64,000 nt of DNA from an uncultured Roseobacter sp. (lineage in GTDB: Bacteria > Pseudomonadota > Alphaproteobacteria > Rhodobacterales > Rhodobacteraceae). Location: positions 186,001-250,000 of the forward strand of contig NZ_CANMDB010000006.1 in NCBI RefSeq assembly GCF_947496515.1, in the 5' to 3' direction. Positions 1 through 64,000 of this stretch are shown here, piece by piece (position 1 is the first letter of the stretch; the number at the start of each line of letters is the position of its first letter). A program made the translations under genes and the position numbers. The notes beneath the pieces were generated by a model that was not told the DNA's origin, did no database searches, and saw nothing but the letters and a program-made list of their open reading frames with translations.

Positions 1-1122
1 GACGATACCCACGACGCCCGGATGCCAGCCGGGTCCTGCGGCCCACACCAGCGCGCTGTCCATTCCGCGCGCTTCGGCTTGGGCAAGGGCTGCGGCGCGC
101 ACGCTGGCCTCGATCTCGCGCCGTTCGGTGTTGAGGTTCTCCAGCCGGTCGGCAAGTGCGTCCGCCTCGTGCGGGTCCTCGGTGGCCAGCAGGCGTGCGC
201 CCAGATCCGCCGCCCCGATACGCCCGCCTGCATTGACGCGGGGGCCGAGCAGAAAGCCCAGGTGGTAGGACGTGGGCGCGGTATCCATGCGTGCGGCATC
301 CGCAAGTGCGGCGAGCCCCACCCGTTCGCGCCGTGCCATGACCCGCAGGCCTTGCCGGACAAAGGCGCGGTTCACCCCGATCAGCGGCGCCACATCGGCG
401 ACGGTCGCCAGCGCCACCAGATCCAGCATCGCCATCAAATCCGGGCCGCTTTTGCCCGCGGTGCGCAATTGACGGCCCAATTCCACCAGCAACAAGAACA
501 CCACACCTGCGGCGCAGAGATGGGCAAGATCACCGCTCTCATCCTGCCGGTTCGGGTTCACCACGGCGAGCGCGGCGGGCAGTGTCTCTGCCCCAAGGTG
601 GTGATCGAGGATCACCACATCCGCGCCGCGTGCCGCTTCCACCGGGCCATGTGACAGTGTTCCGCAATCCACGCAGACGATCAGATCATGGTCTCGGGCC
701 AGCTCCGCCATTGCCGCATCGTTGGGCCCGTAGCCTTCGTCGATGCGGTCGGGGATATAGAGCGTCGCGCGGCGCCCCATCTGCCGCAGCCAGACGATCA
801 GCAGTGCGGCGGAGGCGCCGCCATCCACATCGTAATCGGCAAAAATCGCAATCCGCTCGCGCCCGGTCACAGCGGCCAACACGCGCAGCGCCGCCTTTTC
901 CATGTCCTTGATCGCATGAGGGTCAGGCAGCAGCTCACGCAGGGAAGGGGCGAGGAACGCAGCCGCCTCACCCGGCGGGACCTGCCGCCGCGCGAGGATG
1001 CTGGCGACGGGTGTGGGCAGGCCGGTTTGCTGGGTGATGGCTTCTGCCGCGCGCGCCACGTCGAGCGGCGGTCCAACCCAGCGGCGCCCCGTTAAGCTCT
1101 GCTCGACGCCGAGAAAGCTCAC
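1..1122 (-). CDS. recJ: Single-stranded-DNA-specific exonuclease RecJ (3' part cut by window edge)
   Basis: RecJ is a 5'-3' exonuclease on single-stranded DNA used in RecF-pathway recombination and repair. The minus-strand frame runs open for 374 codons from a GTG at 1122 to the window edge, so the C-terminal part is missing. The translation starts MSFLGVEQSLTGRRWVG and contains DLIVCVDCG followed by VILDHH, the DHH-family signature whose Asp and His residues bind the catalytic metals; later NPNRQD and LGPRVNAGGRIG fit RecJ. The start lies 5 bp after the glpX stop, so the genes are probably co-transcribed and translationally coupled. I chose GTG because it directly precedes the conserved N-terminus and no ATG is nearby. 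Confidence 0.93.
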   Translation of the reverse strand, partial: MSFLGVEQSLTGRRWVGPPLDVARAAEAITQQTGLPTPVASILARRQVPPGEAAAFLAPSLRELLPDPHAIKDMEKAALRVLAAVTGRERIAIFADYDVDGGASAALLIVWLRQMGRRATLYIPDRIDEGYGPNDAAMAELARDHDLIVCVDCGTLSHGPVEAARGADVVILDHHLGAETLPAALAVVNPNRQDESGDLAHLCAAGVVFLLLVELGRQLRTAGKSGPDLMAMLDLVALATVADVAPLIGVNRAFVRQGLRVMARRERVGLAALADAARMDTAPTSYHLGFLLGPRVNAGGRIGAADLGARLLATEDPHEADALADRLENLNTERREIEASVRAAALAQAEARGMDSALVWAAGPGWHPGVVGIV

Positions 1123-1127
1123 ACCGG

Positions 1128-2096
1128 TTAGTGGGTGTCGACGGGGGTGCGGTAGTTGATCCGGCGGACAGAGCCGGTTTTGGAGCGCATGATCAGCGTC
1201 TCCGTCGTCATCCAGCCGGGTTCGCGTTTCACCGCGGGCAGGATGTTGCCTTCGGTGACACCGGTCGCGGCAAAGATCACGTCCTCTGTCACCATCTCGT
1301 CACGGCTGTAGATCTTGTCGAGATCGGTGATACCCGCTTTGGTGGCGCGGCCGCGTTCATCGTCGTTGCGAAAGAGCAGGCGACCGTACATTTGCCCGCC
1401 CATGCATTTCAGCGCGGCCGCGGCCAACACACCTTCGGGGGCGCCACCTGATCCCATATACATGTCGATGCCGGTCATGGGCTCGGCGCAGTGCATGACA
1501 CCTGCCACATCGCCATCGGTGATCAGCCGGATTGATGCGCCGGTGCCGCGCACATCGGCGATCATCTCTTCGTGCCGGGGGCGTTCGAGGATGCAGAGGG
1601 TGATGTCCGAGGTCTGGCAGCCCTTGGCCTTGGCCAGCGCCTCGACTCGTTCGGCGGGGCTCATGTCAAGGGTGACCACGTCGGGCGCGTAGCCCGGCCC
1701 GATGGCGAGCTTGTCCATGTAGACGTCCGGCGCGTGCAGCATGGAGCCGCGCGGGCCCATCGCAATGACGGTCAGCGCGTTGGGCATGTCCTTGGCGGTG
1801 AGCGTCGTCCCTTCGAGCGGGTCGAGTGCGATATCCACGCCGGGCCCGTTCCCGGTGCCGACCTCTTCCCCGATGTAGAGCATGGGGGCTTCGTCCCGCT
1901 CGCCCTCACCGATCACAACCACCCCCGCGATATCGAGCATGTTAAGCTGCTCGCGCATGGCGTTGACGGCGGCTTGGTCAGCCGCCTTTTCGTCGCCGTT
2001 GCCAACCAGCCGGGCGGAGGCGAGCGCTGCTGCTTCGGACACGCGGGCAAGCCCGAGAGAGAGCATACGATCCTGGAACTGGGCGTTGGCTGGCAT
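1128..2096 (-). CDS. glpX: Class II fructose-1,6-bisphosphatase GlpX
   Basis: This enzyme hydrolyses fructose 1,6-bisphosphate to fructose 6-phosphate in gluconeogenesis, in the cytoplasm. The 322-residue length is normal for GlpX. The metal- and substrate-binding motifs GEGERDEAP (residues 63-71) and DPLEGT (92-97) are intact, as is MGSGGAPEGVLAAAALKC further on. It lies between hom (87 bp upstream) and recJ (5 bp downstream), all on the minus strand, an arrangement I know from other Rhodobacteraceae. Some GlpX proteins of phototrophs also accept sedoheptulose bisphosphate; nothing in the sequence decides this. Confidence 0.95.
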   Translation of the reverse strand: MPANAQFQDRMLSLGLARVSEAAALASARLVGNGDEKAADQAAVNAMREQLNMLDIAGVVVIGEGERDEAPMLYIGEEVGTGNGPGVDIALDPLEGTTLTAKDMPNALTVIAMGPRGSMLHAPDVYMDKLAIGPGYAPDVVTLDMSPAERVEALAKAKGCQTSDITLCILERPRHEEMIADVRGTGASIRLITDGDVAGVMHCAEPMTGIDMYMGSGGAPEGVLAAAALKCMGGQMYGRLLFRNDDERGRATKAGITDLDKIYSRDEMVTEDVIFAATGVTEGNILPAVKREPGWMTTETLIMRSKTGSVRRINYRTPVDTH

Positions 2097-2183
2097 ATCG
2101 GTGATCCTTGTGTGGTCGGTTTTGATTGGCGTCAGGTGTACCGGGGGCTGCGGCGGCGCACAACCGCGCGGCGGGCATGGCGG

Positions 2184-3470
2184 TCAGACCGCTTCGATCC
2201 GCAGCGCGACAGGGTCGGCGGAAAGCACACCGGTGCCCGCCATGGCATCCATCGCGGTGGAGAGCGCGTCGGGTGTCGTTTTATGTGTGACGATCAGCAC
2301 AGGCGCGGCGGTATCCTCGTGACCGTACTGGCGCATCCGGTCGATCGACACCCCGGCCTCGCCGAGCACGGTGGCGATCTTGGCGAGTGCGCCGGGTTTG
2401 TCTTCCAGCGACATGCGCAGATAATAAGGCGCGGGCAGTTCCGCATGGGCCGCAGGCATCCGGGTCAGCGCGTTCACGGGCATGCCGAAGACCGGGCCTG
2501 TCACACCCCGCGCGATGTCACAGACGTCAGCCATGACCGCACTGGCGGTGGGGCCTTCGCCCGCGCCGGGGCCGCGCAGCACAATCTGGCCCACAGCATC
2601 ACCGTCGAGCACGACCATATTGGTGCCGCCATCGAGCTGCCCCAGAGGAGACGTGTCGGGTACAAGACAGGGCTGCATGCGCTGCTCCAGCCCGCGACCG
2701 GTCTTTTGCGCCACCCCCAGCAGCTTGATCTTGTAGCCCATATCAGCGGCGGCGCGGATGTCCTCGATGCTGACCCGCTCGATCCCTTCCAGCGTGATGC
2801 CATCGAAATCGACGACCGTACCAAAGGCCAGCGACGACAGGATCGCCAGCTTGTGGGCTGCATCAATACCGCCCACATCGAGCTGCGGATCCGCCTCCAG
2901 ATAACCCAGGCCGTCCGCTTCGGCAAAGACCTCTTCGTAGGTGAGGCCCGCGCTTTCCATCCGGGTCAGGATGTAATTGCACGAGCCGTTCATGACGCCC
3001 ATGACACGGGTGACCTCATTCGCAGCCAACCCCTCGCTCAGCGTCTTGATGACGGGGATGCCGCCAGCCACGGCCGCCTCATAGCGCAGAGTGCTCCCGG
3101 CTGCCTCGGCCGCTTCGGCCAGGACGTGGCCGTGCATGGCGAGCAGTGCCTTGTTGGCGGTAACCACCTGTTTTCCAGCAGTAATAGCAGCCTCGACGGC
3201 GTCCTTGGCAGTGCCTTCGTGACCGCCCACAAGTTCCACGAACACGTCCACGTCGGAGCGTGTGGCCAGGGCCACGGCATCATCTTCCCAGTCATAGCCG
3301 GTCAGCGATAGTCCGCGATCCTTGGCGCGGTCCCGGGCGGAAACGGCGGTGATCACAATGTCGCGCCCGGTGCGCTGGCGCAGCAGCGCGGCTTGCTGGC
3401 GAATGATGCGGACAACGCCGATCCCGACGGTTCCCAGACCGGCAATTCCAAGACGCAGCGGCGCAGACAT
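2184..3470 (-). CDS. hom: Homoserine dehydrogenase
   Basis: Reduces aspartate semialdehyde to homoserine, the branch point to threonine and methionine. The 428-residue protein has an N-terminal Rossmann motif GLGTVG (residues 11-16), the central homoserine dehydrogenase region (VGGHEGTAKDAVEAAI, VMGVMNGSCNYILTRM) and a C-terminal ACT domain (YYLRMSLEDKPGALAKIA) that usually mediates threonine feedback inhibition. A longer frame reaches 3539, but I chose the ATG at 3470 because AAAGGA sits just upstream and the Rossmann strand follows directly. It precedes glpX and is probably in the same transcription unit. Confidence 0.95.
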   Translation of the reverse strand: MSAPLRLGIAGLGTVGIGVVRIIRQQAALLRQRTGRDIVITAVSARDRAKDRGLSLTGYDWEDDAVALATRSDVDVFVELVGGHEGTAKDAVEAAITAGKQVVTANKALLAMHGHVLAEAAEAAGSTLRYEAAVAGGIPVIKTLSEGLAANEVTRVMGVMNGSCNYILTRMESAGLTYEEVFAEADGLGYLEADPQLDVGGIDAAHKLAILSSLAFGTVVDFDGITLEGIERVSIEDIRAAADMGYKIKLLGVAQKTGRGLEQRMQPCLVPDTSPLGQLDGGTNMVVLDGDAVGQIVLRGPGAGEGPTASAVMADVCDIARGVTGPVFGMPVNALTRMPAAHAELPAPYYLRMSLEDKPGALAKIATVLGEAGVSIDRMRQYGHEDTAAPVLIVTHKTTPDALSTAMDAMAGTGVLSADPVALRIEAV

Positions 3471-3550
3471 AGGCAATCCTTTGAACGAGATCGGCAGAAG
3501 GGTCGCGGGCCGTGTAGCCCGTTCGCCCAGGCCATGCAACGCGCTTGGGG

Positions 3551-3829
3551 CTACTGGATTGTCTCTTGCAGGCGATTTCGCTCCGCATCGCTCAGACCTG
3601 CCTGCTTAAGGCGGGCGGCGCGCGCCCTGAGGCGCGCGGCGCGGGCTTCCAGGGTCTCTTGCGTCTCGGCGCTCTCCTGAGACTGCGGTGCCGCCTGATC
3701 GGTGATCCGGTTCAGCGGCACCAATTCGACGTAGGGCGCATCGCGTGCCACATCATCGGTCGCGGCGTCGATCTCCGGAAATCGGGTGCATCCCGCGAGG
3801 CAAAGGATCACAAAAGCAGCAAGGCGCAT
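3551..3829 (-). CDS. Small putative lipoprotein with Arg/Ala-rich coiled-coil tail
   Basis: A 92-residue protein begins MRLAAFVILCLAGC, a short lipoprotein signal with lipobox LAGC and Cys14 as the predicted lipidation site. The mature part has a polar linker (ITDQAAPQSQESAETQ) and a C-terminal charged heptad-like segment (LEARAARLRARAARLKQAG) that looks like a short coiled coil. It lies between serS (85 bp upstream) and hom (80 bp downstream) on the same strand. I recognise no family with known function. The frame continues upstream to 3901, but the start at 3829 is the one that gives the signal peptide. Confidence 0.75.
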   Translation of the reverse strand: MRLAAFVILCLAGCTRFPEIDAATDDVARDAPYVELVPLNRITDQAAPQSQESAETQETLEARAARLRARAARLKQAGLSDAERNRLQETIQ

Positions 3830-3914
3830 GGAGCAGGTCCCGGGCAAACTGACATCATCTTTGCCCCAAGACAGCGGGTGCCGCAAGAGGAGGGTCCGCA
3901 CGAGGCACCCGCGC

Positions 3915-5207
3915 TCAGACCAGAGCGCCCGCAGACGACAGCGTTGTCCGACCGCTCAGATAAGGCGCCAGCACCTCCGGCAACATCACCGATCCATCTG
4001 CGCGCTGGCCATTCTCCAGTACCGCGATCAGGCAGCGGCCCACCGCAAGGCCCGAGCCGTTGAGGGTATGGACGAACTGCGGCTTGCCGCCGTCCGCGGG
4101 CTTGAACCGCGCGTTCATGCGGCGGGCCTGAAAATCGCCCGTGGTAGAGACCGAGGAGATCTCACGGTAGCTGTTCTGACCGGGCAGCCACGCCTCGATG
4201 TCATAGGTGCGCCGCGCGCCAAAGCCCATGTCGCCCGTGCACAGGATCACCGTCCGGTAAGGGATGCCCAGCCGTTCCAGCAGATCCTCGGCGCAGCGCA
4301 GCATGCGCTTTTGCTCGGCGTCGGAGTGATCGGGTAGGGTGATGGAGACCATCTCGACCTTTTCGAACTGGTGCTGCCGCAGCATCCCTGCCGTATCGCG
4401 CCCTGCGCTGCCCGCCTCCGACCGGAAACACAAGGTATGGGCCGTGTAGCGGCGGGGCAGGTAGCTTTCGTCGATCACATGCTCCGCCGCAATATAGGTC
4501 AGCGGCACCTCCGAGGTTGGCACCAGCCACATGCCGTCTTCGGTGCGGTAGCTGTCCTCGCCGAACTTCGGCAGCTTGTCGGTGCCGTACATCGCCTCGT
4601 CGCGCACCAGCACGGGCGGGTTTGTCTCGATCAGCCCGTTTTCCTCCACATGCGTGTCGAGCATGAACTGCGCCAGCGCGCGGTGGATGCGCGCCACTGC
4701 GCCGGACATCAGCACAAAGCGCGCGCCGGAGATCTTGGCCGCCGTCTCGAAATCCATCCCGGCGGCCACGCCGGGGATGTCATAGTGCTCCTTGGGGGTG
4801 AAATCGAAGTCGGGCATCTCGCCCCAGCGGGTGATTTCAACGTTGTCGTTTTCATCTGCGCCCGTGGGGACGTCCTCGGCGGGCAGGTTGGGGATCCGGG
4901 CAAGCTGGTCGGTCAATTGCGTGTCCAGATCCTTGGCCTCGGTCTGCATCGCGGCGATTTCGGCTTTTTTCTCCCCGACCAGGGCGCGCAACCGCTCGAA
5001 CTCCGCCTCGTTCCCGGCGGCCTTGGCGGCGCCCACCTCTTTGGCGGCCTTGTTCTGGTCGGCCTGTGCGGCTCCGGCGGCGGCGATCTTGGCACGTCGG
5101 GCGGTATCCAGTTCCAACAAGGCAGCGGTAGCTGGCGCGTCGCCCCGCCGGGCGAGGGCTGCGTCAAAGGCATCGGGGTTGTCACGGATGGCGCGGATGT
5201 CGTGCAT
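3915..5207 (-). CDS. serS: Seryl-tRNA synthetase
   Basis: Charges tRNA-Ser, and tRNA-Sec where present, with serine. The 430-residue product has the expected N-terminal tRNA-binding arm ([18 protein letters not shown], then the charged helical hairpin to about residue 105) and the class II catalytic core with motif 2 ([15 protein letters not shown]) and motif 3 ([17 protein letters not shown]). The ATG at 5207 starts the canonical SerRS N-terminus; the frame stays open further upstream, but that extension has no SerRS character. Confidence 0.97.
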
Positions 5208-5280
5208 GGAGGCGGTCCCTGATCTGAGTCGTCCAGTGTGGTTGCTTATGACGCATAAGTTGCGCTCAGGACAGGCAGAT

Positions 5281-5991
5281 TTACCCGTCGGGTGCCGCGT
5301 TGCGTGCCCGCGCCAACCCCTGACGCCATTCCTCCAGCAGCCAATCGCCCACCGGCACGGCGAGCGCGCGGGGTTCATAGCCCCCGATGCGCTGGGCGAC
5401 GACCCCGATGATGACCCAGCCCGCGTCTGTCTGCGCCAGCACCGGGCCGCCCGAGTTGCCGCTGATCACCTCGCAGTCGATGGTGATGATGTCGATGTCA
5501 CCGCTCCAGCGCTGGCAGTCGCTGCGCCCGCTGAGCAGATGCGGTCTTTTGCGGTGATAGCCCAGCAGGGTCATGGAGGTGTCCCGCAACGCAGGATCAT
5601 CGCTGAGCGGCAGTGGCGTGATCACCTCCGCCGGGATCGGCTCTGACAGCCTCAGCAGGGCCACGTCAAAGCGCGGGCGCCGTCCTTCGGGCGCAACCGC
5701 ATAGGCGGGGTGAGAGAGCGCCTCGGCACTGATCCGGTGGGCCACGAACTTTCCGCGCTCCCATCCGGCCACAAAATGGCGCTGGCCGTCCACGCAATGG
5801 GCGGCTGTCAGCACCAGATCGGGTGCGATCAGCGTGCCCGTGCAGGAAGAGATCGACCGGAAGCCCGCGCGGTTGACGGTGCCGACAGCAGTCCATTTAG
5901 CGCGTTCCTCGGGCGGCAGAACCGGAAAGGGCTCCGCCAGCAATGGGGCTGTGAAAACCGCGGCCACCAAGACCAGAGCGAGGGCTTTCAC
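5281..5991 (-). CDS. Secreted trypsin-like serine protease
   Basis: Numbered from a GTG at 5991, residues 1-19 ([19 protein letters not shown]) form a good Sec signal peptide, so the enzyme is probably periplasmic or secreted. The chymotrypsin-fold triad is complete: His in VLTAAHC (about 65), Asp in RFDVALLRL (about 109) and Ser in ISGNSGGPV (about 180). The mature length of about 215 residues is that of a bare protease domain without PDZ. An ATG at 6048 in frame would add 19 residues with a long basic n-region; neither start has a strong ribosome-binding site. It lies downstream of nothing on its strand and diverges from yajC. The substrate is unknown. Confidence 0.88.
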
Positions 5992-6223
5992 ACGGTTGCG
6001 GCGGCAGGTCACGTCGGGCTTCGATGGTGTTGGGCGGCGTGGGATCATCGGGGCAGAATGACCTGTTTGTCCGGTGCAGCCAAGAGGGTGGCTCGGCAGC
6101 CCCGGTCACAAATGCGAATCCTGCCCAGCCTCCCTTGCAAAGCGCCATCACTGGCCATAGGTTCCGCCAAACTTTGACGCGCCGCTTTTGTGCAGGCGCG
6201 CCCTACCCGGAAGGACAGTTCAC

Positions 6224-6502
6224 ATGGAAGCGTTCGCGCAGTTCGTACCCCTCATCCTGATTTTCGCGATCATGTATTTCCTGCTGATCCGGCCCCAGCA
6301 AAAGAAGGTCAAGGAACATCAGGCGATGGTGTCAGCGCTGCGGCGGGGTGATCAGGTGATCACGCAGGGCGGTGTTGTCGGTAAGGTTGCCAAGGTCAAG
6401 GACGATGGCGAGCTGGAAGTCGAGATTGCCGAGGGCGTCAAGATCCGGGTGATCCAGTCCACCATCGCCAGTGTTATCTCCAAGACCGAACCGGCGAAGT
6501 AA
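6224..6502 (+). CDS. yajC: Preprotein translocase subunit YajC
   Basis: A 92-residue single-pass inner-membrane protein that accompanies SecDF and the SecYEG translocon. The N-terminal segment FVPLILIFAIMYFLLIRPQQ (residues 6-25) is the membrane anchor with the family-typical IRPQQKK; the cytoplasmic part contains LRRGDQVITQGGVVGKVAKV. The start at 6224 has AAGGA 8 bp upstream (6211-6215). secD follows after 33 bp, giving the usual yajC-secD-secF order. Confidence 0.96.
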   Translation: MEAFAQFVPLILIFAIMYFLLIRPQQKKVKEHQAMVSALRRGDQVITQGGVVGKVAKVKDDGELEVEIAEGVKIRVIQSTIASVISKTEPAK

Positions 6503-6535
6503 CAGCGCTGCTGTCCTGCTGAAAAGGCGCCTCCC

Positions 6536-8197
6536 ATGCTGCAGATCGACCTTTGGAAGCGGATCCTCATCTGGCTGACCTGTGCCACCGGCCTGTGGCT
6601 GGCCATGCCGAATGGATTTTACACGACGGTCGAGCGGCACAATGATGCGGTACAGGCCATTGAGCTTGGCGCCGACACGGCAGAGAACCGCGCCGACCGC
6701 GGTGTTTGGCCAGACTGGATGCCCTCGGGGCTGGTGAACCTCGGGCTCGATCTGCGCGGCGGGGCACATTTGCTGGCCGAGGTTCGGGTGGAGGATGTCT
6801 ATGCGGCGCGCATGCAGGCCGCCTGGCCCGAGATCCGCGATGCGCTGCGGCCAGAGCGCAGTACGGTCGGCACTATCCGTCTGCAGCCCTCCGCCGAAGA
6901 CGAGGTGCGCGTGCGCATCAGTGAGCCTGCGGGCATGCCCCGCGCGCTGGAGATCGTCCGCGGTCTGGCGCGGCCTGTGCAGACGATCACGGGCGTGGGC
7001 GCTACGGATATCGACGTCCGGGCCGAAGGCGACGTGATCGTTGTGACCCTGTCTGAGGAAGAAAAGCTCGCCACTGACGAACGCACCGTGCAGCAGAGCC
7101 TTGAGATCATCCGCCGCCGTATAGATGAGGTCGGCACCCGCGAACCCACCATTCAACGCCAGGGCGCACAGCGGATCCTTATTCAGGTGCCGGGCATCGG
7201 GTCTGCCGGGGAGCTGAAGGAGATCATCGGCACCACGGCGCAACTGACCTTCAATCCGGTTGTTACCCGCGGCACCAACCCAGATGCCGCCCCCGGGATC
7301 GGCAACAGCATCGTGCCGTCGCTGGATGAGCCGGGCGTTTTCTACACCATCGAGAGCGCGCCGGTTGTTACAGGCGAGGAACTCGTGGACGCACAACCCG
7401 CCTTTGACCAGAACGGCCGGCCTGCAGTGAATTTCCGCTTCAACAGCTCCGGCGCGCGCAAATTCGGCGACTACACGGCGGAGAATATCGGCTCCCCCTT
7501 CGCCATCGTGCTGGATGATGAGGTCGTCAGCGCGCCCACAATCCAGAGCCACATTCCCGGCGGCTCGGGCATTATCACCGGGCGCTTCACGGTGGAGGAA
7601 TCCACCAACCTTGCCGTGCTGCTGAGGGCAGGGGCGCTGCCTGCGGGGCTCGATTTCCTCGAAGAACGCACCATCGGGCCGGAGCTGGGACAGGACAGCA
7701 TCGACGCGGGCAAGGTCGCGACAATTGTCGCCTTTGTCGCCGTGCTGGCCTTCATGCTGCTGAGCTACGGGCTGTTTGGATTGTTTGCCAATGTGGCGCT
7801 GATCATCAATATCGGGCTGATCTTCGGCCTTCTGAGCCTCATTGGTGCCACGCTGACCCTGCCGGGGATCGCGGGTATTGTGCTGACGGTCGGCATGGCG
7901 GTTGATGCCAATGTGCTGATCTTCGAGCGGATCCGAGAGGAGCTAAAGACTTCCAAAGGGCCCGCCCGCGCGATTGAGCTCGGCTACGAGAAAGCGCTCA
8001 GCGCCATTCTGGACGCCAATATTACCACCTTCATCACGGCAGTGATCCTCTTTGCCATGGGCTCCGGCCCGGTGCGCGGCTTTGCCATCACGCTGGGCCT
8101 CGGGATCCTCACCTCCGTGTTCACGGCGATCTTTGTCACGCGTCTGCTGATCGTGATGTGGTTCGAACGCCGCCGCCCCAAGACAATCGAGGTCTGA
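6536..8197 (+). CDS. secD: Protein translocase subunit SecD
   Basis: SecD and SecF use the proton gradient to pull translocating polypeptides through SecYEG on the periplasmic side. The 553-residue protein has the N-terminal membrane segment (LIWLTCATGLWLAM), the family motif DLRGGAHLLAEV, a large periplasmic domain and five C-terminal membrane helices including GIAGIVLTVGMAVDANVLIFERIREE, the conserved helix-4 region. It is full length. secF starts 2 bp after its stop, so the two are co-translated. Confidence 0.97.
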   Translation: MLQIDLWKRILIWLTCATGLWLAMPNGFYTTVERHNDAVQAIELGADTAENRADRGVWPDWMPSGLVNLGLDLRGGAHLLAEVRVEDVYAARMQAAWPEIRDALRPERSTVGTIRLQPSAEDEVRVRISEPAGMPRALEIVRGLARPVQTITGVGATDIDVRAEGDVIVVTLSEEEKLATDERTVQQSLEIIRRRIDEVGTREPTIQRQGAQRILIQVPGIGSAGELKEIIGTTAQLTFNPVVTRGTNPDAAPGIGNSIVPSLDEPGVFYTIESAPVVTGEELVDAQPAFDQNGRPAVNFRFNSSGARKFGDYTAENIGSPFAIVLDDEVVSAPTIQSHIPGGSGIITGRFTVEESTNLAVLLRAGALPAGLDFLEERTIGPELGQDSIDAGKVATIVAFVAVLAFMLLSYGLFGLFANVALIINIGLIFGLLSLIGATLTLPGIAGIVLTVGMAVDANVLIFERIREELKTSKGPARAIELGYEKALSAILDANITTFITAVILFAMGSGPVRGFAITLGLGILTSVFTAIFVTRLLIVMWFERRRPKTIEV

Positions 8198-8198
8198 C

Positions 8199-9173
8199 AT
8201 GCGCCTGAGACTGGTCAAGCAAGGCACGAATTTCGACTTCTTCAAACGGTGGAAACTGTGGCTGGGCATCTCGGGGCTGATGATGATCGTGGCCTTTGCG
8301 TCCTTCATGATCCAGGGGCTGAATTACGGCATCGACTTTCGCGGCGGCACGACCATTCGCACGGAGAGCACCCAGCCCGTCGACATCGGTGTCTACCGTG
8401 ACGCGCTGGCGCCGCTGGAGTTGGGCGATATCTCGATCACCGAGGTGTTCGATCCGCAGTTCGCCGCCGATCAGAACGTCGCCATGATCCGCATCGAGGC
8501 GCAGGAGGGTGACGAGGCGGTGCAAAGCCAGCTGATCGCGCAGATCGGCACCGCCTTGCAGGGGGCGGATCCGGGGCTGAAACTGCCTTTCGCGTCGGTG
8601 GAATCGGTGGGGCCCAAGGTATCGGGCGAGCTTATCCAGACGGCGGCCATCGCGGTGCTGCTCGCCATCGGTGCGGTGCTGATATACATCTGGCTGCGTT
8701 TTGAGTGGCAGTTCGCTCTCGGCGCGGTGCTGGCGCTCGTGCATGATGTGATCCTGACCATCGGGGTGTTTTCCGAACTTCAGATCCGCTTTGACCTTGC
8801 GATCATCGCCGCACTTCTGACCATCGTGGGCTATTCGCTGAACGACACGGTGGTGGTCTTTGACCGGGTGCGGGAGAACCTGCGCAAGTACAAAAAACGC
8901 CCGCTCAACGAGGTGCTGAACATCTCCATCAACGAAACGCTCAGCCGGACTTTCATGACCTCGGTGACCACGCTGCTGGCGCTGATAGCGCTCTTCGTGC
9001 TGGGCGGCGACGTGATCCGCGGCTTTGTCTTTGCCATGATCTGGGGCGTGATCGTGGGGACATACTCTTCGATCTTCGTGGCATCTGCTGCGCTGCTGTA
9101 CCTCGGGGTCAAGCGCGACTGGTCCAAGCCCGATGCCAATTCGGGGAACCAATACGCCAATATAGATGCTTGA
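8199..9173 (+). CDS. secF: Protein translocase subunit SecF
   Basis: Partner of SecD, an inner-membrane protein of 324 residues with six predicted membrane helices. The family motifs GIDFRGGT (near residues 44-51), the conserved helix GYSLNDTVVVFDRVREN and the C-terminal segment with SRTFMTSVTTLLAL are all present. The stop codon region overlaps by 8 bp the start of the following TauE-type permease gene, indicating one mRNA. Confidence 0.97.
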   Translation: MRLRLVKQGTNFDFFKRWKLWLGISGLMMIVAFASFMIQGLNYGIDFRGGTTIRTESTQPVDIGVYRDALAPLELGDISITEVFDPQFAADQNVAMIRIEAQEGDEAVQSQLIAQIGTALQGADPGLKLPFASVESVGPKVSGELIQTAAIAVLLAIGAVLIYIWLRFEWQFALGAVLALVHDVILTIGVFSELQIRFDLAIIAALLTIVGYSLNDTVVVFDRVRENLRKYKKRPLNEVLNISINETLSRTFMTSVTTLLALIALFVLGGDVIRGFVFAMIWGVIVGTYSSIFVASAALLYLGVKRDWSKPDANSGNQYANIDA

Positions 9174-9906
9174 CGTCATCGCGCTGCCGGGGCTCGTCTG
9201 GGTTCTGGCGGCGACTTTTGCGGCAGGGCTGGTCTACGGCTTCACAGGCTTTGGTGCTGCGCTGATCTACATGCCTGTCGCGACCGCCTTTGTGGCGCCG
9301 CCGCTGGCGATGGGCGCTTTCGGACTGTCGGCGCTCGCTTCTTTCGTGACACTGGTACCGCAAGCCTGGCAACAGGCCGACCGGCCCAACACGCTGCTGA
9401 TGATCGGTGCGGCCATTCTTTGTGCCCCACTGGGGATCTGGATCCTGCGGACGACGGATGTGACCGTGATCCGCTGGGTGCTGTCGGGGATTACCGCGGG
9501 GACGCTGGTGATGCTCATGGCTGGCTGGCGCTACCACACGGTGCCGACCAAATCCCTGCGCGCAGGCATCGGCGCCGCCGCCGGGGTCATGATGGGGTCA
9601 GTGGGGCTCAACGGTCCGCTGGTGATCCTGTTTCAGCTGGGCGGTCAGGACAGCATCGCGCGCAGCCGAGCCAACACGGTGCTGTTCCTGACGATCACAT
9701 CGCTATCGCTGCTGCCGCTGATGATGCTGCAGGGCATCATCGGGATGGAAGCATTCTGGCTCGGCCTGCTGCTGCTGTTGCCCTACGCGGGCGGAACGCT
9801 TCTGGGCCGGGCGTTGTTTGACCCGGAGCGCGAGGCGCTTTACCGTCGCAGCGCCTATATGGTCGTGGCAGCGGCGGTCGTGATCGGCTTGCCCGTCTGG
9901 AGCTAG
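9166..9906 (+). CDS. TauE/SafE-family membrane permease
   Basis: A 246-residue polytopic protein, mostly hydrophobic with about eight predicted helices. The opening GLVYGFTGFGAALIYMP and the internal repeat GVMMGSVGLNGPLVILFQLGG match the two-fold repeat of the TauE/SafE (sulfite exporter / DUF81) family, whose members move organosulfur anions or other small organic acids. It overlaps secF by 8 bp and precedes the 117-aa Mth938-fold gene by 9 bp, so it sits inside the secDF-ccm transcription unit. Substrate cannot be read from sequence; the location alone does not show a link to cytochrome maturation. Confidence 0.85.
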   Translation: MLDVIALPGLVWVLAATFAAGLVYGFTGFGAALIYMPVATAFVAPPLAMGAFGLSALASFVTLVPQAWQQADRPNTLLMIGAAILCAPLGIWILRTTDVTVIRWVLSGITAGTLVMLMAGWRYHTVPTKSLRAGIGAAAGVMMGSVGLNGPLVILFQLGGQDSIARSRANTVLFLTITSLSLLPLMMLQGIIGMEAFWLGLLLLLPYAGGTLLGRALFDPEREALYRRSAYMVVAAAVVIGLPVWS

Positions 9907-9915
9907 GAGAACGCG

Positions 9916-10269
9916 ATGCGCCTCAACGAGATCACCTTTACGGACGCCAAACCTGTCGAGGGCTATGGCCCGGGCTTTTTCCGCATTGGCGGCGAGGTTT
10001 TGCACGGGCCGCTTCTGACCGGACCGACCGGCGCCCGTGGCTGGGGTGGCTATGATGACGCAGAGACGCTGCTGACCCTGGCCGGAGAGATTGATGTCCT
10101 GTTTGTGGGGACGGGAGCAGAGATTGCGCATCTGCCCGATGCATTGCGCGACGCGCTGGAGGAAGCCGGTATTGGCGTGGAGGTTATGGCGAGCCCTGCC
10201 GCCTGCCGCACCTACAACGTGCTGCTGAGCGAGGGTCGCCGCATCGCGCTGGCGCTGATCCCGGTCTAG
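9916..10269 (+). CDS. Mth938-domain (NDUFAF3-like) protein, ORF117 type
   Basis: A 117-residue protein with the Mth938-like fold signature: [19 protein letters not shown] at residues 17-35, then FVGTGAE and a C-terminal segment [28 protein letters not shown]. The human relative NDUFAF3 helps assemble respiratory complex I; the bacterial role is not settled. A protein of the same length, called ORF117, lies between secDF and the cytochrome c biogenesis genes helABC in Rhodobacter capsulatus, as I recall it, which matches this position just before ccmA. Confidence 0.85.
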
Positions 10270-10322
10270 GTACCCTTTTATCGGGCTTTTGGTCGCCCCG
10301 CCAATCGGTTAACGCTGAGCGT

Positions 10323-10940
10323 ATGACGCTGACAATCCGTGATCTTTGCGTGGCGCGTGGCGGTTTGCCGGTGCTGGAAGGCGTGTCCTTCTCGCTCGAA
10401 CACGGGCAGGCGCTGATCCTGCGGGGGCCGAATGGATCGGGCAAGACCACGCTCCTGCGCACCCTGGCCGGGCTGCAGCCGCCGCTGTCGGGCGCGATTA
10501 CAGGCGCGCAGGACCGCATCGCCTATGCCGCGCATTCCGACGGGTTGAAGGCGATGTTGAGCGTGACGGAAAACCTGCGCTTCTGGGCGGCGGTCTTTGG
10601 TCAGCGCGACATCACACCTGCGGTGGAGTCTTTTGCGCTCGCACCCTTGCAGGACAGGTTGGCGGGCACGCTGTCGGCGGGGCAAAAGCGGCGGCTGGGG
10701 CTGGCCCGGCTTTTGGTGACGGGGCGGCCGATTTGGGTTCTGGATGAGCCGACCGTGTCGCTGGACCGGGAGGCTGTGGCGATGTTTGCGCAGGCTGTCA
10801 GAGCGCATCTGGCAAGCGGCGGGTCTGCGCTGATCGCAACCCACATCGATCTGGGACTGGAGGCCGCTACGCTGGATGTGGCCCGGCACCGCGCGACGTC
10901 GCAAACCCGTGCCGGCGCCACGGACGAGGCGTTCTTGTGA
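10323..10940 (+). CDS. ccmA: Heme exporter ATP-binding protein CcmA
   Basis: ATPase of the CcmABCD complex that drives release of holo-CcmE during system I cytochrome c maturation. The 205-residue protein has Walker [10 protein letters not shown], the signature [14 protein letters not shown], and Walker [12 protein letters not shown]. The LSAGQKRR variant of the ABC signature is typical of CcmA. The stop overlaps ccmB by 4 bp (GTGA type). Confidence 0.96.
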
Positions 10941-11593
10941 CGGCGCTGCTGACCCGGGATCTGGCGCTGGCCATTCGGGCAGGTGGGGGCTTCGGTCTCG
11001 GCCTTGCTTTCTTTCTGATCGTCACGGTGATGGTCCCCTTTGCGGTGGGGCCGGTGCCCGAGCTGCTGGCGCGGATCGCCCCGGGTGTTCTGTGGCTGGG
11101 CGCACTGCTGGCGTGTCTGTTGTCGCTCGACCGGCTGCTGGCGCTGGATTGGGAGGACGGCACGCTCGATCTGCTGGCGACCTCGCCGCTGCCGCTGGAG
11201 GCAGCCCTCAGCATCAAGGCGCTGGCCCACTGGATCACCACCGGCCTGCCGCTGGTGCTGATCTCGCCCGTGCTGGGTGTCTTGATGAACCTGCCCGGAC
11301 CGGGGTTTGTCTGGCTGGTGGTCTCGCTTGCGCTCGGCACGCCCGCGCTGTCGGTGATCGGCACCTTTGGTGCGGCTCTCACTGTCGGGGTCAAACGGGG
11401 CGGGCTGCTGATGTCGCTGCTGGTGCTGCCGCTTTACGTGCCCACGCTGATTTTCGGTGCCGAGGTCGCGCGCCGCGGGGCGCAGGGCATGGATCCCACA
11501 ACCCCGCTGCTGATGCTCGCGGGGATCACGGCGGGGGTTGTGGCGCTGATGCCCCTCGCCTCTGCTGCGGCGCTGCGGGTGAACTTGCGGTGA
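10937..11593 (+). CDS. ccmB: Heme exporter membrane protein CcmB
   Basis: Inner-membrane subunit of 218 residues with six hydrophobic segments. The opening [36 protein letters not shown] (described by its two halves) and the central [28 protein letters not shown] region are typical of CcmB. The start is GTG at 10937, overlapping the ccmA stop. ccmC follows after 52 bp. Confidence 0.95.
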
Positions 11594-11645
11594 ACGGGAC
11601 CATTTGCCCATTGAGCCGCCCTCCCCAACAGACTAAATCTGCTTC

Positions 11646-12413
11646 ATGTCGATGAGCAACGAGACCGCCGCGCCCAAGCGTCCCTCCGGCTTTTGGAGCT
11701 ATGCCAATCCGGTGAAATTCCTCGGGCTGACGGAACGGGTGCTGCCCGCCCTGTGGCTTCTGTCGGGCTTGTCGCTGGTGGTCGGGCTGATCTGGGGGTT
11801 CTTTTTCACCCCCGATGACTTCCGCCAGGGCTCCACGGTCAAGATCATCTACCTGCATGTGCCGTCCGCTCTGATGGCGATCAACGCGTGGTTCATGATG
11901 CTGGTGGCTTCGCTCATCTGGCTGATCCGGCGGCACCATGTCAGCGTGCTTGCCGCCAAGGCCGCAGCGCCCGTGGGCGTGGCCATGACGCTGATCGCGC
12001 TCTTTACCGGGGCGGTCTGGGGTCAGCCCATGTGGGGGACCTGGTGGGCCTGGGATCCGAGGCTCACGTCCTTTCTGATCCTGTTTCTGTTCTACCTTGG
12101 CTATATGGCGCTCTGGGCCGCGATTGAGGATCCCGATACGGCGGCGGATCTCACCTCCGTCCTGTGCCTGGTGGGGTCGGTTTTCGCGGTACTCAGCCGC
12201 TATGCGGTCAACTTCTGGAACCAGGGGCTGCATCAGGGCGCCTCGCTGAGCCTCGACAAGGAGGAGAACGTGGCGGACGTGTTCTATTTCCCGCTGCTGG
12301 TCTGTATCGCAGGCTTTGTGCTGCTCTTCTTCGCGCTGGTACTCTACCGCACGGGGACCGAAATTCGCCTCCGTCGCGCCCGCGCGCTGCTGGCCCGCGA
12401 GGCGCGCGCATGA
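11646..12413 (+). CDS. ccmC: Heme exporter/heme-binding membrane protein CcmC
   Basis: CcmC presents heme to CcmE in the periplasm. The 255-residue protein carries the WWD heme-handling motif (WGTWWAWDPRLTS) between conserved histidines (YLHVPSALMAI before it, NQGLHQGASL after it) and six membrane helices. It starts at ATG 11646; an in-frame ATG at 11652 would remove two residues. The stop overlaps the ccmD start in an ATGATG arrangement. Confidence 0.96.
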   Translation: MSMSNETAAPKRPSGFWSYANPVKFLGLTERVLPALWLLSGLSLVVGLIWGFFFTPDDFRQGSTVKIIYLHVPSALMAINAWFMMLVASLIWLIRRHHVSVLAAKAAAPVGVAMTLIALFTGAVWGQPMWGTWWAWDPRLTSFLILFLFYLGYMALWAAIEDPDTAADLTSVLCLVGSVFAVLSRYAVNFWNQGLHQGASLSLDKEENVADVFYFPLLVCIAGFVLLFFALVLYRTGTEIRLRRARALLAREARA

Positions 12414-12568
12414 TGCCGGATCTGGGGAAATACGCCGATGCGGTGCTGTCGGCTTACGGCGTGTCGATCCTGCTGCTGGTCGCATTGGTGCTGCTGACCA
12501 TTGTGCAAGGACGCCGCGCGCGCCGCGCGCTCATCGCCATTGAGAAGAGGAGCCGCAACGATGGCTAG
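12410..12568 (+). CDS. ccmD: Heme exporter small subunit CcmD
   Basis: A 52-residue protein beginning MMPDLGKYADAVLSAYG, then one membrane helix (VSILLLVALVLLTIVQ) and a basic C-terminus (GRRARRALIAIEKRSR), the standard CcmD plan. It may start at the first or second ATG (12410 or 12413). It overlaps ccmC by 4 bp and ccmG by 8 bp. Confidence 0.9.
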   Translation: MMPDLGKYADAVLSAYGVSILLLVALVLLTIVQGRRARRALIAIEKRSRNDG

Positions 12569-13103
12569 GATCTCACCGCTGATGCTGGCGCCGCCGTTGA
12601 TCTTTGCCGGTTTCGTGCTGATGGCAGGCGTCGGTATGTTCCGCGATGATCCCACGGGTCTGCCATCGACGCTGGTCGGACAATCCGCGCCACAGATTAC
12701 GGAGCGCACTCTGGGAGCCTTTGACGGGGTGACGCCCGAGATGCTGGCGGGAGGGCAGGTCACGCTTGTGAACTTCTGGGCTAGCTGGTGCCCGCCGTGT
12801 CATGCCGAACATCCCAAGTTGCTGGAAATGGCCGCCGAGGGCATGCCGATCATCGGCGTGAACTTCAAGGATCAGGAGCGCACCGCCAGCGGCTATCTGG
12901 AAGAGGATGGCAACCCTTTTGTGGGCGTGGCCTTCGATCCGCAGGGGCGCACGGCGATTGACTGGGGCGTGACCGCCCCGCCCGAGACCTTTATCCTTGA
13001 TGCCGATGGCACGGTGCTGTTCCGCTTTGCCGGGCCGCTCCTGGGCAGCGACTATGAGCAGCGCTTTCTGCCCGCTCTGGCCGAGGCGCTCGGGGAGAAT
13101 TGA
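12561..13103 (+). CDS. ccmG: Thiol:disulfide interchange protein CcmG (DsbE/HelX)
   Basis: A periplasmic thioredoxin-like protein, membrane-anchored by its uncleaved N-terminus (LMLAPPLIFAGFVLMAGVGM), that keeps apocytochrome c CXXCH thiols reduced. The 180 residues include the redox motif NFWASWCPPCHAEHP and the CcmG-specific GVNFKDQ and GVTAPPETFILDADG (cis-proline side of the active site). It closes the ccmABCDG run; ccmE, ccmF and ccmH are not in this window. Confidence 0.96.
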   Translation: MARISPLMLAPPLIFAGFVLMAGVGMFRDDPTGLPSTLVGQSAPQITERTLGAFDGVTPEMLAGGQVTLVNFWASWCPPCHAEHPKLLEMAAEGMPIIGVNFKDQERTASGYLEEDGNPFVGVAFDPQGRTAIDWGVTAPPETFILDADGTVLFRFAGPLLGSDYEQRFLPALAEALGEN

Positions 13104-13594
13104 ATGCCTCCTGCGGGAGAGACCGTCGGAGATCGCGGACGCCAGAACTGCCTGATCCGCACGCTACGTCCTATCTGGCATTATCACATCCGAAAACTGG
13201 ATACATCCGCGCGATGGGCGCTGTGGCCGTTCCTGTGTTCTGGCGTCAAAGCAGGTGAAATCCGGCTGCCGTAGACCCCTTTGCGCACAAGGTACGCTTA
13301 AAACATCGGCTTTGGGCTCTTATTCAGGGCGCAGACGGTCGCGACGGCGGCAATGGCGCGCATCGGTTCGCTTTTTTGAGACACCGGGCCCGGTTCTTTG
13401 AGACAATTTTGCTTGTACATCAGCGCTCCGTGTGGATGGTAGCGTTTCGAAAAAGCAAGAACGCAGGCAACTGCGCACCAAAACCTAAACAAACGCCGGA
13501 CGGGACAACCGGTGCTAAGGCGAAGCATTCGCCACGCCGCTCCTGACAAGATCGCCAAAGCGGTCGCCGGAGCACTGACAAGGAGAGAAAGACC
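13104..13594. other. Intergenic region before the betaine-type transporter; direct repeat of TTTGAGACA
   Basis: These 491 bp hold no gene I can support. A 56-codon frame begins immediately after the ccmG stop but has no recognisable content. Just upstream of the transporter genes the nonamer TTTGAGACA occurs twice (13375-13383 and 13397-13405), 22 bp apart, which is close to two helical turns and could be a regulator-binding pair or part of a promoter. AAGGAGAG at 13580-13587 is the ribosome-binding site of the next gene. Confidence 0.5.
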
Positions 13595-14545
13595 ATGAAG
13601 AATACAACAATCATCGCCGCCGGATCGGCGTTTCTGTTCGCTGCCCCCGCGATGGCAGCGGATGTCGTTATCGGTGTGCCTAACTGGGCCTCTGTCAACG
13701 CAACGGCCCACGTCCTGGAAGTCGTGATCGAGGAAAACCTGGGCCTCGACGTTGAGCTGCAGAACGGCACCAACCCCATCGTGTTCGAGGCCATGGACAA
13801 AGGCTCCATGCACGCGCACCCCGAGGTCTGGATGCCGAACCAGCAGAACCTGCATGACACCTATGTCAAGGACAGCGGCACCGTCGTGATGAACCAGAAC
13901 CCGGTTCAGGCGGAGCAGGGCATGTGCGTGCCAACGGCCACGGCTGAGAAGTACGACATCAAATCCATCGATGATCTGAGCGATCCTGACAAGATGGCGA
14001 TCTTTGACACCGACGGCAACGGGACGCCAGAGGTCTGGATCGGCGCACCCGGTTGGGCCTCTACCGTGGTGGAGAAGATCCGTGCCAAGTCCTACGGCTA
14101 CGACCAGATCTTTGAGCTGACCGAATACGAAGAAACCATCGCCTATGCGAACCTTGCCAACGCCGCACAGGCCGGTGAGCCATGGGTTGGCTTCTGCTAC
14201 AGCCCGCACTACATCTTTGTGACCCAGGATCTGACCGTGCTCGAAGAGCCAGCGCATGATCCGGCCACCTGGACCATCGTGCAGCCCACGGACGATCCTG
14301 ACTGGCTGGCAAAATCCGAAGCGTCCACGGCATGGAACGGTGCGACCTTGCACCTGCACTACGCCAAAGAGTTGGAAGAAACCTATCCGGAGGTCGCGTC
14401 GCTGTTCGCGAACTTCCAGATGGACGGCGAGTCGCTCAGCGCGATGGGCAAGGCTCTGGCCGTTGACGGTCAGGAAGCGGCTGCCTTTGCCAAGGAATGG
14501 GTCGCGGCCAACGAGGAAACAGTTCTCGGCTGGCTGACCAACTAA
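13595..14545 (+). CDS. Quaternary-amine ABC transporter periplasmic binding protein (OpuAC/ProX/TmoX-like)
   Basis: Binds a trimethylammonium-type osmolyte in the periplasm and delivers it to the permease encoded downstream. The 316-residue protein has a clear signal peptide (MKNTTIIAAGSAFLFAAPAMA) and the OpuAC fold: IGVPNWASVNATAHVLEVVI, HAHPEVWMPNQ, and GAPGWASTVV contribute the aromatic residues that in this family cage the cationic head group. The loop DTDGNGT near residues 136-142 looks like a calcium-binding DxDGNG pattern. Glycine betaine, choline, DMSP and TMAO are all possible ligands; sequence alone does not separate them. A 13-bp hairpin follows the gene. Confidence 0.9.
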   Translation: MKNTTIIAAGSAFLFAAPAMAADVVIGVPNWASVNATAHVLEVVIEENLGLDVELQNGTNPIVFEAMDKGSMHAHPEVWMPNQQNLHDTYVKDSGTVVMNQNPVQAEQGMCVPTATAEKYDIKSIDDLSDPDKMAIFDTDGNGTPEVWIGAPGWASTVVEKIRAKSYGYDQIFELTEYEETIAYANLANAAQAGEPWVGFCYSPHYIFVTQDLTVLEEPAHDPATWTIVQPTDDPDWLAKSEASTAWNGATLHLHYAKELEETYPEVASLFANFQMDGESLSAMGKALAVDGQEAAAFAKEWVAANEETVLGWLTN

Positions 14546-14562
14546 GCGCCCACCATACCCGG

Positions 14563-14594
14563 CTGTCGCTGCCCCTCGCGGGGGGCGGCGACAG
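14563..14594 (+). terminator. Intercistronic stem-loop after the binding-protein gene
   Basis: The arms CTGTCGC (14563-14569) and GCGACAG (14588-14594) extend inward through a T-G pair to GCCCC/GGGGC, a stem of about 13 bp with a 6-nt loop. No T tract follows, so it more probably stabilises the upstream mRNA end or causes partial termination than ends the operon. Confidence 0.6.
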
Positions 14595-14620
14595 TCATAA
14601 CCAACACAAAGGGGGATGGG

Positions 14621-15658
14621 GTGAGCGAAACCGTCGTAAAACTAACGGATGTCTGGAAGATCTTTGGCGACCGCGCCGAAGAGGCCATGTCAGCCGTGAA
14701 GAGCAGGGACATCGGCAAGCCCGAAGTTCTCTCGGAATTTCAGTGTGTGGTCGGCGTCCAGGGCGCGACCTTCGAGGTCGCCCGGGGCGAGATCTTTTGC
14801 ATTATGGGCCTGTCGGGATCCGGCAAATCGACCCTGGTCCGACACGTCAACCGCCTGATCGAGCCCACCGCCGGGACAATCGAGATTCTTGGGCAGGACG
14901 TCTCCACCATGAGCAAGGGCGATTTGCGCCGCGTTCGGGCGCAACAGATTGGCATGGTTTTCCAGCATATGGCGTTGATGCCGCACCGCTCGGTGCGCGA
15001 GAATGTGGCTTACCCGCTGGAGATCCGCAAAATTCCGAAGTCGAAACGCTGGGCGGTGTCCGATCACGCGCTCGGCCTTGTGAACCTGACGGGCTACGAG
15101 GACCGTCTGCCACGCGAGCTGTCGGGCGGCATGCAACAGCGCGTGGGCATTGCGCGCGCGCTGGCCTCCGACCCGGAGATCCTGCTGATGGACGAGCCGT
15201 TCTCGGCGCTTGATCCGCTGATCAGGCTGCAGTTGCAGGACCAGTTCAAGGCGCTCGTCGCACAGCTCAAGAAGACGACGCTCTTTATCACCCACGATCT
15301 GGATGAGGCCATCCGCATCGGGCACCGCATCGCCATCATGAAGGACGGTGTGATCGTGCAGATCGGCACGCCCGAACAGATCGTGATGGAGCCGGCGGAT
15401 GACTACGTACGTGAGTTCGTGCAGGGCATCTCCAAGCTCAAGCTGGTCAAGGCGCATTCCATCATGCAGTCGCTCGGTGAGCATCAGGGATCGCTTGATG
15501 GTGCGCCGCGGGCAGATCACAGTGCCGATCTTGATCAGTTGATCGATCTGGCGGTCACCACGGATCTACCGGTGGTCATAACCGAAGACGGCACCGACGT
15601 GGGTATCGTCACGAAACCGCGCCTGCTGCGCGGCATTCAGGGGGGCAAGGATGACTGA
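14621..15658 (+). CDS. Quaternary-amine ABC transporter ATPase (OpuAA/ProV-like)
   Basis: The 345-residue ATPase begins at GTG 14621, with AAAGGGGG upstream. It has the ProV-type N-terminal extension (VWKIFGDRAEEAM), Walker A GLSGSGKST, Q-loop MVFQHMALMPHRSV, signature LSGGMQQRVGIARAL and Walker B ILLMDEPFSALD. The C-terminal about 80 residues (DLAVTTDLPVVITEDGTDVGIVTK) resemble the end of a single CBS domain, the ionic-strength-sensing part of osmoregulated relatives. It overlaps the permease gene by 8 bp. Confidence 0.93.
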   Translation: MSETVVKLTDVWKIFGDRAEEAMSAVKSRDIGKPEVLSEFQCVVGVQGATFEVARGEIFCIMGLSGSGKSTLVRHVNRLIEPTAGTIEILGQDVSTMSKGDLRRVRAQQIGMVFQHMALMPHRSVRENVAYPLEIRKIPKSKRWAVSDHALGLVNLTGYEDRLPRELSGGMQQRVGIARALASDPEILLMDEPFSALDPLIRLQLQDQFKALVAQLKKTTLFITHDLDEAIRIGHRIAIMKDGVIVQIGTPEQIVMEPADDYVREFVQGISKLKLVKAHSIMQSLGEHQGSLDGAPRADHSADLDQLIDLAVTTDLPVVITEDGTDVGIVTKPRLLRGIQGGKDD

Positions 15659-17240
15659 CGCTACAACAGAATTGAAGGTCACCGCCGCCTCTGACATCGA
15701 GGTGGACAACGAGGCGCTGGACGGCTCCATTCGCGAGTTCGCCGAGGTCAATGGCGACTACTATGTAAAGGCCTTCCACAAGATCCACGACAACACGGGC
15801 TTTCTGCCCGCCACGTTCAACCTCTGGGCTGCGGTGGTTGGACCCATGTGGGCCGCAAGCCGGGCCGTCTGGGGGATGTTCTGGGGGTTCCTGATCCTGG
15901 AGATCATTGCCTGGGTGCAGATCGGGCGCGGTCTTTGGGGGACCCCGGGGGCGGAGTTTCTGGAACGTGCCGCCTCGCAGGCTGAGACGATGCAGCGGCG
16001 ACTGGATCAGGCGGCAGCGGCCACAGATGATGCAACGCGCGAGCGCTTCACGCAGCTGGCCGACAACATGCAGCGCGCCATCGACACGAATATGGAACGG
16101 GTTGAGCTGGCCCAGGCCGAGGCGTCGGGGATCATGCTGACGGGCCTTGCGATGCTGGTGGTCTTCAAGCTGATCCAGGGCTTCTACGCCAATACAGTCT
16201 ACGAAAAGCAGTATTCGCGCTGGCGGATCGACCCTGACAGCACGGAGAGCGGGCGCTCGACCCGCAACATCGTCTTGGGGGCCGTGCTGACACTGGCCAT
16301 CGCACCGCTGGTCATCTACCGCTTTACCGTCAATGCCTCGATGGCGGTGCTCGAAACCTTCCCGGAACAGCAGATCTCGACCCTCATTCTGGGCGAGGGG
16401 AACGGGACGCTGTTTGGCGCCGTGGCCTCCTGGATGGAGGCACGGATCGACGGTGCCGCCCTCGCGGGTGATGACGTCTTTGACGGCATCGTCTCGGGCG
16501 TGCGCACGGTTCTGGATGGTCTGACGGTTGCGCTGAATGGCTCGCCCTGGCCGGTGGTGATGGTGGTGATTGCCGTGACGGCATGGCGCGCAGCGGGACC
16601 GCGGGTCGCGATCTTCACGGTGGCGGCGATGGCCTATACCGCGCTCTTGGGCTACTGGGCGCTGGCGATGGAGACCGTGGCGCTGGTGGGGGCGGCGGTG
16701 CTGCTCTGTGTGGTGATCGGCATTCCGCTGGGTATCTGGTTCGGCAAGTCCAAACGCGCCTACCGCATGGCTGAACCCGTGCTGGACCTCATGCAGACCT
16801 TGCCTGCCTTCGTCTACCTGATCCCGATTATCGCCTTTTTCGGCACGGGCAACCCGCCCGGTATCCTTGCAACGATCATCTTCGGGATGCCGCCGGTGAT
16901 CCGTCTGACCGCGCTTGGCATGCGCGGTGTGCCCGAAAGCATCAAGGAGGCAGCTGTCGCCTTTGGTGCCTCGCGCTGGCAATTGCTCAAGGACGTGGAG
17001 GTGCCGCTGGCGCTGCCTTCGATCATGACAGGTGTGAACCAGACCATCCTGATGTGTCTGTCGATGGTGGTGATCATCTCGCTCATCGGTGGCGGCGGGC
17101 TGGGCCAGGAAATCCTCGAGGCGCTTCAGTTCGCGGCCAAGGGACCTGGGCTGTTGGGTGGGTTCGCCATCCTCTTCCTCGCCATGGTCATGGACCGTAT
17201 CGTGCAGGGTGCTTTCCGCCGGAAGGACCAGCAGGACTGA
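15651..17240 (+). CDS. Quaternary-amine ABC transporter permease with N-terminal DUF2628-like extension
   Basis: A 529-residue inner-membrane permease. The C-terminal 200 residues are a normal OpuAB/ProW permease domain with the coupling-helix motif EAAVAFGASRWQLLKDVEVP. The N-terminal half is extra: residues about 45-95 (FNLWAAVVGPMWAASRAVWG) resemble DUF2628, followed by a helical, coiled-coil-like segment (AETMQRRLDQAAAATDD) and further membrane helices. ProW itself is about 350 residues. Long permeases of this kind are known in marine TMAO/betaine transporters. A strong hairpin ends the unit at 17251-17277. Confidence 0.9.
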   Translation: MTDATTELKVTAASDIEVDNEALDGSIREFAEVNGDYYVKAFHKIHDNTGFLPATFNLWAAVVGPMWAASRAVWGMFWGFLILEIIAWVQIGRGLWGTPGAEFLERAASQAETMQRRLDQAAAATDDATRERFTQLADNMQRAIDTNMERVELAQAEASGIMLTGLAMLVVFKLIQGFYANTVYEKQYSRWRIDPDSTESGRSTRNIVLGAVLTLAIAPLVIYRFTVNASMAVLETFPEQQISTLILGEGNGTLFGAVASWMEARIDGAALAGDDVFDGIVSGVRTVLDGLTVALNGSPWPVVMVVIAVTAWRAAGPRVAIFTVAAMAYTALLGYWALAMETVALVGAAVLLCVVIGIPLGIWFGKSKRAYRMAEPVLDLMQTLPAFVYLIPIIAFFGTGNPPGILATIIFGMPPVIRLTALGMRGVPESIKEAAVAFGASRWQLLKDVEVPLALPSIMTGVNQTILMCLSMVVIISLIGGGGLGQEILEALQFAAKGPGLLGGFAILFLAMVMDRIVQGAFRRKDQQD

Positions 17241-17250
17241 TAAGACCGCC

Positions 17251-17277
17251 AAAGGCCCGGCACTGCGCCGGGCCTTT
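17251..17277 (+). terminator. Perfect 11-bp hairpin terminator after the betaine-type operon
   Basis: The arms AAAGGCCCGGC (17251-17261) and GCCGGGCCTTT (17267-17277) are perfectly complementary around a 5-nt loop. The flanking A and T runs make it function on either strand. It starts 10 bp after the permease stop and separates that operon from the ureohydrolase gene. Confidence 0.85.
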
Positions 17278-17296
17278 GACGTTCGGAGGCGTGGGT

Positions 17297-18295
17297 ATGA
17301 GCGATCCCTACCAGCAATCCATGATGGACAACCTCTATTGGTGGGGGATCCCCACGCTCTTCCGGTGCCCGCACAGCGGGCCGGAGGGGCAGGACATCGC
17401 CCTTGTCGGCGTCCCCCATTCGACGGGCAACGGCACCACCGAGCGCGACCAGCACCTGGGCCCGCGTGCGCTGCGCAATGTGTCTGCGGTGGGGCGGCGG
17501 GTGCACGGCGAGTTCGGGCTGGATCCCTGGAGCGCGGCAAAGATCGCGGATATCGGCGACGTGCCCTTTCCGCGGGCCAATGACAACGAGGCCTGCATCG
17601 CGCAGATCACCAGCTTCTTTGAGCAAATAGACGCCGCCGGTGCGCGCCCCTTTTCGGTGGGGGGCGATCATTCGATCACCGGCGGGATCCTGCAGGCCCT
17701 CGGGCACGGAAGTCTTGCGGGTGGTGCGCCTGTCTGCCTGCTCCATCTTGATGCCCACACGGATGTCTTCACCAAGGTGGATCACTTTCTGGGCGCCCGG
17801 AAGTCGGCGGCCCATTGGGGCGCCTATCTCGCGGATCAGGGTGATGTCGATCCGGTACACTCGATGCAGATCGGTTTGAGGGGACATCCGCGGACGCTGG
17901 ACTGGCTGCAGCCTTCTTATGACTACGGCTACAACGTGGTCACGATGAAGGATTTCCGCCGCCGCGGGGTTGCAGACGTGGTGGCGCAGGCGCGGGAGAC
18001 CATCGGCGACCGGCCTGTCTACATCACCTTTGATCTCGACTGCCTCGATCCAACGATCGCACCGGGCGTGTCCAATATCGAGCCGGGCGAGCGTGGCTTT
18101 GACATAGACGAAGCCGTGGCGCTGCTGCATGCGGTGCGCGGGCTCAACATCATCGGCGGAGACGTCGTCTGCATGATGCCCACCAAGGACAGTCCCAATC
18201 AGATCACCGCCCTGACCGCAATGGCCGTGATGTTCGAGATGATCGCCATGGCCGCGGAAAACGTCGCCGGGGGCCGGGGGCACGACGGCGGCTGA
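17297..18295 (+). CDS. Ureohydrolase (agmatinase/arginase family)
   Basis: Members hydrolyse a guanidino group to urea at a two-manganese centre. All metal-binding motifs are present in this 332-residue protein: GGDHS (His), HLDAHTD (Asp-x-His-x-Asp) and FDLDCLDP (Asp-x-Asp), with the family's DPTIAPGVSNIEPG after it. The segment following DAHTD reads FTKVDHFLGARKSAAHWGAY and lacks the HGTPF-type loop of classical agmatinases, so the substrate may be another guanidino compound. The start at 17297 lies 19 bp after the terminator hairpin, with GGAGGCG upstream (17285-17291), so it may use its own promoter or read-through. Confidence 0.88.
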   Translation: MSDPYQQSMMDNLYWWGIPTLFRCPHSGPEGQDIALVGVPHSTGNGTTERDQHLGPRALRNVSAVGRRVHGEFGLDPWSAAKIADIGDVPFPRANDNEACIAQITSFFEQIDAAGARPFSVGGDHSITGGILQALGHGSLAGGAPVCLLHLDAHTDVFTKVDHFLGARKSAAHWGAYLADQGDVDPVHSMQIGLRGHPRTLDWLQPSYDYGYNVVTMKDFRRRGVADVVAQARETIGDRPVYITFDLDCLDPTIAPGVSNIEPGERGFDIDEAVALLHAVRGLNIIGGDVVCMMPTKDSPNQITALTAMAVMFEMIAMAAENVAGGRGHDGG

Positions 18296-18365
18296 TCGGC
18301 ATCGCCACACGCTGGTGTGGCGCTCGTTTCCGAGCTACGCTGACCCGCCAAAGGGAGCCGCTATC

Positions 18366-19004
18366 ATGGATACCATCACCACCGCCTTGCCGGGCATCCT
18401 GATCGCCTACGGCGTCTTCGTGATGGGGATGTTCAGCCCCGGGCCGAATATCCTGTCGATCATTGGGACGTCCATGAGCGTCAACCGGGACGCAGAGCGG
18501 GCGCTGGCGATGGGTGTCGGCACCGGTTCGCTTCTATGGGGGCTCTTGGCCTGGGGTGGTCTGACAACCCTCTTGATGGCCTACGCCGGGCTGATGACCG
18601 TGATCAAGATCGCCGGTGCGCTCTACCTGTTGTGGCTGGCTGTGAAGTCCTTTCGTGCGGCGGCTACCCGGCAGGATCTGGCGGCGCAGGCGCTGGCGCT
18701 GCCCGGCGGACCGCGCGCCTACTTCTGGCGGGGTCTGACCATCCAGATGACCAACCCAAAGGCGGCGCTCACCTGGACTGCGACCATCTCGCTGGGTCTG
18801 GCGCCCGGTGCGCCGTGGTGGATCGGGGGCATCATCGTAGGGGGAACGACCATCATCTCCTTTGCCGGGCATCTGGCCTATGCCGTGGCCTTTTCGACGC
18901 AGCCGATGGTGGCGGCCTACCTGCGGGCACGTCGGTGGATCCAGGCGGGTCTGGGTGTGTTTTTCTGCTTCGCGAGCCTCCGGCTGCTGACCTCACGCAC
19001 TTGA
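18366..19004 (+). CDS. LysE/RhtB-family amino-acid exporter
   Basis: A 212-residue inner-membrane protein with about six helices. The N-terminal MFSPGPNILSIIGTSMSVNRDAERALAMGVGTG region (position 20-52) is the LysE/RhtB signature, and NPKAALTWTATISL is the conserved central motif. Members export amino acids or related metabolites. AAAGGGAG lies 8 bp before the ATG at 18366. It follows the ureohydrolase by 70 bp on the same strand and converges on the esterase-like gene. Confidence 0.9.
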   Translation: MDTITTALPGILIAYGVFVMGMFSPGPNILSIIGTSMSVNRDAERALAMGVGTGSLLWGLLAWGGLTTLLMAYAGLMTVIKIAGALYLLWLAVKSFRAAATRQDLAAQALALPGGPRAYFWRGLTIQMTNPKAALTWTATISLGLAPGAPWWIGGIIVGGTTIISFAGHLAYAVAFSTQPMVAAYLRARRWIQAGLGVFFCFASLRLLTSRT

Positions 19005-19055
19005 CGCGTAACGGCACGCGGGTGAGACACCGGCGCGCCGTGTGCGGAGGACCAT

Positions 19056-20381
19056 CTACCGGGCGTTCAGCAAGTCCGGCACGTGAAGGCGGATCACTTC
19101 GTTGCTATCCGCCACGCCGAGGGTCCGACCCGCGGAAAAGGGCAGGTTGTTGTCGTTCGAGACCAAAATATGCTCCGGGCCGTCGCGCAGCACGCTCTCG
19201 ATTGTGACAAAGGGAAAAGCAAAGATCCCCTCAGCCAGATCGCCCGAGGTGTCGGTCATACGGCTGATGCCATCCGGATCGCGGATCTCCATCAGGTCGA
19301 TCTGCGCGATCCGGGCCACGAACCCATCCTCGTCGATCTGTGCAGTGTCGATCAGCGTCACGCGTTTTACCTCGGCGGGCCGGTCGAAACATTCCTCGGT
19401 CTGGCCCTCGGCGCAGGCGGCGGAGGGATGGCCCTGACCACCGTCGCGCTCAATCACCAAGGCGCGGGTCTCGTCGATGAAGTTGAAATCACCAATGGCC
19501 ACCGCCCCTTCGGTCAGCGCAAACTTGAAGCTGTCGCCGGTCCACTCCCGGGCATCGGGATCAAACGCGAGGACGCGCAGGAAATTGCCCTCGCTCTCGC
19601 CATCCTCCGCCAGCAGCGGCTTTTCCAGCATCGCCCAGAGCAAGGCTTGATCCGGTGTCAGAGCGAGCCCCTCATAGCCGCCCGACCGGGGCAGCCGCCA
19701 ATCCGTCCCGGCCACCGCCGGAACCTGCAGCGCTGGGTGATCGGGGGAGCGGAGTTCTTCCCCCTCCACCAGCGTGGGGAACACGCCGGTGACGCGCCCG
19801 TCCAGGCTGGCGGAGATGAGGTAGGGGCCGAATTCTTCGCCGATCCAGGCTGTCTCACCGACGATCTGCAGCCCTTCCAGATCGAAATCGGCACCGGTCA
19901 GATAGCGCGTCTCGGTCGCTTCATGGGTGATACGGAACGGCACCAGACGGTCGGGGTCGTGCAGCCAGACGCGCGCGCGCACATCGATCTGGCCGGTCTC
20001 GAAATCGGGGGTGATCCGCGTGAACCCCAGCAGGGCGTCGGAGCTGTTTGCCTTGCTGCCAAAGCCGTTGTCGATCAGCGCATAGAGGCTGTCGTCCTCC
20101 GCGCGGTTCAGCGCGTAGCCCGAAAACCCTTGCAGCGGCTGACCGAAGAAGGGGCGCATTACCCCGTTCCGCGCCACTGACTGCGGTGTGTTGACGGGGG
20201 CTGCCCCATCGGTGAAGCGGCCTGAAACCCATGTCTCCCGCGGGGCATCGCCGGGTGGGGCGGAAAAGGACATCGCTGGCAGCACCGCATGACCGGCGAG
20301 CGTTGCGGGCACCATCTCCTGTGCCGAGACGGTCAGGGGTAACAGGGTGGCGGCGAGGATATAGACGGGCAGGCGGGTCAT
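19056..20381 (-). CDS. Secreted 'esterase-like activity of phytase' family protein
   Basis: A 441-residue protein with a cleavable signal peptide (MTRLPVYILAATLLPLTVSAQ). The body shows the phytase-like beta-propeller pattern: LQGFSGYALNRAEDDSLYALIDNGFGSKANSSDALL, FDLEGLQIVGETAWIGEEFGPYLI, GGYEGLALTPDQALLWAMLEKPL and a final FPFVTIESVLRDGPEHILVSNDNNLPFSAGR (each described here only by its anchor residues). The acidic IDNGFGSK and GEEFGPY motifs are the family hallmarks. Relatives are phosphoesterase-like, with natural substrates unknown. It lies 111 bp downstream of the aldo/keto reductase-RidA gene on the same strand. Confidence 0.88.
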   Translation of the reverse strand: MTRLPVYILAATLLPLTVSAQEMVPATLAGHAVLPAMSFSAPPGDAPRETWVSGRFTDGAAPVNTPQSVARNGVMRPFFGQPLQGFSGYALNRAEDDSLYALIDNGFGSKANSSDALLGFTRITPDFETGQIDVRARVWLHDPDRLVPFRITHEATETRYLTGADFDLEGLQIVGETAWIGEEFGPYLISASLDGRVTGVFPTLVEGEELRSPDHPALQVPAVAGTDWRLPRSGGYEGLALTPDQALLWAMLEKPLLAEDGESEGNFLRVLAFDPDAREWTGDSFKFALTEGAVAIGDFNFIDETRALVIERDGGQGHPSAACAEGQTEECFDRPAEVKRVTLIDTAQIDEDGFVARIAQIDLMEIRDPDGISRMTDTSGDLAEGIFAFPFVTIESVLRDGPEHILVSNDNNLPFSAGRTLGVADSNEVIRLHVPDLLNAR

Positions 20382-20492
20382 GGGATTCTCCGGACATTCA
20401 GACTACGCGCAGGAATAGAGAGGCCGGGTAACAGGGGTTTGGCGCTAGGGTAACGGTTTTGCAACGCACCACCGCGGTCCACTGCGGCGGGG

Positions 20493-21947
20493 CTACCCGG
20501 GGCAGAGCGCCTCTGCCTCGATCTCCACCAGGTAGCCGCCGATCAACCCGGCCACGACCACCAGCGTATTGGCGGGTTTGATCTGACAAAAGACGCGCCC
20601 GTGCGCACGGCTGATGGCCTCCACATCCGCCTCGTCGGTGATGTAGATACGGGTGCGGATGATGTCCTCTACCCGCCCGCCGAGCGCTTCGACCGCGGCG
20701 ATGATCTTGTCCAGAACATAGGTCGTCTGCGCCCCCGCATCGCCGGGCGCGACCCGGCGATCTACCCCTGCGGTCGCCGTGGTGCCGGAGACGAGGATAC
20801 GGTCGCCCAGCCGCTGCGCCCGCGCGTAGCCCGCGATCTCCTCCCATTCCGAGCCGCTGCTGACCTGCGTACGACCGGCCGCACCGGGCGTCGCCTCAAA
20901 GGGCAGGGGCATCGCATCCAGATGATGGCTCAGATCACCGGAGGCGGTCAGAAACGGCGGCTTGCGGTATTCGTCGCCACAATCACCGGGGATGGGCGTG
21001 CTGGTGGCAAAGGCTGTCTCCAGCCGCGCTTTGTCCTCTGCATCCAGCGCAAAACCAAACAGCGCGAGGTTGTCCGCCACATGCACCCGCTCACCCAGCC
21101 GCGCGCCCACGATGACGCCCGCGACGCTCGCATGTTCCAGCACCCAGCGGGTGGCGACATTCGCGATGGAAACGCCGTGCTTGCGCGCGATGGTATCGGC
21201 AGCGGACAGGAGGCCCTGAAATACCTCCCAGCCGCCTGCCACGTCGATAAAGCGCTTGTACTTCATCTTGGACCAATCGGTGATCTGCCGCGGTTCGGGC
21301 GTGTTCAGCCAGCGTTCCGACAGAAACCCGCCGCAGAGCGTCCCGTAGGCCAGCAGCTTGACGTCTTGGGTGGCGCAGAGCGTGGACAAGGCGCCCGCGG
21401 CGCGACGGTCCACCAGCGAGAAGGACACCTGATTGCTGACTAGCGGCACCCCGTCCGCAAGGGCCAACGCCAGATGCGCTGCATCGAAATTGGTCACGCC
21501 GATTTCCGCGATGAGCCCTTCGTCGCGCAGGCGGGAAAGCTCATGCAGCGCGTCGAGCCAGCCGGGATGCTGAAACCCCCACCAGTGAAACTGCAAAAGG
21601 TCCACGCAGGACACGCCCAGCCGGTCCAGCCGGTCCTGAACACCCGCGCGCACGGTCGCCGCATCCATCGGCCCGGGCGAAGGGCACCATTTCGTAAAGG
21701 CTAGCGGGCCGGGGTGCCTGGCCAGATGACGGCCTGCGATAATCTCGGCACTGCCGTAGTGATCGGCCATGTCAAAGGTGTCGAAGCCCTGCGCGCTGTA
21801 GGCCGCCAACCAGTCCGCGCCGGTGTCCGGATCAATGACCGTGCCATCCTTTTCAATGTCCGCCACTTGCCACAAGCCTGTGAGAACACGCGAGATATTC
21901 AACCTGTAAGAGAGTTGAAACCGCTCCGGAGCTGCGTTTTCCGTCAT
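20493..21947 (-). CDS. Aldo/keto reductase fused to a C-terminal RidA (YjgF)-like domain
   Basis: A 484-residue two-domain protein. Residues about 10-330 are an aldo/keto reductase with the catalytic set Asp and Tyr (FDMADHYGSAE), Lys (FTKW) and His (LLQFHWWG), and the NADPH-binding end RWVLEHASVAGVIVGAR. Residues about 350-484 are RidA-like: RILVSGTTAT, YVLDKIIAAVEALGG, RTRIYITDEADVEAI and a final YLVEIEAEAL. The position that in RidA holds the imine-binding Arg (PARSxV) reads PANTLV, so canonical enamine/imine deaminase activity is doubtful. AAAGG upstream of 21947 supports this start. It diverges from a gene set encoding a second, related reductase and a transporter. Confidence 0.9.
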   Translation of the reverse strand: MTENAAPERFQLSYRLNISRVLTGLWQVADIEKDGTVIDPDTGADWLAAYSAQGFDTFDMADHYGSAEIIAGRHLARHPGPLAFTKWCPSPGPMDAATVRAGVQDRLDRLGVSCVDLLQFHWWGFQHPGWLDALHELSRLRDEGLIAEIGVTNFDAAHLALALADGVPLVSNQVSFSLVDRRAAGALSTLCATQDVKLLAYGTLCGGFLSERWLNTPEPRQITDWSKMKYKRFIDVAGGWEVFQGLLSAADTIARKHGVSIANVATRWVLEHASVAGVIVGARLGERVHVADNLALFGFALDAEDKARLETAFATSTPIPGDCGDEYRKPPFLTASGDLSHHLDAMPLPFEATPGAAGRTQVSSGSEWEEIAGYARAQRLGDRILVSGTTATAGVDRRVAPGDAGAQTTYVLDKIIAAVEALGGRVEDIIRTRIYITDEADVEAISRAHGRVFCQIKPANTLVVVAGLIGGYLVEIEAEALCPG

Positions 21948-22057
21948 GCCAGGGCACCTTTCCCTATCGGCGCGATTGCTCCTTGAGAGCCGCGCAACTT
22001 TGGTTAACATGATCCGGGTACACCGGGGCGGCACCCCCGTCCAGCGGAAGGGCGCGC

Positions 22058-22447
22058 ATGACATCGCAGCAAGAGGAGCGGGGGTTCTGGCTCTATGACC
22101 TCAAGATAGAGACCGTGCTCGACGGTCGCACGCCCGTCTGCCGCCACATCGAGGGGGAGAGTTTTCTGGTCGAGGGCGAAGCGCTGGTATTCGCGCCGGG
22201 CACGCGCGTATCGATGTATGCGCTGGCTGCTCTGTTGCCGCTTTTGCCGGTCAAGCAGCGCCAGACGGACCCCGACGACTGGATCAGTACGGACGCGGAG
22301 GTGGCCTGTCCCGATCCGCATTGCGGCGGGCGGTTCCGGATCACCCGGCTGCCCGAGAAGCGCTGGTTCTCGCATGCGGCCACCACCGGTCTGCCCGAGG
22401 ACCGTGCGGTGCCGTATTGGCAGAAGGACACGCAACATGAGCGTTGA
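22058..22447 (+). CDS. TIGR04076-like small protein
   Basis: A 129-residue protein without signal peptide or membrane segments. LYDLKIETVLDG at the N-terminus, EGESFLVEG in the middle and the cysteine-bearing VACPDPHCGGRFRITRL fit my memory of the TIGR04076 family of unknown function. Three cysteines or histidines (CPDPHC) could bind a metal. GGAAGGG precedes the ATG at 22058. It overlaps the downstream aldo/keto reductase gene by 11 bp, so the two are translationally coupled. Confidence 0.7.
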   Translation: MTSQQEERGFWLYDLKIETVLDGRTPVCRHIEGESFLVEGEALVFAPGTRVSMYALAALLPLLPVKQRQTDPDDWISTDAEVACPDPHCGGRFRITRLPEKRWFSHAATTGLPEDRAVPYWQKDTQHER

Positions 22448-23519
22448 GACACGCGCGCTGCGGGGCGGCTACGAGACCTCTCGCGTGATCAAGGGCGGCT
22501 GGCAGTTGGCGGGCGATCACGGTGCCGTGGACCGGGCGCAATCGGTGCGCGACATGGAGGCCTTTCTGGACGCGGGCATCACCACTTTCGACTGTGCGGA
22601 TATCTACACGGGCGTGGAGGAGATGATCGGGGATTTCATCGCTGATGTGCGCCAGCGCCGTGGTGCCAGTGTGGCGGCTCGCGCCCAGATCCACACCAAG
22701 CTGGTGCCCGATCTGGGGCGGCTCGCGGACATCCGGGCCGACGAGGTGGAGGCGATCATTGACCGATCCCTGAAGCGGTTGAGGGTAGACCAGCTGCATC
22801 TGGTTCAGTTCTACTGGTGGGATCTGTCGCTGGGCGATGCGCGCGTCGGGCTGGAGGTGCTCAAACGCTGCCAGCAAAAAGGCAAGATCGCCCACCTCGG
22901 CGTAACGAACTGGGACGTGGCCGAGACGGCGCCATTCGTGGCGGCAGGCTTTGATCTGGTGTCGACCCAGGTGCAATATTCGTTGCTCGACCGGCGGGCC
23001 GCAGGGGCGCTGGTGCCCTGGGTGCGCGATCACGGGCTGCAGCTTTTGTGCTACGGCACGCTGGCAGGCGGGTTCCTCACCGACCGCTGGGTGGGACAGC
23101 CCGACCCGGGCTTTGCCTTTGAGAACCGCAGTCTGGTGAAATACCGCCTGATCATTGATGAGTTTGGCCCCTGGGCGCGGTTTCAGGAACTGCTGTCGCT
23201 GTTGCAGCGGATCGGGAACAAGCACGGCGTGTCGCTGGCATCGGTCGCCACCCGCTGGGTGCTGGACCAGCCACAGGTCGCCGCCGCCATCGTCGGTGCG
23301 CGGACGGCGCGACATTTGCCCAAGACGCTTGAGGTATTTGCCTTCACACTCGACACAGAGGACCACGCCGCACTGACAGCACTGCTCGATACAGCACCGG
23401 GCCCGCAAGGACCAGTTTTCGGATTGGAGCGGGACCGCAACGGGCGCCATGGCCGGATCATGAAATACAACCTCAACACCAGGCCTGAAGATGCGGTTCT
23501 GGGGGCCACGGATGGCTGA
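22437..23519 (+). CDS. Aldo/keto reductase with Tyr in place of the catalytic His
   Basis: A 360-residue aldo/keto reductase related to the N-terminal domain of the fusion protein encoded divergently; both share SLLDRRAAGAL, YGTL.GGFL and RWVL....VA..IVGAR. Asp and Tyr (FDCADIYTGVEE) and Lys (IHTKLV) of the catalytic tetrad are present, but the usual His reads Tyr (LVQFYWWDL). This may change substrate type or lower activity. The gene overlaps its neighbours on both sides (11 bp and 8 bp) and stands first before an HAAT transporter, suggesting that it acts on the imported compound. Confidence 0.9.
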   Translation: MSVETRALRGGYETSRVIKGGWQLAGDHGAVDRAQSVRDMEAFLDAGITTFDCADIYTGVEEMIGDFIADVRQRRGASVAARAQIHTKLVPDLGRLADIRADEVEAIIDRSLKRLRVDQLHLVQFYWWDLSLGDARVGLEVLKRCQQKGKIAHLGVTNWDVAETAPFVAAGFDLVSTQVQYSLLDRRAAGALVPWVRDHGLQLLCYGTLAGGFLTDRWVGQPDPGFAFENRSLVKYRLIIDEFGPWARFQELLSLLQRIGNKHGVSLASVATRWVLDQPQVAAAIVGARTARHLPKTLEVFAFTLDTEDHAALTALLDTAPGPQGPVFGLERDRNGRHGRIMKYNLNTRPEDAVLGATDG

Positions 23520-24285
23520 GCCCATTCTGTCCGTCAGGGGGCTCAGCAAATCCTTTGGCACGCTGCGCGCGGTGGATGCGGTGTCGGTCGATATTGCGCG
23601 GGGCAGTATCACCGGCTTGATCGGGCCGAACGGGGCGGGGAAATCCACGCTTTTCAACCTGCTGACGGGAACGCTGCGCGCGGATGCGGGTACCGTGATG
23701 CTCAAGGGACAGGATGTGTCGCGCGCGGGTCCGGCGGCGCTTTTTGCCCGCGGGATGGCGCGGACCTTTCAGATCCCGCGGCCCTTCGCGCGGATGAGCG
23801 TGTTGGAGAACCTGATGCTGGCCCCGACGCACCAAGCGGGCGAAACCGTGGCAGGCCCGTTTCTCAGGGGCAAAGCGGTGCGCGCGCAAGAGACGCTGAT
23901 CCGCGACAAGGCCATGGCGGTGCTGGATTTTGTCACGCTACAATCGCTCGCGGATCACCCGGCGGGGCAGCTGTCGGGCGGGCAGATGAAACTGCTGGAA
24001 CTGGCCCGGGTGCTGATGGGGGATCCGGATCTGATCCTGCTGGATGAGCCTGCCGCCGGTGTGAACCCGGTGCTGACGGAAACACTGATCCATAAGATCA
24101 AGGAGCTGAACGGGCAGGGCAAAACCTTTGTCATCATCGAGCACAACATGGAATTTGTGATGCAGCACTGCGCACCCGTGATCGCGCTGGCCGAGGGTCG
24201 CGTGGTCTTTGAGGGCAGCCCGGCGCAGGCGCTCGCCGATCCGCTGTTGCTCGACGCCTATCTGGGGGCGCCGCTCGATGGCTGA
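23512..24285 (+). CDS. HAAT-family ABC transporter ATPase, LivG type
   Basis: One of two ATPases of a branched-chain-amino-acid-type importer. 257 residues with Walker A GPNGAGKST, signature LSGGQMKLLELARVL, Walker B LILLDEPAAGVNP and the LivG-typical ARTFQIPRPFARMSVLENLM. The C-terminal DPLLLDAYLG motif is also standard for LivG. It overlaps the preceding reductase gene by 8 bp and livF by 8 bp. Confidence 0.94.
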   Translation: MAEPILSVRGLSKSFGTLRAVDAVSVDIARGSITGLIGPNGAGKSTLFNLLTGTLRADAGTVMLKGQDVSRAGPAALFARGMARTFQIPRPFARMSVLENLMLAPTHQAGETVAGPFLRGKAVRAQETLIRDKAMAVLDFVTLQSLADHPAGQLSGGQMKLLELARVLMGDPDLILLDEPAAGVNPVLTETLIHKIKELNGQGKTFVIIEHNMEFVMQHCAPVIALAEGRVVFEGSPAQALADPLLLDAYLGAPLDG

Positions 24286-25021
24286 GACGGTGCTGGAGGC
24301 CAGGGGTATCACCGCGGGCTACGTGCCGGATCTGCCGATCCTACGGTCGGTCTCGCTAAAGGTCGCTGCAGGTCAGGTGACGCTGATCGTCGGACCCAAC
24401 GGGGCGGGCAAATCCACGCTGATCAAGGCCATTGCGGGTTTGCTGCCGGTCAGCGAGGGACGCATAACGCTCGACAGCCGCGAGATCACCGGCATCCGGC
24501 CAGATCAACTGACGGCACGCGGTATCGCCTACGTTCCCCAGACCGACAACATCTTTCGCGGCCTGACGATTCGCCAGAACCTCGATCTGGCGCTGCGTGG
24601 CGCAGGGGCGGAGGGCACGTCACGGCTGGAAGCGCTGCTCGCGCAGTTCCCCGCGCTGGCCGAGAAACAGCGCGACCGGGCCGGGACCCTCTCCGGTGGG
24701 CAGCGGCAGTTCCTCGCCGTGGCCATGGCACTGGCGACAGCGCCGCGGCTGATCATGATGGACGAGCCGTCCGCCGGGCTGTCACCCAAAGCCGCCGAAG
24801 AGGTGCTGATCCACGCGCGCGGCCTTGCGGACGAAGGGCGCGCCGTGTTGCTGGTGGAGCAGAATGTGAAGCAGGCGCTGCGGCTGGCCGATCATTGCTA
24901 TGTGCTCGCCGAAGGGCGCAACCAGCTTGACGCGCCAGCGCGTGATCTGCTGGGCGACACGGTGCTGGGCGAGATCTATCTCGGCAAGCGCAGGCTGGCC
25001 CCGGAAAGCGGTGCCGCATGA
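24278..25021 (+). CDS. HAAT-family ABC transporter ATPase, LivF type
   Basis: Second ATPase, 247 residues: Walker A GPNGAGKST, RGIAYVPQTDNIFRGLTIRQNL (LivF-type switch region), signature LSGGQRQFLAVAMAL, Walker B LIMMDEPSAGLSP and ending GEIYLGKRRL. The ATG at 24278 overlaps the upstream stop by 8 bp; the stop overlaps the permease start by 4 bp (ATGA). Confidence 0.94.
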   Translation: MAETVLEARGITAGYVPDLPILRSVSLKVAAGQVTLIVGPNGAGKSTLIKAIAGLLPVSEGRITLDSREITGIRPDQLTARGIAYVPQTDNIFRGLTIRQNLDLALRGAGAEGTSRLEALLAQFPALAEKQRDRAGTLSGGQRQFLAVAMALATAPRLIMMDEPSAGLSPKAAEEVLIHARGLADEGRAVLLVEQNVKQALRLADHCYVLAEGRNQLDAPARDLLGDTVLGEIYLGKRRLAPESGAA

Positions 25022-25932
25022 TCCAGAACGTGATCGACGGCGTGTTGACGGGGTCCTACCTGTCGCTGGGGGCCATCGGGCTGACGCTGGTGATGCACAT
25101 CCTGCGGTTCGCCAACTTCTCTCACGCGGAGCTTTTGTCGCTCGGGGCCTATGCGGCGCTTGTCTGTGACGCGCTGGTCACCGCGCTGGCACCTGTTCTG
25201 GCGATCAAGCTCGCCCCCCTGTCGCTGACCTGGGCGCTCGGACTGGCTATCGTGCTGTCGATGGTGCTGACGGGGCTTTCCGCCGTGGTGATTGACCGGC
25301 TGGTCTTTCGCCGGGTGCGCGAACGCGGCGCGGAGCTGTCGATGGTCTTTGCCAGTTTCGGCATGGCGCTGGTCATCCGCAACATCATCGGGCTGATCTT
25401 TGGCCTGTCGCCAAAGCTCTACTCGCAGGAGATCGCCTTTGCCACGGTGCTGAGCTTCGATCCGCTGATCCTTGTGAAGCCGGATCAGGTCTTTGTGCTG
25501 CTTGCCGCCCTTGTGTTGATGTTCGCGCTGCATCTGGTGCTGTCGCGCACGACCTTTGGGTACAGTCTACGCGCCGTCGCGGAAAACCCCGCGCTGGCGC
25601 AGATCAACGGGGTGAACCTCGCCCGCACCATCGTGGCGGTCTGGCTGATCGGCGGCGGTCTGGCAGCGGTTGCGGGCATTTTCTACGGGATGAGCCACCA
25701 GATCATCCCCGTCATGGGGCGCGATCTGGTGTTGCCGATTTTCGCCGCCACTATCGTGGGCGGCATTGGCAGCGTCTATGGCGCGGTTCTGGGCGGCTTT
25801 ATCGTGGGACTTGCGGGCAACCTTGCCCTGCTGGTGCTGCCCGCGGGCTACACGCCGTCGGTGCCGTTCCTGCTGATCCTCGCGGTGCTGATCCTGCGAC
25901 CGCACGGGCTTTTCGGCGAGGCGCGGGCGTGA
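25018..25932 (+). CDS. HAAT-family ABC transporter permease, LivH type
   Basis: A 304-residue inner-membrane permease with about eight helices. The N-terminal GVLTGSYLSLGAIGLTLVMHILRFANFSHAELLSLGAY region (anchored by residues 9-46) is the LivH hallmark, and ALAQINGVNLARTIVAVW is the cytoplasmic coupling region. It also ends with the family pattern GGIGSVYGAVLGGFIVG. It overlaps neighbours on both sides by 4 bp. Confidence 0.93.
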   Translation: MIQNVIDGVLTGSYLSLGAIGLTLVMHILRFANFSHAELLSLGAYAALVCDALVTALAPVLAIKLAPLSLTWALGLAIVLSMVLTGLSAVVIDRLVFRRVRERGAELSMVFASFGMALVIRNIIGLIFGLSPKLYSQEIAFATVLSFDPLILVKPDQVFVLLAALVLMFALHLVLSRTTFGYSLRAVAENPALAQINGVNLARTIVAVWLIGGGLAAVAGIFYGMSHQIIPVMGRDLVLPIFAATIVGGIGSVYGAVLGGFIVGLAGNLALLVLPAGYTPSVPFLLILAVLILRPHGLFGEARA

Positions 25933-26888
25933 TCGGGGTGATCTCATACCTGGTGTTTTTCGCCACAACTGCGTCGATCCTCGCCATCGCGGTGCTGGGG
26001 CTGAACCTGCAGTGGGGCAACACCGGGCTCTTTAACGGCGGCGTCGTGGCGTTCTTCGGGGCGGGCGCCTACGGGACGCTGATCCTCGGCGGGGCGGCGC
26101 AGGCGGGCCATCTGGGCGGCTACGGCTTGGCCTATCCGCTGGCGCTTCTGGGCGGGATGATCGCGGCCGGGCTGATGGCCTGGATCGTCGGGCTGCTGAC
26201 GCTGCGGCTGCGGCATGACTATCTGGCCATCGCGACCTTCGGAGTGGCCGTCGCCTTTGAGAACCTGATGCGCAATGCGGAATGGCTGGCCGGTGGTGCC
26301 AAAGGCGTGCGCGGGTTCGAGCGGCCTTTGCGCAGCGCATTGGGCGACGGATTTATCTACAACCTGCTGTTTTTCCTCGCAGTCCTGCTGATCCTGATCG
26401 CTGTCTACCTGTTTCTGGAACGGCTCGTCGCCTCGCCCTTCGGACGGCTGCTCCGAGCGGTGCGCGAGGATGAAGAGGCCGCCGCCTCGCTCGGCAAATC
26501 GCCCGCACGGCTGCGCCTGACGGCCTTTGTCACCGGCTCCGTGATCCTCGGTCTGGCGGGCGGGCTCTACGGCACGTTTTACGCCTTTGTCAGCCCGCAG
26601 GACATTCTGCCCACACTGACCTTTCAGATCTGGGCAATGCTGATCGTCGGCGGGGCAGGTAACAACCGCGGGGCAATCTTTGGTGCATTTCTCATCTGGG
26701 GCGCCTGGACGGCGTCGGGTTGGGCACTGTCGCGCTTTGCCCCGGTCGAGGCGCAACTCTACACCGGATCTTTGCAGTTTGTGTTGATCGGCTGCGTCAT
26801 CGTCGGCATGCTCATGTGGCGACCGCAGGGGCTTTTGCCGGAGCGGCTCGTCGTATCACAGAGGGGAAAACCCCCGTCGGTTCAATAG
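25929..26888 (+). CDS. HAAT-family ABC transporter permease, LivM type
   Basis: A 319-residue partner permease. It starts at GTG 25929. NLQWGNTGLFNGGVVAFFG is the LivM N-terminal motif, RAVREDEEAAASLGKSPARLRLTAF is the coupling loop, and GGAGNNRGAIFGAF lies near the C-terminus. Binding-protein gene follows after 10 bp. Confidence 0.93.
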   Translation: MIGVISYLVFFATTASILAIAVLGLNLQWGNTGLFNGGVVAFFGAGAYGTLILGGAAQAGHLGGYGLAYPLALLGGMIAAGLMAWIVGLLTLRLRHDYLAIATFGVAVAFENLMRNAEWLAGGAKGVRGFERPLRSALGDGFIYNLLFFLAVLLILIAVYLFLERLVASPFGRLLRAVREDEEAAASLGKSPARLRLTAFVTGSVILGLAGGLYGTFYAFVSPQDILPTLTFQIWAMLIVGGAGNNRGAIFGAFLIWGAWTASGWALSRFAPVEAQLYTGSLQFVLIGCVIVGMLMWRPQGLLPERLVVSQRGKPPSVQ

Positions 26889-26898
26889 GGAGACCAGG

Positions 26899-28161
26899 AT
26901 GTTCAACCACACTCACCGCGCTGCGAGCGCGGGCCTCGCCTTCGGCCTCGCGGTGCTTGGCACCACGGCCAGCGCCCAGGAGTGCACGACCAAGATCGGC
27001 GCAGTGCTGCCTACCTCCGTTGACTGGGGCCGTCCCATTGCCGAGACCGCGCAATTCGCTGTCGATCAGGTCAATGAGGCAGGCGGTGCTGCCGGTTGCC
27101 AGATCGAAATGGTGCTGCGCGACACCCAGGTTGATCCCAAGGTGGGGGTTGATGCGGCCAAGGCGCTCGTGGATCTCGAAGGGGTCAAGGTCATGTTGGG
27201 GGCCGTTTCCTCGGGTGTCTCCATGCCGATCCTGACCTCTGTGACGGTGCCGGGCGGCGTGATGCAGATGTCGTGTTGCTCCTCCTCTACCGCCTTCACG
27301 GGGCTGGCTGAGGAAGGCAAGACCGAAGGGTTGTGGTTCCGCACCTTTGCCACCACCGCGGTGCAATCGGCGATTGGTGCAAAAGTCGCGCAGGATCAGG
27401 GCTATGGGTCGGTCGCGATCCTTTACAAGAACGACGACTGGGGTCAGGACATGGGCCGCATGATCGCCGCGGACTTTGAGGCCGTCGGCGTCGCGGTAAC
27501 CACATCCATCGCGATCAACGATGCCCAGCCTTCCTACCGGGCGGAGGTCACGGAGGCGCTGCGCACCCAACCGGATGCGATCTATCTGGCGCTCTACCCC
27601 GCCGAGGGTACCGCGGCCGTGCGGGAGTGGATTTCGCTAGGCGGGACGCAGAACATGATCCTGGCCAATTCCCTGAAATCCGATGAGTTCCGCGAGAATG
27701 TGGGGATGCAGTATCTGGGCTCGGCCCTTGGCACCGACACGTCCTCGCCACGGTCGGACAGTGCGGATGCATTCCGTGCCGCTTACATGGCGCGGTTTGA
27801 CAGTGAGCCCAACGGGCCCGGTCTGGCCAACAGCTATGACGCGACAATGATCGCCCTGCTGGCGATGGAGGCAGCGGGGCCGGACGCCACCGGCGCCCAG
27901 ATCGCGGAAGCCGTGGCGCGTGTGACCGACCCTGCAGGCACGCCGGTGACCGCTGATGCGGCAGGTTTTGCGCAGGCGCGCGACGTGTTGGGCGGTGGCG
28001 GCACCGTGGCCTATCAGGGCGCGACGGGGAACGTGCAGTTCGATGTCAACGGTGACGTCTCTGCCCCCGCGGTCGTCTGGTCCTTTACGGAGACGGGCAC
28101 CCAAGAGGTCAGCTATCTCCCGCTCGACGAGGTGGACGCCTTCATCGGCTCGCTTCGGTAA
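26899..28161 (+). CDS. HAAT-family ABC transporter periplasmic binding protein
   Basis: A 420-residue type I periplasmic binding protein with signal peptide (MFNHTHRAASAGLAFGLAVL, cleavage after TASA). The family pattern IGAVLPTSVDWGRPIAETAQ and NDDWGQDMGRMIAADFEAVG is clear. The ligand is not a confident branched-chain amino acid: the cluster carries two aldo/keto reductases rather than amino-acid enzymes, so an aldehyde-, ketone- or amide-bearing compound is possible. Placement last in the operon is unusual compared with livK-first operons. The stop converges on the acetyltransferase gene with only 6 bp between. Confidence 0.92.
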   Translation: MFNHTHRAASAGLAFGLAVLGTTASAQECTTKIGAVLPTSVDWGRPIAETAQFAVDQVNEAGGAAGCQIEMVLRDTQVDPKVGVDAAKALVDLEGVKVMLGAVSSGVSMPILTSVTVPGGVMQMSCCSSSTAFTGLAEEGKTEGLWFRTFATTAVQSAIGAKVAQDQGYGSVAILYKNDDWGQDMGRMIAADFEAVGVAVTTSIAINDAQPSYRAEVTEALRTQPDAIYLALYPAEGTAAVREWISLGGTQNMILANSLKSDEFRENVGMQYLGSALGTDTSSPRSDSADAFRAAYMARFDSEPNGPGLANSYDATMIALLAMEAAGPDATGAQIAEAVARVTDPAGTPVTADAAGFAQARDVLGGGGTVAYQGATGNVQFDVNGDVSAPAVVWSFTETGTQEVSYLPLDEVDAFIGSLR

Positions 28162-28167
28162 GAGCGG

Positions 28168-28998
28168 CTAGCCCAGTTCCATGGTGGCGATGGCGTAAAA
28201 CGGCGGCACGTCGGCCGTTGGCGGGGTGCCCAGTACCATGCGCGCCGTGTCGAAAACCGGCGTGAATCCCTGTCTGATCAGCAGATCGCTCAGGGCAGGG
28301 GAGGTGTCCGGCACATCAACAAAGAGCGTCGAGACATCAAGCCGCTCCTGTGCTGCGTGCAGCAGCGCCATGGCATCTTGGGCGTTGCGCGCGTGCAACG
28401 GGCCGATCTTGGCGCCGATACCGCAGCGGCGCGCGGTGGCGAACCCTGTGATCTCCTCGCCCGACCGCACCAGCAGAGTCACGCGGGTCTGGGCCCGCGT
28501 GAACCACGCGCTGGCGAAACCGGCGCGCGTCATGCCGGTGGCCGCCGCGTCCGCCGCCAGAAGGGCCGGCAGGTCTGCCTGCGCCGCCTCGGTGGTATGG
28601 GCGGAGGCACCGGTCGTCAGCGCCCCTTCGTACCGCACGGTTTTCCCGCAGAGCGCGAAACCCGATTTGGCGTAGTTTTGCTGTTGCGCGGGCACCCCGT
28701 CCAACTCCACGTTGCGGGTGCCTGCATGGGCCAGTCCCGCGCGCCAGACGGCCATGCCATGGCCCTGGCCGCGGTACTCCGGATGGCAGAGATAGAGGCC
28801 CAGAAAGGCATGATCTGCGGTATGATTGACCACCGAGATCGCCGCGACGGGTGCCCCCTCCACCGTCTTAATCAGAAACCCGGGCGGATCAGCGGGCAGA
28901 AACGCGGCGGCGTCTTCATGGCCGGGGTTCCAGCCTTCGGCGGCTGCCCAATCCAGCACGAGCTGCAGATCAGCGGGCGTCATGGTGCGGATGGTCAT
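28168..28998 (-). CDS. GNAT-family N-acetyltransferase with second C-terminal domain
   Basis: A 276-residue protein. Residues about 1-130 are a GNAT domain (TIRTMTPADLQLVLDWAAAEGW, then LGLYLCHPEYRGQGHGMAVW where the RGQGHG loop binds acetyl-CoA). Residues about 145-270 form the extra C-terminal domain found with it in many such proteins (GFATARRCGIGAKIGPLHA). The substrate is not evident. It overlaps the GntR-family regulator by 4 bp and so is probably in the same transcript. Confidence 0.87.
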   Translation of the reverse strand: MTIRTMTPADLQLVLDWAAAEGWNPGHEDAAAFLPADPPGFLIKTVEGAPVAAISVVNHTADHAFLGLYLCHPEYRGQGHGMAVWRAGLAHAGTRNVELDGVPAQQQNYAKSGFALCGKTVRYEGALTTGASAHTTEAAQADLPALLAADAAATGMTRAGFASAWFTRAQTRVTLLVRSGEEITGFATARRCGIGAKIGPLHARNAQDAMALLHAAQERLDVSTLFVDVPDTSPALSDLLIRQGFTPVFDTARMVLGTPPTADVPPFYAIATMELG

Positions 28999-29693
28999 CG
29001 GCTGAGCACTTCCTTGAGCGAGGTCTTCCGGTCGGGGCGGGGGCGCAGATCCAGTGCAGAATGCAGATCGACCAGATGGCTGCGCATCAGTGCCGACGCG
29101 GCGTCCGCTTCGCCCTTGGCCAAGGCAGCGAGCAGCGCGCCATGGGCGTGCTTGTCACAGAGCGCACTTTCCCGCCGCCAGTAGAGTGCAATGATCAGCG
29201 AGGATCTTGCGATCAATGTCTCGATAAAGCGGGCGATGGTGGCTTGCCCGGCAATGCGCGCGATTTCCAGATGAAAGAGCCCGGACAGATGCAGCGCGCG
29301 CCCCGGGTCCGATGCGGCCAGCGCGCTGTGCTCATCCTCGATATGACGGTGAAGAACGGCAATATCGGGCGCCTTGGCGCGCAGAGCCGCGGAATGTGCC
29401 GTGCGCGGCTCCAGCAGTTCACGCGCTTCAAACACCTCGCGGGCCTCGGTGCGGGAGGGCTCAGCCACGAAAGCGCCCTTGTTGCGGTGGATGTCCACGA
29501 GCCCGATGTAGGAGAGTGACTGCAGCGCCGCGCGGACGACGGTGCGCGAGACGCCGTAGATCTCGCCCAGCTCATCCTCGCCCAGTTTTGTCCCCGGAGC
29601 GATGCGATGTTCGTGGATCGCCAGTGACAACGCCTCCGCGATGGGCGAGCTGCTGGTCTGTCCGGAGGGTGGCGCGGTTGGGAGCTTCATCAA
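28995..29693 (-). CDS. GntR-family transcriptional regulator, FadR/FCD subgroup
   Basis: A 232-residue regulator: N-terminal winged helix (about 15-80) with GTKLGEDELGEIYGVSRTVVRAALQSL as the helix-turn-helix, and a C-terminal all-helical FCD ligand-binding domain containing EARELLEPRTAHSAA and the metal-binding-type histidines in HLSGLFHLEIARIAG and MRSHLVDLH. FCD regulators often sense the carboxylate that the adjacent genes take up. It is divergent from the spermidine-type transporter and probably regulates it through sites in the shared 233-bp gap. Confidence 0.92.
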   Translation of the reverse strand: MMKLPTAPPSGQTSSSPIAEALSLAIHEHRIAPGTKLGEDELGEIYGVSRTVVRAALQSLSYIGLVDIHRNKGAFVAEPSRTEAREVFEARELLEPRTAHSAALRAKAPDIAVLHRHIEDEHSALAASDPGRALHLSGLFHLEIARIAGQATIARFIETLIARSSLIIALYWRRESALCDKHAHGALLAALAKGEADAASALMRSHLVDLHSALDLRPRPDRKTSLKEVLSR

Positions 29694-29774
29694 CGATCCT
29701 TGTGGTGGGCACTGGTGTGACAGAGACGCCCGGTGCGCTCAAGTCGTGGCGGGGAGCGCGTCCCGCTTTCAGGA

Positions 29775-29784
29775 TCGTATACAA
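29775..29784. promoter_or_regulatory. Candidate GntR/FCD operator in the divergent promoter region
   Basis: TCGTATACAA fits the T-N-GT-N2-AC-N-A palindrome pattern common to FadR-subgroup operators. It lies between the regulator gene (start 29693) and the transporter ATPase gene (start 29927). TACAAT (29780-29785) within it could serve as a -10 box for the transporter operon, but no good -35 box precedes it. The match is short and could be chance. Confidence 0.35.
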
Positions 29785-29926
29785 TAATGTGTGCAATTGT
29801 GGGCGATAGGTGGCAAGAATGCAAAAAAAAGAGGCATCTGGACAAAGCCTGTGCCGCACGGGTCCCCGGGGGTTTGTGCTGCCGCTGCCGCACCGCTTTG
29901 CTGCCACTCAGACTGATGGGGAACGA

Positions 29927-30913
29927 ATGGATCAAATCCGGAAAGATCTGGAGCTTGTCGCGCTCAGCAAGTGCTACGGTGACGCGGTTGCTGTCGATGC
30001 GATCACGCACCGGTTTGCGCCGGGCAGCTACGCTTGTCTATTGGGGCCGTCGGGGTGTGGTAAATCCTCGACGCTGCGGATGATCGCGGGGCATGAGAGC
30101 GTGACCGAGGGTGCAGTCCTGCTGGGTGGGGCGGATATCTCGCATTTGCCGCCCGCCAAACGCGGCACGGCGATGATGTTCCAGAATTACGCGCTTTTCC
30201 CGCACCTCAGCGTGGCGGAGAATGTCGCGTTCAGCCTGAAGATGAAGGGTGTGGAGCGCGCCGAACGGATGGCCAAGGCGGGCGAGATGTTGGAGCTGGT
30301 GGATCTGTCAGCGCTCAGCGACCGGCTGCCCGATCAACTCTCCGGCGGGCAACAGCAGCGTGTCGCGCTGGCGCGCGCGCTGATCACCCGGCCTCAGGTT
30401 CTGCTGCTGGACGAGCCCTTGTCGGCGCTCGACCCCTTTCTGAGGATCCGCATGCGCGGTGAGCTCAAGCGGCTGCAGCGCGAGCTGGGCATTACCTTTA
30501 TTCATGTCACGCACGGTCAGGACGAAGCCTTGGCGCTCGCCGATGAGATCGTCGTGATGAACGATGCGGTGATCGAACAGGCGGGCACCGCGCGCGATGT
30601 TTTCAACGCGCCGCGTACGGCCTTTGTGGCGCAGTTCATCGGCGGACATAACGTCATCGCCCTGCCGCAAGGGCGCTTTGCGATCCGCGCAGATGCGGTG
30701 CAGGTGACCGCAGAGATGGTTGGCGACTGCGAAGGTCAGATCACGGGCGTCGAATACCAGGGCACCCATGTTGCCGTCGCCACCCGTATCACGGGTGATC
30801 AGGAGTTGAGTGCACTGGTGCCGGAGGCCGCGTTTTTCGCCCAACCGTTCAGCCCCGGCGACCGGGTGGGGTTGGTCTGGGATGCCGCGGACCTGCACGA
30901 ACTCACCGCATAA
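29927..30913 (+). CDS. Spermidine/putrescine-type ABC transporter ATPase (PotA-like)
   Basis: A 328-residue ATPase beginning [19 protein letters not shown]. Walker [11 protein letters not shown]-loop [18 protein letters not shown], signature [15 protein letters not shown] and Walker [13 protein letters not shown] are all present, followed by a C-terminal TOBE-type domain (about 235-328). The frame is open upstream to 29810 but GGGGAA precedes 29927 and homology begins there. Polyamine-family transporters (PotABCD class) import polyamines, but also many other cations and organic acids. Confidence 0.92.
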
Positions 30914-30957
30914 CAAAAAACAAACCAAGAAAACGACCCGACAAGGAGAGAGACCAA

Positions 30958-32217
30958 ATGACCAAGCTATCCAGAAGAAACGTATTGAAGGGTGGTGCCG
31001 CCTTTGCCGCTGGCAGCACATTGGGCGCGCCCATGATCTGGGCCCAGAACATCAAGGATGTGACCCTGCGCCAGTTCGGCACCGGTGTGTCCAACCTCAA
31101 TGAGGTGGCGCAGAAGGTGAAGGAAGATCTGGGCTTCACGCTTGAGATGACAGCGCTGGATTCCGACAGCGTGACACAGCGTGCGGCCACTCAGCCCAAC
31201 AGCTTTGATATCGCCGACATCGAGTACTGGATCTGCAAAAAGGTCTGGCCCACGGGCAACCTGCAGGCGATGGATACCAGCAAGATCAAGAACTACGACA
31301 AGATCGTGGGCATTTTCCGGGACGGCAAGCTGACACCCGAGAGCACGATTGCCCAAGGGACCGCACCTCATTCCGTGGGCTTTACCTCCGGCCCCGACGG
31401 CACTGATTTCGTGGACAACGAAAGCGGTTGGATGACGCTGATCCCCACCATCTACAACGCCGACACACTGGGCATCCGTCCGGACCTGATCAACCGGCCC
31501 ATCAGCAACTGGTCGGAGCTTCTCAATCCTGAGTTCAAGGGCAAGGCGTCGATCCTCGACATCTCCTCCATCGGGATCATGGACATGGCGATGGTTGTGG
31601 AATCCATGGGGGAATACACCTATCCCGACAAGGGCAACATGACCCGCGAAGAGATCGACCTGACCATGGCGATCTTTACCGAAGCCAAGCGCAACGGCCA
31701 GTTCCGTGCCTTCTGGAAGAGCTTTGACGAGAGTGTGAACCTCATGGCTTCCGGCGAGGTGGTAATCCAGTCGATGTGGTCGCCAGCGATCACCGCCGTC
31801 AAATCGCGCGGCATCCCGTGTGTCTACCAGCCGCTGGAGGAGGGTTACCGCTCCTGGGGCGGGGGTATCGGCCTGTCCGCGGCACTCACTGGGTTGGAGC
31901 GGGACGCAGCCTATGAGTACATCAACTGGTATCTCGATGGCTGGGTCGGTGGGTTCCTAATGCGGCAGGGGTATTACTCCGCCGTGCCGGAGACCTCCAA
32001 GAACTTCATGTCCGAGAATGAGTGGGGCTACTGGTTCGAGGGCAAGGAAGCCACCGATACGATCACCTCGCCCTTTGGTGATCCGCTGGCCCAAGCGGGC
32101 GACGTACGTGATGGCGGGTCGTTCAACGACCGCATGGGCGCTGTCGCCTGCTGGAATTCGGTGATGGACGAGAACCAGTACATGGTGCGCAAATGGAATG
32201 AGTTCATTGCGGCCTAA
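30958..32217 (+). CDS. Periplasmic solute-binding protein with Tat signal (PotD class)
   Basis: A 419-residue binding protein. The N-terminus SRRNVLKGGAAFAAGSTLGA is a twin-arginine (Tat) signal with the SRRxxLK motif, so it is probably exported folded. The mature part has family 1-type extracellular solute-binding patterns (LIPTIYNADTLGIRPDLI, YINWYLDGWVGGFLMRQGYYSAVPE). AAGGAGAG (30943-30950) precedes the ATG. A strong hairpin lies between this gene and the first permease, a common device to raise binding-protein levels relative to permeases. Confidence 0.9.
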   Translation: MTKLSRRNVLKGGAAFAAGSTLGAPMIWAQNIKDVTLRQFGTGVSNLNEVAQKVKEDLGFTLEMTALDSDSVTQRAATQPNSFDIADIEYWICKKVWPTGNLQAMDTSKIKNYDKIVGIFRDGKLTPESTIAQGTAPHSVGFTSGPDGTDFVDNESGWMTLIPTIYNADTLGIRPDLINRPISNWSELLNPEFKGKASILDISSIGIMDMAMVVESMGEYTYPDKGNMTREEIDLTMAIFTEAKRNGQFRAFWKSFDESVNLMASGEVVIQSMWSPAITAVKSRGIPCVYQPLEEGYRSWGGGIGLSAALTGLERDAAYEYINWYLDGWVGGFLMRQGYYSAVPETSKNFMSENEWGYWFEGKEATDTITSPFGDPLAQAGDVRDGGSFNDRMGAVACWNSVMDENQYMVRKWNEFIAA

Positions 32218-32234
32218 GGCGCGCAGGCTGCCGG

Positions 32235-32257
32235 CTGGGGGGCTGTCTGCCCCCCAG
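32235..32257 (+). terminator. Intercistronic stem-loop after the Tat-exported binding protein
   Basis: CTGGGGGGC (32235-32243) and GCCCCCCAG (32249-32257) form a perfect 9-bp stem with a 5-nt loop, 18 bp after the binding-protein stop. There is no T tract; partial termination or 3'-end stabilisation of the upstream mRNA is more likely than full termination, since the permease genes follow on the same strand. Confidence 0.65.
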
Positions 32258-32303
32258 ACCCCCCGAGAGTTTACGGGCAAGATGAAAGAGCAAGGAGACG
32301 GCG

Positions 32304-33167
32304 TTGCATCGTCTTTTGGGTAGCAGGCATGTTCTGGGCTGGTTGCAGGTAGCGCCGCTGGCGCTGGTATTGGTGGTTTTTCTGGTGCTGCCGATCGTGA
32401 TGATCGTCACGGTCAGTTTCTGGCGGGCGACGGAGTTTTCGATCATCCCGGCCTTCGTTTGGGAGAATTACGAGTTTCTCTTTGGCTCGTCGGTGACCTA
32501 CCGGGTTTTTCTCAATACGTCCAAATATGCGGTGATCACCTGGGCGCTGACGCTGGTGATCGGCTTTACCGTCGCCTATTTTCTGGCGTTCCACGTGCGC
32601 ACGCTGACCTGGCAGGTGGCGCTATTTCTTGTTTGCACGATCCCCTTCTGGACGTCCAATATCATCCGCATGATCAGCTGGATCCCTTTTCTGGGGCGCA
32701 ACGGCATCGCCAATTCGACGCTGATCTCCTGGGGGGTAATCGATGAGCCGGTGGAGTGGCTGCTCTTCAGTGATTTCGCAGTGATCCTCGCCTTTGTGCA
32801 TCTCTACACGCTGTTCATGGTGGTGCCGATTTTCAACACGATGATGCGGATCGATCCGTCGCTGATCGAGGCCGCCCGCGATGCCGGTGCCTCGGGGGTG
32901 CAGATCCTGTGGAATGTGATCATCCCGCTTACAAAACCCGGGATCATGATTGGTACGATCTTTGTGGTCACGCTGGTGATGGGGGACTTCATCACCGTCC
33001 GGTTCATGTCCGGAAGCCAGTCGGCGAACGTGGGCAGGCTGATCTCCAACGACATCGCATTGCTGGCCTACCCGTCGGCGGCCGCGACAGCGGTGGTGCT
33101 GTTGCTGACGGTGCTGATCGTCATCGGTATCCTGCTGCGCTTTGTCGATATCCGGAAAGAGCTCTGA
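32304..33167 (+). CDS. Spermidine/putrescine-type ABC permease (PotB-like)
   Basis: A 287-residue inner-membrane permease with six helices and the coupling motif EAARDAGASGVQILWNVIIPLTKPG. I place the start at TTG 32304 because AAGGAGA lies 6-12 bp upstream and the first hydrophobic helix (LQVAPLALVLVVFLVLPIVM) follows directly. The next permease starts 1 bp after its stop. Confidence 0.9.
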   Translation: MHRLLGSRHVLGWLQVAPLALVLVVFLVLPIVMIVTVSFWRATEFSIIPAFVWENYEFLFGSSVTYRVFLNTSKYAVITWALTLVIGFTVAYFLAFHVRTLTWQVALFLVCTIPFWTSNIIRMISWIPFLGRNGIANSTLISWGVIDEPVEWLLFSDFAVILAFVHLYTLFMVVPIFNTMMRIDPSLIEAARDAGASGVQILWNVIIPLTKPGIMIGTIFVVTLVMGDFITVRFMSGSQSANVGRLISNDIALLAYPSAAATAVVLLLTVLIVIGILLRFVDIRKEL

Positions 33168-33168
33168 G

Positions 33169-34008
33169 ATGTCGCCGCGTCCGCGCTCCTTCTACATCCT
33201 CGCAGCGTTCTTCGGTCTGTTTCTGCTGTTCCTTTACGGACCGACAATCACCATCGCCATCCTTTCCTTTCAGGGGCCGGGTGGCGGGCTGACCTTTCCC
33301 ATGCGCGGCGTGTCGCTCCATTGGTTCCGTGATCTTTTTGAACAGCAGGCGGTCGGCGACATCTGGGGCAGCTTCCGCCGTAGCCTGGCTCTGGGCTTGA
33401 TGGTGATGGTCACTACGGTGGTTGTATCGGTCATGGGCGGGCTCGCCTTCCGGCGACGTTTTCACGGCTCGGGGCTGCTGTTCTACCTGATCATCACCGC
33501 ATTGGTCATCCCGTCCATCCTCGTTTCCCTCGGGGTCGGGCTGATCTTCTCGCAGGCCGGATGGCAGGTGCACTGGGCCACCTCCGGCTTTGGCGCGCAG
33601 CTGACGTGGACGCTGCCCTTTGGTCTGTTGATCATGTTCGCGGTGTTCAACCGCTTTGACAAAAGCTACGAGGAAGCTGCCCGCGATCTGGGCGCCAGCA
33701 ACTGGCAAACGCTGCGCCACGTGGTGCTGCCCATCATCGGGCCATCTCTCATCGGGGTCGCGCTCTTTGGCTTTACGCTCAGCTACGATGAATTCGCCCG
33801 AACCCTGCTGACCGCAGGCAGCTACAACACCCTGCCGCTGGAAATCTTCGGGATGACCACGAATGTCACCACCCCGGTGCTCTATGCCCTGGGAACCCTG
33901 ACGACCGTATTCTCGCTGATGATCATCGCGCTCTTTCTTCTCCTGGCCTGGGTCAGCGCCCGGCGCAAGGCACGCGCGGGCTCGGATGCGGGTGACGGGC
34001 TGCGATGA
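33169..34008 (+). CDS. Spermidine/putrescine-type ABC permease (PotC-like)
   Basis: A 279-residue second permease: six helices and coupling motif EAARDLGASNWQTLRHVVLPIIGPSL. The ATG at 33169 overlaps nothing but immediately follows the upstream stop; a longer frame from 33142 lies within the previous gene. It ends 4 bp inside the racemase gene (ATGA), so transport and the racemase are one unit. Confidence 0.9.
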   Translation: MSPRPRSFYILAAFFGLFLLFLYGPTITIAILSFQGPGGGLTFPMRGVSLHWFRDLFEQQAVGDIWGSFRRSLALGLMVMVTTVVVSVMGGLAFRRRFHGSGLLFYLIITALVIPSILVSLGVGLIFSQAGWQVHWATSGFGAQLTWTLPFGLLIMFAVFNRFDKSYEEAARDLGASNWQTLRHVVLPIIGPSLIGVALFGFTLSYDEFARTLLTAGSYNTLPLEIFGMTTNVTTPVLYALGTLTTVFSLMIIALFLLLAWVSARRKARAGSDAGDGLR

Positions 34009-34649
34009 TTGTCCTGATCAACCCCAACAGCACGGGCTCCATGACCGATGCGATGCTGCGCACCGCACGTGCAGTGGCGCCGGGTGCGGTCATCGAAGGC
34101 TGGACATCACATGCTGGCCCGCCCGCGATCCAGGGCGAGGTGGATGGCGCGCTGGCCGAGGCCCCTCTGCTGGCTCTGGTGGAGCAAGCCGCGGCAGCGG
34201 GTGCCTCGGCGATTATCATCGGCTGTTTCGATGATACGGCCCTGTCGCAGGCGCGGGCGGCCGTTTCCTGTCCCGTGATTGGCATCGGTCAGGCCGCCTA
34301 CCATCTTGCGGCCACGCTGGGGCCGCGGTTCTCGGTTGTGACGACGCTGCAGGTCTCCGTCCCGATCCTGGAACGGAACATTCAAGCCTATGGTCTGGGA
34401 CACGCCCTGTCACGGGTCCGTGCGAGCGATGTGCCCGTGCTGGATCTGGAGCGGGATGCAACAGCGGCAACAGACCGGGTGCTGTCGGAGGTACAGGCCG
34501 CGGCGGCGCAAGACGATGTGCAATCAGTGGTGCTCGGCTGTGCCGGGATGGTCGATATCGCGGGACAGGCTCCGGGAGGCACCCGGGTGCACCTGATCGA
34601 CGGGGTCCGCGCCGCTGCCATGTTCGCAGCTTCGGTCGAGGTCGTCTGA
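34005..34649 (+). CDS. Asp/Glu/hydantoin racemase family protein
   Basis: A 214-residue cytoplasmic protein. The family opening MIVLINPNSTGSMTDAML and the two catalytic cysteines, one in IIIGCFDDTAL (about 72) and one in VVLGCAGMVDI (about 182), are present, the two-cysteine cofactor-independent racemase mechanism. Relatives racemise 5-substituted hydantoins, aspartate/glutamate, or isomerise arylmalonates and allantoin. It ends the transporter operon, so the imported solute is plausibly a hydantoin-like or amino-dicarboxylate compound; this is inference from context. Confidence 0.9.
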   Translation: MIVLINPNSTGSMTDAMLRTARAVAPGAVIEGWTSHAGPPAIQGEVDGALAEAPLLALVEQAAAAGASAIIIGCFDDTALSQARAAVSCPVIGIGQAAYHLAATLGPRFSVVTTLQVSVPILERNIQAYGLGHALSRVRASDVPVLDLERDATAATDRVLSEVQAAAAQDDVQSVVLGCAGMVDIAGQAPGGTRVHLIDGVRAAAMFAASVEVV

Positions 34650-35198
34650 CCGCATCTCGGCGGTATCATCGCAGAGGTCATCTGTACCTACCGCCCACCA
34701 GCTCCTTTCATCTTGCCAAATAAACTCAAGACGCTCCCTCACCACCTGCGGGCCCCCACAGCAGGGCCCCCAACCGTCAATCCGAAATTTGTCGGGCGAC
34801 AGCCCAACCAAGTTCAGTATCCATGCCCCGAAACCCTTCAACGGCGTCCAGCGGTATGCGACACTTGCCCGACATGTTGAGCGGCTGTCGGGCCAAGACC
34901 TGAGCAAGTTCAAAGAAAGCGAGACATCGCACCTGAAAGTCGGTGTGAACGCCGACCGCGGCTCAATGAGACGTCTGGCATCGCTGAAGTTGCGTCAAAG
35001 CAAGGAGGCGGGTCCCGGGCGATACAGGGCAGATCCGGCCCGACCTGATCATCCTTCCAAACGCGGCGTCGGTGCGACCAGCCAGCTGCGTTGTCCTTCG
35101 TGCATCGACCTCGCAAGACCGGGCGGCAAGACGTGACCGGACACCTTAAGGGGATCGGATTTTACGCCAGTAACACGAGCGGCATAAGCCCCGGCGGG
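34650..35198. other. Intergenic region without recognisable gene
   Basis: These 549 bp hold no supported gene. Frames of 110-130 codons on both strands lack family resemblance, and GC-skewed codon patterns do not favour any. GGGCCC occurs at 34750-34755 and 34764-34769 and can pair as a short hairpin. It may be decayed sequence between the racemase operon and the convergent BLUF gene. Confidence 0.5.
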
Positions 35199-35657
35199 TC
35201 AGGCCGCCCGCATGGCGATTTCGTTCTTGAGTGTGAGGGCGTACAGTGCCTCGAAGATCTCCACCCCGGTCAGATTGCTGATGTCGAAATGGGTCGCCGA
35301 CCCGATCCGGTCAAATAGCTGCGCGTGCATCTGGTCTGCGCCGACAAAGCCCATGGACCAGTTGGTAAAGGCCCGCTCCTGAACGCGGCCAAGCTCCAGA
35401 ATGGTCACATCGTCGTGTCGGTCGTCCATCTGGATCCGGTCAAATGTCTCTTCCACCGCATCGATCGGACCTTCCAGTACCTGACCGAACACACCGGCGT
35501 TGAAGATCAACGCGCCGGTGACGCCGACCTTGGCATTGTTCCGTTGGGATGCTTCAAGGATCGCGTCGATTTCCCAAGCCATCTCAGCATCGCTGTGGTC
35601 ACCGTCAAAGCGGCTGAAATACACGACCCGCAACAGCTCCTGATCACTGTCTGTCAT
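35199..35657 (-). CDS. BLUF-domain blue-light sensor protein
   Basis: BLUF domains bind FAD and sense blue light through a Tyr-Gln hydrogen-bond switch. In this 152-residue protein the key residues are Tyr13 (VVYFSR), Asn41 (QRNNAKVGVTGAL), Gln59 (FGQVLEG), Trp100 and Met102 (TNWSMGF); the Gln-to-Trp spacing of 41 matches AppA. About 45 C-terminal residues cap the domain; no output domain is attached. It overlaps by 14 bp the PAS-GGDEF-EAL gene upstream, so the partner is probably that protein. The start at 35657 has AGAAAGAAG upstream. Confidence 0.92.
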   Translation of the reverse strand: MTDSDQELLRVVYFSRFDGDHSDAEMAWEIDAILEASQRNNAKVGVTGALIFNAGVFGQVLEGPIDAVEETFDRIQMDDRHDDVTILELGRVQERAFTNWSMGFVGADQMHAQLFDRIGSATHFDISNLTGVEIFEALYALTLKNEIAMRAA

Positions 35658-37362
35658 CTTCTTTCTCTCCTTCTTGTGGAGGTGTGGTGAAGGCAGCATC
35701 ACCGCCCGTGGTTTTCAGAAAGTCATCAACGGCATCAGCACTGATCGGCTTGCTCAGGAAATATCCCTGTACAGAAGAGCAGCCCTGATCCCGGATCTTG
35801 GAAAGTTGTTCTCTGGTTTCGACACCTTCGGCCAGCACGTTCATGCCAAAGGCGACGCCCAGTTGTGCCACCGCACCGATGATATGGCTGGCCTGCTGGT
35901 CGGCCAAGGGTTCGCGCACAAAGGACTGGTCGATCTTGACCTTGTCGAAGGGATACTGGCGCAGGTAATTCAATGAAGAGTAGCCGATACCAAAGTCGTC
36001 CAGCGAAATCTTGACCCCTTGTGCACGCAACTCCTCTATGCGGGCGCGCACGAGGTCGACGTTGTTGAGCAATGCGGTTTCGGTGATTTCCAGTTCCAGA
36101 CGACTGGGGTCGAGGTTGGTGCTCTGCAGGACCAACTGCACCGTGTTGATGAAGCTTTCGTGCTCGAACTGAACAGGCGAGACATTCACGGCAACCGACA
36201 GGTTGGCGGGCCAGTCACAGGCAGTTTCGCATGCCTTGCGCAGCACCCAGGCGCCCAAGGGCACGATGCTGCCCGTTTGTTCTGCAATATGAATGAACTT
36301 GTCTGGCGTGATCAGGCCTCGCTCGGGGTGATGCCAGCGGATTAGCGCTTCGAACCCTGTAATCTTGGTGCTGTCGAGCAGCATCTGCGGTTGAAAGAGC
36401 AACTCAAACTGTTCCAGCAAAACTGCCTTTTTCAGGTCATTTTCGATCTGCTGCTGATCAAGCAACCTCTCCTGCATATGGCTTTGGAACCATTGAAACC
36501 CGCCACGACCTGCATTCTTGCTTTCGTAAAGTGCAATGTCGGCTTGCTGCAACACCGTGTCCAGGCACGGCGCCTCCGGGGATAACCGTGCAAGTCCAAT
36601 GCTGATGCCGATGGTCAGCTGTTTGCCATCCACCAGAAACGGGCGCGCAATCAGCTTTGCGATCCGTCGGGCCACATCCTCGGAGGCGGCATCATCGCGC
36701 CCTGTCAGCAGGATCACGAATTCGTCGCCACCCACACGGGCAATGATGTCCTCCTGCCGCAGCGAACTGCGCAACCGGTCTGCCGTCTTACGCAACAGAC
36801 CGTCGCCTGTAGCGTGGCTGAAGGTATCGTTGATCGGTTTGAACCGGTCCAGATCTAGGTAGAGCGCGACCACGTCGGGACATCCTGCGCGCGGCTGGCG
36901 GCTGAGCCTTTCAAAGCAGTGGCGCAGATAGACGCGGTTGCCGAGGCCGGTCAGATCGTCCGTCATCCCGGGATCAGACAGGGCCGAAGGTTGCGCCGAC
37001 GCAGGTGATAGCGTCCCGATCCAGCCACCGGTCGGATTTCTCGTCCAGGTGATGGCCCAGGGTCGGCCAGCGGCATCTGTGAATGAGGCGGACTGCGCTG
37101 TATCCGCGTCAGCGATGATCGGCGCATCGGGGAAAAGATCTGAAAATGTCTGACCGCAAAAGCTGCCGGGCTGAGCGGTCGCGAGGCCCGTCAAGCTGAG
37201 GAATTGGGTGTTGATGAAGATGATGGAGTGGTCTGCCTCGACGGCGATCAGGCCGACATTGATGTCAAGAAGACCTTGAAGAACATTGGACGCGGTTGCG
37301 GGGGACGGGAGCGACGTCGCGATCTCTATGGTATCCGAATTGTGTTTTCTTTTCTGACCCAT
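35644..37362 (-). CDS. PAS-GGDEF-EAL cyclic di-GMP turnover protein
   Basis: A 572-residue soluble protein. Residues about 25-120 resemble a PAS sensor domain; 133-295 are GGDEF and 310-555 EAL. The diguanylate cyclase site VGGDEF (211-215) is intact with an RQED inhibitory site five residues before it. The phosphodiesterase site is also complete: EAL (338-340), Asn in NVSPVQ, Glu in LEITET, DDFGIGYSS, Lys in KVKID and AEGVE. Both activities are therefore possible, with one usually dominant. No membrane segment. The BLUF gene overlaps its 3' end. Confidence 0.94.
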   Translation of the reverse strand: MGQKRKHNSDTIEIATSLPSPATASNVLQGLLDINVGLIAVEADHSIIFINTQFLSLTGLATAQPGSFCGQTFSDLFPDAPIIADADTAQSASFTDAAGRPWAITWTRNPTGGWIGTLSPASAQPSALSDPGMTDDLTGLGNRVYLRHCFERLSRQPRAGCPDVVALYLDLDRFKPINDTFSHATGDGLLRKTADRLRSSLRQEDIIARVGGDEFVILLTGRDDAASEDVARRIAKLIARPFLVDGKQLTIGISIGLARLSPEAPCLDTVLQQADIALYESKNAGRGGFQWFQSHMQERLLDQQQIENDLKKAVLLEQFELLFQPQMLLDSTKITGFEALIRWHHPERGLITPDKFIHIAEQTGSIVPLGAWVLRKACETACDWPANLSVAVNVSPVQFEHESFINTVQLVLQSTNLDPSRLELEITETALLNNVDLVRARIEELRAQGVKISLDDFGIGYSSLNYLRQYPFDKVKIDQSFVREPLADQQASHIIGAVAQLGVAFGMNVLAEGVETREQLSKIRDQGCSSVQGYFLSKPISADAVDDFLKTTGGDAAFTTPPQEGEKEDDRQ

Positions 37363-37945
37363 GAACTTGGCACCTTTATGCGTGGCGGTGACATAGACGG
37401 CGCTGGTAAAGGAAAACCTGATACAGGCAGGTGGATTAGCGAAAATTTATTGTAACAGGTCGCGCGGCCCTTTTGTGATACGGTCCGCAGCGGTCGAGAT
37501 GTCTTTGGCTACGTGCGTTGTACCTGTTGACAGGAGGGTGTTGGCGGATGGGAAGCGGCCTTTGGTCACTGTCCTGCATTGGGCTTCGAGGGCTGTTTGC
37601 TGTCGCTGCGATGGCGTGACCTGCGTGTGTGACGGACAGTCTGCAACGACATAAAAGCGCGGTGATGGGATCATTCTGTACGGCGCCCAATATGAAGCCG
37701 CCGCAGGGATTACAGCCAAGATCTGTGATGCGGACCGGTGTCAGACGCGGGGCCTCAGGTAGCAAGAGAACCCGCTACGCCGGTGAGACCTCTGTGGGTT
37801 AGGGGACCAGGCAGCCGGGCTGGGACAGGCTGCATTGGCGTTGTGCCTGTGAGTGACGGCATATCGCGCCCGTTCCACGTTGTCTTCCGCCAGGATCATC
37901 CGTAGGTTTGGGATCAGCTCTGGCAGAATCGCTTCGCTCGAGATA
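37363..37945. other. Divergent intergenic region between the c-di-GMP gene and imuA
   Basis: These 583 bp carry the promoter regions of the minus-strand GGDEF-EAL gene and of imuA. No gene is supported; a 73-codon minus-strand frame (37741-37962) has no recognisable family and would cover the SOS box. AGGTGCCAAG is all that precedes the GGDEF-EAL start, a poor ribosome-binding site. Confidence 0.5.
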
Positions 37946-37960
37946 GAACATAACAGGAAC
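37946..37960 (+). promoter_or_regulatory. LexA (SOS) box of alphaproteobacterial type
   Basis: GAAC-ATAACAG-GAAC is an exact match to the alphaproteobacterial LexA direct-repeat operator GAAC-N7-GAAC. It lies 26 bp before the imuA ATG at 37987, where it would overlap the promoter, and imuA-imuB-dnaE2 is an established LexA target in Caulobacter and relatives. Confidence 0.85.
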
Positions 37961-37986
37961 AAACTTTAGATACGTCCTCGTGTTTT

Positions 37987-38706
37987 ATGTCAGCATATCT
38001 TTCCAGCAAGCGGCTTTCGGGTGCGACACCCCTGGACCGGCGCGCGCAGGTCGCACTGTCGGAGGTCTTTCCCACAACCGTCACCGACGCGAGCGCCACG
38101 GGGTTCGTATTGTCCCGACTGCGGGGTGGGGGGCCGGTGCTGTGGGTGCAGGACAGGCTGTCGCGCAAGGAGGCAGGGGTGCCCTATCTGCCGGGTCTGC
38201 GAGACCTGCGTGGTCTGCCAGATCCGCCGGGGCTGCAAGGCCTGCCGAAACAACAGCCCGTGATCCAGGTGAATTTGAGCGGGGCGGCGGATGTGCTCTG
38301 GGCGATGGAAGAGGGTCTGGGCTGCAAGACGCTCTGCGCCGTGATCGGCGAGATCTGGGGCACGCCACCGGCGTTGAGCTTTACCGCCACCAAACGTCTG
38401 GCGCTGAGGGCGGAGACGGCAGGCGTGGCCTGCTGGCTCATCCGGCGCGCGGCGGAGCCGGGGCTGAGTGCCGCGCGGGAGCGTTGGCGCGTGGGGTCGC
38501 TGCCCGCGGCCGCGCACCCCGACGACGCGCAGGCGCCGGGCACCCCGCGCTGGCAGGCGGAGCTGTTCAAATCCCGCAGCCGCAAGCCCGGGATCTGGGT
38601 GATCGGCGATGACGGATCGGCGGATCCTCTCCCTGTCGCTGCCCCATTTCGCGATGGAACGCTGGCAGAGACACGCGACGCGGAACGGCGACGCGCCCAG
38701 CGATGA
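37987..38706 (+). CDS. imuA: ImuA-like mutagenesis cassette protein
   Basis: First gene of the DNA-damage-inducible translesion cassette. The 239-residue protein contains the RecA/SulA-like core expected of ImuA: VALSEVFP, LRGGGPVLWVQDRL, LWAMEEGLGCKTLCAVIGEIWG, ALSFTATKRLALRAETAGV, RWQAELFKSRSRKPGIWVI. No Walker A lysine motif is seen, as in other alphaproteobacterial ImuA. Its last about 33 codons (after VIGDD) overlap the imuB start by 98 bp and are probably not conserved. Confidence 0.88.
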   Translation: MSAYLSSKRLSGATPLDRRAQVALSEVFPTTVTDASATGFVLSRLRGGGPVLWVQDRLSRKEAGVPYLPGLRDLRGLPDPPGLQGLPKQQPVIQVNLSGAADVLWAMEEGLGCKTLCAVIGEIWGTPPALSFTATKRLALRAETAGVACWLIRRAAEPGLSAARERWRVGSLPAAAHPDDAQAPGTPRWQAELFKSRSRKPGIWVIGDDGSADPLPVAAPFRDGTLAETRDAERRRAQR

Positions 38707-40135
38707 TGTGCCGCTCGCGTTGGTGCGCGAGGGCCCGCACGGCCAGGTAATCCACGCCACTAACCGCGCCGCCCGTCTGTCAGGCGTCACAGCGGAGGCG
38801 CGGGTGGTCGATATGCGGGCGGTTTGCCCGGCGCTGCGGGTGGAATACGCCGATCCCGCAGGCGATGCGCAGGGGCTTGAGCGGCTGGCGCTATGGGCGC
38901 GGCGCTGGTGCCCGTGGAGCGTGCGCGATGGCGTGGACGGACTGGTGCTGGAGACCACGGGCAGCGATCACCTCATGGGGGGCGAGGCTGCGATGCTGAC
39001 CGAGATGGAATCCCGGCTGTCGCTGCTGGGCCTGACGACGCGGCTGGCGGTGGCGCCAACCTGGGGTGCGGCCTGGGCGCTCGCACGCTTTGGCCCTGTC
39101 CGCGCGATCTGCCATGAGGCGGATCTTGTCATGCAATTGGCCCCGCTGCCGGTCGCCGCCCTGCGGCTGGAGGCGGATACCCTGCTGCTGTTGCAACGGC
39201 TCGGGCTCAAGACCATCGGGCAACTGGCGCAGGTACCGCGGCTGTCACTGGCCCGACGCTTTGTCCGCAGTCCGTTGGAGGCAAACCCGCTGATGCGGCT
39301 GGATCAGGCCATGGGCCGCCTGGCCGAGCCTGTGGCCAGCGTCGCCGCAGACCCGCCGATCCTGGCGCGCGCGGGTCTGCCCGAGCCCATTCAGGATCCC
39401 ACCGCCTATCTGCCGCAGCTCTGTCAGGATCTCTGCGCGCGCATGGACCGCGCGGGCGTGGGCTGCCGCCGCCTGCATCTCACCGTCTACCGCACCGATG
39501 GCGAGGTCAGCCGGCTCGACGTGGCGACCGCTGCGGCCAGCCGCGATGCAGCCCATCTGTGCAAGCTTTTTGAGGGACGGCTGGCGCGGCTCAACCCCGG
39601 GTTCGGGTTCGATCTGATCACGCTGGAGGCGGACCGCGTGGAAGAGATCGCGCCCCGGCAGCCGGGCCTCGACGGGCGCGCGGATGCAGGCGTGCCGTTG
39701 CCGCAACTGATGGACCGATTGGTGGCCCGGCTGGGCGCCCGGGCCGTCAAACATCCCGCGCTGCGCGAAAGCCACCTGCCGGAGCGTGCGCAGTTTCTCG
39801 CACCCGTGCCCGTCGCGGCCTCGGCGGAGCAGGCCGTGCAACCACGCCCGTTAAGGCTTTTCGAGCCGCCCGAGGAGATCCGTGTGCTCTATGCGGTGCC
39901 CGAAGGCCCGCCCGCGCAGTTTGTCTGGCGGCGGCAGACCCACCGCGTGGTGCGCTATGCAGGGCCGGAACGCATCGCGCCGGAATGGTGGCACGACCGG
40001 CCCGGCACCCGGCTGCGCGACTATTTCCGTGTCGAGGATCAGACGGGCGGGCGCTACTGGCTCTACCGCGAAGGCCTGCACGAGGACGGGCGCGGCGGCG
40101 ATCCGCGCTGGTTCGTGCACGGAGGCTTCGCGTGA
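38609..40135 (+). CDS. imuB: ImuB, catalytically inactive Y-family polymerase-like protein
   Basis: Recruits DnaE2 to the replication clamp during induced mutagenesis. The 508-residue protein begins RRILSLSLPHFAMERW, the usual ImuB N-terminus where the Y-family catalytic Asp is missing. RLGLKTIGQLAQVPRLSLARRF is the helix-hairpin-helix region; LFEPPEEIRVL contains a possible clamp-binding segment, and the tail RDYFRVEDQTGGRYWLYREGL is typical of ImuB. The start at 38609 lies 98 bp inside imuA; the conserved N-terminus forces this overlap. Confidence 0.93.
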   Translation: MTDRRILSLSLPHFAMERWQRHATRNGDAPSDDVPLALVREGPHGQVIHATNRAARLSGVTAEARVVDMRAVCPALRVEYADPAGDAQGLERLALWARRWCPWSVRDGVDGLVLETTGSDHLMGGEAAMLTEMESRLSLLGLTTRLAVAPTWGAAWALARFGPVRAICHEADLVMQLAPLPVAALRLEADTLLLLQRLGLKTIGQLAQVPRLSLARRFVRSPLEANPLMRLDQAMGRLAEPVASVAADPPILARAGLPEPIQDPTAYLPQLCQDLCARMDRAGVGCRRLHLTVYRTDGEVSRLDVATAAASRDAAHLCKLFEGRLARLNPGFGFDLITLEADRVEEIAPRQPGLDGRADAGVPLPQLMDRLVARLGARAVKHPALRESHLPERAQFLAPVPVAASAEQAVQPRPLRLFEPPEEIRVLYAVPEGPPAQFVWRRQTHRVVRYAGPERIAPEWWHDRPGTRLRDYFRVEDQTGGRYWLYREGLHEDGRGGDPRWFVHGGFA

Positions 40136-40513
40136 GGAGGTGGGTTGAGGCGCTGAGGGGACGTTGTGCGATCAGTTCAGAGGGCGTACTGCGAAATGCC
40201 CTATGGCCCCACAAAAGCTGCCGCATGGCAAGAGCGCTGAGGGCATCGCCCGACCTGGAGGGCGTTGAGCAAAAGTTGTGCTGCATGCGATCTCTCCAAA
40301 AAGGGAACGGTTGGCCACTTGCAACTGTTGAAATCGCCCTCCGGGGGGAGGTCGGGCGATGCCCGGCGGTGCCGCCGGGCATCGCCTTTAGGCAAGTGCT
40401 GCGTCTAACCTGTTATCGGGGAGCCTCTTTCGACGCAAAGGCATGCAATGGGTATATCGCACGGACCCAACCACTCGATAGACCAAAGGCAGGCGCGACC
40501 CTGACGTCCCACC
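40136..40513. other. imuB-dnaE2 intergenic region
   Basis: 378 bp separate imuB from dnaE2, although these genes are usually adjacent. No gene is supported. Most of the gap is taken by a set of inverted repeats (40241-40386). The last 120 bp show no good ribosome-binding site for dnaE2 at 40514; CCTGAGATGG around 40517 only offers another in-frame ATG at 40523. Confidence 0.55.
40241..40386. repeat. Composite inverted-repeat element (REPIN-like or attenuator-like)
   Basis: GGGCATCGCCCGACCT (40241-40256) is perfectly complementary to AGGTCGGGCGATGCCC (40349-40364). Inside, GGAGGGCG (40257-40264) pairs with CGCCCTCC (40335-40342) and CAAAAGTTG (40270-40278) pairs 8 of 9 with CAACTGTTG (40322-40330), so about 33 bp of stem enclose a 43-nt loop. 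The right arm also belongs to a second perfect 15-bp inverted repeat (40355-40369 with 40372-40386) separated by 2 nt. The two pairings exclude each other. Confidence 0.75.
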
Positions 40514-43500
40514 ATGCCTGAGATGGACAACCAGCGCCCCCGGCGCACGCTGGAGGAGGCATTCACCCCAAACCCGCCCGCCGCGTTCGTGGAACTTGGG
40601 GTCACCACCTGCTTTTCCTTCCTGCGCGGCGCCTCCGACGCGGTGGATCTGGCGCGCACGGCCAATGAGCTGGGCTATGACGCTCTGGGATGCGCCGATC
40701 TGAACACCATGGCAGGGGTCGTGCGCATCCACGCCGAAGCGCGGAAAGCAAAGCTGCGCCCTGTCATTGGCTGCCGTCTTCAACTCGTCACCGGCGAGGC
40801 GTTCCTCGCCTATCCGCGCCACCGGGCTGCCTACGGGGATCTGTGCGAACTGCTCTCCAAGGGCAAGCGGCAAGACCAGGAGGGCAACTGGCAGGCCAAG
40901 GGGGTCTGTGATATCACCCTCGACGATCTGGCGGATCACGCAAGAGACGTAGAGCTCATCGCCCTGCCGGGCCCGGATCTGGACCGTTTTGCCGTGGGTC
41001 TGCGCCGTCTCACCCGCCGCTTGCCGAGCCTCCGCCATATCGCGGCGAGCTATCTTTACCGTGGCGACGACCGCGCGCGGATCAACCGGCTGGACAGGCT
41101 GGCGCGCGACCATGGCCTGTGCATTCTGGCCACCAACGACGTGCATTATCACGCGCCCGACCGCCGCCCGCTGCAGGACGTGATGACCTGCATCCTGCAC
41201 AAGACGACGATTACGCAAGCCGGTTTCCTGCTCGACGCCAATGCTGAACGGCACCTGAAATCGCCTGCCCAGATGGTACAGCTTTTTGCCTACTGGCCCC
41301 ATGCTATCACGGCCACGCGCGCCGTCGCCGATGCCTGCACCTTCGATCTGACGGAGCTGTCCTATGAATACCCGGTCAAGAACATTCCCGAAGGGCGCAG
41401 CCCGCAGGAATACCTCATAGAGCTGACGTGGAAGGGCGCTGCGATCCGCTATCCGCAGGGCGTGCCGGAGCAGGTGCGCGAGACGCTGGAAAAGGAACTG
41501 GCGCTGATCGCCAAGCGTGAGATCGCACAGTATTTCCTGACCATCTACGACGTGATGCAATATGCCAAACACGGTGCGGGCAAACCGATCCTCTGTCAGG
41601 GTAGGGGGTCTGCGGCGAACTCCGCCGTCTGCTACGTGCTGGGCATCACCGCCGTGGATCCGGCCACCAATGATCTGCTCTTTGAGCGTTTCATCAGCGA
41701 GGAACGTGTGGAGCCGCCCGACATCGACGTGGATTTTGAACACGAACGCCGCGAGGAGGTGATCCAGCACATCTACCGCGAATACGGCCGCGACCGCGCC
41801 GGGCTCTGCGCGACGGTGATCCATTACCGTCCGCGCATGGCGGTGCGCGAGGTGGGCAAGGTCATGGGGCTCTCCGAGGACATCACCTCGGCGCTGGCCA
41901 AGACCATCTGGGGCAGTTGGGGCAAAGAGGTGGGCGCGCGCGAGGCGGCGGAGGCGGGGATCGACCTCAGCGACCCGCTGATGGCGCGCACAATCAAGCT
42001 GGCCGATCAGATGATCGGGATGCCGCGGCATCTCAGCCAGCATGTGGGCGGGTTTATCCTGACGGAAACTCCGCTGACCCGCACCGTGCCCATCGGCAAC
42101 GGGGCCATGGCCGACCGAAGTTTCATCGAATGGGACAAGGACGATATCGACGAGCTGCGCATCCTCAAGGTGGATGTGCTGGCGCTTGGCATGCTGACCT
42201 GTATCCGCAAGTGCTTTGACATGATTGCGGCGCATTACGGTGAGACCCACAGCCTTGCAAGCATCGAACAGAAGGATGCGGCGGTCTATGGCATGCTGTG
42301 CAAGGGCGACAGCATCGGGGTTTTTCAGGTGGAAAGCAGGGCGCAGATGAACATGCTGCCGCGCCTGAAGCCTGAGACTTTCTATGACCTTGTGATCCAG
42401 GTCGCCATTGTCCGGCCCGGCCCCATTCAGGGGGACATGGTGCATCCCTATCTGGCGCGCCGAAGCGGAAAGGAGAAAGAGGACTACCCCTCACCGGGGC
42501 CGGAGCATGACCCGGATGAGCTGAAGAATATCCTTGAGCGCACCAAGGGCGTGCCGATCTTTCAGGAGCAGGCGATGAAGATCGCCATGGTCGCCGCCGA
42601 ATTCTCACCAGACGAGGCCAACCAGCTGCGCAAGGCCATGGCCACCTTCCGCTCCCGCGGCACCATCGGGGAGCTCGAAGACAAGATGGTGGGCCGGATG
42701 ATCAACCGCGGCTATGAGGCGGAATTTGCCACGCGCTGTTTCAATCAGATCAAGGGGTTCGGCGATTACGGCTTTCCAGAAAGCCATGCGGCGAGCTTTG
42801 CGCATCTGGTCTATGTCTCCAGCTGGATCAAGCATTATTACCCGGATGTCTTCTGCGCTGCCTTGCTCAACTCCCAGCCCATGGGGTTCTACGCGCCAGC
42901 CCAGATCGTGCGTGACGCACGCGAGCACGGGGTCGAGGTGCGCCCCCCCGACATCAACTACAGCGACTGGGACAGCACGTTGGAGCCATTGGGACATCGG
43001 CGCTTTGCGGTACGGCTGGGGCTGCGGCAGGTGGACGGGATAGGCCGCGCCGTGGCCGAGCGGATCATGGCGCAGCGCGCCGACCCCTACACGGATCTGG
43101 GGGATCTGAAAAAGCGCGCCCGCGTTGATGCGGGCAGCCTGCGCAAGCTGGCGGCAGGGGACGCGTTCCGTTCCATGGGGCTCGACCGGCGGCAGGCGCT
43201 GTGGGAGACGCGAGCGCTCAGGGATGCGCCGGATCTGCCACTGTTCGAGACCCACCGCGACGAAGGCCCGGAGGTCTTGCACCAGCTGCCACAGATGCCC
43301 CGGTGCGAACAGGTGGTGGCGGACTACCAGACCCTGCGCTTGTCCCTGAAGGCGCATCCACTGTCCTTTCTGCGCAGCAGCATGGCGCGGCAGGGGTATA
43401 CGCCTGCGGGGGATCTTGGCCGCATGCGCCACGGGCAGCGGGTCTCGATGGCGGGGATCGTGCTCATTCGTCAGAGGCCCGGGAGTGCCAAGGGGGTGTG

Positions 43501-43813
43501 CTTCATCACGCTGGAGGATGAAACCGGCGTGGCCAATCTGGTGATCTGGCCCAAGGTGATGGTGGCCTTTCGCAAGGTGATCATGCAGTCCCGGCTGATG
43601 GATGTGCGTGGCGTGGTGCAGCGGGATGCGGATGTGATCCATATCGTGGTGCATCAGCTCACCGACCGCAGCGACGCGCTGGCGCGGCTGTCGGGCGACC
43701 CGCTCCAGATCCCGCTGGCGCGCGCTGATGAGGTGGTGCGCCCCGTGCCCAGCTACACCCAGCGGCACCCCCGCGACGTGCGGATCATCCCCAAATCGCG
43801 CGATTTCCACTAG
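40514..43813 (+). CDS. dnaE2: Error-prone DNA polymerase DnaE2
   Basis: Alpha-subunit homologue that performs translesion synthesis with ImuA and ImuB. The 1099-residue protein begins with the PHP domain (FVELGVTTCFSFLRGASDAVDL), has the polymerase catalytic aspartates in PPDIDVDFEHERREEVI, the fingers region and a C-terminal OB-fold (RVSMAGIVLIRQRPGSAKGVCFITLEDE). DnaE2 is shorter than replicative DnaE1 (about 1160) and lacks its C-terminal clamp-binding tail, as here. Starts at 40514 or 40523 are equally possible. Confidence 0.96.
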   Translation: MPEMDNQRPRRTLEEAFTPNPPAAFVELGVTTCFSFLRGASDAVDLARTANELGYDALGCADLNTMAGVVRIHAEARKAKLRPVIGCRLQLVTGEAFLAYPRHRAAYGDLCELLSKGKRQDQEGNWQAKGVCDITLDDLADHARDVELIALPGPDLDRFAVGLRRLTRRLPSLRHIAASYLYRGDDRARINRLDRLARDHGLCILATNDVHYHAPDRRPLQDVMTCILHKTTITQAGFLLDANAERHLKSPAQMVQLFAYWPHAITATRAVADACTFDLTELSYEYPVKNIPEGRSPQEYLIELTWKGAAIRYPQGVPEQVRETLEKELALIAKREIAQYFLTIYDVMQYAKHGAGKPILCQGRGSAANSAVCYVLGITAVDPATNDLLFERFISEERVEPPDIDVDFEHERREEVIQHIYREYGRDRAGLCATVIHYRPRMAVREVGKVMGLSEDITSALAKTIWGSWGKEVGAREAAEAGIDLSDPLMARTIKLADQMIGMPRHLSQHVGGFILTETPLTRTVPIGNGAMADRSFIEWDKDDIDELRILKVDVLALGMLTCIRKCFDMIAAHYGETHSLASIEQKDAAVYGMLCKGDSIGVFQVESRAQMNMLPRLKPETFYDLVIQVAIVRPGPIQGDMVHPYLARRSGKEKEDYPSPGPEHDPDELKNILERTKGVPIFQEQAMKIAMVAAEFSPDEANQLRKAMATFRSRGTIGELEDKMVGRMINRGYEAEFATRCFNQIKGFGDYGFPESHAASFAHLVYVSSWIKHYYPDVFCAALLNSQPMGFYAPAQIVRDAREHGVEVRPPDINYSDWDSTLEPLGHRRFAVRLGLRQVDGIGRAVAERIMAQRADPYTDLGDLKKRARVDAGSLRKLAAGDAFRSMGLDRRQALWETRALRDAPDLPLFETHRDEGPEVLHQLPQMPRCEQVVADYQTLRLSLKAHPLSFLRSSMARQGYTPAGDLGRMRHGQRVSMAGIVLIRQRPGSAKGVCFITLEDETGVANLVIWPKVMVAFRKVIMQSRLMDVRGVVQRDADVIHIVVHQLTDRSDALARLSGDPLQIPLARADEVVRPVPSYTQRHPRDVRIIPKSRDFH

Positions 43814-44479
43814 GTTCAGGTTGCCCTCGTTCTTCCCCTATCCGGTTCCGATTTTTTTCCCGAAAAGGCGGATCGTGGCCGACAGGGTGTCGCCAACTCG
43901 ATCAGATGCGGAACGCGGGGACAGGGTCATTTCATGTCCGCGGACTGCGCCGCCTCGCCGCAGATCCACGATGGCCGAGCGCCAAAGCAGATGGGCATTG
44001 GCTCAAATCTCTGTACGTGCCCACCAATGGCGACAACTCGACAGGTAAAATACGGGGCGCATCACAGGCTGGCCAATTTCCCGAGGTTTGTCGTCCGGAC
44101 CGACTGCGCCGACATCCGAGAACGCCGCAGAGGCTCGCCTCGCAAAGGTTCTGGGACACTGCACCCAACACTAGCGCCCACATTTTAAGCACAGTCCCCA
44201 TCGGTCAGCGAAAAAACGCACAGATCGGCGGCCGTCGATGCCGCCGCTGCCGGCCGAGCGGCCCTGTATGACCACGCCGGGAAAACCCGTTGAGAGTGCA
44301 ACGGGTATGGCGCGCTGTCTTTGGCTCACTCACGCCTTCATGCTGGCAGAGGACTGCCCCTGTCACGGTGGCGCCCGGCCTGAGCAGTCCAAGGACACAT
44401 GATTGTTGAATTATTTGCTGTCAATTGTCTCTGCTCGGCGTACATTCACCTCGTCCGACACCATCTGACTGGTCCTCCC
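43814..44479. other. Intergenic region between dnaE2 and the RND efflux genes
   Basis: These 666 bp hold no supported gene. Frames of 80-120 codons occur on both strands but none resembles a known family. The region presumably contains the promoter of the efflux operon. I find neither a clear sigma-70 promoter nor a palindromic repressor site and no divergent regulator gene, in contrast to many RND operons. Confidence 0.5.
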
Positions 44480-45607
44480 ATGACACATTTTTCCCGACTG
44501 CTCTGCGCCCTTGGTCTCGCGCTCTTCGCCTTTTCGGCCACCGCACAGCAAGGCCCGCCGCCCGTCACGGTGGCCAACCCGGTGGTCAAAACCATCGTGG
44601 AGGACGACGAGTTCGTTGGTCGGTTCGGGGCCCGTGCCGAGGTGCAGATGCGCGCCCGCGTGTCCGGCTACCTGCAAGAGGTGCATTTCACCGATGGCAG
44701 CCTGGTGGAACAGGGCCAGCTGCTCTTTTCTATCGACCGGCGGCAGTTCGATACGGCCCTCCGGCAGGCCCAATCGCAGATCGACGTGGCCCGGGCCACC
44801 TTTGACTTTGCCGAAGAGCAGCTGGAACGGGCCGAGCAGCTGATCCAGAACGGCAACATCCCGCAAAGCGTTGTCGATGAGCGGCGCGAGGCGTTTCTCT
44901 CCGCCCAGGGCGAGCTCGAACAGACGCGCGCCGCGCTGGAACTTGCGGAACTGGACGTGGAATACTCCCAGATTCGCGCGCCCATGGCGGGCCGCATCGA
45001 CCAGAGCCTTGTCGACCCGGGCAATCTGGTCACGGCGAACGATACCGTGCTGACGACGATTGTGTCCTCTGATCCGATCTACTTTTATTTCGACATCGAC
45101 GAGCGGTACTTTCTCGCCTACGCCCGGGATGCCCGCGCGCGCGGTGTGTCTTTGCAGGAAGGAGGCGGGGGGCTTGAGGTCAAGGTAACGCTCTCGGACA
45201 GGCAGATCCCGCCGCAGACCGGGGTGCTCGATTTCTCTGAAAACCGTCTGGATGAGCAGACCGGCACAATGCGCATCCGGGCGGTGTTGGACAATCCCGA
45301 CGAACTGCTGACGCCGGGGCTCTTTGGTCGGGTGAATGTGCCGGGCTCGCTGCCCTATGAGGGCATTCTGGTGCCCGACAGCGCGATCGTTGCCGATCAG
45401 AACCGCCGGCTGGTACGCACCGTGGATGATGAGGGGAATGTCAGTTCGCTGCCGGTCCGGCCAGGGCCCCGCATCGACGGCTACAGGGTGATCCGCGAAG
45501 GGCTCGACGGCTCCGAGGTGATCGTGGTCGAGGGGATCGTCCGCGCCCGCGAAGGCGCCGTCGTCGCGCCCGAGATGACGGAACTGCCGCCTGTCTCGGA
45601 AAACTGA
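44480..45607 (+). CDS. RND efflux periplasmic adaptor (membrane-fusion protein)
   Basis: A 375-residue adaptor linking an RND pump to an outer-membrane channel. The signal peptide MTHFSRLLCALGLALFAFSA is followed by the barrel-sandwich motif MRARVSGYLQEVHFTDGSLVEQGQLLFSID, a coiled-coil hairpin (about 95-165), and LAELDVEYSQIRAPMAGRI. The start at 44480 gives the signal peptide; an upstream in-frame start at 44399 would not. It lacks a lipobox Cys. The pump gene follows after 2 bp; no outer-membrane channel gene is adjacent. Confidence 0.93.
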   Translation: MTHFSRLLCALGLALFAFSATAQQGPPPVTVANPVVKTIVEDDEFVGRFGARAEVQMRARVSGYLQEVHFTDGSLVEQGQLLFSIDRRQFDTALRQAQSQIDVARATFDFAEEQLERAEQLIQNGNIPQSVVDERREAFLSAQGELEQTRAALELAELDVEYSQIRAPMAGRIDQSLVDPGNLVTANDTVLTTIVSSDPIYFYFDIDERYFLAYARDARARGVSLQEGGGGLEVKVTLSDRQIPPQTGVLDFSENRLDEQTGTMRIRAVLDNPDELLTPGLFGRVNVPGSLPYEGILVPDSAIVADQNRRLVRTVDDEGNVSSLPVRPGPRIDGYRVIREGLDGSEVIVVEGIVRAREGAVVAPEMTELPPVSEN

Positions 45608-45609
45608 GG

Positions 45610-48600
45610 ATGGGCCGCTTTTTCGTCACACGCCCGATCTTTGCCGCTGTCCTGTCGATCATTCTGTCGATCGTCGGCATGGTCTCCTACTTCCAGCTGC
45701 CCATCGAACAATATCCCGAGATTGCACCGCCCTCCATCGTGGTGCGGGCGAGCTACCCGGGTGCTGATGCGGCAACTGTTGCTGCCACGGTGGCCACACC
45801 GCTGGAGCAGGAGATCAACGGGGTGGAGAATATGCTCTACCTGTCGTCCTACTCCACCTCCGACGGGTCGATGAGCCTGACGATCACCTTCGAGCTTGGC
45901 ACCGATCTCGATGCCGCGCAGGTGCTGGTCCAGAACCGCGTGGCCATAGCGGAGCCGCGTCTGCCGCAGGAAGTGCGCTCGCTCGGTGTGACCACCACCA
46001 AATCCTCGCCCAACATCATGATGGTCGTGCATATGCTGTCACCGGACGACAGCTTTGACCAGCTCTATGTCTCCAACTATGCCCGCTCGCGCGTGCGCGA
46101 CAGGCTCGTGCGGCTCGACGGTGTCGGCGATCTGCAGATCTTTGGCGAGCGGGAGTTCTCCGCCCGGGTCTGGCTGGATCCTGACCGCCTGGCCTCTCTG
46201 GGGCTGACATCCGGCGATGTGGTGGATGCGCTGCGCGAACAGAACGTGCAGGTCTCCGGCGGGTCGTTGGGCGCGCCTCCCAACAGCACCGGCAGCGCGT
46301 TTGAGGTGGCCGTCACGACGCAGGGACGTCTGGAGACGCCGCGACAATTCGAGAATGTCATCGTCCGTGCCAGCGAAGATGGTCGTGTGGTGCGGGTACG
46401 CGATGTGGCGCGGGTCGAGATCGGGGCGCGCTCTTACGTCACGAACTCCTATCTCAACAACAGCCCCGCGGTCGCGCTCGGCATCTTCCAGCGTCCGGGT
46501 TCCAACGCGCTGGCCACCGCCGATGAGATCGTCGCCGTCATGGAGGATGTGTCGGAGGATTTCCCGCCCGGGCTCGAATACCAGATCGTCTACAACCCGA
46601 CAGAGTTCATCGCCTCTTCGGTCAACGCGGTCTACGAGACCATTCTGGAGGCGGTGCTGCTGGTGGTGATCGTGATCGTGGTCTTCCTGCAGAACTGGCG
46701 CACGGCGATCATACCCCTGCTGGCGATCCCGGTATCGCTGATCGGGACCTTCGCGGTGATGCTGGCGCTCGGGTTTACGCTCAACCTGCTGACGCTCTTT
46801 GGATTGATCCTCGCCATCGGGATCGTGGTGGATGACGCGATTGTGGTGGTGGAGAACGTGGAACGAAACATCGCCAACGGGTTAAGCCCACGCGATGCTT
46901 CCGCGCGCACCATGGACGAGGTGCAGGGCGCCATCATCGGCACCACCCTGGTGCTGATCGCCGTCTTTGTACCGTCTGCCTTTGTGCCGGGCATCACGGG
47001 TCAGTTCTACATGCAGTTCGCGGTGACCATTTCCGTGGCGACGGTGATCTCGTCCATCAACTCGCTCAGCCTGTCGCCCGCCATTGCGGCGATCCTGCTC
47101 AAATCCAAGGACGATGATGCGCGGCCCAGCCTGCTGGCGCGCATCTTCGGGCCTCTGGGGCGCGGTTTTAACCGCGGGTTTGATGCAGTGACGCGCGGCT
47201 ATACCCGGGTGATCTGCATGCTGGTGGGCACCACCGGCATGCTTGTGCTGTGTTTCGTGGTCTTTGCCGGACTGCTGGGGGCGACCTACTGGGTCAATGG
47301 CAAAGTGCCCACCGGCTTTATCCCCGAGGCGGATCAGGGCTATGCCATCGTGGTGGTACAATTGCCCGACGGCGCCTCGCTGGACCGCACGGACGAGGTG
47401 ATCCAGCAGGCCACCGAGATTGCATTGGACACGCCCGGCGTGACCAATGCCGTGGCCTTTGCGGGGTTCTCGGGTGCCACCTTTACCAATGCGACCAACC
47501 AGGGCGTGATCTTCACCACCTTCGAGAGCTTCGAGGACCGGCTTGAGAGCGGCTTGACCGGCGGCGCCATCGTCGGGCAGCTGTTCGGGCGGATGCAGGC
47601 GCTGCGCGAGGCGTTCATCATCGCCATCGCCCCCCCTCCGGTGCAGGGGGTTGGCACAGGCGGCGGGTTCAAGCTGCAACTGCGCGAAAACGAGAGCGCC
47701 GACATGGGCAGGGTCCTGAATACGGCCTACGCGCTGATGGGGGCCTCCCAGCAGTCGGATGAGGTGCAGGGGCTCTTTACCACCTTCTCCAATGGCTCGC
47801 CCCAAGTCTTTCTGGAGATCGACAGGGTCCGCGCGCAGATGCTGAACGTGCCCATCGGCGAGATCTTTGAGACGCTCGCGATCAACCTCGGGTCGGCCTA
47901 TGTGAACGACTACAATTCGCTGGGTCGCCTCTTTCAGGTGCGCGCACAGGCCGATCAGCGCTTCCGTCTGGAAGAGGCCGATATCGCCGCCTTGCGGGTG
48001 CGCTCGGCGACCGGTGATCTGGTGCCTCTGGGCACGCTGGTCTCCATCCGCGATACGGCAGGACCTGCGCTGGTGCAGAGGTACAACCAGCAGGTCTCCG
48101 TTCCCGTGCAGGGATCCGCCGCGCCCGGTGTGGCAACGGGCGACGCGCTCATTGCGATGGAGCAGCTGGCAGAGAGCGTGATGCCGCCGGGCATCGACTA
48201 CGAGTGGACCGAGATCGCCTTGCAGGAACGCAACCAGGGTAACACGGCGGCTTATATCTTTGCCTTCTCGGTGCTCTTTGCGTTCCTGTTCCTTGCCGCT
48301 CTCTACGAAAGCTGGGTACTGCCGGTGGCCATCATCCTCATCGTCCCGCTGGCGGTTCTGGCGGCACTTTTGGGTGTCATGTTCCGCGGCATGGACAACA
48401 ACATCCTGACGCAGGTGGGGTTGATCGTGCTGGTGGGGCTGGCGGCCAAGAACGCGATCATGATCGTGGAATTCGCCAAACAGGCGCAGGAGGAACGCGG
48501 GCTGGGCCCGGTCGACGCTGCCATCGAAGCGAGTCGGCTGAGATTCAGACCGATCCTGATGACCGCCTTTGCGTTCATCCTCGGGGTCGTGCCGCTGATG

Positions 48601-48777
48601 ATTGCTACGGGACCCGGAGCAGAGATGCGTCAGGCGCTTGGCACGGCGGTCTTCTTCGGGATGTCGGGTGTGACGTTCCTGGGGCTCTTCCTGACACCGG
48701 TGTTCTTTGTCGCGCTGCGCAAGGTTTTCCCCGGCGGACAGCCGAAAGAAACGAAAGCGACCGAGGGGGCAGCCTGA
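45610..48777 (+). CDS. RND multidrug efflux transporter (HAE1 family)
   Basis: A 1055-residue inner-membrane proton antiporter with 12 helices and two large periplasmic loops. GRFFVTRPIFAAVLSIILSI opens it, the proton-relay aspartates lie in GIVVDDAIVVVENVERN, and QVGLIVLVGLAAKNAIMIVEFAKQ is the conserved helix-11 motif. The length and motifs match AcrB/MexB-type pumps. Such pumps expel hydrophobic drugs, bile salts or solvents; specificity cannot be read off. It converges on mtlK with a 6-bp gap. Confidence 0.95.
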   Translation: MGRFFVTRPIFAAVLSIILSIVGMVSYFQLPIEQYPEIAPPSIVVRASYPGADAATVAATVATPLEQEINGVENMLYLSSYSTSDGSMSLTITFELGTDLDAAQVLVQNRVAIAEPRLPQEVRSLGVTTTKSSPNIMMVVHMLSPDDSFDQLYVSNYARSRVRDRLVRLDGVGDLQIFGEREFSARVWLDPDRLASLGLTSGDVVDALREQNVQVSGGSLGAPPNSTGSAFEVAVTTQGRLETPRQFENVIVRASEDGRVVRVRDVARVEIGARSYVTNSYLNNSPAVALGIFQRPGSNALATADEIVAVMEDVSEDFPPGLEYQIVYNPTEFIASSVNAVYETILEAVLLVVIVIVVFLQNWRTAIIPLLAIPVSLIGTFAVMLALGFTLNLLTLFGLILAIGIVVDDAIVVVENVERNIANGLSPRDASARTMDEVQGAIIGTTLVLIAVFVPSAFVPGITGQFYMQFAVTISVATVISSINSLSLSPAIAAILLKSKDDDARPSLLARIFGPLGRGFNRGFDAVTRGYTRVICMLVGTTGMLVLCFVVFAGLLGATYWVNGKVPTGFIPEADQGYAIVVVQLPDGASLDRTDEVIQQATEIALDTPGVTNAVAFAGFSGATFTNATNQGVIFTTFESFEDRLESGLTGGAIVGQLFGRMQALREAFIIAIAPPPVQGVGTGGGFKLQLRENESADMGRVLNTAYALMGASQQSDEVQGLFTTFSNGSPQVFLEIDRVRAQMLNVPIGEIFETLAINLGSAYVNDYNSLGRLFQVRAQADQRFRLEEADIAALRVRSATGDLVPLGTLVSIRDTAGPALVQRYNQQVSVPVQGSAAPGVATGDALIAMEQLAESVMPPGIDYEWTEIALQERNQGNTAAYIFAFSVLFAFLFLAALYESWVLPVAIILIVPLAVLAALLGVMFRGMDNNILTQVGLIVLVGLAAKNAIMIVEFAKQAQEERGLGPVDAAIEASRLRFRPILMTAFAFILGVVPLMIATGPGAEMRQALGTAVFFGMSGVTFLGLFLTPVFFVALRKVFPGGQPKETKATEGAA

Positions 48778-48783
48778 GCCCCC

Positions 48784-50283
48784 TTATCCTGCCGTCGGAG
48801 CAGCCCCCGTTTCCAGATACTGGGCGATTGTGGCCTCGCATCCCTGTGACCAAAGTGCTGTGAGCCAGGCAGCAAACGCAGGCGCAAAGACCGGGTCGTC
48901 GGCCAGATCGCCGTAGACCTGCCTTTGGTCAAGCCAGGCTGTAGGCCGGGCGCGGGCGGCCTGCGCTGCCTCGGTCAGCCGGTTCCAGTGGGGATCATTT
49001 GCCGCGATCCCGGATCCATCCTCGCGGGTGCCTTCGCACATCCGGGCCCACAGCGCCTCTGCCAGTGCCAGACCGGCGACGGGTGTGCCCGCCGCCAGCG
49101 CGTCGCGCAGGGTGGGCAGCAGAAATCCGGTGTGCCGGGACGACCCATCAAAGGCAACGCGCCGGGTCGTATCCACGATCCTCGGATTGGCAAAGCGTCG
49201 CTCGATCAGGGCCACGTAGTCTTGCGGTGTGGTGCCCGGAACGGCCGTCACATGGGGCGCGGTTTCCTCCAGTTGCACCTTGCGAAAGAACGCGGCGATC
49301 CGCGGATGCGCCATGCAGCCCGCGATGGTCTCGATCCCCAGGATCTCGCCCGCATTGGCAAGCAGCTGATGCCCCGCATTCAGGATGCGGATCTTCATCG
49401 CCTCGTAGCTGTGCACGTCATCCGTCAGTGTCGCGCCGACGTTTTCCCATTGGGGCCGCCCTGCACAAAAGCTGTCCTCGATGACCCATTGGCGAAAGTT
49501 CTCATGGGTGACCGGGGCGGCATCCTCGACCCCTAACGCGTGCACCAGCGCCAGCTCATTTGGTCCGGTCGCGGGCACGATGCAATCAACCATGGAGTTG
49601 GGAAAGGCGCCGTTGCTGTCGATCCAGTCCGCAAGGCCCGGATCGCTCAGCCGAGCGAGGGAGACGACCGTCTGACGCAGGATATCCCCGTTGCCCTGCA
49701 GGTTGTCGCAGCTTTGCCCGGTGAAAGGGCCATGCCCCGCCGCCCGCCGCACCGCGAGCGCCGCGACCATGGCGCCAAAGGCGCTGCGCGGCGTATCCGG
49801 GTGTGCTGCGTCGTGCTGCATGTCAGGGTGGACCGCGTCAAAGCCGCCCGTTGCGGGGTCTATATAGTAGCCGCCTTCTGTCACGGTCAGTGACACAATG
49901 CGGATCGCTGGATCAGACATCTGTGCAATCAGGGGGGCGTTGCCCTCCTCGATGGGGACGTAGCCGATCATCGCGCCCGTGACCTCGGCGCCGCCACCGG
50001 CGGGGTCGAGCTCCAGTAGGGTGGTCAGCCAGTCCTGCGCCTCCAGCCGCGCGCGTTGGACCGCATCGGCGGGCCGCACGCCCGCACCGATGATGGCCCA
50101 GTCGTGATCCAGCCCCTTCTGAAACAGACGGTGCAAGTACCACGCCTGATGCGCCCGGTGGAAGTTTCCCAGACCGATGTGCACGATGCCGGGGCGCAGG
50201 GCGCTGCGGTCATAGGTCGGTGTTCCGATGTGACCCGGCAGCGCCGCCAGCGTGCCATCTGCGAGCGGGATCGCCTCAGCCAT
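48784..50283 (-). CDS. mtlK: Mannitol 2-dehydrogenase (polyol dehydrogenase)
   Basis: NAD-dependent long-chain polyol dehydrogenase oxidising mannitol to fructose (also arabitol or sorbitol in relatives). The 499-residue protein has the N-terminal PGIVHIGLGNFHRAHQAWYL dinucleotide-binding motif and SLTVTEGGYYID, and the catalytic lysine region MKIRILNAGHQLLANAGEI. It is last in the polyol transport operon. A further in-frame ATG at 50310 is possible; neither has a strong ribosome-binding site. Confidence 0.93.
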   Translation of the reverse strand: MAEAIPLADGTLAALPGHIGTPTYDRSALRPGIVHIGLGNFHRAHQAWYLHRLFQKGLDHDWAIIGAGVRPADAVQRARLEAQDWLTTLLELDPAGGGAEVTGAMIGYVPIEEGNAPLIAQMSDPAIRIVSLTVTEGGYYIDPATGGFDAVHPDMQHDAAHPDTPRSAFGAMVAALAVRRAAGHGPFTGQSCDNLQGNGDILRQTVVSLARLSDPGLADWIDSNGAFPNSMVDCIVPATGPNELALVHALGVEDAAPVTHENFRQWVIEDSFCAGRPQWENVGATLTDDVHSYEAMKIRILNAGHQLLANAGEILGIETIAGCMAHPRIAAFFRKVQLEETAPHVTAVPGTTPQDYVALIERRFANPRIVDTTRRVAFDGSSRHTGFLLPTLRDALAAGTPVAGLALAEALWARMCEGTREDGSGIAANDPHWNRLTEAAQAARARPTAWLDQRQVYGDLADDPVFAPAFAAWLTALWSQGCEATIAQYLETGAAPTAG

Positions 50284-50358
50284 GGCGCGGCGCCAGTGTG
50301 GGGTGATCATATAGAGGCGCGCGGGTCAGCTCAGATCGGCGTGATAGCTCCGCGCCTG

Positions 50359-51363
50359 TCATGCGATGCGCAGTCCCTTGTCATCAAACCGGTGCAGCTG
50401 ATCGGGCCGTGGGGTCATATGGATCCGGTCACCGGTGGTAAAGCTCACCTCACCCGGTGCGCGCACCGTGATCGTCTCCGCCAGCCCGGTCTCATGCACG
50501 TGAAAGAACGTGTCAGAGCCCAGATGCTCTGCCACACCCACAGTGCCCTGCCACGTGCCGCTGGTCTCGGACACAGCGATATGCTCGGGGCGCACACCCA
50601 AGGTATGAGCATTGTGCTGGCCTGCCTCGGCACCGTCGATCAGGTTCATCTTGGGCGATCCGATAAAGCCCGCGACAAAGGTGTTGCGCGGGCTGCGGTA
50701 AAGCTCCAGCGGGCTGCCGACCTGTTCCACATAGCCCGCGCGCAGCACGACGATCTTGTCGGCCATGGTCATCGCCTCGACCTGATCGTGGGTTACGTAG
50801 ATCATCGTGGTGGCGAGCTTCTTGTGCAGCTCGCTGATCTCCATCCGCATGCCGACGCGCAGCGCCGCATCAAGGTTCGACAAGGGCTCGTCAAAGAGAA
50901 ACGCCGCAGGCTCGCGCACGATGGCACGCCCGATGGCCACCCGCTGACGCTGCCCGCCTGACAATTGCCCGGGACGGCGATCAAGGTAGTCCGTCAGGTT
51001 CAGGGCGGCCGCCGCCTGCGTGATCCGGCGGTCCTGCTCGGCGGGATCGATCCCCGCCATGCGCATGGGAAAGGCGATGTTCTTGCGCACCGACATATGC
51101 GGATAAAGTGCGTAGGACTGGAACACCATCGCAAGCCCGCGTTTGGCGGGGGGGATGTCGGTGGCGTCCTTGCCGTCAATGGTGATTTGACCGCTGGTGA
51201 TGTCCTCCAGCCCCGCAATCAGCCGCAGCAAGGTGGATTTACCACAGCCCGAGGGGCCGACGAAAACCGTGAACTCCCCGTCCTGAATGTCCAGATCCAG
51301 CGGCGGGATCACTTGCGTCTCGCCGAAACTCTTGGTCACACTTTTGAGCGTTATCTGTCCCAT
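50359..51363 (-). CDS. smoK: Sorbitol/mannitol ABC transporter ATPase (SmoK/MalK type)
   Basis: A 334-residue ATPase of the CUT1 sugar-importer class: Walker [10 protein letters not shown], signature [15 protein letters not shown], Walker [13 protein letters not shown], and a C-terminal regulatory TOBE domain (about 240-334, with [12 protein letters not shown]). AAGGAG lies 7 bp before the ATG at 51363. It follows the permease smoG by 10 bp. Confidence 0.92.
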
Positions 51364-51373
51364 GGGGGGCTCC

Positions 51374-52204
51374 TTATTTGACCGCGCCGAAGGTGAGGCC
51401 GCGCACCAGTTGTTTCTGGCTGAACCAGCCCAGAATGAGGATCGGCGCGATGGCCATCGTCGATGCCGCGGAGAGCTTGGCGTAGAACAGCCCCTCCGGA
51501 CTTGAATAGCTTGCGATAAAGGCCGTGAGCGGAGCGGCCTTTGCCGCCGTCAGGTTCAGCGTCCAGAATGCCTCATTCCACGCGAGGATGAAGTTCAGCA
51601 GCAGGGTGGAGGCAATGCCCGGTATGGCCATGGGCGTCAGCACGTAGAGGATTTCGGATTTCAGGGTCGCCCCATCCATCCGCGCGGCCTCCAGGATCTC
51701 GCCGGGGATTTCGCGGAAGTATGTATAGAGCATCCACACGATGATCGGCAGGTTGATCAGCATCAGCACGATGGTCAGGCCGATGCGGCTGTCGAGCAGG
51801 CCCATCTGAATGAACAGGATGTAGATGGGGTAGAGAACGCCTACCGCGGGCAGCATCTTGGTGGACAGCATCCACAGCAGGATGTCCTTGGTCCGCCGCG
51901 AGGGCACGAAGGCCATGCTCCACGCCGCGGGAATGGCGATGATCAGGCCCAGAATGGTAGAACCACCGGCGATAAAGATCGAATTCCACAAAAAGCGGGC
52001 GTAGTTCGAGCGTTCCATCACCACGCTATAGTTCTCCAGCGTCCAGTCGAAGGCCAGGAATACGGGTGGATCGGCGATCGCGGTGGCCTCGGTCTTGAAG
52101 CTGGTCAGGATCGTCCAGAGGATCGGAAAGAAGATCAGCAAACCGATTGCCCAGGCAATGGCGGTGTTGAGCATCTTGCGGCGGGGGCTGACAGCACGGG
52201 CCAT
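51374..52204 (-). CDS. smoG: Sorbitol/mannitol ABC transporter permease (SmoG type)
   Basis: A 276-residue CUT1 permease with six helices and the coupling motif [25 protein letters not shown]. The family feature [24 protein letters not shown] follows helix 1. AAGGAGG lies 7 bp upstream of the start at 52204 in the 12-bp gap behind smoF, so it is translated from the same message. Confidence 0.92.
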
Positions 52205-52216
52205 GAATAGTCCTCC

Positions 52217-53083
52217 TTACGCGTCCAGGTTCTTGCCGACGATGCGCATCAGGAAGATGGCAACGATGTTGGCAAGGATGATGGCGTAGATGCCGCCCGC
52301 CGATCCCAGACCGACGTTCTGGCTTTCAAGGACACGCTGGTAGATCAGGTAGGTGAGTGTCCGGCTGCCAAAGCTGCCCTGGGTGGTCACAAAGATCTCC
52401 GCAAAGATCGACAACAGAAAGATCGTCTGGATCAACACCACGATGGTGATCGCGCGGCTGAGGTGGGGCAAGGTGATGAAGCGAAAGCGCGACAGTGGCG
52501 GCGCGCCGTCCATCTCTGCCGCTTCCAGCTGTTCGCTGTCCAGCGACTGGATCGCGGTCAGCAGGATGAGCGTCGCAAAGGGCAACCACTGCCAGGACAC
52601 GATCATGACGATGGAGGTCAGAGGCGCCTGGCTCAGCCATTCCACGGGTGCGAGACCCACGAATTCGAAAAGATGCGACAAGAGCCCGTTCACAGGATCC
52701 ATGAACATGTTCTTCCAGACCAGCGCCGAGACGGTAGGCATCACGAAGAAGGGCGCGATCACGAGGATCCGCACGACCCCCTGGCCCCACATCGGCTGAT
52801 CCAGCAGGATCGCCAGCAAGACGCCAAAGACGATGGTGATCAGCAGCACGCCACCGACGATGATCAGCGTCGCCTGAACCGAGGGCCAGAAGGCGCTCGA
52901 GCTGACGAAGCGGACGTAGTTCTCAAAACCCACCCAGCCCTGATCGCCACCGCGCAGAGGCAGGTAACGCTTGAAGGAAAAATAAAGCGTCATGGTCAGC
53001 GGCACCAGCATCCAGCCCAGCAGGAGGACAACGGCAGGCGCCAGCATGAAGCGGGCAGCGGAACGGGAATGGGTAGTCGCCAT
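52217..53083 (-). CDS. smoF: Sorbitol/mannitol ABC transporter permease (SmoF type)
   Basis: A 288-residue permease of the CUT1 class with the signature EAAEMDGAPPLSRFRFITLPHL and helix-1 region FMLAPAVVLLLGWMLVPLTM. I chose the ATG at 53083 because GAGGAG lies 5-10 bp upstream; the frame extends to 53143 without homology-like sequence. A hairpin (53157-53179) lies between smoE and this gene. Confidence 0.92.
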   Translation of the reverse strand: MATTHSRSAARFMLAPAVVLLLGWMLVPLTMTLYFSFKRYLPLRGGDQGWVGFENYVRFVSSSAFWPSVQATLIIVGGVLLITIVFGVLLAILLDQPMWGQGVVRILVIAPFFVMPTVSALVWKNMFMDPVNGLLSHLFEFVGLAPVEWLSQAPLTSIVMIVSWQWLPFATLILLTAIQSLDSEQLEAAEMDGAPPLSRFRFITLPHLSRAITIVVLIQTIFLLSIFAEIFVTTQGSFGSRTLTYLIYQRVLESQNVGLGSAGGIYAIILANIVAIFLMRIVGKNLDA

Positions 53084-53156
53084 GACGGCTCTCCTCGCAG
53101 GTGTGTCCGAAACGGGCGCCCCGGGGTGGGGCGGTCGGGTCAACTCTTAAAGGATG

Positions 53157-53179
53157 GGGGCGCGACCGGGCCGCGCCCC
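53157..53179 (-). terminator. Intercistronic stem-loop after smoE
   Basis: GGGGCGCG (53157-53164) and CGCGCCCC (53172-53179) form an 8-bp GC-rich stem with a 7-nt loop, 16 bp after the smoE stop. Placement between the binding-protein gene and the permease genes suggests mRNA 3'-end protection or partial termination, raising SmoE relative to SmoFGK. Confidence 0.6.
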
Positions 53180-53195
53180 GGAAAGACGGCGTGGC

Positions 53196-54500
53196 TTAGT
53201 AGCCCGCTGCTTCCATTTCATCGGCGACGAGCGCCTGAGCATTGGCCAGGGCCTCTTCGGGCGTCTGCTGACCGGCCAGCATGGCGGAGAATTCCTGCCC
53301 TGCCGAGGTTCCGATACCGGCCCATTCGGGGATCGCCACGTACTGGATGCCGACATAAGGCACCGGATCCACGGTTGGGTTGTTCGGATCAGCCGCGTTG
53401 ATCGAATTCAACGTCATCTCCGCGAAGGGCACCTTCTGGTACTCGGGGTTCTCATAGAGAGATGTCCGGCTACCGGGAGGGACGTTCGCCCAGCCCTCGT
53501 TCTCAGCCACGAGCGCGAGGTATTCCTTGGACGTCGCCCAAGAGACGAACTTCTTGGCGGCATCCGTAGCATCGGACCCCGATGGCACAGCCAGCGCCCA
53601 GGCCCAGAGCCAGTTCGCCCGTTTGCCCACACCCGTATCAGGTGCCAGCGCAAAACCGACGCTATCGGCAACGGTGGAATCGGTCGGGTTGGTCACGAAG
53701 GACGCCGCAACTGTGGCGTCGATCCACATGCCGCACTTGCCCTGTTGGAAGAGCGCGAGGTTCTCGTTGAACCCGTTGGTCGCCGCGCCCGGAGGGCCCG
53801 CGTCGGTCATCAGATCATTGTAGAAGTTGATCGCCGCGCCCCATTCAGGGGTGTCGAGCTGCGGTGTCCAGTCCTCATCGAACCAGCGCGCGCCAAAGGA
53901 GTTGGCCACCGTGGTGATGAAGGCCATGTTCTCGCCCCAGCCAGCCTTGCCGCGCAGACAGATGCCGTAGATTTCACCTTCCTTGTCGGTCATGGCACGT
54001 GCGGCCTCACCGATGAACTCCCATGTGGGCGCCTCGGGCATCTCCAGCCCGGCGGCTTCCATCAGGTCGGTCCGGTACATAACCATCGAACTTTCGCCGT
54101 AGAAGGGGGCTGCGTACAGGGTGTCCTCATAGGACAGACCGGCGCGCATAGCGGGCAGGATATCGTCCACGTCGTACTCCGCCCCCAGATCGTCCAGCGG
54201 CACCAGCCAGTCCTGTGCGGCCCAGATCGGTGTTTCATACATGCCGATGGTCATCACGTCGAACTGACCGCCGTTGGCGGCGATGTCCTGGGTCACGCGC
54301 TGGCGCAGCACGTTTTCCTCAAGGGTGACCCATTCAAGCGTGATGTCGGGGTTGGCGTCGGTGAAATCGCTGGTCAGACCCTGCATTCGGATCATGTCGC
54401 CATTGTTGACGGTCGCGATGGTGACGGTTGTCTGGGCAAAAGCGGCCCCGGCAAAAAGAGCGAGCGCGCTCGCCGCACAAAATGCGGTTCTCAGATGCAT
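53196..54500 (-). CDS. smoE: Sorbitol/mannitol periplasmic binding protein (SmoE type)
   Basis: A 434-residue family 1 extracellular solute-binding protein with signal peptide MHLRTAFCAASALALFAGAA cleaved near FAQ. The body shows the pattern expected for SmoE: DMIRMQGLTSDFTDANPDITLEWV, APFYGESSMVMYRTDLMEAAG and ALFQQGKCGMWIDATVAAS. AGGGAGG lies about 6 bp upstream of the ATG at 54500, and a sigma-70-like promoter lies in the gap to the regulator gene. Confidence 0.94.
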   Translation of the reverse strand: MHLRTAFCAASALALFAGAAFAQTTVTIATVNNGDMIRMQGLTSDFTDANPDITLEWVTLEENVLRQRVTQDIAANGGQFDVMTIGMYETPIWAAQDWLVPLDDLGAEYDVDDILPAMRAGLSYEDTLYAAPFYGESSMVMYRTDLMEAAGLEMPEAPTWEFIGEAARAMTDKEGEIYGICLRGKAGWGENMAFITTVANSFGARWFDEDWTPQLDTPEWGAAINFYNDLMTDAGPPGAATNGFNENLALFQQGKCGMWIDATVAASFVTNPTDSTVADSVGFALAPDTGVGKRANWLWAWALAVPSGSDATDAAKKFVSWATSKEYLALVAENEGWANVPPGSRTSLYENPEYQKVPFAEMTLNSINAADPNNPTVDPVPYVGIQYVAIPEWAGIGTSAGQEFSAMLAGQQTPEEALANAQALVADEMEAAGY

Positions 54501-54536
54501 CCGTTATCCTCCCTGGTATTTGGATGTTCTACCACA

Positions 54537-54565
54537 ACTACACGTGCCACGGTGATTTTTGTCAA
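54537..54565 (-). promoter_or_regulatory. Sigma-70-type promoter of the smoE operon
   Basis: Reading the minus strand, TTGACA (54565-54560) and TGTAGT (54542-54537) are spaced by exactly 17 bp. The -35 box is a perfect match and the -10 box matches four of six. It lies 37 bp before the smoE start, between the LacI-type regulator gene and smoE, so smoEFGK-mtlK can be transcribed separately from the regulator. Confidence 0.6.
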
Positions 54566-54592
54566 TCAAAATTTTACGCGCGTCAAAAATCA
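54553..54592. promoter_or_regulatory. Candidate LacI-family operator (inverted repeat over the smoE -35 box)
   Basis: TGATTTTTG (54553-54561) and CAAAAATCA (54584-54592) are perfect inverted copies, and ACGCGCGT (54575-54582) between them is a perfect 8-bp palindrome with a central CG as in LacI-family operators. The left arm overlaps the -35 box. Repression by the product of the gene immediately upstream would explain the arrangement. Confidence 0.5.
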
Positions 54593-54597
54593 AGGGA

Positions 54598-55626
54598 TCA
54601 TGCAGAAGACCGCATGATGAGTTTCCCTTCAAACAGAACATCTTGGCGGGTTTCGGCCCGGCTGCCGTCTTCGATCTGTCGAAACAGGATTTCGGCGCTT
54701 TGATCCGCAATCGAATCATAGTCCTGCGCCACCGTGGTCAGAGGCGGGCAGGTAAAACGCGAAAACGGATGATCGTCATGCCCGGCCACACGCAGCGCGC
54801 AATCGGGTCCGTGACCGACCCTCAGCCTGCGTTCATAGGCGGCAGCCAGAAAGCCCACGGCCAGCCGGTCGTTGCTGCACAGGACCGTGTTCGTGGCCAG
54901 CTGGCCGCTGTCGATGACCTCCAGTCCGCCGCGGTAGCCGATGCTCTCGAACTCCCAGCTGTCGCCCGGTACGCGGATGACCTGCGGTGTGTGACCGAGC
55001 CTTTCCATCGCGCGGTGGTATGCCTCGCGGCGCTTGTTGGCATTGGGGTTCAGGGGCGGCATCTCGAAAAAACAAGGCGGCGCGCCGGTCCGGCAGAGGT
55101 AATCGATAATCAACCCCACCGCCTGCAGGTTGTCATGCCCCACAAAGACGTCCCCGATGCCGTCCAGATTGCTATCAAAAAGGACCGTGGGCACATCGCG
55201 GCAGAAACTCTCCACCTGCGCCCTGTCCGAAGCGCGCCCCAGCGGCGCCAGAAACACCCCCGCGGGTTTGAGCGAGCGCAGGCTGTCAAGGATCCCGGTC
55301 TCAAGGTCGGGCGAGCCATGGGCGCTGAACAGTGTCGGCGAAAAGCCCGCGTCGATGCAGCGACGTTCGATCCTGCGCGCGATCTCGGCAAAGAAGGGAT
55401 CAGCCAGATAGGGCACGACGATGCCGATGTTTTTGGTCAGCCGCCGGTTCTGGTTCATGGCGTAGATGTTGGGGCGGTAGTCGTGCTGCTCCAACGCGGC
55501 CTCTATACGCGCGCGGATGGTTTCGCGCACGCTGCCGGGGTCGTTGAAATACTTTGACACCGTCGGCCGCGAGATCCCGCTGACAGTCGCGAACTCGGCC
55601 ATGTTCCTGATCTTGCGCTTACTCAT
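54598..55626 (-). CDS. LacI-family transcriptional regulator of the polyol operon
   Basis: A 342-residue regulator: N-terminal helix-turn-helix with EFATVSGISRPTVSKYFNDP (residues about 9-28) and hinge, then a type I periplasmic-binding-protein-like effector domain (IGIVVPYLADPFFAEIARRIE). It is the first gene of the leftward smo-mtlK set, 97 bp before smoE. A polyol or its phosphate is the expected inducer. It is divergent from ycaO. Confidence 0.92.
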   Translation of the reverse strand: MSKRKIRNMAEFATVSGISRPTVSKYFNDPGSVRETIRARIEAALEQHDYRPNIYAMNQNRRLTKNIGIVVPYLADPFFAEIARRIERRCIDAGFSPTLFSAHGSPDLETGILDSLRSLKPAGVFLAPLGRASDRAQVESFCRDVPTVLFDSNLDGIGDVFVGHDNLQAVGLIIDYLCRTGAPPCFFEMPPLNPNANKRREAYHRAMERLGHTPQVIRVPGDSWEFESIGYRGGLEVIDSGQLATNTVLCSNDRLAVGFLAAAYERRLRVGHGPDCALRVAGHDDHPFSRFTCPPLTTVAQDYDSIADQSAEILFRQIEDGSRAETRQDVLFEGKLIMRSSA

Positions 55627-55801
55627 CTTCCGCCTTCGATTGGGGCGCTGCGGTGGGCCTCGTTAAGGGCTGAAAGACTTAGCGCGCGCCAAATCCAGGT
55701 TTGACCATAGAAAATTCGGTTGCTGCCGGTCAAGATGGTTGGAGATCGCCGCAGCACAATCGGCATTTCGAAGAGGTGCGCAATGTGGTTTGAAGAAGCG
55801 G

Positions 55802-57040
55802 ATGCAGAAAGTCGCTGACATGTTCAACCTCTCCGCACCGCTGCCGAAGGCAACACAGCCCGGCGCGCAGCGGCTGTGTCTGCCGGATGAAACGCTGGCG
55901 CGGGTCCTGCCGCTGCGGGCCGCCTTTGGCGTTACCCGGCTGGCCACTGTCACCGGGCTCGATCGGTTGGGGATACCTGTGGTGATCGCCATGCGCCCCA
56001 ACGCCCGCTCCATCGCGGTGTCGCAAGGCAAGGGGGCGACGCTCGCGCATGCCAAGGTCTCTGCGTTGATGGAAGCAGTCGAGATCTGGCACGCCGAGCA
56101 TTTTGCGCCGCCGCTCTATTACGCCAGCCGGGTCGATCTGGCGGCGCGTCACGACCTGATTGATCTGGAGGCGCTGCCACATACCCCTGCGGGCGCTTTG
56201 CCCGGAACGATGCGGCAGCATTGGGTTACGGCGCAGGATATCCTCGGCGACCGGATCTGTCTGGTCCCGTGGGAAATGGTGCATGCAGACTATACCGAAC
56301 CGCGCAGTGCCGAGGCGGGCCACTACCCCGCCAGCACCAATGGTCTGGCCTCCGGGAACCACCCGGTGGAGGCGATCTGCCACGGTATTTGCGAGGTCGT
56401 GGAACGGGATGCGCTGGCCCTCTGGCACGCGCGCCCCGTGGACGGGCAGCGGGCCAGCCAGGTCGATCTGGCAACGGTGACTGATCCGAGCCTGCGCCGA
56501 ACGCTGGGCCGCATTGAGACGGCGGGGCTGGGCTGCACCGTCTGGGATGTGAGCTGTGATACACAGGTGCCCAGCTTCATGGCGGTGATCCATGAGGACG
56601 GACCCGCTGCGCATCTCGGCCTCGGCTCGGGCAGCCACCCGGATCCCGTGGTGGCCCTGCACCGGACGTTGAACGAGGCCGCGCAGACCCGCCTGAACTA
56701 TATCTCCGGCGCGCGGGACGACCTTTTCGAGGCGGAATACACCGTCGCCGGGCGCGCCGCCAAACACGCGGGCCTTGCCGAACTGCTGGACCACACAGGC
56801 GGGGCCCGGCCTTTTGGTGCCGCGGGCGGCGCGTCCCACGCCACACTGAACGAAGATCTGCACTGGCTGATGGCGCGACTGCAGGGCGCAGGCGTGCGCC
56901 AGATCGCTGTCGTGGATCTGACCGATCCGCGCTTTGACATTCCTGTGGTGCGGGTGATCATCCCGGGGCTCGAAGCACCGCACGATGATGCGGCCTATGT
57001 GCCGGGGTCGCGGGTGCGGTCGCAGTGGCAGGCGGCATGA
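55802..57040 (+). CDS. YcaO-domain cyclodehydratase/thioamidation-type protein
   Basis: YcaO enzymes use ATP to activate backbone amides, forming azolines on Cys/Ser/Thr or, with TfuA and a sulfur source, thioamides. The protein (about 412 residues) has the YcaO core: GLDRLGIPVVIAMRPNARS, SQGKGATLAHAKVSALMEAVE with the ATP-binding Glu residues, ASTNGLASGNHPVEAICHGICEVVERDALALW and SGSHPDPVVALHRTLNEAAQTRLNY. The C-terminus has no PxPxP tail. Possible starts are 55739 (TTG), 55802 and 55820; none has a strong ribosome-binding site. It overlaps tfuA by 4 bp. Confidence 0.93.
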   Translation: MQKVADMFNLSAPLPKATQPGAQRLCLPDETLARVLPLRAAFGVTRLATVTGLDRLGIPVVIAMRPNARSIAVSQGKGATLAHAKVSALMEAVEIWHAEHFAPPLYYASRVDLAARHDLIDLEALPHTPAGALPGTMRQHWVTAQDILGDRICLVPWEMVHADYTEPRSAEAGHYPASTNGLASGNHPVEAICHGICEVVERDALALWHARPVDGQRASQVDLATVTDPSLRRTLGRIETAGLGCTVWDVSCDTQVPSFMAVIHEDGPAAHLGLGSGSHPDPVVALHRTLNEAAQTRLNYISGARDDLFEAEYTVAGRAAKHAGLAELLDHTGGARPFGAAGGASHATLNEDLHWLMARLQGAGVRQIAVVDLTDPRFDIPVVRVIIPGLEAPHDDAAYVPGSRVRSQWQAA

Positions 57041-57795
57041 TTGTCTTTGCAGGTCCCTCCATCGCGGGCTGCGCCCCGGACAGGCTCGATGGATTCGATC
57101 TGCGCCCGCCCGTGCGACAAGGCGATGTCTATCTGGCCAGTCTGGAGCGCCCCCGCGCCATCGGTATCATCGACGGGTATTTCGACAGTGTGCCCGCGGT
57201 CTGGCACAAGGAGATCCTCTGGGCGCTCAGCCTGGGCATTCCGGTGCTGGGGGCTGCCAGCATGGGCGCGCTGCGCGCGGCAGAGCTTGATGTGTTCGGG
57301 ATGATCGGGGTGGGGGAGGTTTATGCGGCCTATCGCGACAATGTGCTGGAGGATGATGACGAGGTCGCGCTGCTGCATGGCCCGGCGGAAGTGGGCTATC
57401 CAAACCTGACGCTGGCCATGGTCAACCTGCGCGCGACGCTTGCGGCGGCGGAGGCCGAGGGGATGCTCAGCGGTCCGGAGACCAAGGCCCTGATTGCGGA
57501 AGGAAAGGTGATCTTTTACCACCACCGCACCTGGGACAGCGTGTTGGCCAAAGCACCATCCGTGCGCCGCGCGTCGCTTGCAGACTGGATCGCGGCGCAT
57601 GAGGTCGACCAGAAGGCACGCGACGCCGATGCGCTTCTTGCGCTGATGCAGGCTGGCTCCGTGCTGCCGCCAGCGGTAGATTTTCATTTCGAGGAAACCG
57701 GCCTCTGGCAGGAGGCGACGCAGCGCTGGCAAGCGCGCGCGCCCCTTAACGATACAGCCGGTCCATCGCGCGGTCTTTCTTTTCTGGATGACTGA
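57037..57795 (+). CDS. TfuA-like protein (YcaO partner)
   Basis: A 252-residue TfuA-like protein: IVFAGPSIAG at the N-terminus, PAVWHKEILWALSLGIPVLGAASMGALRAAELD in the middle and GMIGVGEVYAAYRD follow the family pattern first seen in the trifolitoxin cluster. TfuA proteins are thought to supply or handle sulfur for YcaO-dependent thioamidation, as in methanogen methyl-coenzyme M reductase. It overlaps ycaO by 4 bp and is followed by the metallopeptidase gene after 117 bp. Confidence 0.92.
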   Translation: MIVFAGPSIAGCAPDRLDGFDLRPPVRQGDVYLASLERPRAIGIIDGYFDSVPAVWHKEILWALSLGIPVLGAASMGALRAAELDVFGMIGVGEVYAAYRDNVLEDDDEVALLHGPAEVGYPNLTLAMVNLRATLAAAEAEGMLSGPETKALIAEGKVIFYHHRTWDSVLAKAPSVRRASLADWIAAHEVDQKARDADALLALMQAGSVLPPAVDFHFEETGLWQEATQRWQARAPLNDTAGPSRGLSFLDD

Positions 57796-57912
57796 TGCGG
57801 CAACCTGCAGGGGGTCGGGCTTCGGTGCCCTCCAAAAACTGCAGAGGATTGGACGAAGCCGCCCGGTTACGCTAGCCATGGGATACCACAGCACCCAAAA
57901 AAGGGGTTTGTC

Positions 57913-59169
57913 ATGACCGGGACCCGCTTCAAACTCTTTCCGCAGCCACAGTTTCTGGAAAGCTTCGGCGAGCCGGAGATCGTCGAGGTCTCCTCGCCCG
58001 TGGGCAGCGTGGGGCCCGGCCCGGAAGATCACCGCATGTACACCATCTTTCCCATCGGCAAGACCCAGCCCTACGGCATCTCACCGGATGGGCAGGATCC
58101 TGCGGCTCCGCCCTGGACCGGTCCGGTCGAGCCACCCGCAGAGCCCGATGCCGATGGGCATTTCGATTATCTCGAACCCGGCACGCCGCAGTTCGAGACC
58201 GCGCATCTCTTTGGAACCGTGCGGTTTGTCATGGACATCTGGGAGGATTACTTCGACCGCGAAATCCCCTGGCAGGGCGATACACGTTACGAAAAACAGG
58301 AACTCACGATCCTGCATTCGCTGGAGAACGCCTATTCCGGGTTCGGCTTTATCGAGATGGGGGTGGACCGCAGCGATGGCGAGACCCGGCCCTTTGCGCT
58401 GAACTTCGATGTGATCGCCCATGAAGTCGGTCACGCGATCATCTACTCGGAGGTGGGCGTGCCGGATCCGCGCCGCTTTACCGGCGAGTATTTCGGCTTT
58501 CACGAAAGTGCGGCTGATCTGGTGGCGCTGATCTCCTCGCTGCATTTCAACTCTCTGGTGGATTTGCTGTTGGAGAATACCCACGGCAATCTTTACATGC
58601 TCAATGCGGCCATGCGCATCGCCGAGCTGTCGGAGAACAAGCAGATCCGTATTGCCGCCAATGACGTCCGGCTCAGCGAATTTGCAAAAGGCTGGGTGAA
58701 GGAACACCATCTTGGCCAGCCGCTTACGGGCGCGTTTTTTGACATTCTGGTCGATATCTTCCACGAGATGTTGCTGGACTACGGTGCCATTTCCCCCGAG
58801 ATGGAGGCGCTGTCGGACGAGCTTTTGGCCACGCATTCCTACGCGCCGGTCATGCAGGAGCTTTTTGACGAGGCCTATGCCGATCATCCCGATCTGTTCA
58901 AGCTGGCGCTGCTGGATGCGCGGGACATTCTGGGCACCTATCTGGCCGATACCTGGCAGAGGCTCAGCCGTCAGGATCTGAGTTTTGCGGATGTGGCCGA
59001 CGCCATGCTGGCGGTCGATCAGGCCCATACGGATGGTCGGTTTGCCACGATCATCGCGGGTAATTTCCGCCTGCGCGACATTGGCGAGGCGGTTGTCGGC
59101 CCGCAGCTGGCGCCCCTGGGAGAGGACAGCCACGCAAATTCGGTGCGCACCATGCTTCCAATGGACTGA
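57913..59169 (+). CDS. Cytoplasmic gluzincin-type zinc metallopeptidase (HEVGH + E)
   Basis: A 418-residue protein with no signal peptide. Residues 170-174 are HEVGH and Glu198 in FGFHESAADL provides the third zinc ligand, the HExxH plus ExxxD pattern of thermolysin-like (M4-type) peptidases; the 24-residue spacing is compatible. Thermolysin itself is exported with a propeptide, both absent here. The N-terminal 160 residues are unfamiliar. AAAAGGGG precedes the ATG. It stands between TfuA (117 bp) and the SGAR-repeat gene (74 bp) on the same strand; whether it cuts that protein is not known. Confidence 0.8.
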   Translation: MTGTRFKLFPQPQFLESFGEPEIVEVSSPVGSVGPGPEDHRMYTIFPIGKTQPYGISPDGQDPAAPPWTGPVEPPAEPDADGHFDYLEPGTPQFETAHLFGTVRFVMDIWEDYFDREIPWQGDTRYEKQELTILHSLENAYSGFGFIEMGVDRSDGETRPFALNFDVIAHEVGHAIIYSEVGVPDPRRFTGEYFGFHESAADLVALISSLHFNSLVDLLLENTHGNLYMLNAAMRIAELSENKQIRIAANDVRLSEFAKGWVKEHHLGQPLTGAFFDILVDIFHEMLLDYGAISPEMEALSDELLATHSYAPVMQELFDEAYADHPDLFKLALLDARDILGTYLADTWQRLSRQDLSFADVADAMLAVDQAHTDGRFATIIAGNFRLRDIGEAVVGPQLAPLGEDSHANSVRTMLPMD

Positions 59170-59243
59170 AAAGGCGTCTTGATGTATTGGTTAACGAATA
59201 TGCGGTGCCCGGGCTTGTTTGCCCCTTTAAAGGAATGGTTATT

Positions 59244-59732
59244 ATGAAAGAAACGCTTTTTTCGTCGACATCCATCGTGCTTTTCGGACGTCATGTAGAT
59301 GACCTGTCAGTTGGTAGCGGATCCGATACTGCCGCCAAGAAGCCCGATGGTCAGTTCGCCCGCATCTACGGCTTTACCTATGACGGTATCTATTTTGAGA
59401 TACCGGCACCTGTTTTGATGATGGTGAAAGGGGCGGGGGTCAAATGCGATACGGTCCCAGTACCGGGGCCAAACCCGCGGGACAAGAAATTCTACGCTGA
59501 GCTTAAGGCCTGGATCGTGAAACGCGACGACGAAACCGTGCGTCTCGATGTGGAACAGGGCAAGTTCGAGGACGTGCTGCTCAGCGTTGGTATGGACGGT
59601 GTCGTCGGTGTGTCTGGCGCGCGGGTCTCGGGCGCGCGTGTGTCCGGCGCGCGGGTCTCGGGTGCCCGGATCTCGGGTGCACGGGTGTCGGGTGCACGGA
59701 TCAGCGGCGCGCGCGGTGATGCGAGCGACTAG
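59244..59732 (+). CDS. Small protein with seven tandem VSGAR/ISGAR pentapeptides
   Basis: A 162-residue protein that I do not recognise. Residues 1-122 form a mixed, slightly acidic domain (VLFGRHVDDLSVGS, ARIYGFTYDGIYFEIPAPVLMM, FYAELKAWIVKRDDE) with no signal peptide or membrane helix. Residues 123-157 are seven five-residue repeats, V/I-S-G-A-R, followed by GDASD. The register A-R-V-S-G resembles pentapeptide-repeat proteins (A-x-L-x-x) with Arg and Val/Ile. AAAGGA lies 10 bp before ATG 59244. Position after YcaO-TfuA and a peptidase makes a substrate role possible. Confidence 0.75.
   Translation: MKETLFSSTSIVLFGRHVDDLSVGSGSDTAAKKPDGQFARIYGFTYDGIYFEIPAPVLMMVKGAGVKCDTVPVPGPNPRDKKFYAELKAWIVKRDDETVRLDVEQGKFEDVLLSVGMDGVVGVSGARVSGARVSGARVSGARISGARVSGARISGARGDASD
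59610..59714 (+). repeat. Seven in-frame 15-bp repeats encoding (V/I)SGAR
   Basis: Seven contiguous 15-bp units, all in frame, each encoding V/I-S-G-A-R. Ser uses TCT, TCG, TCC and AGC, Ala GCG, GCC and GCA, and Arg CGG, CGT and CGC, so the units differ mostly at synonymous positions, while V alternates with I only conservatively. This implies an old repeat held at the protein level. Confidence 0.9.
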
Positions 59733-60467
59733 CGCCGCGGTTTGCCGAAAAAGGCAGCAGCCGATGCGGTCAAGAGTCTTGCTTGCCGTGAACGCGCTCT
59801 TCACAACGCCCTTTCGAAGGGCGTTGGGCCAAACCGGTGGTTTGGCCGTCACGGCGTGCTGATCTCAGACGCCGAAGTCCTGCAGCGGTATGGTCGCGGA
59901 TTGGCCATACACGCACGCAGCTGTTTGCACGACCTGCTGAGAGCAACGCAACAGTGCGTAAGTCCATGGCCGCACTGAAATACGGGTGCAGTCGGCGAAA
60001 GGCCTTCGAAGGCCTTTCCTGCCCCGCGTCGGGCGTCGTCGCATCGGATCAAGCCGTCAGGTTTTGTCTGTCTGTTCGTCATCGGCGCGCTTGGGTCTCA
60101 ACGATACGGTTTTCCTTACAGATCTGTATTCTTTGTACTTTGCCGACGCGGTGTCGGATCGCATTGGGACCTCTTGGGTATCCGCCTTGGGGCGCGCCTC
60201 GCTGCCGGGAGATCGGACACAGCGGGGACGCAGCACCGACCACTGAGTGCCGGTGATCGTTGAGCATCCAGCCTGGGATAACGACACCAGTCTTATCGTT
60301 TATCGCTGATCTGCGTTTTCCGGTAGCAAGAGCTTTGGCTTGGTCGATCCGCGCACGTCGCTCAGATCACGTCAAATCCCGGGCACTTTGTTGGTTGCTG
60401 CCTTCCGCCCCGCCGTATCTGAAGGACACCGGACACCGTCACGCTGCCAGATCACTGGATCCGGGCG
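59733..60467. other. Gene-poor region with hairpins after the SGAR-repeat gene
   Basis: 735 bp without a supported gene. Three strong symmetric structures stand out: AACGCCCTT-TCG-AAGGGCGTT (59805-59825), GGCCAAACC-GGT-GGTTTGGCC (59827-59847) directly after it, and a perfect 20-bp palindrome (59998-60017, AAAGGCCTTC and its complement). The first two are 72-115 bp downstream of the repeat gene and could terminate it. The remainder shows no coding pattern. Confidence 0.6.
59805..59847 (+). terminator. Tandem hairpins, possible terminator of the peptidase/repeat unit
   Basis: Two perfect 9-bp stems with 3-nt loops lie 1 bp apart, 59805-59825 and 59827-59847. There is no long T tract. They start 73 bp after the SGAR-repeat gene and are the first strong secondary structure in the direction of transcription. 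Confidence 0.5.
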
Positions 60468-62258
60468 CTAAAGCCCCGCGCGTTTCATCCCGTCGAAAAA
60501 ATGCTGCACGTCTTCCTCGAACTTGTCAGGCTGCACCGCGGCCCAGCGTTCGATGGAGAAGTTGGGATGTGCCTCGCGCACCATATCCGCCTGGCGCCGC
60601 GCATCCTCAAGACGGCCCAGATGTGCATAGCTCGCCGCCAGGATCCGTCGGCCTTCCGTGGGGTTTTGCATCTTCTGGATGGTCGCAATCGCCTGATCGT
60701 ATTGCTTGAGATTGAAATAGGCTCCACCGAGATGCCAGACGTATTGATCTGGATAGAACGGGTTCAGGCGCATCGCGTTCAGCAACAGGTCGATCGCTTC
60801 TTCAGAGCGCCCCATATGCGCCAGTGCATCCGCCATATCAGACATCAGATCAGCATCGTTCGGGTTCAGCTTCAATGCGCGCTCATAGGCATTGATGGCG
60901 GGGTCATGTTCCTTGCGATACAGATGCGCAAAGCCCAGCTCGCCGTACCCGCGCGCATCCGCGTCATCCAGATCAATCGCTTCCCGCGCGAAATTCAACG
61001 CGTCATCCAGCGCCATGTCGGGCTCATCGGTCCAGTCATACCGCCAGTCGAGGTTGAAGGTCCGCGACTTTGCTGCGTAGGCGCGGGCGTAGCGCGCATC
61101 GCTGCCGATCGCATTCTCGTAGAGGTGCCGCCCCTGCCGGACCTCGGGCTGGGTGTATTTCAGGACATGCCGGTTTCCCTGTAACACGTAACCGTAGGCC
61201 ATCAGGTTTGCCGGTGGCAGCAGCCGCATCCGGTCCCGTTCCGTCGCCTCGATCCGCGCCGCGGTGGCCGAGACGATGATCTGGGTGATCTCGTCCTGCA
61301 GATCAAAGATATCCTCGATGTTGCGATTGTATTGCTCGCCCCAGATGGTGCGGTCCTGCAGCGCGTCGAGCAGTTGCAGGGTGATCCGCATCCGGTTGCC
61401 CGATTTGCGCACCGTGCCATCTACCGCATAGCGCACCCCAAGCTCACGGGCGGCCTGCGCGGGCGATTTGCTGCGATCGGCGTAGAGATTGGCGGAGCCC
61501 CGCGCGATCACAAAAAACTCATGAAAGCGCGACAGGTTGGTGGTGACGTCTTCCGTCAGCCCGTCCGCAAACCAGCCATCGGCAATGTCGCTGCCCTGAA
61601 ATCCAAAGGGCAATACCACAATGGACTGGCTGGCAACGGGGCGTTCCTTGAATTCGGCCGAGTTTTCCAGATTGCGCCGCAGCCCCGGTGTCATCGCCGC
61701 TGTCGTGGGGTTCTGATGCACCTGAAAGACGTCAATGGTGCGGCCGATATTCTTGAAATCCTGACCGCCCAGGTATTCGTAGCCGTAGTTCAGCTTGTTG
61801 CACACATGATCATAGGTCGCCCCCGAAATGCAGACCTGGCCGGGGGCGGCAAAACTCTCGATCCGGGCGGCGATGTTGATGCTTTCGCCGGTGATCTCGG
61901 TACCACTGAACAGCACCTCGCCCAGATTGATCCCAAAGCGGAACCATATCTGTTCACCGGGAAGCAGGCCGTTGTTCTCCTGCTCCAGCCTGTTCTGCAT
62001 CTCGATGGCGAAGTTGACCGCATCGACGGCGCTTTCAAACACCATAAAGGCGCTATCACCGGCAGAGCTGCGGAATTCGCCGCCGAAAGAGGTGATCACG
62101 GCGCGAAATGTCTCCATCCGGCCCGCCACGGACAGGGTCGTGCCCACCTCGTCACGGCTCATCATTGTGCTGAAGTTGGCCACATCGGCAAAGACCACCG
62201 CCATCAGGCGACGCTTCAATGCCGGTTGCCCACCGGAATGATGTGCCGTGTCAGCCAA
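60468..62258 (-). CDS. Class III adenylate/guanylate cyclase domain protein with TPR repeats
   Basis: A 596-residue protein if started at TTG 62258. The cyclase domain (1-170) has metal-binding Asp25 (FADVANFS) and Asp68 (SSAGDSAF), and Asn128/Arg132 (INIAAR) of the transition-state site. The purine-specifying Lys and Asp positions read Ser64 and Glu125. Residues about 220-350 are the domain common in such proteins (IVVLPFGFQGSDIADGWFADGL) and 380-580 are TPR repeats (AINAYERALKLNPNDADLM). TTG overlaps the upstream acetyltransferase stop by 8 bp; ATG 62204 is the alternative. Confidence 0.88.
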   Translation of the reverse strand: MADTAHHSGGQPALKRRLMAVVFADVANFSTMMSRDEVGTTLSVAGRMETFRAVITSFGGEFRSSAGDSAFMVFESAVDAVNFAIEMQNRLEQENNGLLPGEQIWFRFGINLGEVLFSGTEITGESINIAARIESFAAPGQVCISGATYDHVCNKLNYGYEYLGGQDFKNIGRTIDVFQVHQNPTTAAMTPGLRRNLENSAEFKERPVASQSIVVLPFGFQGSDIADGWFADGLTEDVTTNLSRFHEFFVIARGSANLYADRSKSPAQAARELGVRYAVDGTVRKSGNRMRITLQLLDALQDRTIWGEQYNRNIEDIFDLQDEITQIIVSATAARIEATERDRMRLLPPANLMAYGYVLQGNRHVLKYTQPEVRQGRHLYENAIGSDARYARAYAAKSRTFNLDWRYDWTDEPDMALDDALNFAREAIDLDDADARGYGELGFAHLYRKEHDPAINAYERALKLNPNDADLMSDMADALAHMGRSEEAIDLLLNAMRLNPFYPDQYVWHLGGAYFNLKQYDQAIATIQKMQNPTEGRRILAASYAHLGRLEDARRQADMVREAHPNFSIERWAAVQPDKFEEDVQHFFDGMKRAGL

Positions 62259-62871
62259 TGTTGTCGTCCCAAGGGTTCGGCGAAAAGGAAATCGCGGAGC
62301 GCGCGCGCGCAGTTTCAATGACCTGCTCGCGAGTTGCAATCCATTCCGTACTTAAAATACCCGCGATGACCGTATCTCGGCGTTGACCGTTCACAAACCA
62401 GCCTTCGCGGATCCGGCCTTCCTCCGAAAAACCGAATGACTCCAGCACCCGCGCGCTTGGCGTGTTGTCCTGTCGGTAAAAGGTCGTGACCCGGTGCAGC
62501 CGCAACCGCAGAAACGCCAGATCGAGGAGGGCCACGGTCATGGCCTTGGCCAGCCCGCGTTTGCGAAATGGAGCGGCCACAAAAAACGGCAGGACCGCAT
62601 CGCCCTGAATATAGTTGACCGCGTCAAGCCCGCCGATGCCCCCAGGCGCGCCATCCGGCTGATCCGCGATAAACCAGAAGGCACGCGGATTGCCCTTTTG
62701 CGCCAGCGCATCCCGCCATGTCTCGCGCAGGGCATCTGCGCTGACCGGAACGGGCAGGCTGCGGTCGAAGAGCGCGGCGTCTTCCATATGCCAGAACCAG
62801 TCGGCGATCCGCGAGATATCAGCGAGTTCCATGGGGCGCCAGGTCAGCAGGTCGGCAGTCTCTTTGGTCAT
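62251..62871 (-). CDS. GNAT-family N-acetyltransferase (RimJ-like)
   Basis: A 206-residue GNAT protein: WRPMELADISRIADWFWHMEDAALFDRS at the N-terminus, LPFFVAAPFRKRGLAKAMTVALLDLAF (the RKRGLA acetyl-CoA loop) and RVTTFYRQDNTPSARVLESFGFSEEGRIREG, the classic RimJ/RimL C-terminal pattern. AGGA lies 8 bp before ATG 62871. It overlaps the cyclase gene by about 8 bp, so the two are probably co-transcribed, though no functional link is evident. Confidence 0.88.
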   Translation of the reverse strand: MTKETADLLTWRPMELADISRIADWFWHMEDAALFDRSLPVPVSADALRETWRDALAQKGNPRAFWFIADQPDGAPGGIGGLDAVNYIQGDAVLPFFVAAPFRKRGLAKAMTVALLDLAFLRLRLHRVTTFYRQDNTPSARVLESFGFSEEGRIREGWFVNGQRRDTVIAGILSTEWIATREQVIETARARSAISFSPNPWDDNIG

Positions 62872-63226
62872 GTGATCTATCCTCATAGCCGGAACAAAAA
62901 TGCCGCGCCACGGGCCGCAGGACCGCATACGGACACGTCCGCCTAGAAACTACCCCTCGCTCATTAATGACGTTTTGTACTACCGTACGTCCCGAAAAAG
63001 CAACGAATCTTCGGGAGTTGCAGGACGACGGTAAACGTGTTGCGCGGCCCGGGTCTGTGAAGTTCCTCACGCCTCGGTAGAAAAAAATATCCGTCGCACG
63101 ACGCAGATGTCAGGTTGCCAGCCCGGCACCCGATAATTTCCGATTAATTTCATCAACTATATTGCCTTCCCGGGCGAAATTGGTAATTGAGTAAAACCAT
63201 AAGGATTTCATCATAGGGAGACACCC
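62872..63226. other. Divergent promoter region of acetyltransferase and iron-binding protein genes
   Basis: 355 bp without a gene. It includes an inverted repeat TCCCGAA (62990-62996) and TTCGGGA (63010-63016), and an AT-rich stretch (63130-63200) before the iron-binding-protein gene where TTGCCT (63161-63166) and TAATTG (63183-63188) are a weak promoter candidate. I see no clear Irr, RirA or Fur box. Confidence 0.45.
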
Positions 63227-64000
63227 ATGACTGCCAGGACTTCATTCGTCACGCTCGCCGTCGCCGCGATCACCGCGACAAGCGCTTACGCCGAAGGCGA
63301 GTTGAACCTCTATTCCTCACGCCACTACGACACGGATGAGCGGCTCTATTCCGACTTCACCGAGGCCACTGGCATCACCATCAACCGGATCGAGGGCAAC
63401 GCGGACGAGTTGATCGCCCGCATGGAAGCCGAAGGCGCCAACTCGCCCGCGGACATCCTGCTGACCGTGGACACGTCGCGGCTGGAGCGGGCCAAGGATG
63501 CAGGCGTGTTGCAATCCATCGACAGCGCCGTGCTGGAAGAGCGCATCCCCGCCAACCTGCAGGACAGCGACAACCAGTGGTTCGGGTTTTCACAGCGGGC
63601 GCGGATCATCTTTTACGACAAGGCCGATGTGACCGAGCCGCCCGCGAACTACGTGGCGCTGGCCGATCCGGCCTACAAGGGCATGGTCTGCCACCGCTCG
63701 TCCTCCAACGTGTATAGCCAGACGCTGCTGGCTGCGGTGATCGAAAACCACGGAGAAGAGGCCGCCAAGGCGTGGGCGCAGGGTGTTGTGGATAACTTCG
63801 CACGCGAGCCCGAAGGTGGGGATACCGATCAGCTGCGCGGTCTGGTGTCGGGTCAATGCGACATCTCGATCTCGAACACCTATTATTTCGCCCGCGCGAT
63901 CCGCAAAGATGTGGACGGGCTGTCGTCTGATCTTGATAAAATCGGCTGGGTCTTCCCTGCGCAGGACGCCGAGGGTGCGCATATGAACCTCTCGGGCGGC
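63227..64000 (+). CDS. Fe(III) ABC transporter periplasmic binding protein (FbpA/FutA type), 5' part
   Basis: The first 258 codons are in the window; the 3' end is cut off. The N-terminus has a signal peptide (MTARTSFVTLAVAAITATSA, cleavage before EGELNLYSS). The mature part begins LNLYSSRHYDTDERLYSDF, where His and Tyr are typical iron ligands, and ISNTYYFARA carries the tandem Tyr pair that binds Fe(III) in FbpA/FutA proteins. ATAGGGAGA lies 7-14 bp before the ATG at 63227. The permease and ATPase genes are expected beyond the window. Confidence 0.93.
   Translation, partial: MTARTSFVTLAVAAITATSAYAEGELNLYSSRHYDTDERLYSDFTEATGITINRIEGNADELIARMEAEGANSPADILLTVDTSRLERAKDAGVLQSIDSAVLEERIPANLQDSDNQWFGFSQRARIIFYDKADVTEPPANYVALADPAYKGMVCHRSSSNVYSQTLLAAVIENHGEEAAKAWAQGVVDNFAREPEGGDTDQLRGLVSGQCDISISNTYYFARAIRKDVDGLSSDLDKIGWVFPAQDAEGAHMNLSGG

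Follow-up and report, generated by a model that had tools for sequence, protein, structure and literature searches.

A probable multi-core RiPP precursor with an exchangeable repeat tail beside YcaO, TfuA and peptidase genes in Roseobacter

The repeat protein described here is probably a multi-core RiPP precursor, the units of which would be thioamidated by a YcaO-TfuA enzyme pair and perhaps cut by a peptidase encoded in the same gene row. Its gene lies in a window of 64,000 nucleotides (the whole stretch of DNA that was analysed) from a genome of 4.9 Mb. The open reading frame at 59244-59732 (+) encodes 162 amino acids, and its tail ends in seven V/ISGAR units. It is the last of four genes that lie on one strand in the order YcaO, TfuA, M4/M36-like metallopeptidase and repeat protein (Table 1), and this gene set recurs in many marine and soil bacteria. 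In a genome scan, the closest named relatives of the protein were found in Roseobacter. The initial annotation had overlooked this context, in which the YcaO and TfuA genes precede the repeat protein on its own strand.

Table 1. Features of the gene row and its neighbours in the window
Feature	Coordinates	Strand	Basis
YcaO (start codon uncertain; TTG of longest frame)	55739..57040	+	PF02624 E 2.6e-75
TfuA	57025..57795	+	PF07812 E 1.2e-45; PDB 6xp8 TfuA domain 3.2e-32
M4/M36-like metallopeptidase (thermolysin/fungalysin fold)	57913..59169	+	motif, AF2, Foldseek
N-terminal (proposed leader) domain of repeat protein, mostly beta	59244..59609	+	conservation, AF2
Proposed core array, seven tandem V/ISGAR units	59610..59714	+	translation, tandem-repeat scan, relatives
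Acidic C-terminal end GDASD	59715..59729	+	translation
Class III adenylate/guanylate cyclase with TPRs, convergent with cassette	60468..62339	-	PF00211 9.6e-9, TPR_2 1.3e-14
GNAT acetyltransferase, 3' end overlapping cyclase start	62251..62928	-	PF13302 1.3e-15

The adjacency of ycaO and tfuA is a feature of YcaO-TfuA thioamidated RiPP clusters; here the two genes overlap on the same strand, and an internal ATG of TfuA at 57037 overlaps the YcaO stop codon (ATGA). The best NCBIfam matches of the two proteins are the two McrA-glycine thioamidation models, both below their cut-offs; for YcaO the best by E-value is TIGR03266 (McrA-glycine thioamidation YcaO, 4.2e-64). Moreover, the top PDB match of YcaO is MJ1094 (6pe3, 3.8e-25), which we take to be a YcaO of the thioamidating kind and which has the stretch TNGLASGN..EAI.H...E..ERDA in common with it. 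Thioamidating YcaOs also match the window's YcaO with better scores than SagD types do. The AF2 model of the metallopeptidase (pLDDT 86.7, pTM 0.90) matched 29 chains in Foldseek at E≤0.001 (1.4e-7 to 9.6e-4), all of them M36 or M4 enzymes, including M36 7qfy at 1.4e-7 and thermolysin 4tnl at 3.8e-6. H170, E171, H174 and E198 of its HExxH and ESAAD motifs are invariant in 29 aligned sequences. It scores under the Pfam gathering thresholds of both families (Peptidase_M4, 15 vs 22.4 bits; M36, 11.8 vs 23.3 bits), and inspection by eye revealed no N-terminal signal peptide.

Two palindromes, AACGCCCTTTCGAAGGGCGTT and AAAGGCCTTCGAAGGCCTTT, were spotted by eye at 59805-59825 and 59998-60017. Both fall within the 735 bases that separate the repeat protein from the cyclase, and neither has an Rfam match. 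A search for RNA families over 55000-63000 gave none reaching the gathering threshold (Rfam), and scans for sigma-70-like promoters and terminator-like elements gave no decisive result. Elsewhere in the same genome, a second YcaO locus (L114) lies on contig C10 at about 156000-163500, comprising glutamine-synthetase-like, PCMT-like methyltransferase, nitroreductase-like and YcaO genes. Beside these genes lies a 122-aa open reading frame that includes a poly-Gly stretch and finishes in a Cys-containing segment, and the whole looks like a separate azole-type RiPP locus.

The array units run in the order (V,V,V,V,I,V,I)SGAR over residues 123-157 (59610-59714), exactly where the initial annotation had placed seven such units. 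A tandem-repeat scan of the 64-kb window ranked the array at the top of nine rows (period 15, 6.6 copies, score 93). The synonymous drift noted earlier is equally real, Ser being encoded by TCT, TCG, TCC and AGC and Arg by CGG, CGT and CGC. Among the seven units, pS is 0.55 and pN 0.13. When units of the same gene were compared in 63 arrays, pS was 0.71, which is near saturation, and pN 0.08, amino-acid changes being rare; the pattern behind this set accepts five-residue units of set letters only and leaves other array types uncounted, L006, L007, L015 and L016 are excluded, and L008 and L009 duplicate L026 and L034, with both counted twice. These values bear out the earlier proposal of selection on the protein sequence. 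Furthermore, the last-unit codons ATC-AGC-GG are kept in 7/7 Roseobacter genes compared, and four-fold sites of L017 and L018 differ by 0.03 at matching unit positions and by 0.69 at non-matching ones; most other gene pairs are too diverged for position-specific likeness to show. A recent slippage array, against which the initial annotation had also argued, is thus rejected on the near-saturated synonymous differences and the position-specific codons of the Roseobacter genes.

The tail follows a conserved N-terminal domain, whose reading frame is preceded by AAAGGA. Seven residues of this domain (A39, R40, Y42, F44, W90, R100 and G106) are invariant in 45 aligned sequences, and such conservation alongside varying tail units is a feature of precursors of YcaO-TfuA thioamidated RiPPs. 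In the AF2 model of the repeat protein, ten-residue means are 71-89 over residues 11-110 except for 55 at 21-30, and the whole-model pTM is 0.57. Fold searches with the whole 162-aa model, whose disordered tail makes them weak evidence, gave nothing at E≤0.001 in Foldseek and a best Z of 2.7 in VIA-align. The precursor profile matched only four weak WRAP-T designs in the PDB (E 0.22-0.40).

Of the 115 relatives that the genome scan turned up, the best 80 form the set analysed here; near-copies remain in the counts, for instance L017/L018 and L092/L094, which are identical over the last 150 residues. A periodic tail stands behind a related N-terminal domain in all of the best 80 of 115 loci (each P≤0.0033, 300 shuffles), and the array as a chance product is therefore ruled out. 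Its period is five residues in 71 of these 80, six in 5 and seven in 4. The consensus units of the best 80 of 115 are VSGAK (34), VSGAR (16), MSARG (7), VSGGR (3), MSVHG, MTGRAQ and MGRSGGA (2 each) and 14 others that occur once each; the units found by lineage also include ARGAN, VGGGK and YSGGKA. Exactly one large hydrophobic residue is present in 74/80 consensus units, and their net charge is +1 in 72/80 and 0 in 8/80. The protein terminates in D in 65 of the best 80 of 115 relatives and in E in a further 9. VSGAR arrays comprise 6-10 units. The initial annotation had suggested aligning orthologues to see whether the number of units varies while SGAR stays fixed. The number does vary between relatives, but SGAR is not fixed, as the unit differs between lineages. 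The N-terminal domain stays while the tail is exchanged between lineages, yet the tail is uniform within each gene.

The window's genus itself contains such differences. Of the 12 that encode the protein, VSGAR tails are found in eight genomes, VSGAK-type tails in two (L123, mixed with SGAR, and L124) and six-residue YSGGKA tails in two (L125 and L126), the last representing unit exchange or gene replacement within one genus. The YSGGKA tail is otherwise seen in Aminobacter (L095). The precursor of 162 aa in the window compares with stop-to-stop frames of 156-332 residues in the 80 relatives, in which the stretch from the conserved ARIY motif to the stop is at least 118 residues. In Paracoccus litorisediminis (L083) the tail is unusually long, with about 15 GMSxx-like units that fall into several sub-types. 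Outside the 80, a Paracoccus plasmid (L001) encodes a short tail (P 0.017), and the tails of L012-L014 are not periodic. Additionally, tblastn on plasmids gave 50 records with a related N-terminal part, 48 from Rhizobium and 2 from Paracoccus.

The repeat protein, the enzyme pair and the peptidase occur together. Among the best 80 of 115 loci, YcaO is present in 67, TfuA in 68 and the peptidase in 72. A cyclase-like match is found in 74 of the same best 80 (that of L090 is weak, 29 bits), with a GNAT homologue beside it on the same strand in 51. A transporter is not general in the cassette, an ABC-transporter-like gene, named by eye, being present in 13/80 loci. TfuA is missing from the locus DNA in 12/80, and ten of those genomes were searched as a whole, L068 and L078 being left out. 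Six hold TfuA elsewhere (L041, L045, L047, L059, L069 and L096), bringing the count to 74/80, and four have none anywhere (L027, L073, L088 and L091).

Co-occurrence was further assessed in 59 relatives of the window's genome at the level of genus, family and class, with a precursor cut of E<1e-8. The same 14 of the 59 genomes hold precursor, TfuA and peptidase; from the remaining 45 all three are absent. The Fisher P is 7.5e-14, or 2.0e-5 for the genus alone (12 vs 7), in values that ignore kinship between genomes that are not independent. The 14 comprise 12 of the 19 genomes of the genus, the window's own included, and two of other genera (G001 and G007). All 12 precursors of the genus carry the repeat tail, and those of G001 and G007 are repeat-less distant relatives. 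Five weak precursor hits (G315, G005, G316, G317 and G324) were set aside as chance, with best E of 1.4e-4 to 7.7e-4 and coverage of at most roughly the final third of the profile. As a separate observation, matches to the cyclase-TPR query lie beside two other YcaO-TfuA pairs in the L096 genome (L108, L109, L112 and L113), and an association of cyclase-TPR-like genes with YcaO-TfuA may be general.

Some loci break the pattern. Six Rhizobium/Mesorhizobium loci, namely L003-L005, which lie on plasmids, and L088, L091 and L096, are without YcaO and TfuA in the locus and keep the leader, the peptidase and a 7-residue repeat tail. The L096 genome holds two YcaO and two TfuA genes elsewhere, and no second precursor matching the precursor queries was found at these loci. 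TfuA is not found on the L003 and L004 plasmids, and two copies lie elsewhere on the L005 plasmid. A genome search found neither YcaO nor TfuA anywhere in the Mesorhizobium genomes of L088 and L091, contrary to the prediction of the RiPP reading that the precursor never occurs without the enzyme pair in its genome. The five units of these two genes are nearly identical and their codons drift, 38/66 and 42/66 same-residue codon pairs being different. The four Rhizobium tails have three units each, whose differing ends (AL, VM and F[IV]) are alike between strains. As the units of L088 and L091 are conserved without YcaO and TfuA, the tail can be kept without thioamidation, which shows that it is able to have a role of another kind. 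In a peptidase (M4) tree with L102-L104 as the outgroup, the six loci form one clade whose sister, L087, has both enzymes, and the loss is therefore probably secondary. Presence of the pair needs two changes on this tree, the second at the gammaproteobacterial pair L069/L073. The L069 genome holds its TfuA outside the locus; L073 and L027, without TfuA, are metagenome-assembled genomes.

Further exceptions concern the other genes. Three Paracoccus genomes carry YcaO-TfuA and the precursor without such a peptidase. The distant loci L102-L104 have YcaO, TfuA, the peptidase and the N-terminal domain but no repeats. Their common tail is SYxAHMQxxHRGGKL, and they possibly represent a single-core form. 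In the loci without YcaO-TfuA, a small protein of about 110-125 aa is encoded just after the repeat protein (L088 8586-9240, L091 8592-9390, L003 6600-6932, L096 8615-8950), with no relatedness apparent between the Rhizobium and Mesorhizobium proteins.

A multi-core pathway could work as follows. The N-terminal domain of about 115 residues would serve as the leader recognised by the maturation enzymes, and the tail as an array of seven near-identical core units. YcaO would activate a backbone amide with ATP and, together with TfuA, exchange oxygen for sulfur, leaving at least one thioamide in each unit. The M4/M36-like peptidase would act next, either freeing the units or removing the leader. 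Thermolysin cuts before a large hydrophobic residue. If the peptidase cuts likewise before the single large hydrophobic residue of a unit, VSGAR-type pentapeptides would result, and such a preference would give one product per unit. The cyclase might serve regulation, and the GNAT enzyme might cap or protect the product. Azoline formation is disfavoured as the general chemistry because the consensus units of L071, L075 and L076 (3/80) are without Ser, Thr or Cys, on which backbone thioamidation is still possible. The window's own unit contains Ser, and this leaves room for an azoline (TOMM/LAP) in the window alone.

The precursor reading draws on the upstream enzyme pair, the same-genome co-occurrence of precursor, TfuA and peptidase, the conserved leader with its variable but internally uniform tail, the unit types without Ser, Thr or Cys, the scores of YcaO and the thiovarsolin precedent; it is opposed by the repeat loci without YcaO/TfuA, the peptidase-less Paracoccus genomes, the two metagenome-assembled genomes without TfuA, the repeat-less L102-L104 and the missing general transporter. 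Alternatively, the tail might be modified by YcaO-TfuA and left uncut, so that the product would be the whole protein with its polythioamide tail, with an intracellular role such as metal binding or sulfur storage. We regard this as unlikely. The missing general exporter, the signal peptide not seen by eye, the 6-10 units of VSGAR arrays, the conserved acidic end and the Paracoccus genomes without peptidase would suit it, but the peptidase gene is present in 72 of the best 80 of 115 loci, its zinc ligands are invariant in the 29 aligned sequences, and one large hydrophobic residue per consensus unit in 74/80 suits regular cutting. At the same low likelihood, one might extend this view to a widespread class of proteobacterial YcaO-TfuA substrates so far unreported, in which an intact folded protein with a thioamidated polymer of 5-7-residue units would itself be the functional end product within the cell. 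The polymer of one Rhizobium/Mesorhizobium clade would then have persisted after its modifying enzymes were lost, and a small protein is now encoded next to it.

Less probable again is a tail outside RiPP chemistry, with a structural or binding role: the folded N-terminal domain would carry it as a disordered linker or for assembly or docking, and YcaO-TfuA would modify something else, such as the N-terminal domain itself. The persistence of the tail in two Mesorhizobium genomes without the pair, the disorder predicted by AF2 and the +1 charge of 72/80 consensus units favour such a role. They are set against the same-genome co-occurrence with TfuA, the single clade beside L087 that suggests secondary loss, and the freedom with which unit length and residues change, even within one genus, with a charge of 0 in 8/80. 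The short right-handed pentapeptide-repeat coil of the initial annotation was set aside as very improbable: the Pfam Pentapeptide score (PF00805) of 19.5 bits is close to its gathering score of 20.2 but under it, AF2 with 45 sequences gives pLDDT <50 over residues 119-160 and no coil (folding when bound would escape such prediction), the ARGAN unit of L075 is without a large hydrophobic residue, and the five-residue register cannot hold because 9 of the best 80 of 115 relatives and two of the 12 genomes of the genus have 6- or 7-residue units.

Under the preferred multi-core reading, many orphan YcaO-TfuA pairs of Proteobacteria have a candidate substrate in this family. According to a 2021 survey (PMC8120280), all YcaO-TfuA thioamidated RiPPs then known came from Actinobacteria, while 70% of the clusters were found in Proteobacteria, with more than 1000 proteobacterial TfuA clusters reported. 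The TfuA clusters that this source describes for Ruegeria, Rhizobium and other genera contain Nif11-like precursors, distinct from those with a repeat tail, and the word 'repeat' is absent from its main text. Precursors were identified there by RiPPER with standard settings, for which PMC6511847 gives a default precursor window of 20-120 aa. RiPPER-based surveys could thus miss this substrate family because its precursors exceed that range. A search of the open-licence literature yielded no description of the family, and four repeat strings gave no paper there. The enzyme pair and the multi-core idea have precedents. None was found in the open-licence literature for the leader family, the peptidase-cyclase-GNAT setting or the unit exchange. 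Marine Roseobacter and Ruegeria strains offer a ready test ground, and the family forms a natural series: its leader was retained through many exchanges of the core unit, even inside a single genus.

Several known systems share parts of this arrangement. Like fungalysin M36 and thermolysin M4, the third gene product has the fold and the HExxH...E zinc ligands; unlike them, it is below the Pfam cut-off, shows no signal peptide by eye and is encoded beside a precursor. Pentapeptide repeat proteins (PF00805) share the period of five residues, one hydrophobic and one small among them, but here the score is below the cut-off, no coil is predicted and the period is not kept in relatives. The McrA-glycine thioamidation YcaO and TfuA of methanogens are related by sequence to the window's pair, whereas their substrate is a folded metabolic enzyme and the window's pair misses both NCBIfam cut-offs. 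Cyanobactins and phomopsin involve different enzymes and chemistry. Some cyanobactins and the fungal phomopsin, named in PMC6511847, have several cores per precursor, as here. The closest precedent appears to be the thiovarsolin pathway of Streptomyces varsoviensis (PMC6511847), in which varA, varY and varT are reported to be enough to turn a repeated core into a thioamidated tripeptide. As in that pathway, a YcaO-TfuA pair lies beside a precursor with a tail of core repeats, those of thiovarsolin being imperfect, and the number of repeats differs among relatives (PMC6511847). Thiovarsolin has APR/GPR-type repeats, comes from an actinobacterium and is described in PMC6511847 as having a cluster without a specific protease. 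The [A/G]PR core of the thiovarsolins is absent here, as neither the window's units nor any of the 80 consensus units contains Pro. Unlike thiovarsolin, the present family combines a conserved N-terminal domain of about 115 residues with a peptidase gene in the row and SGAR-like or other 5-7-mers.
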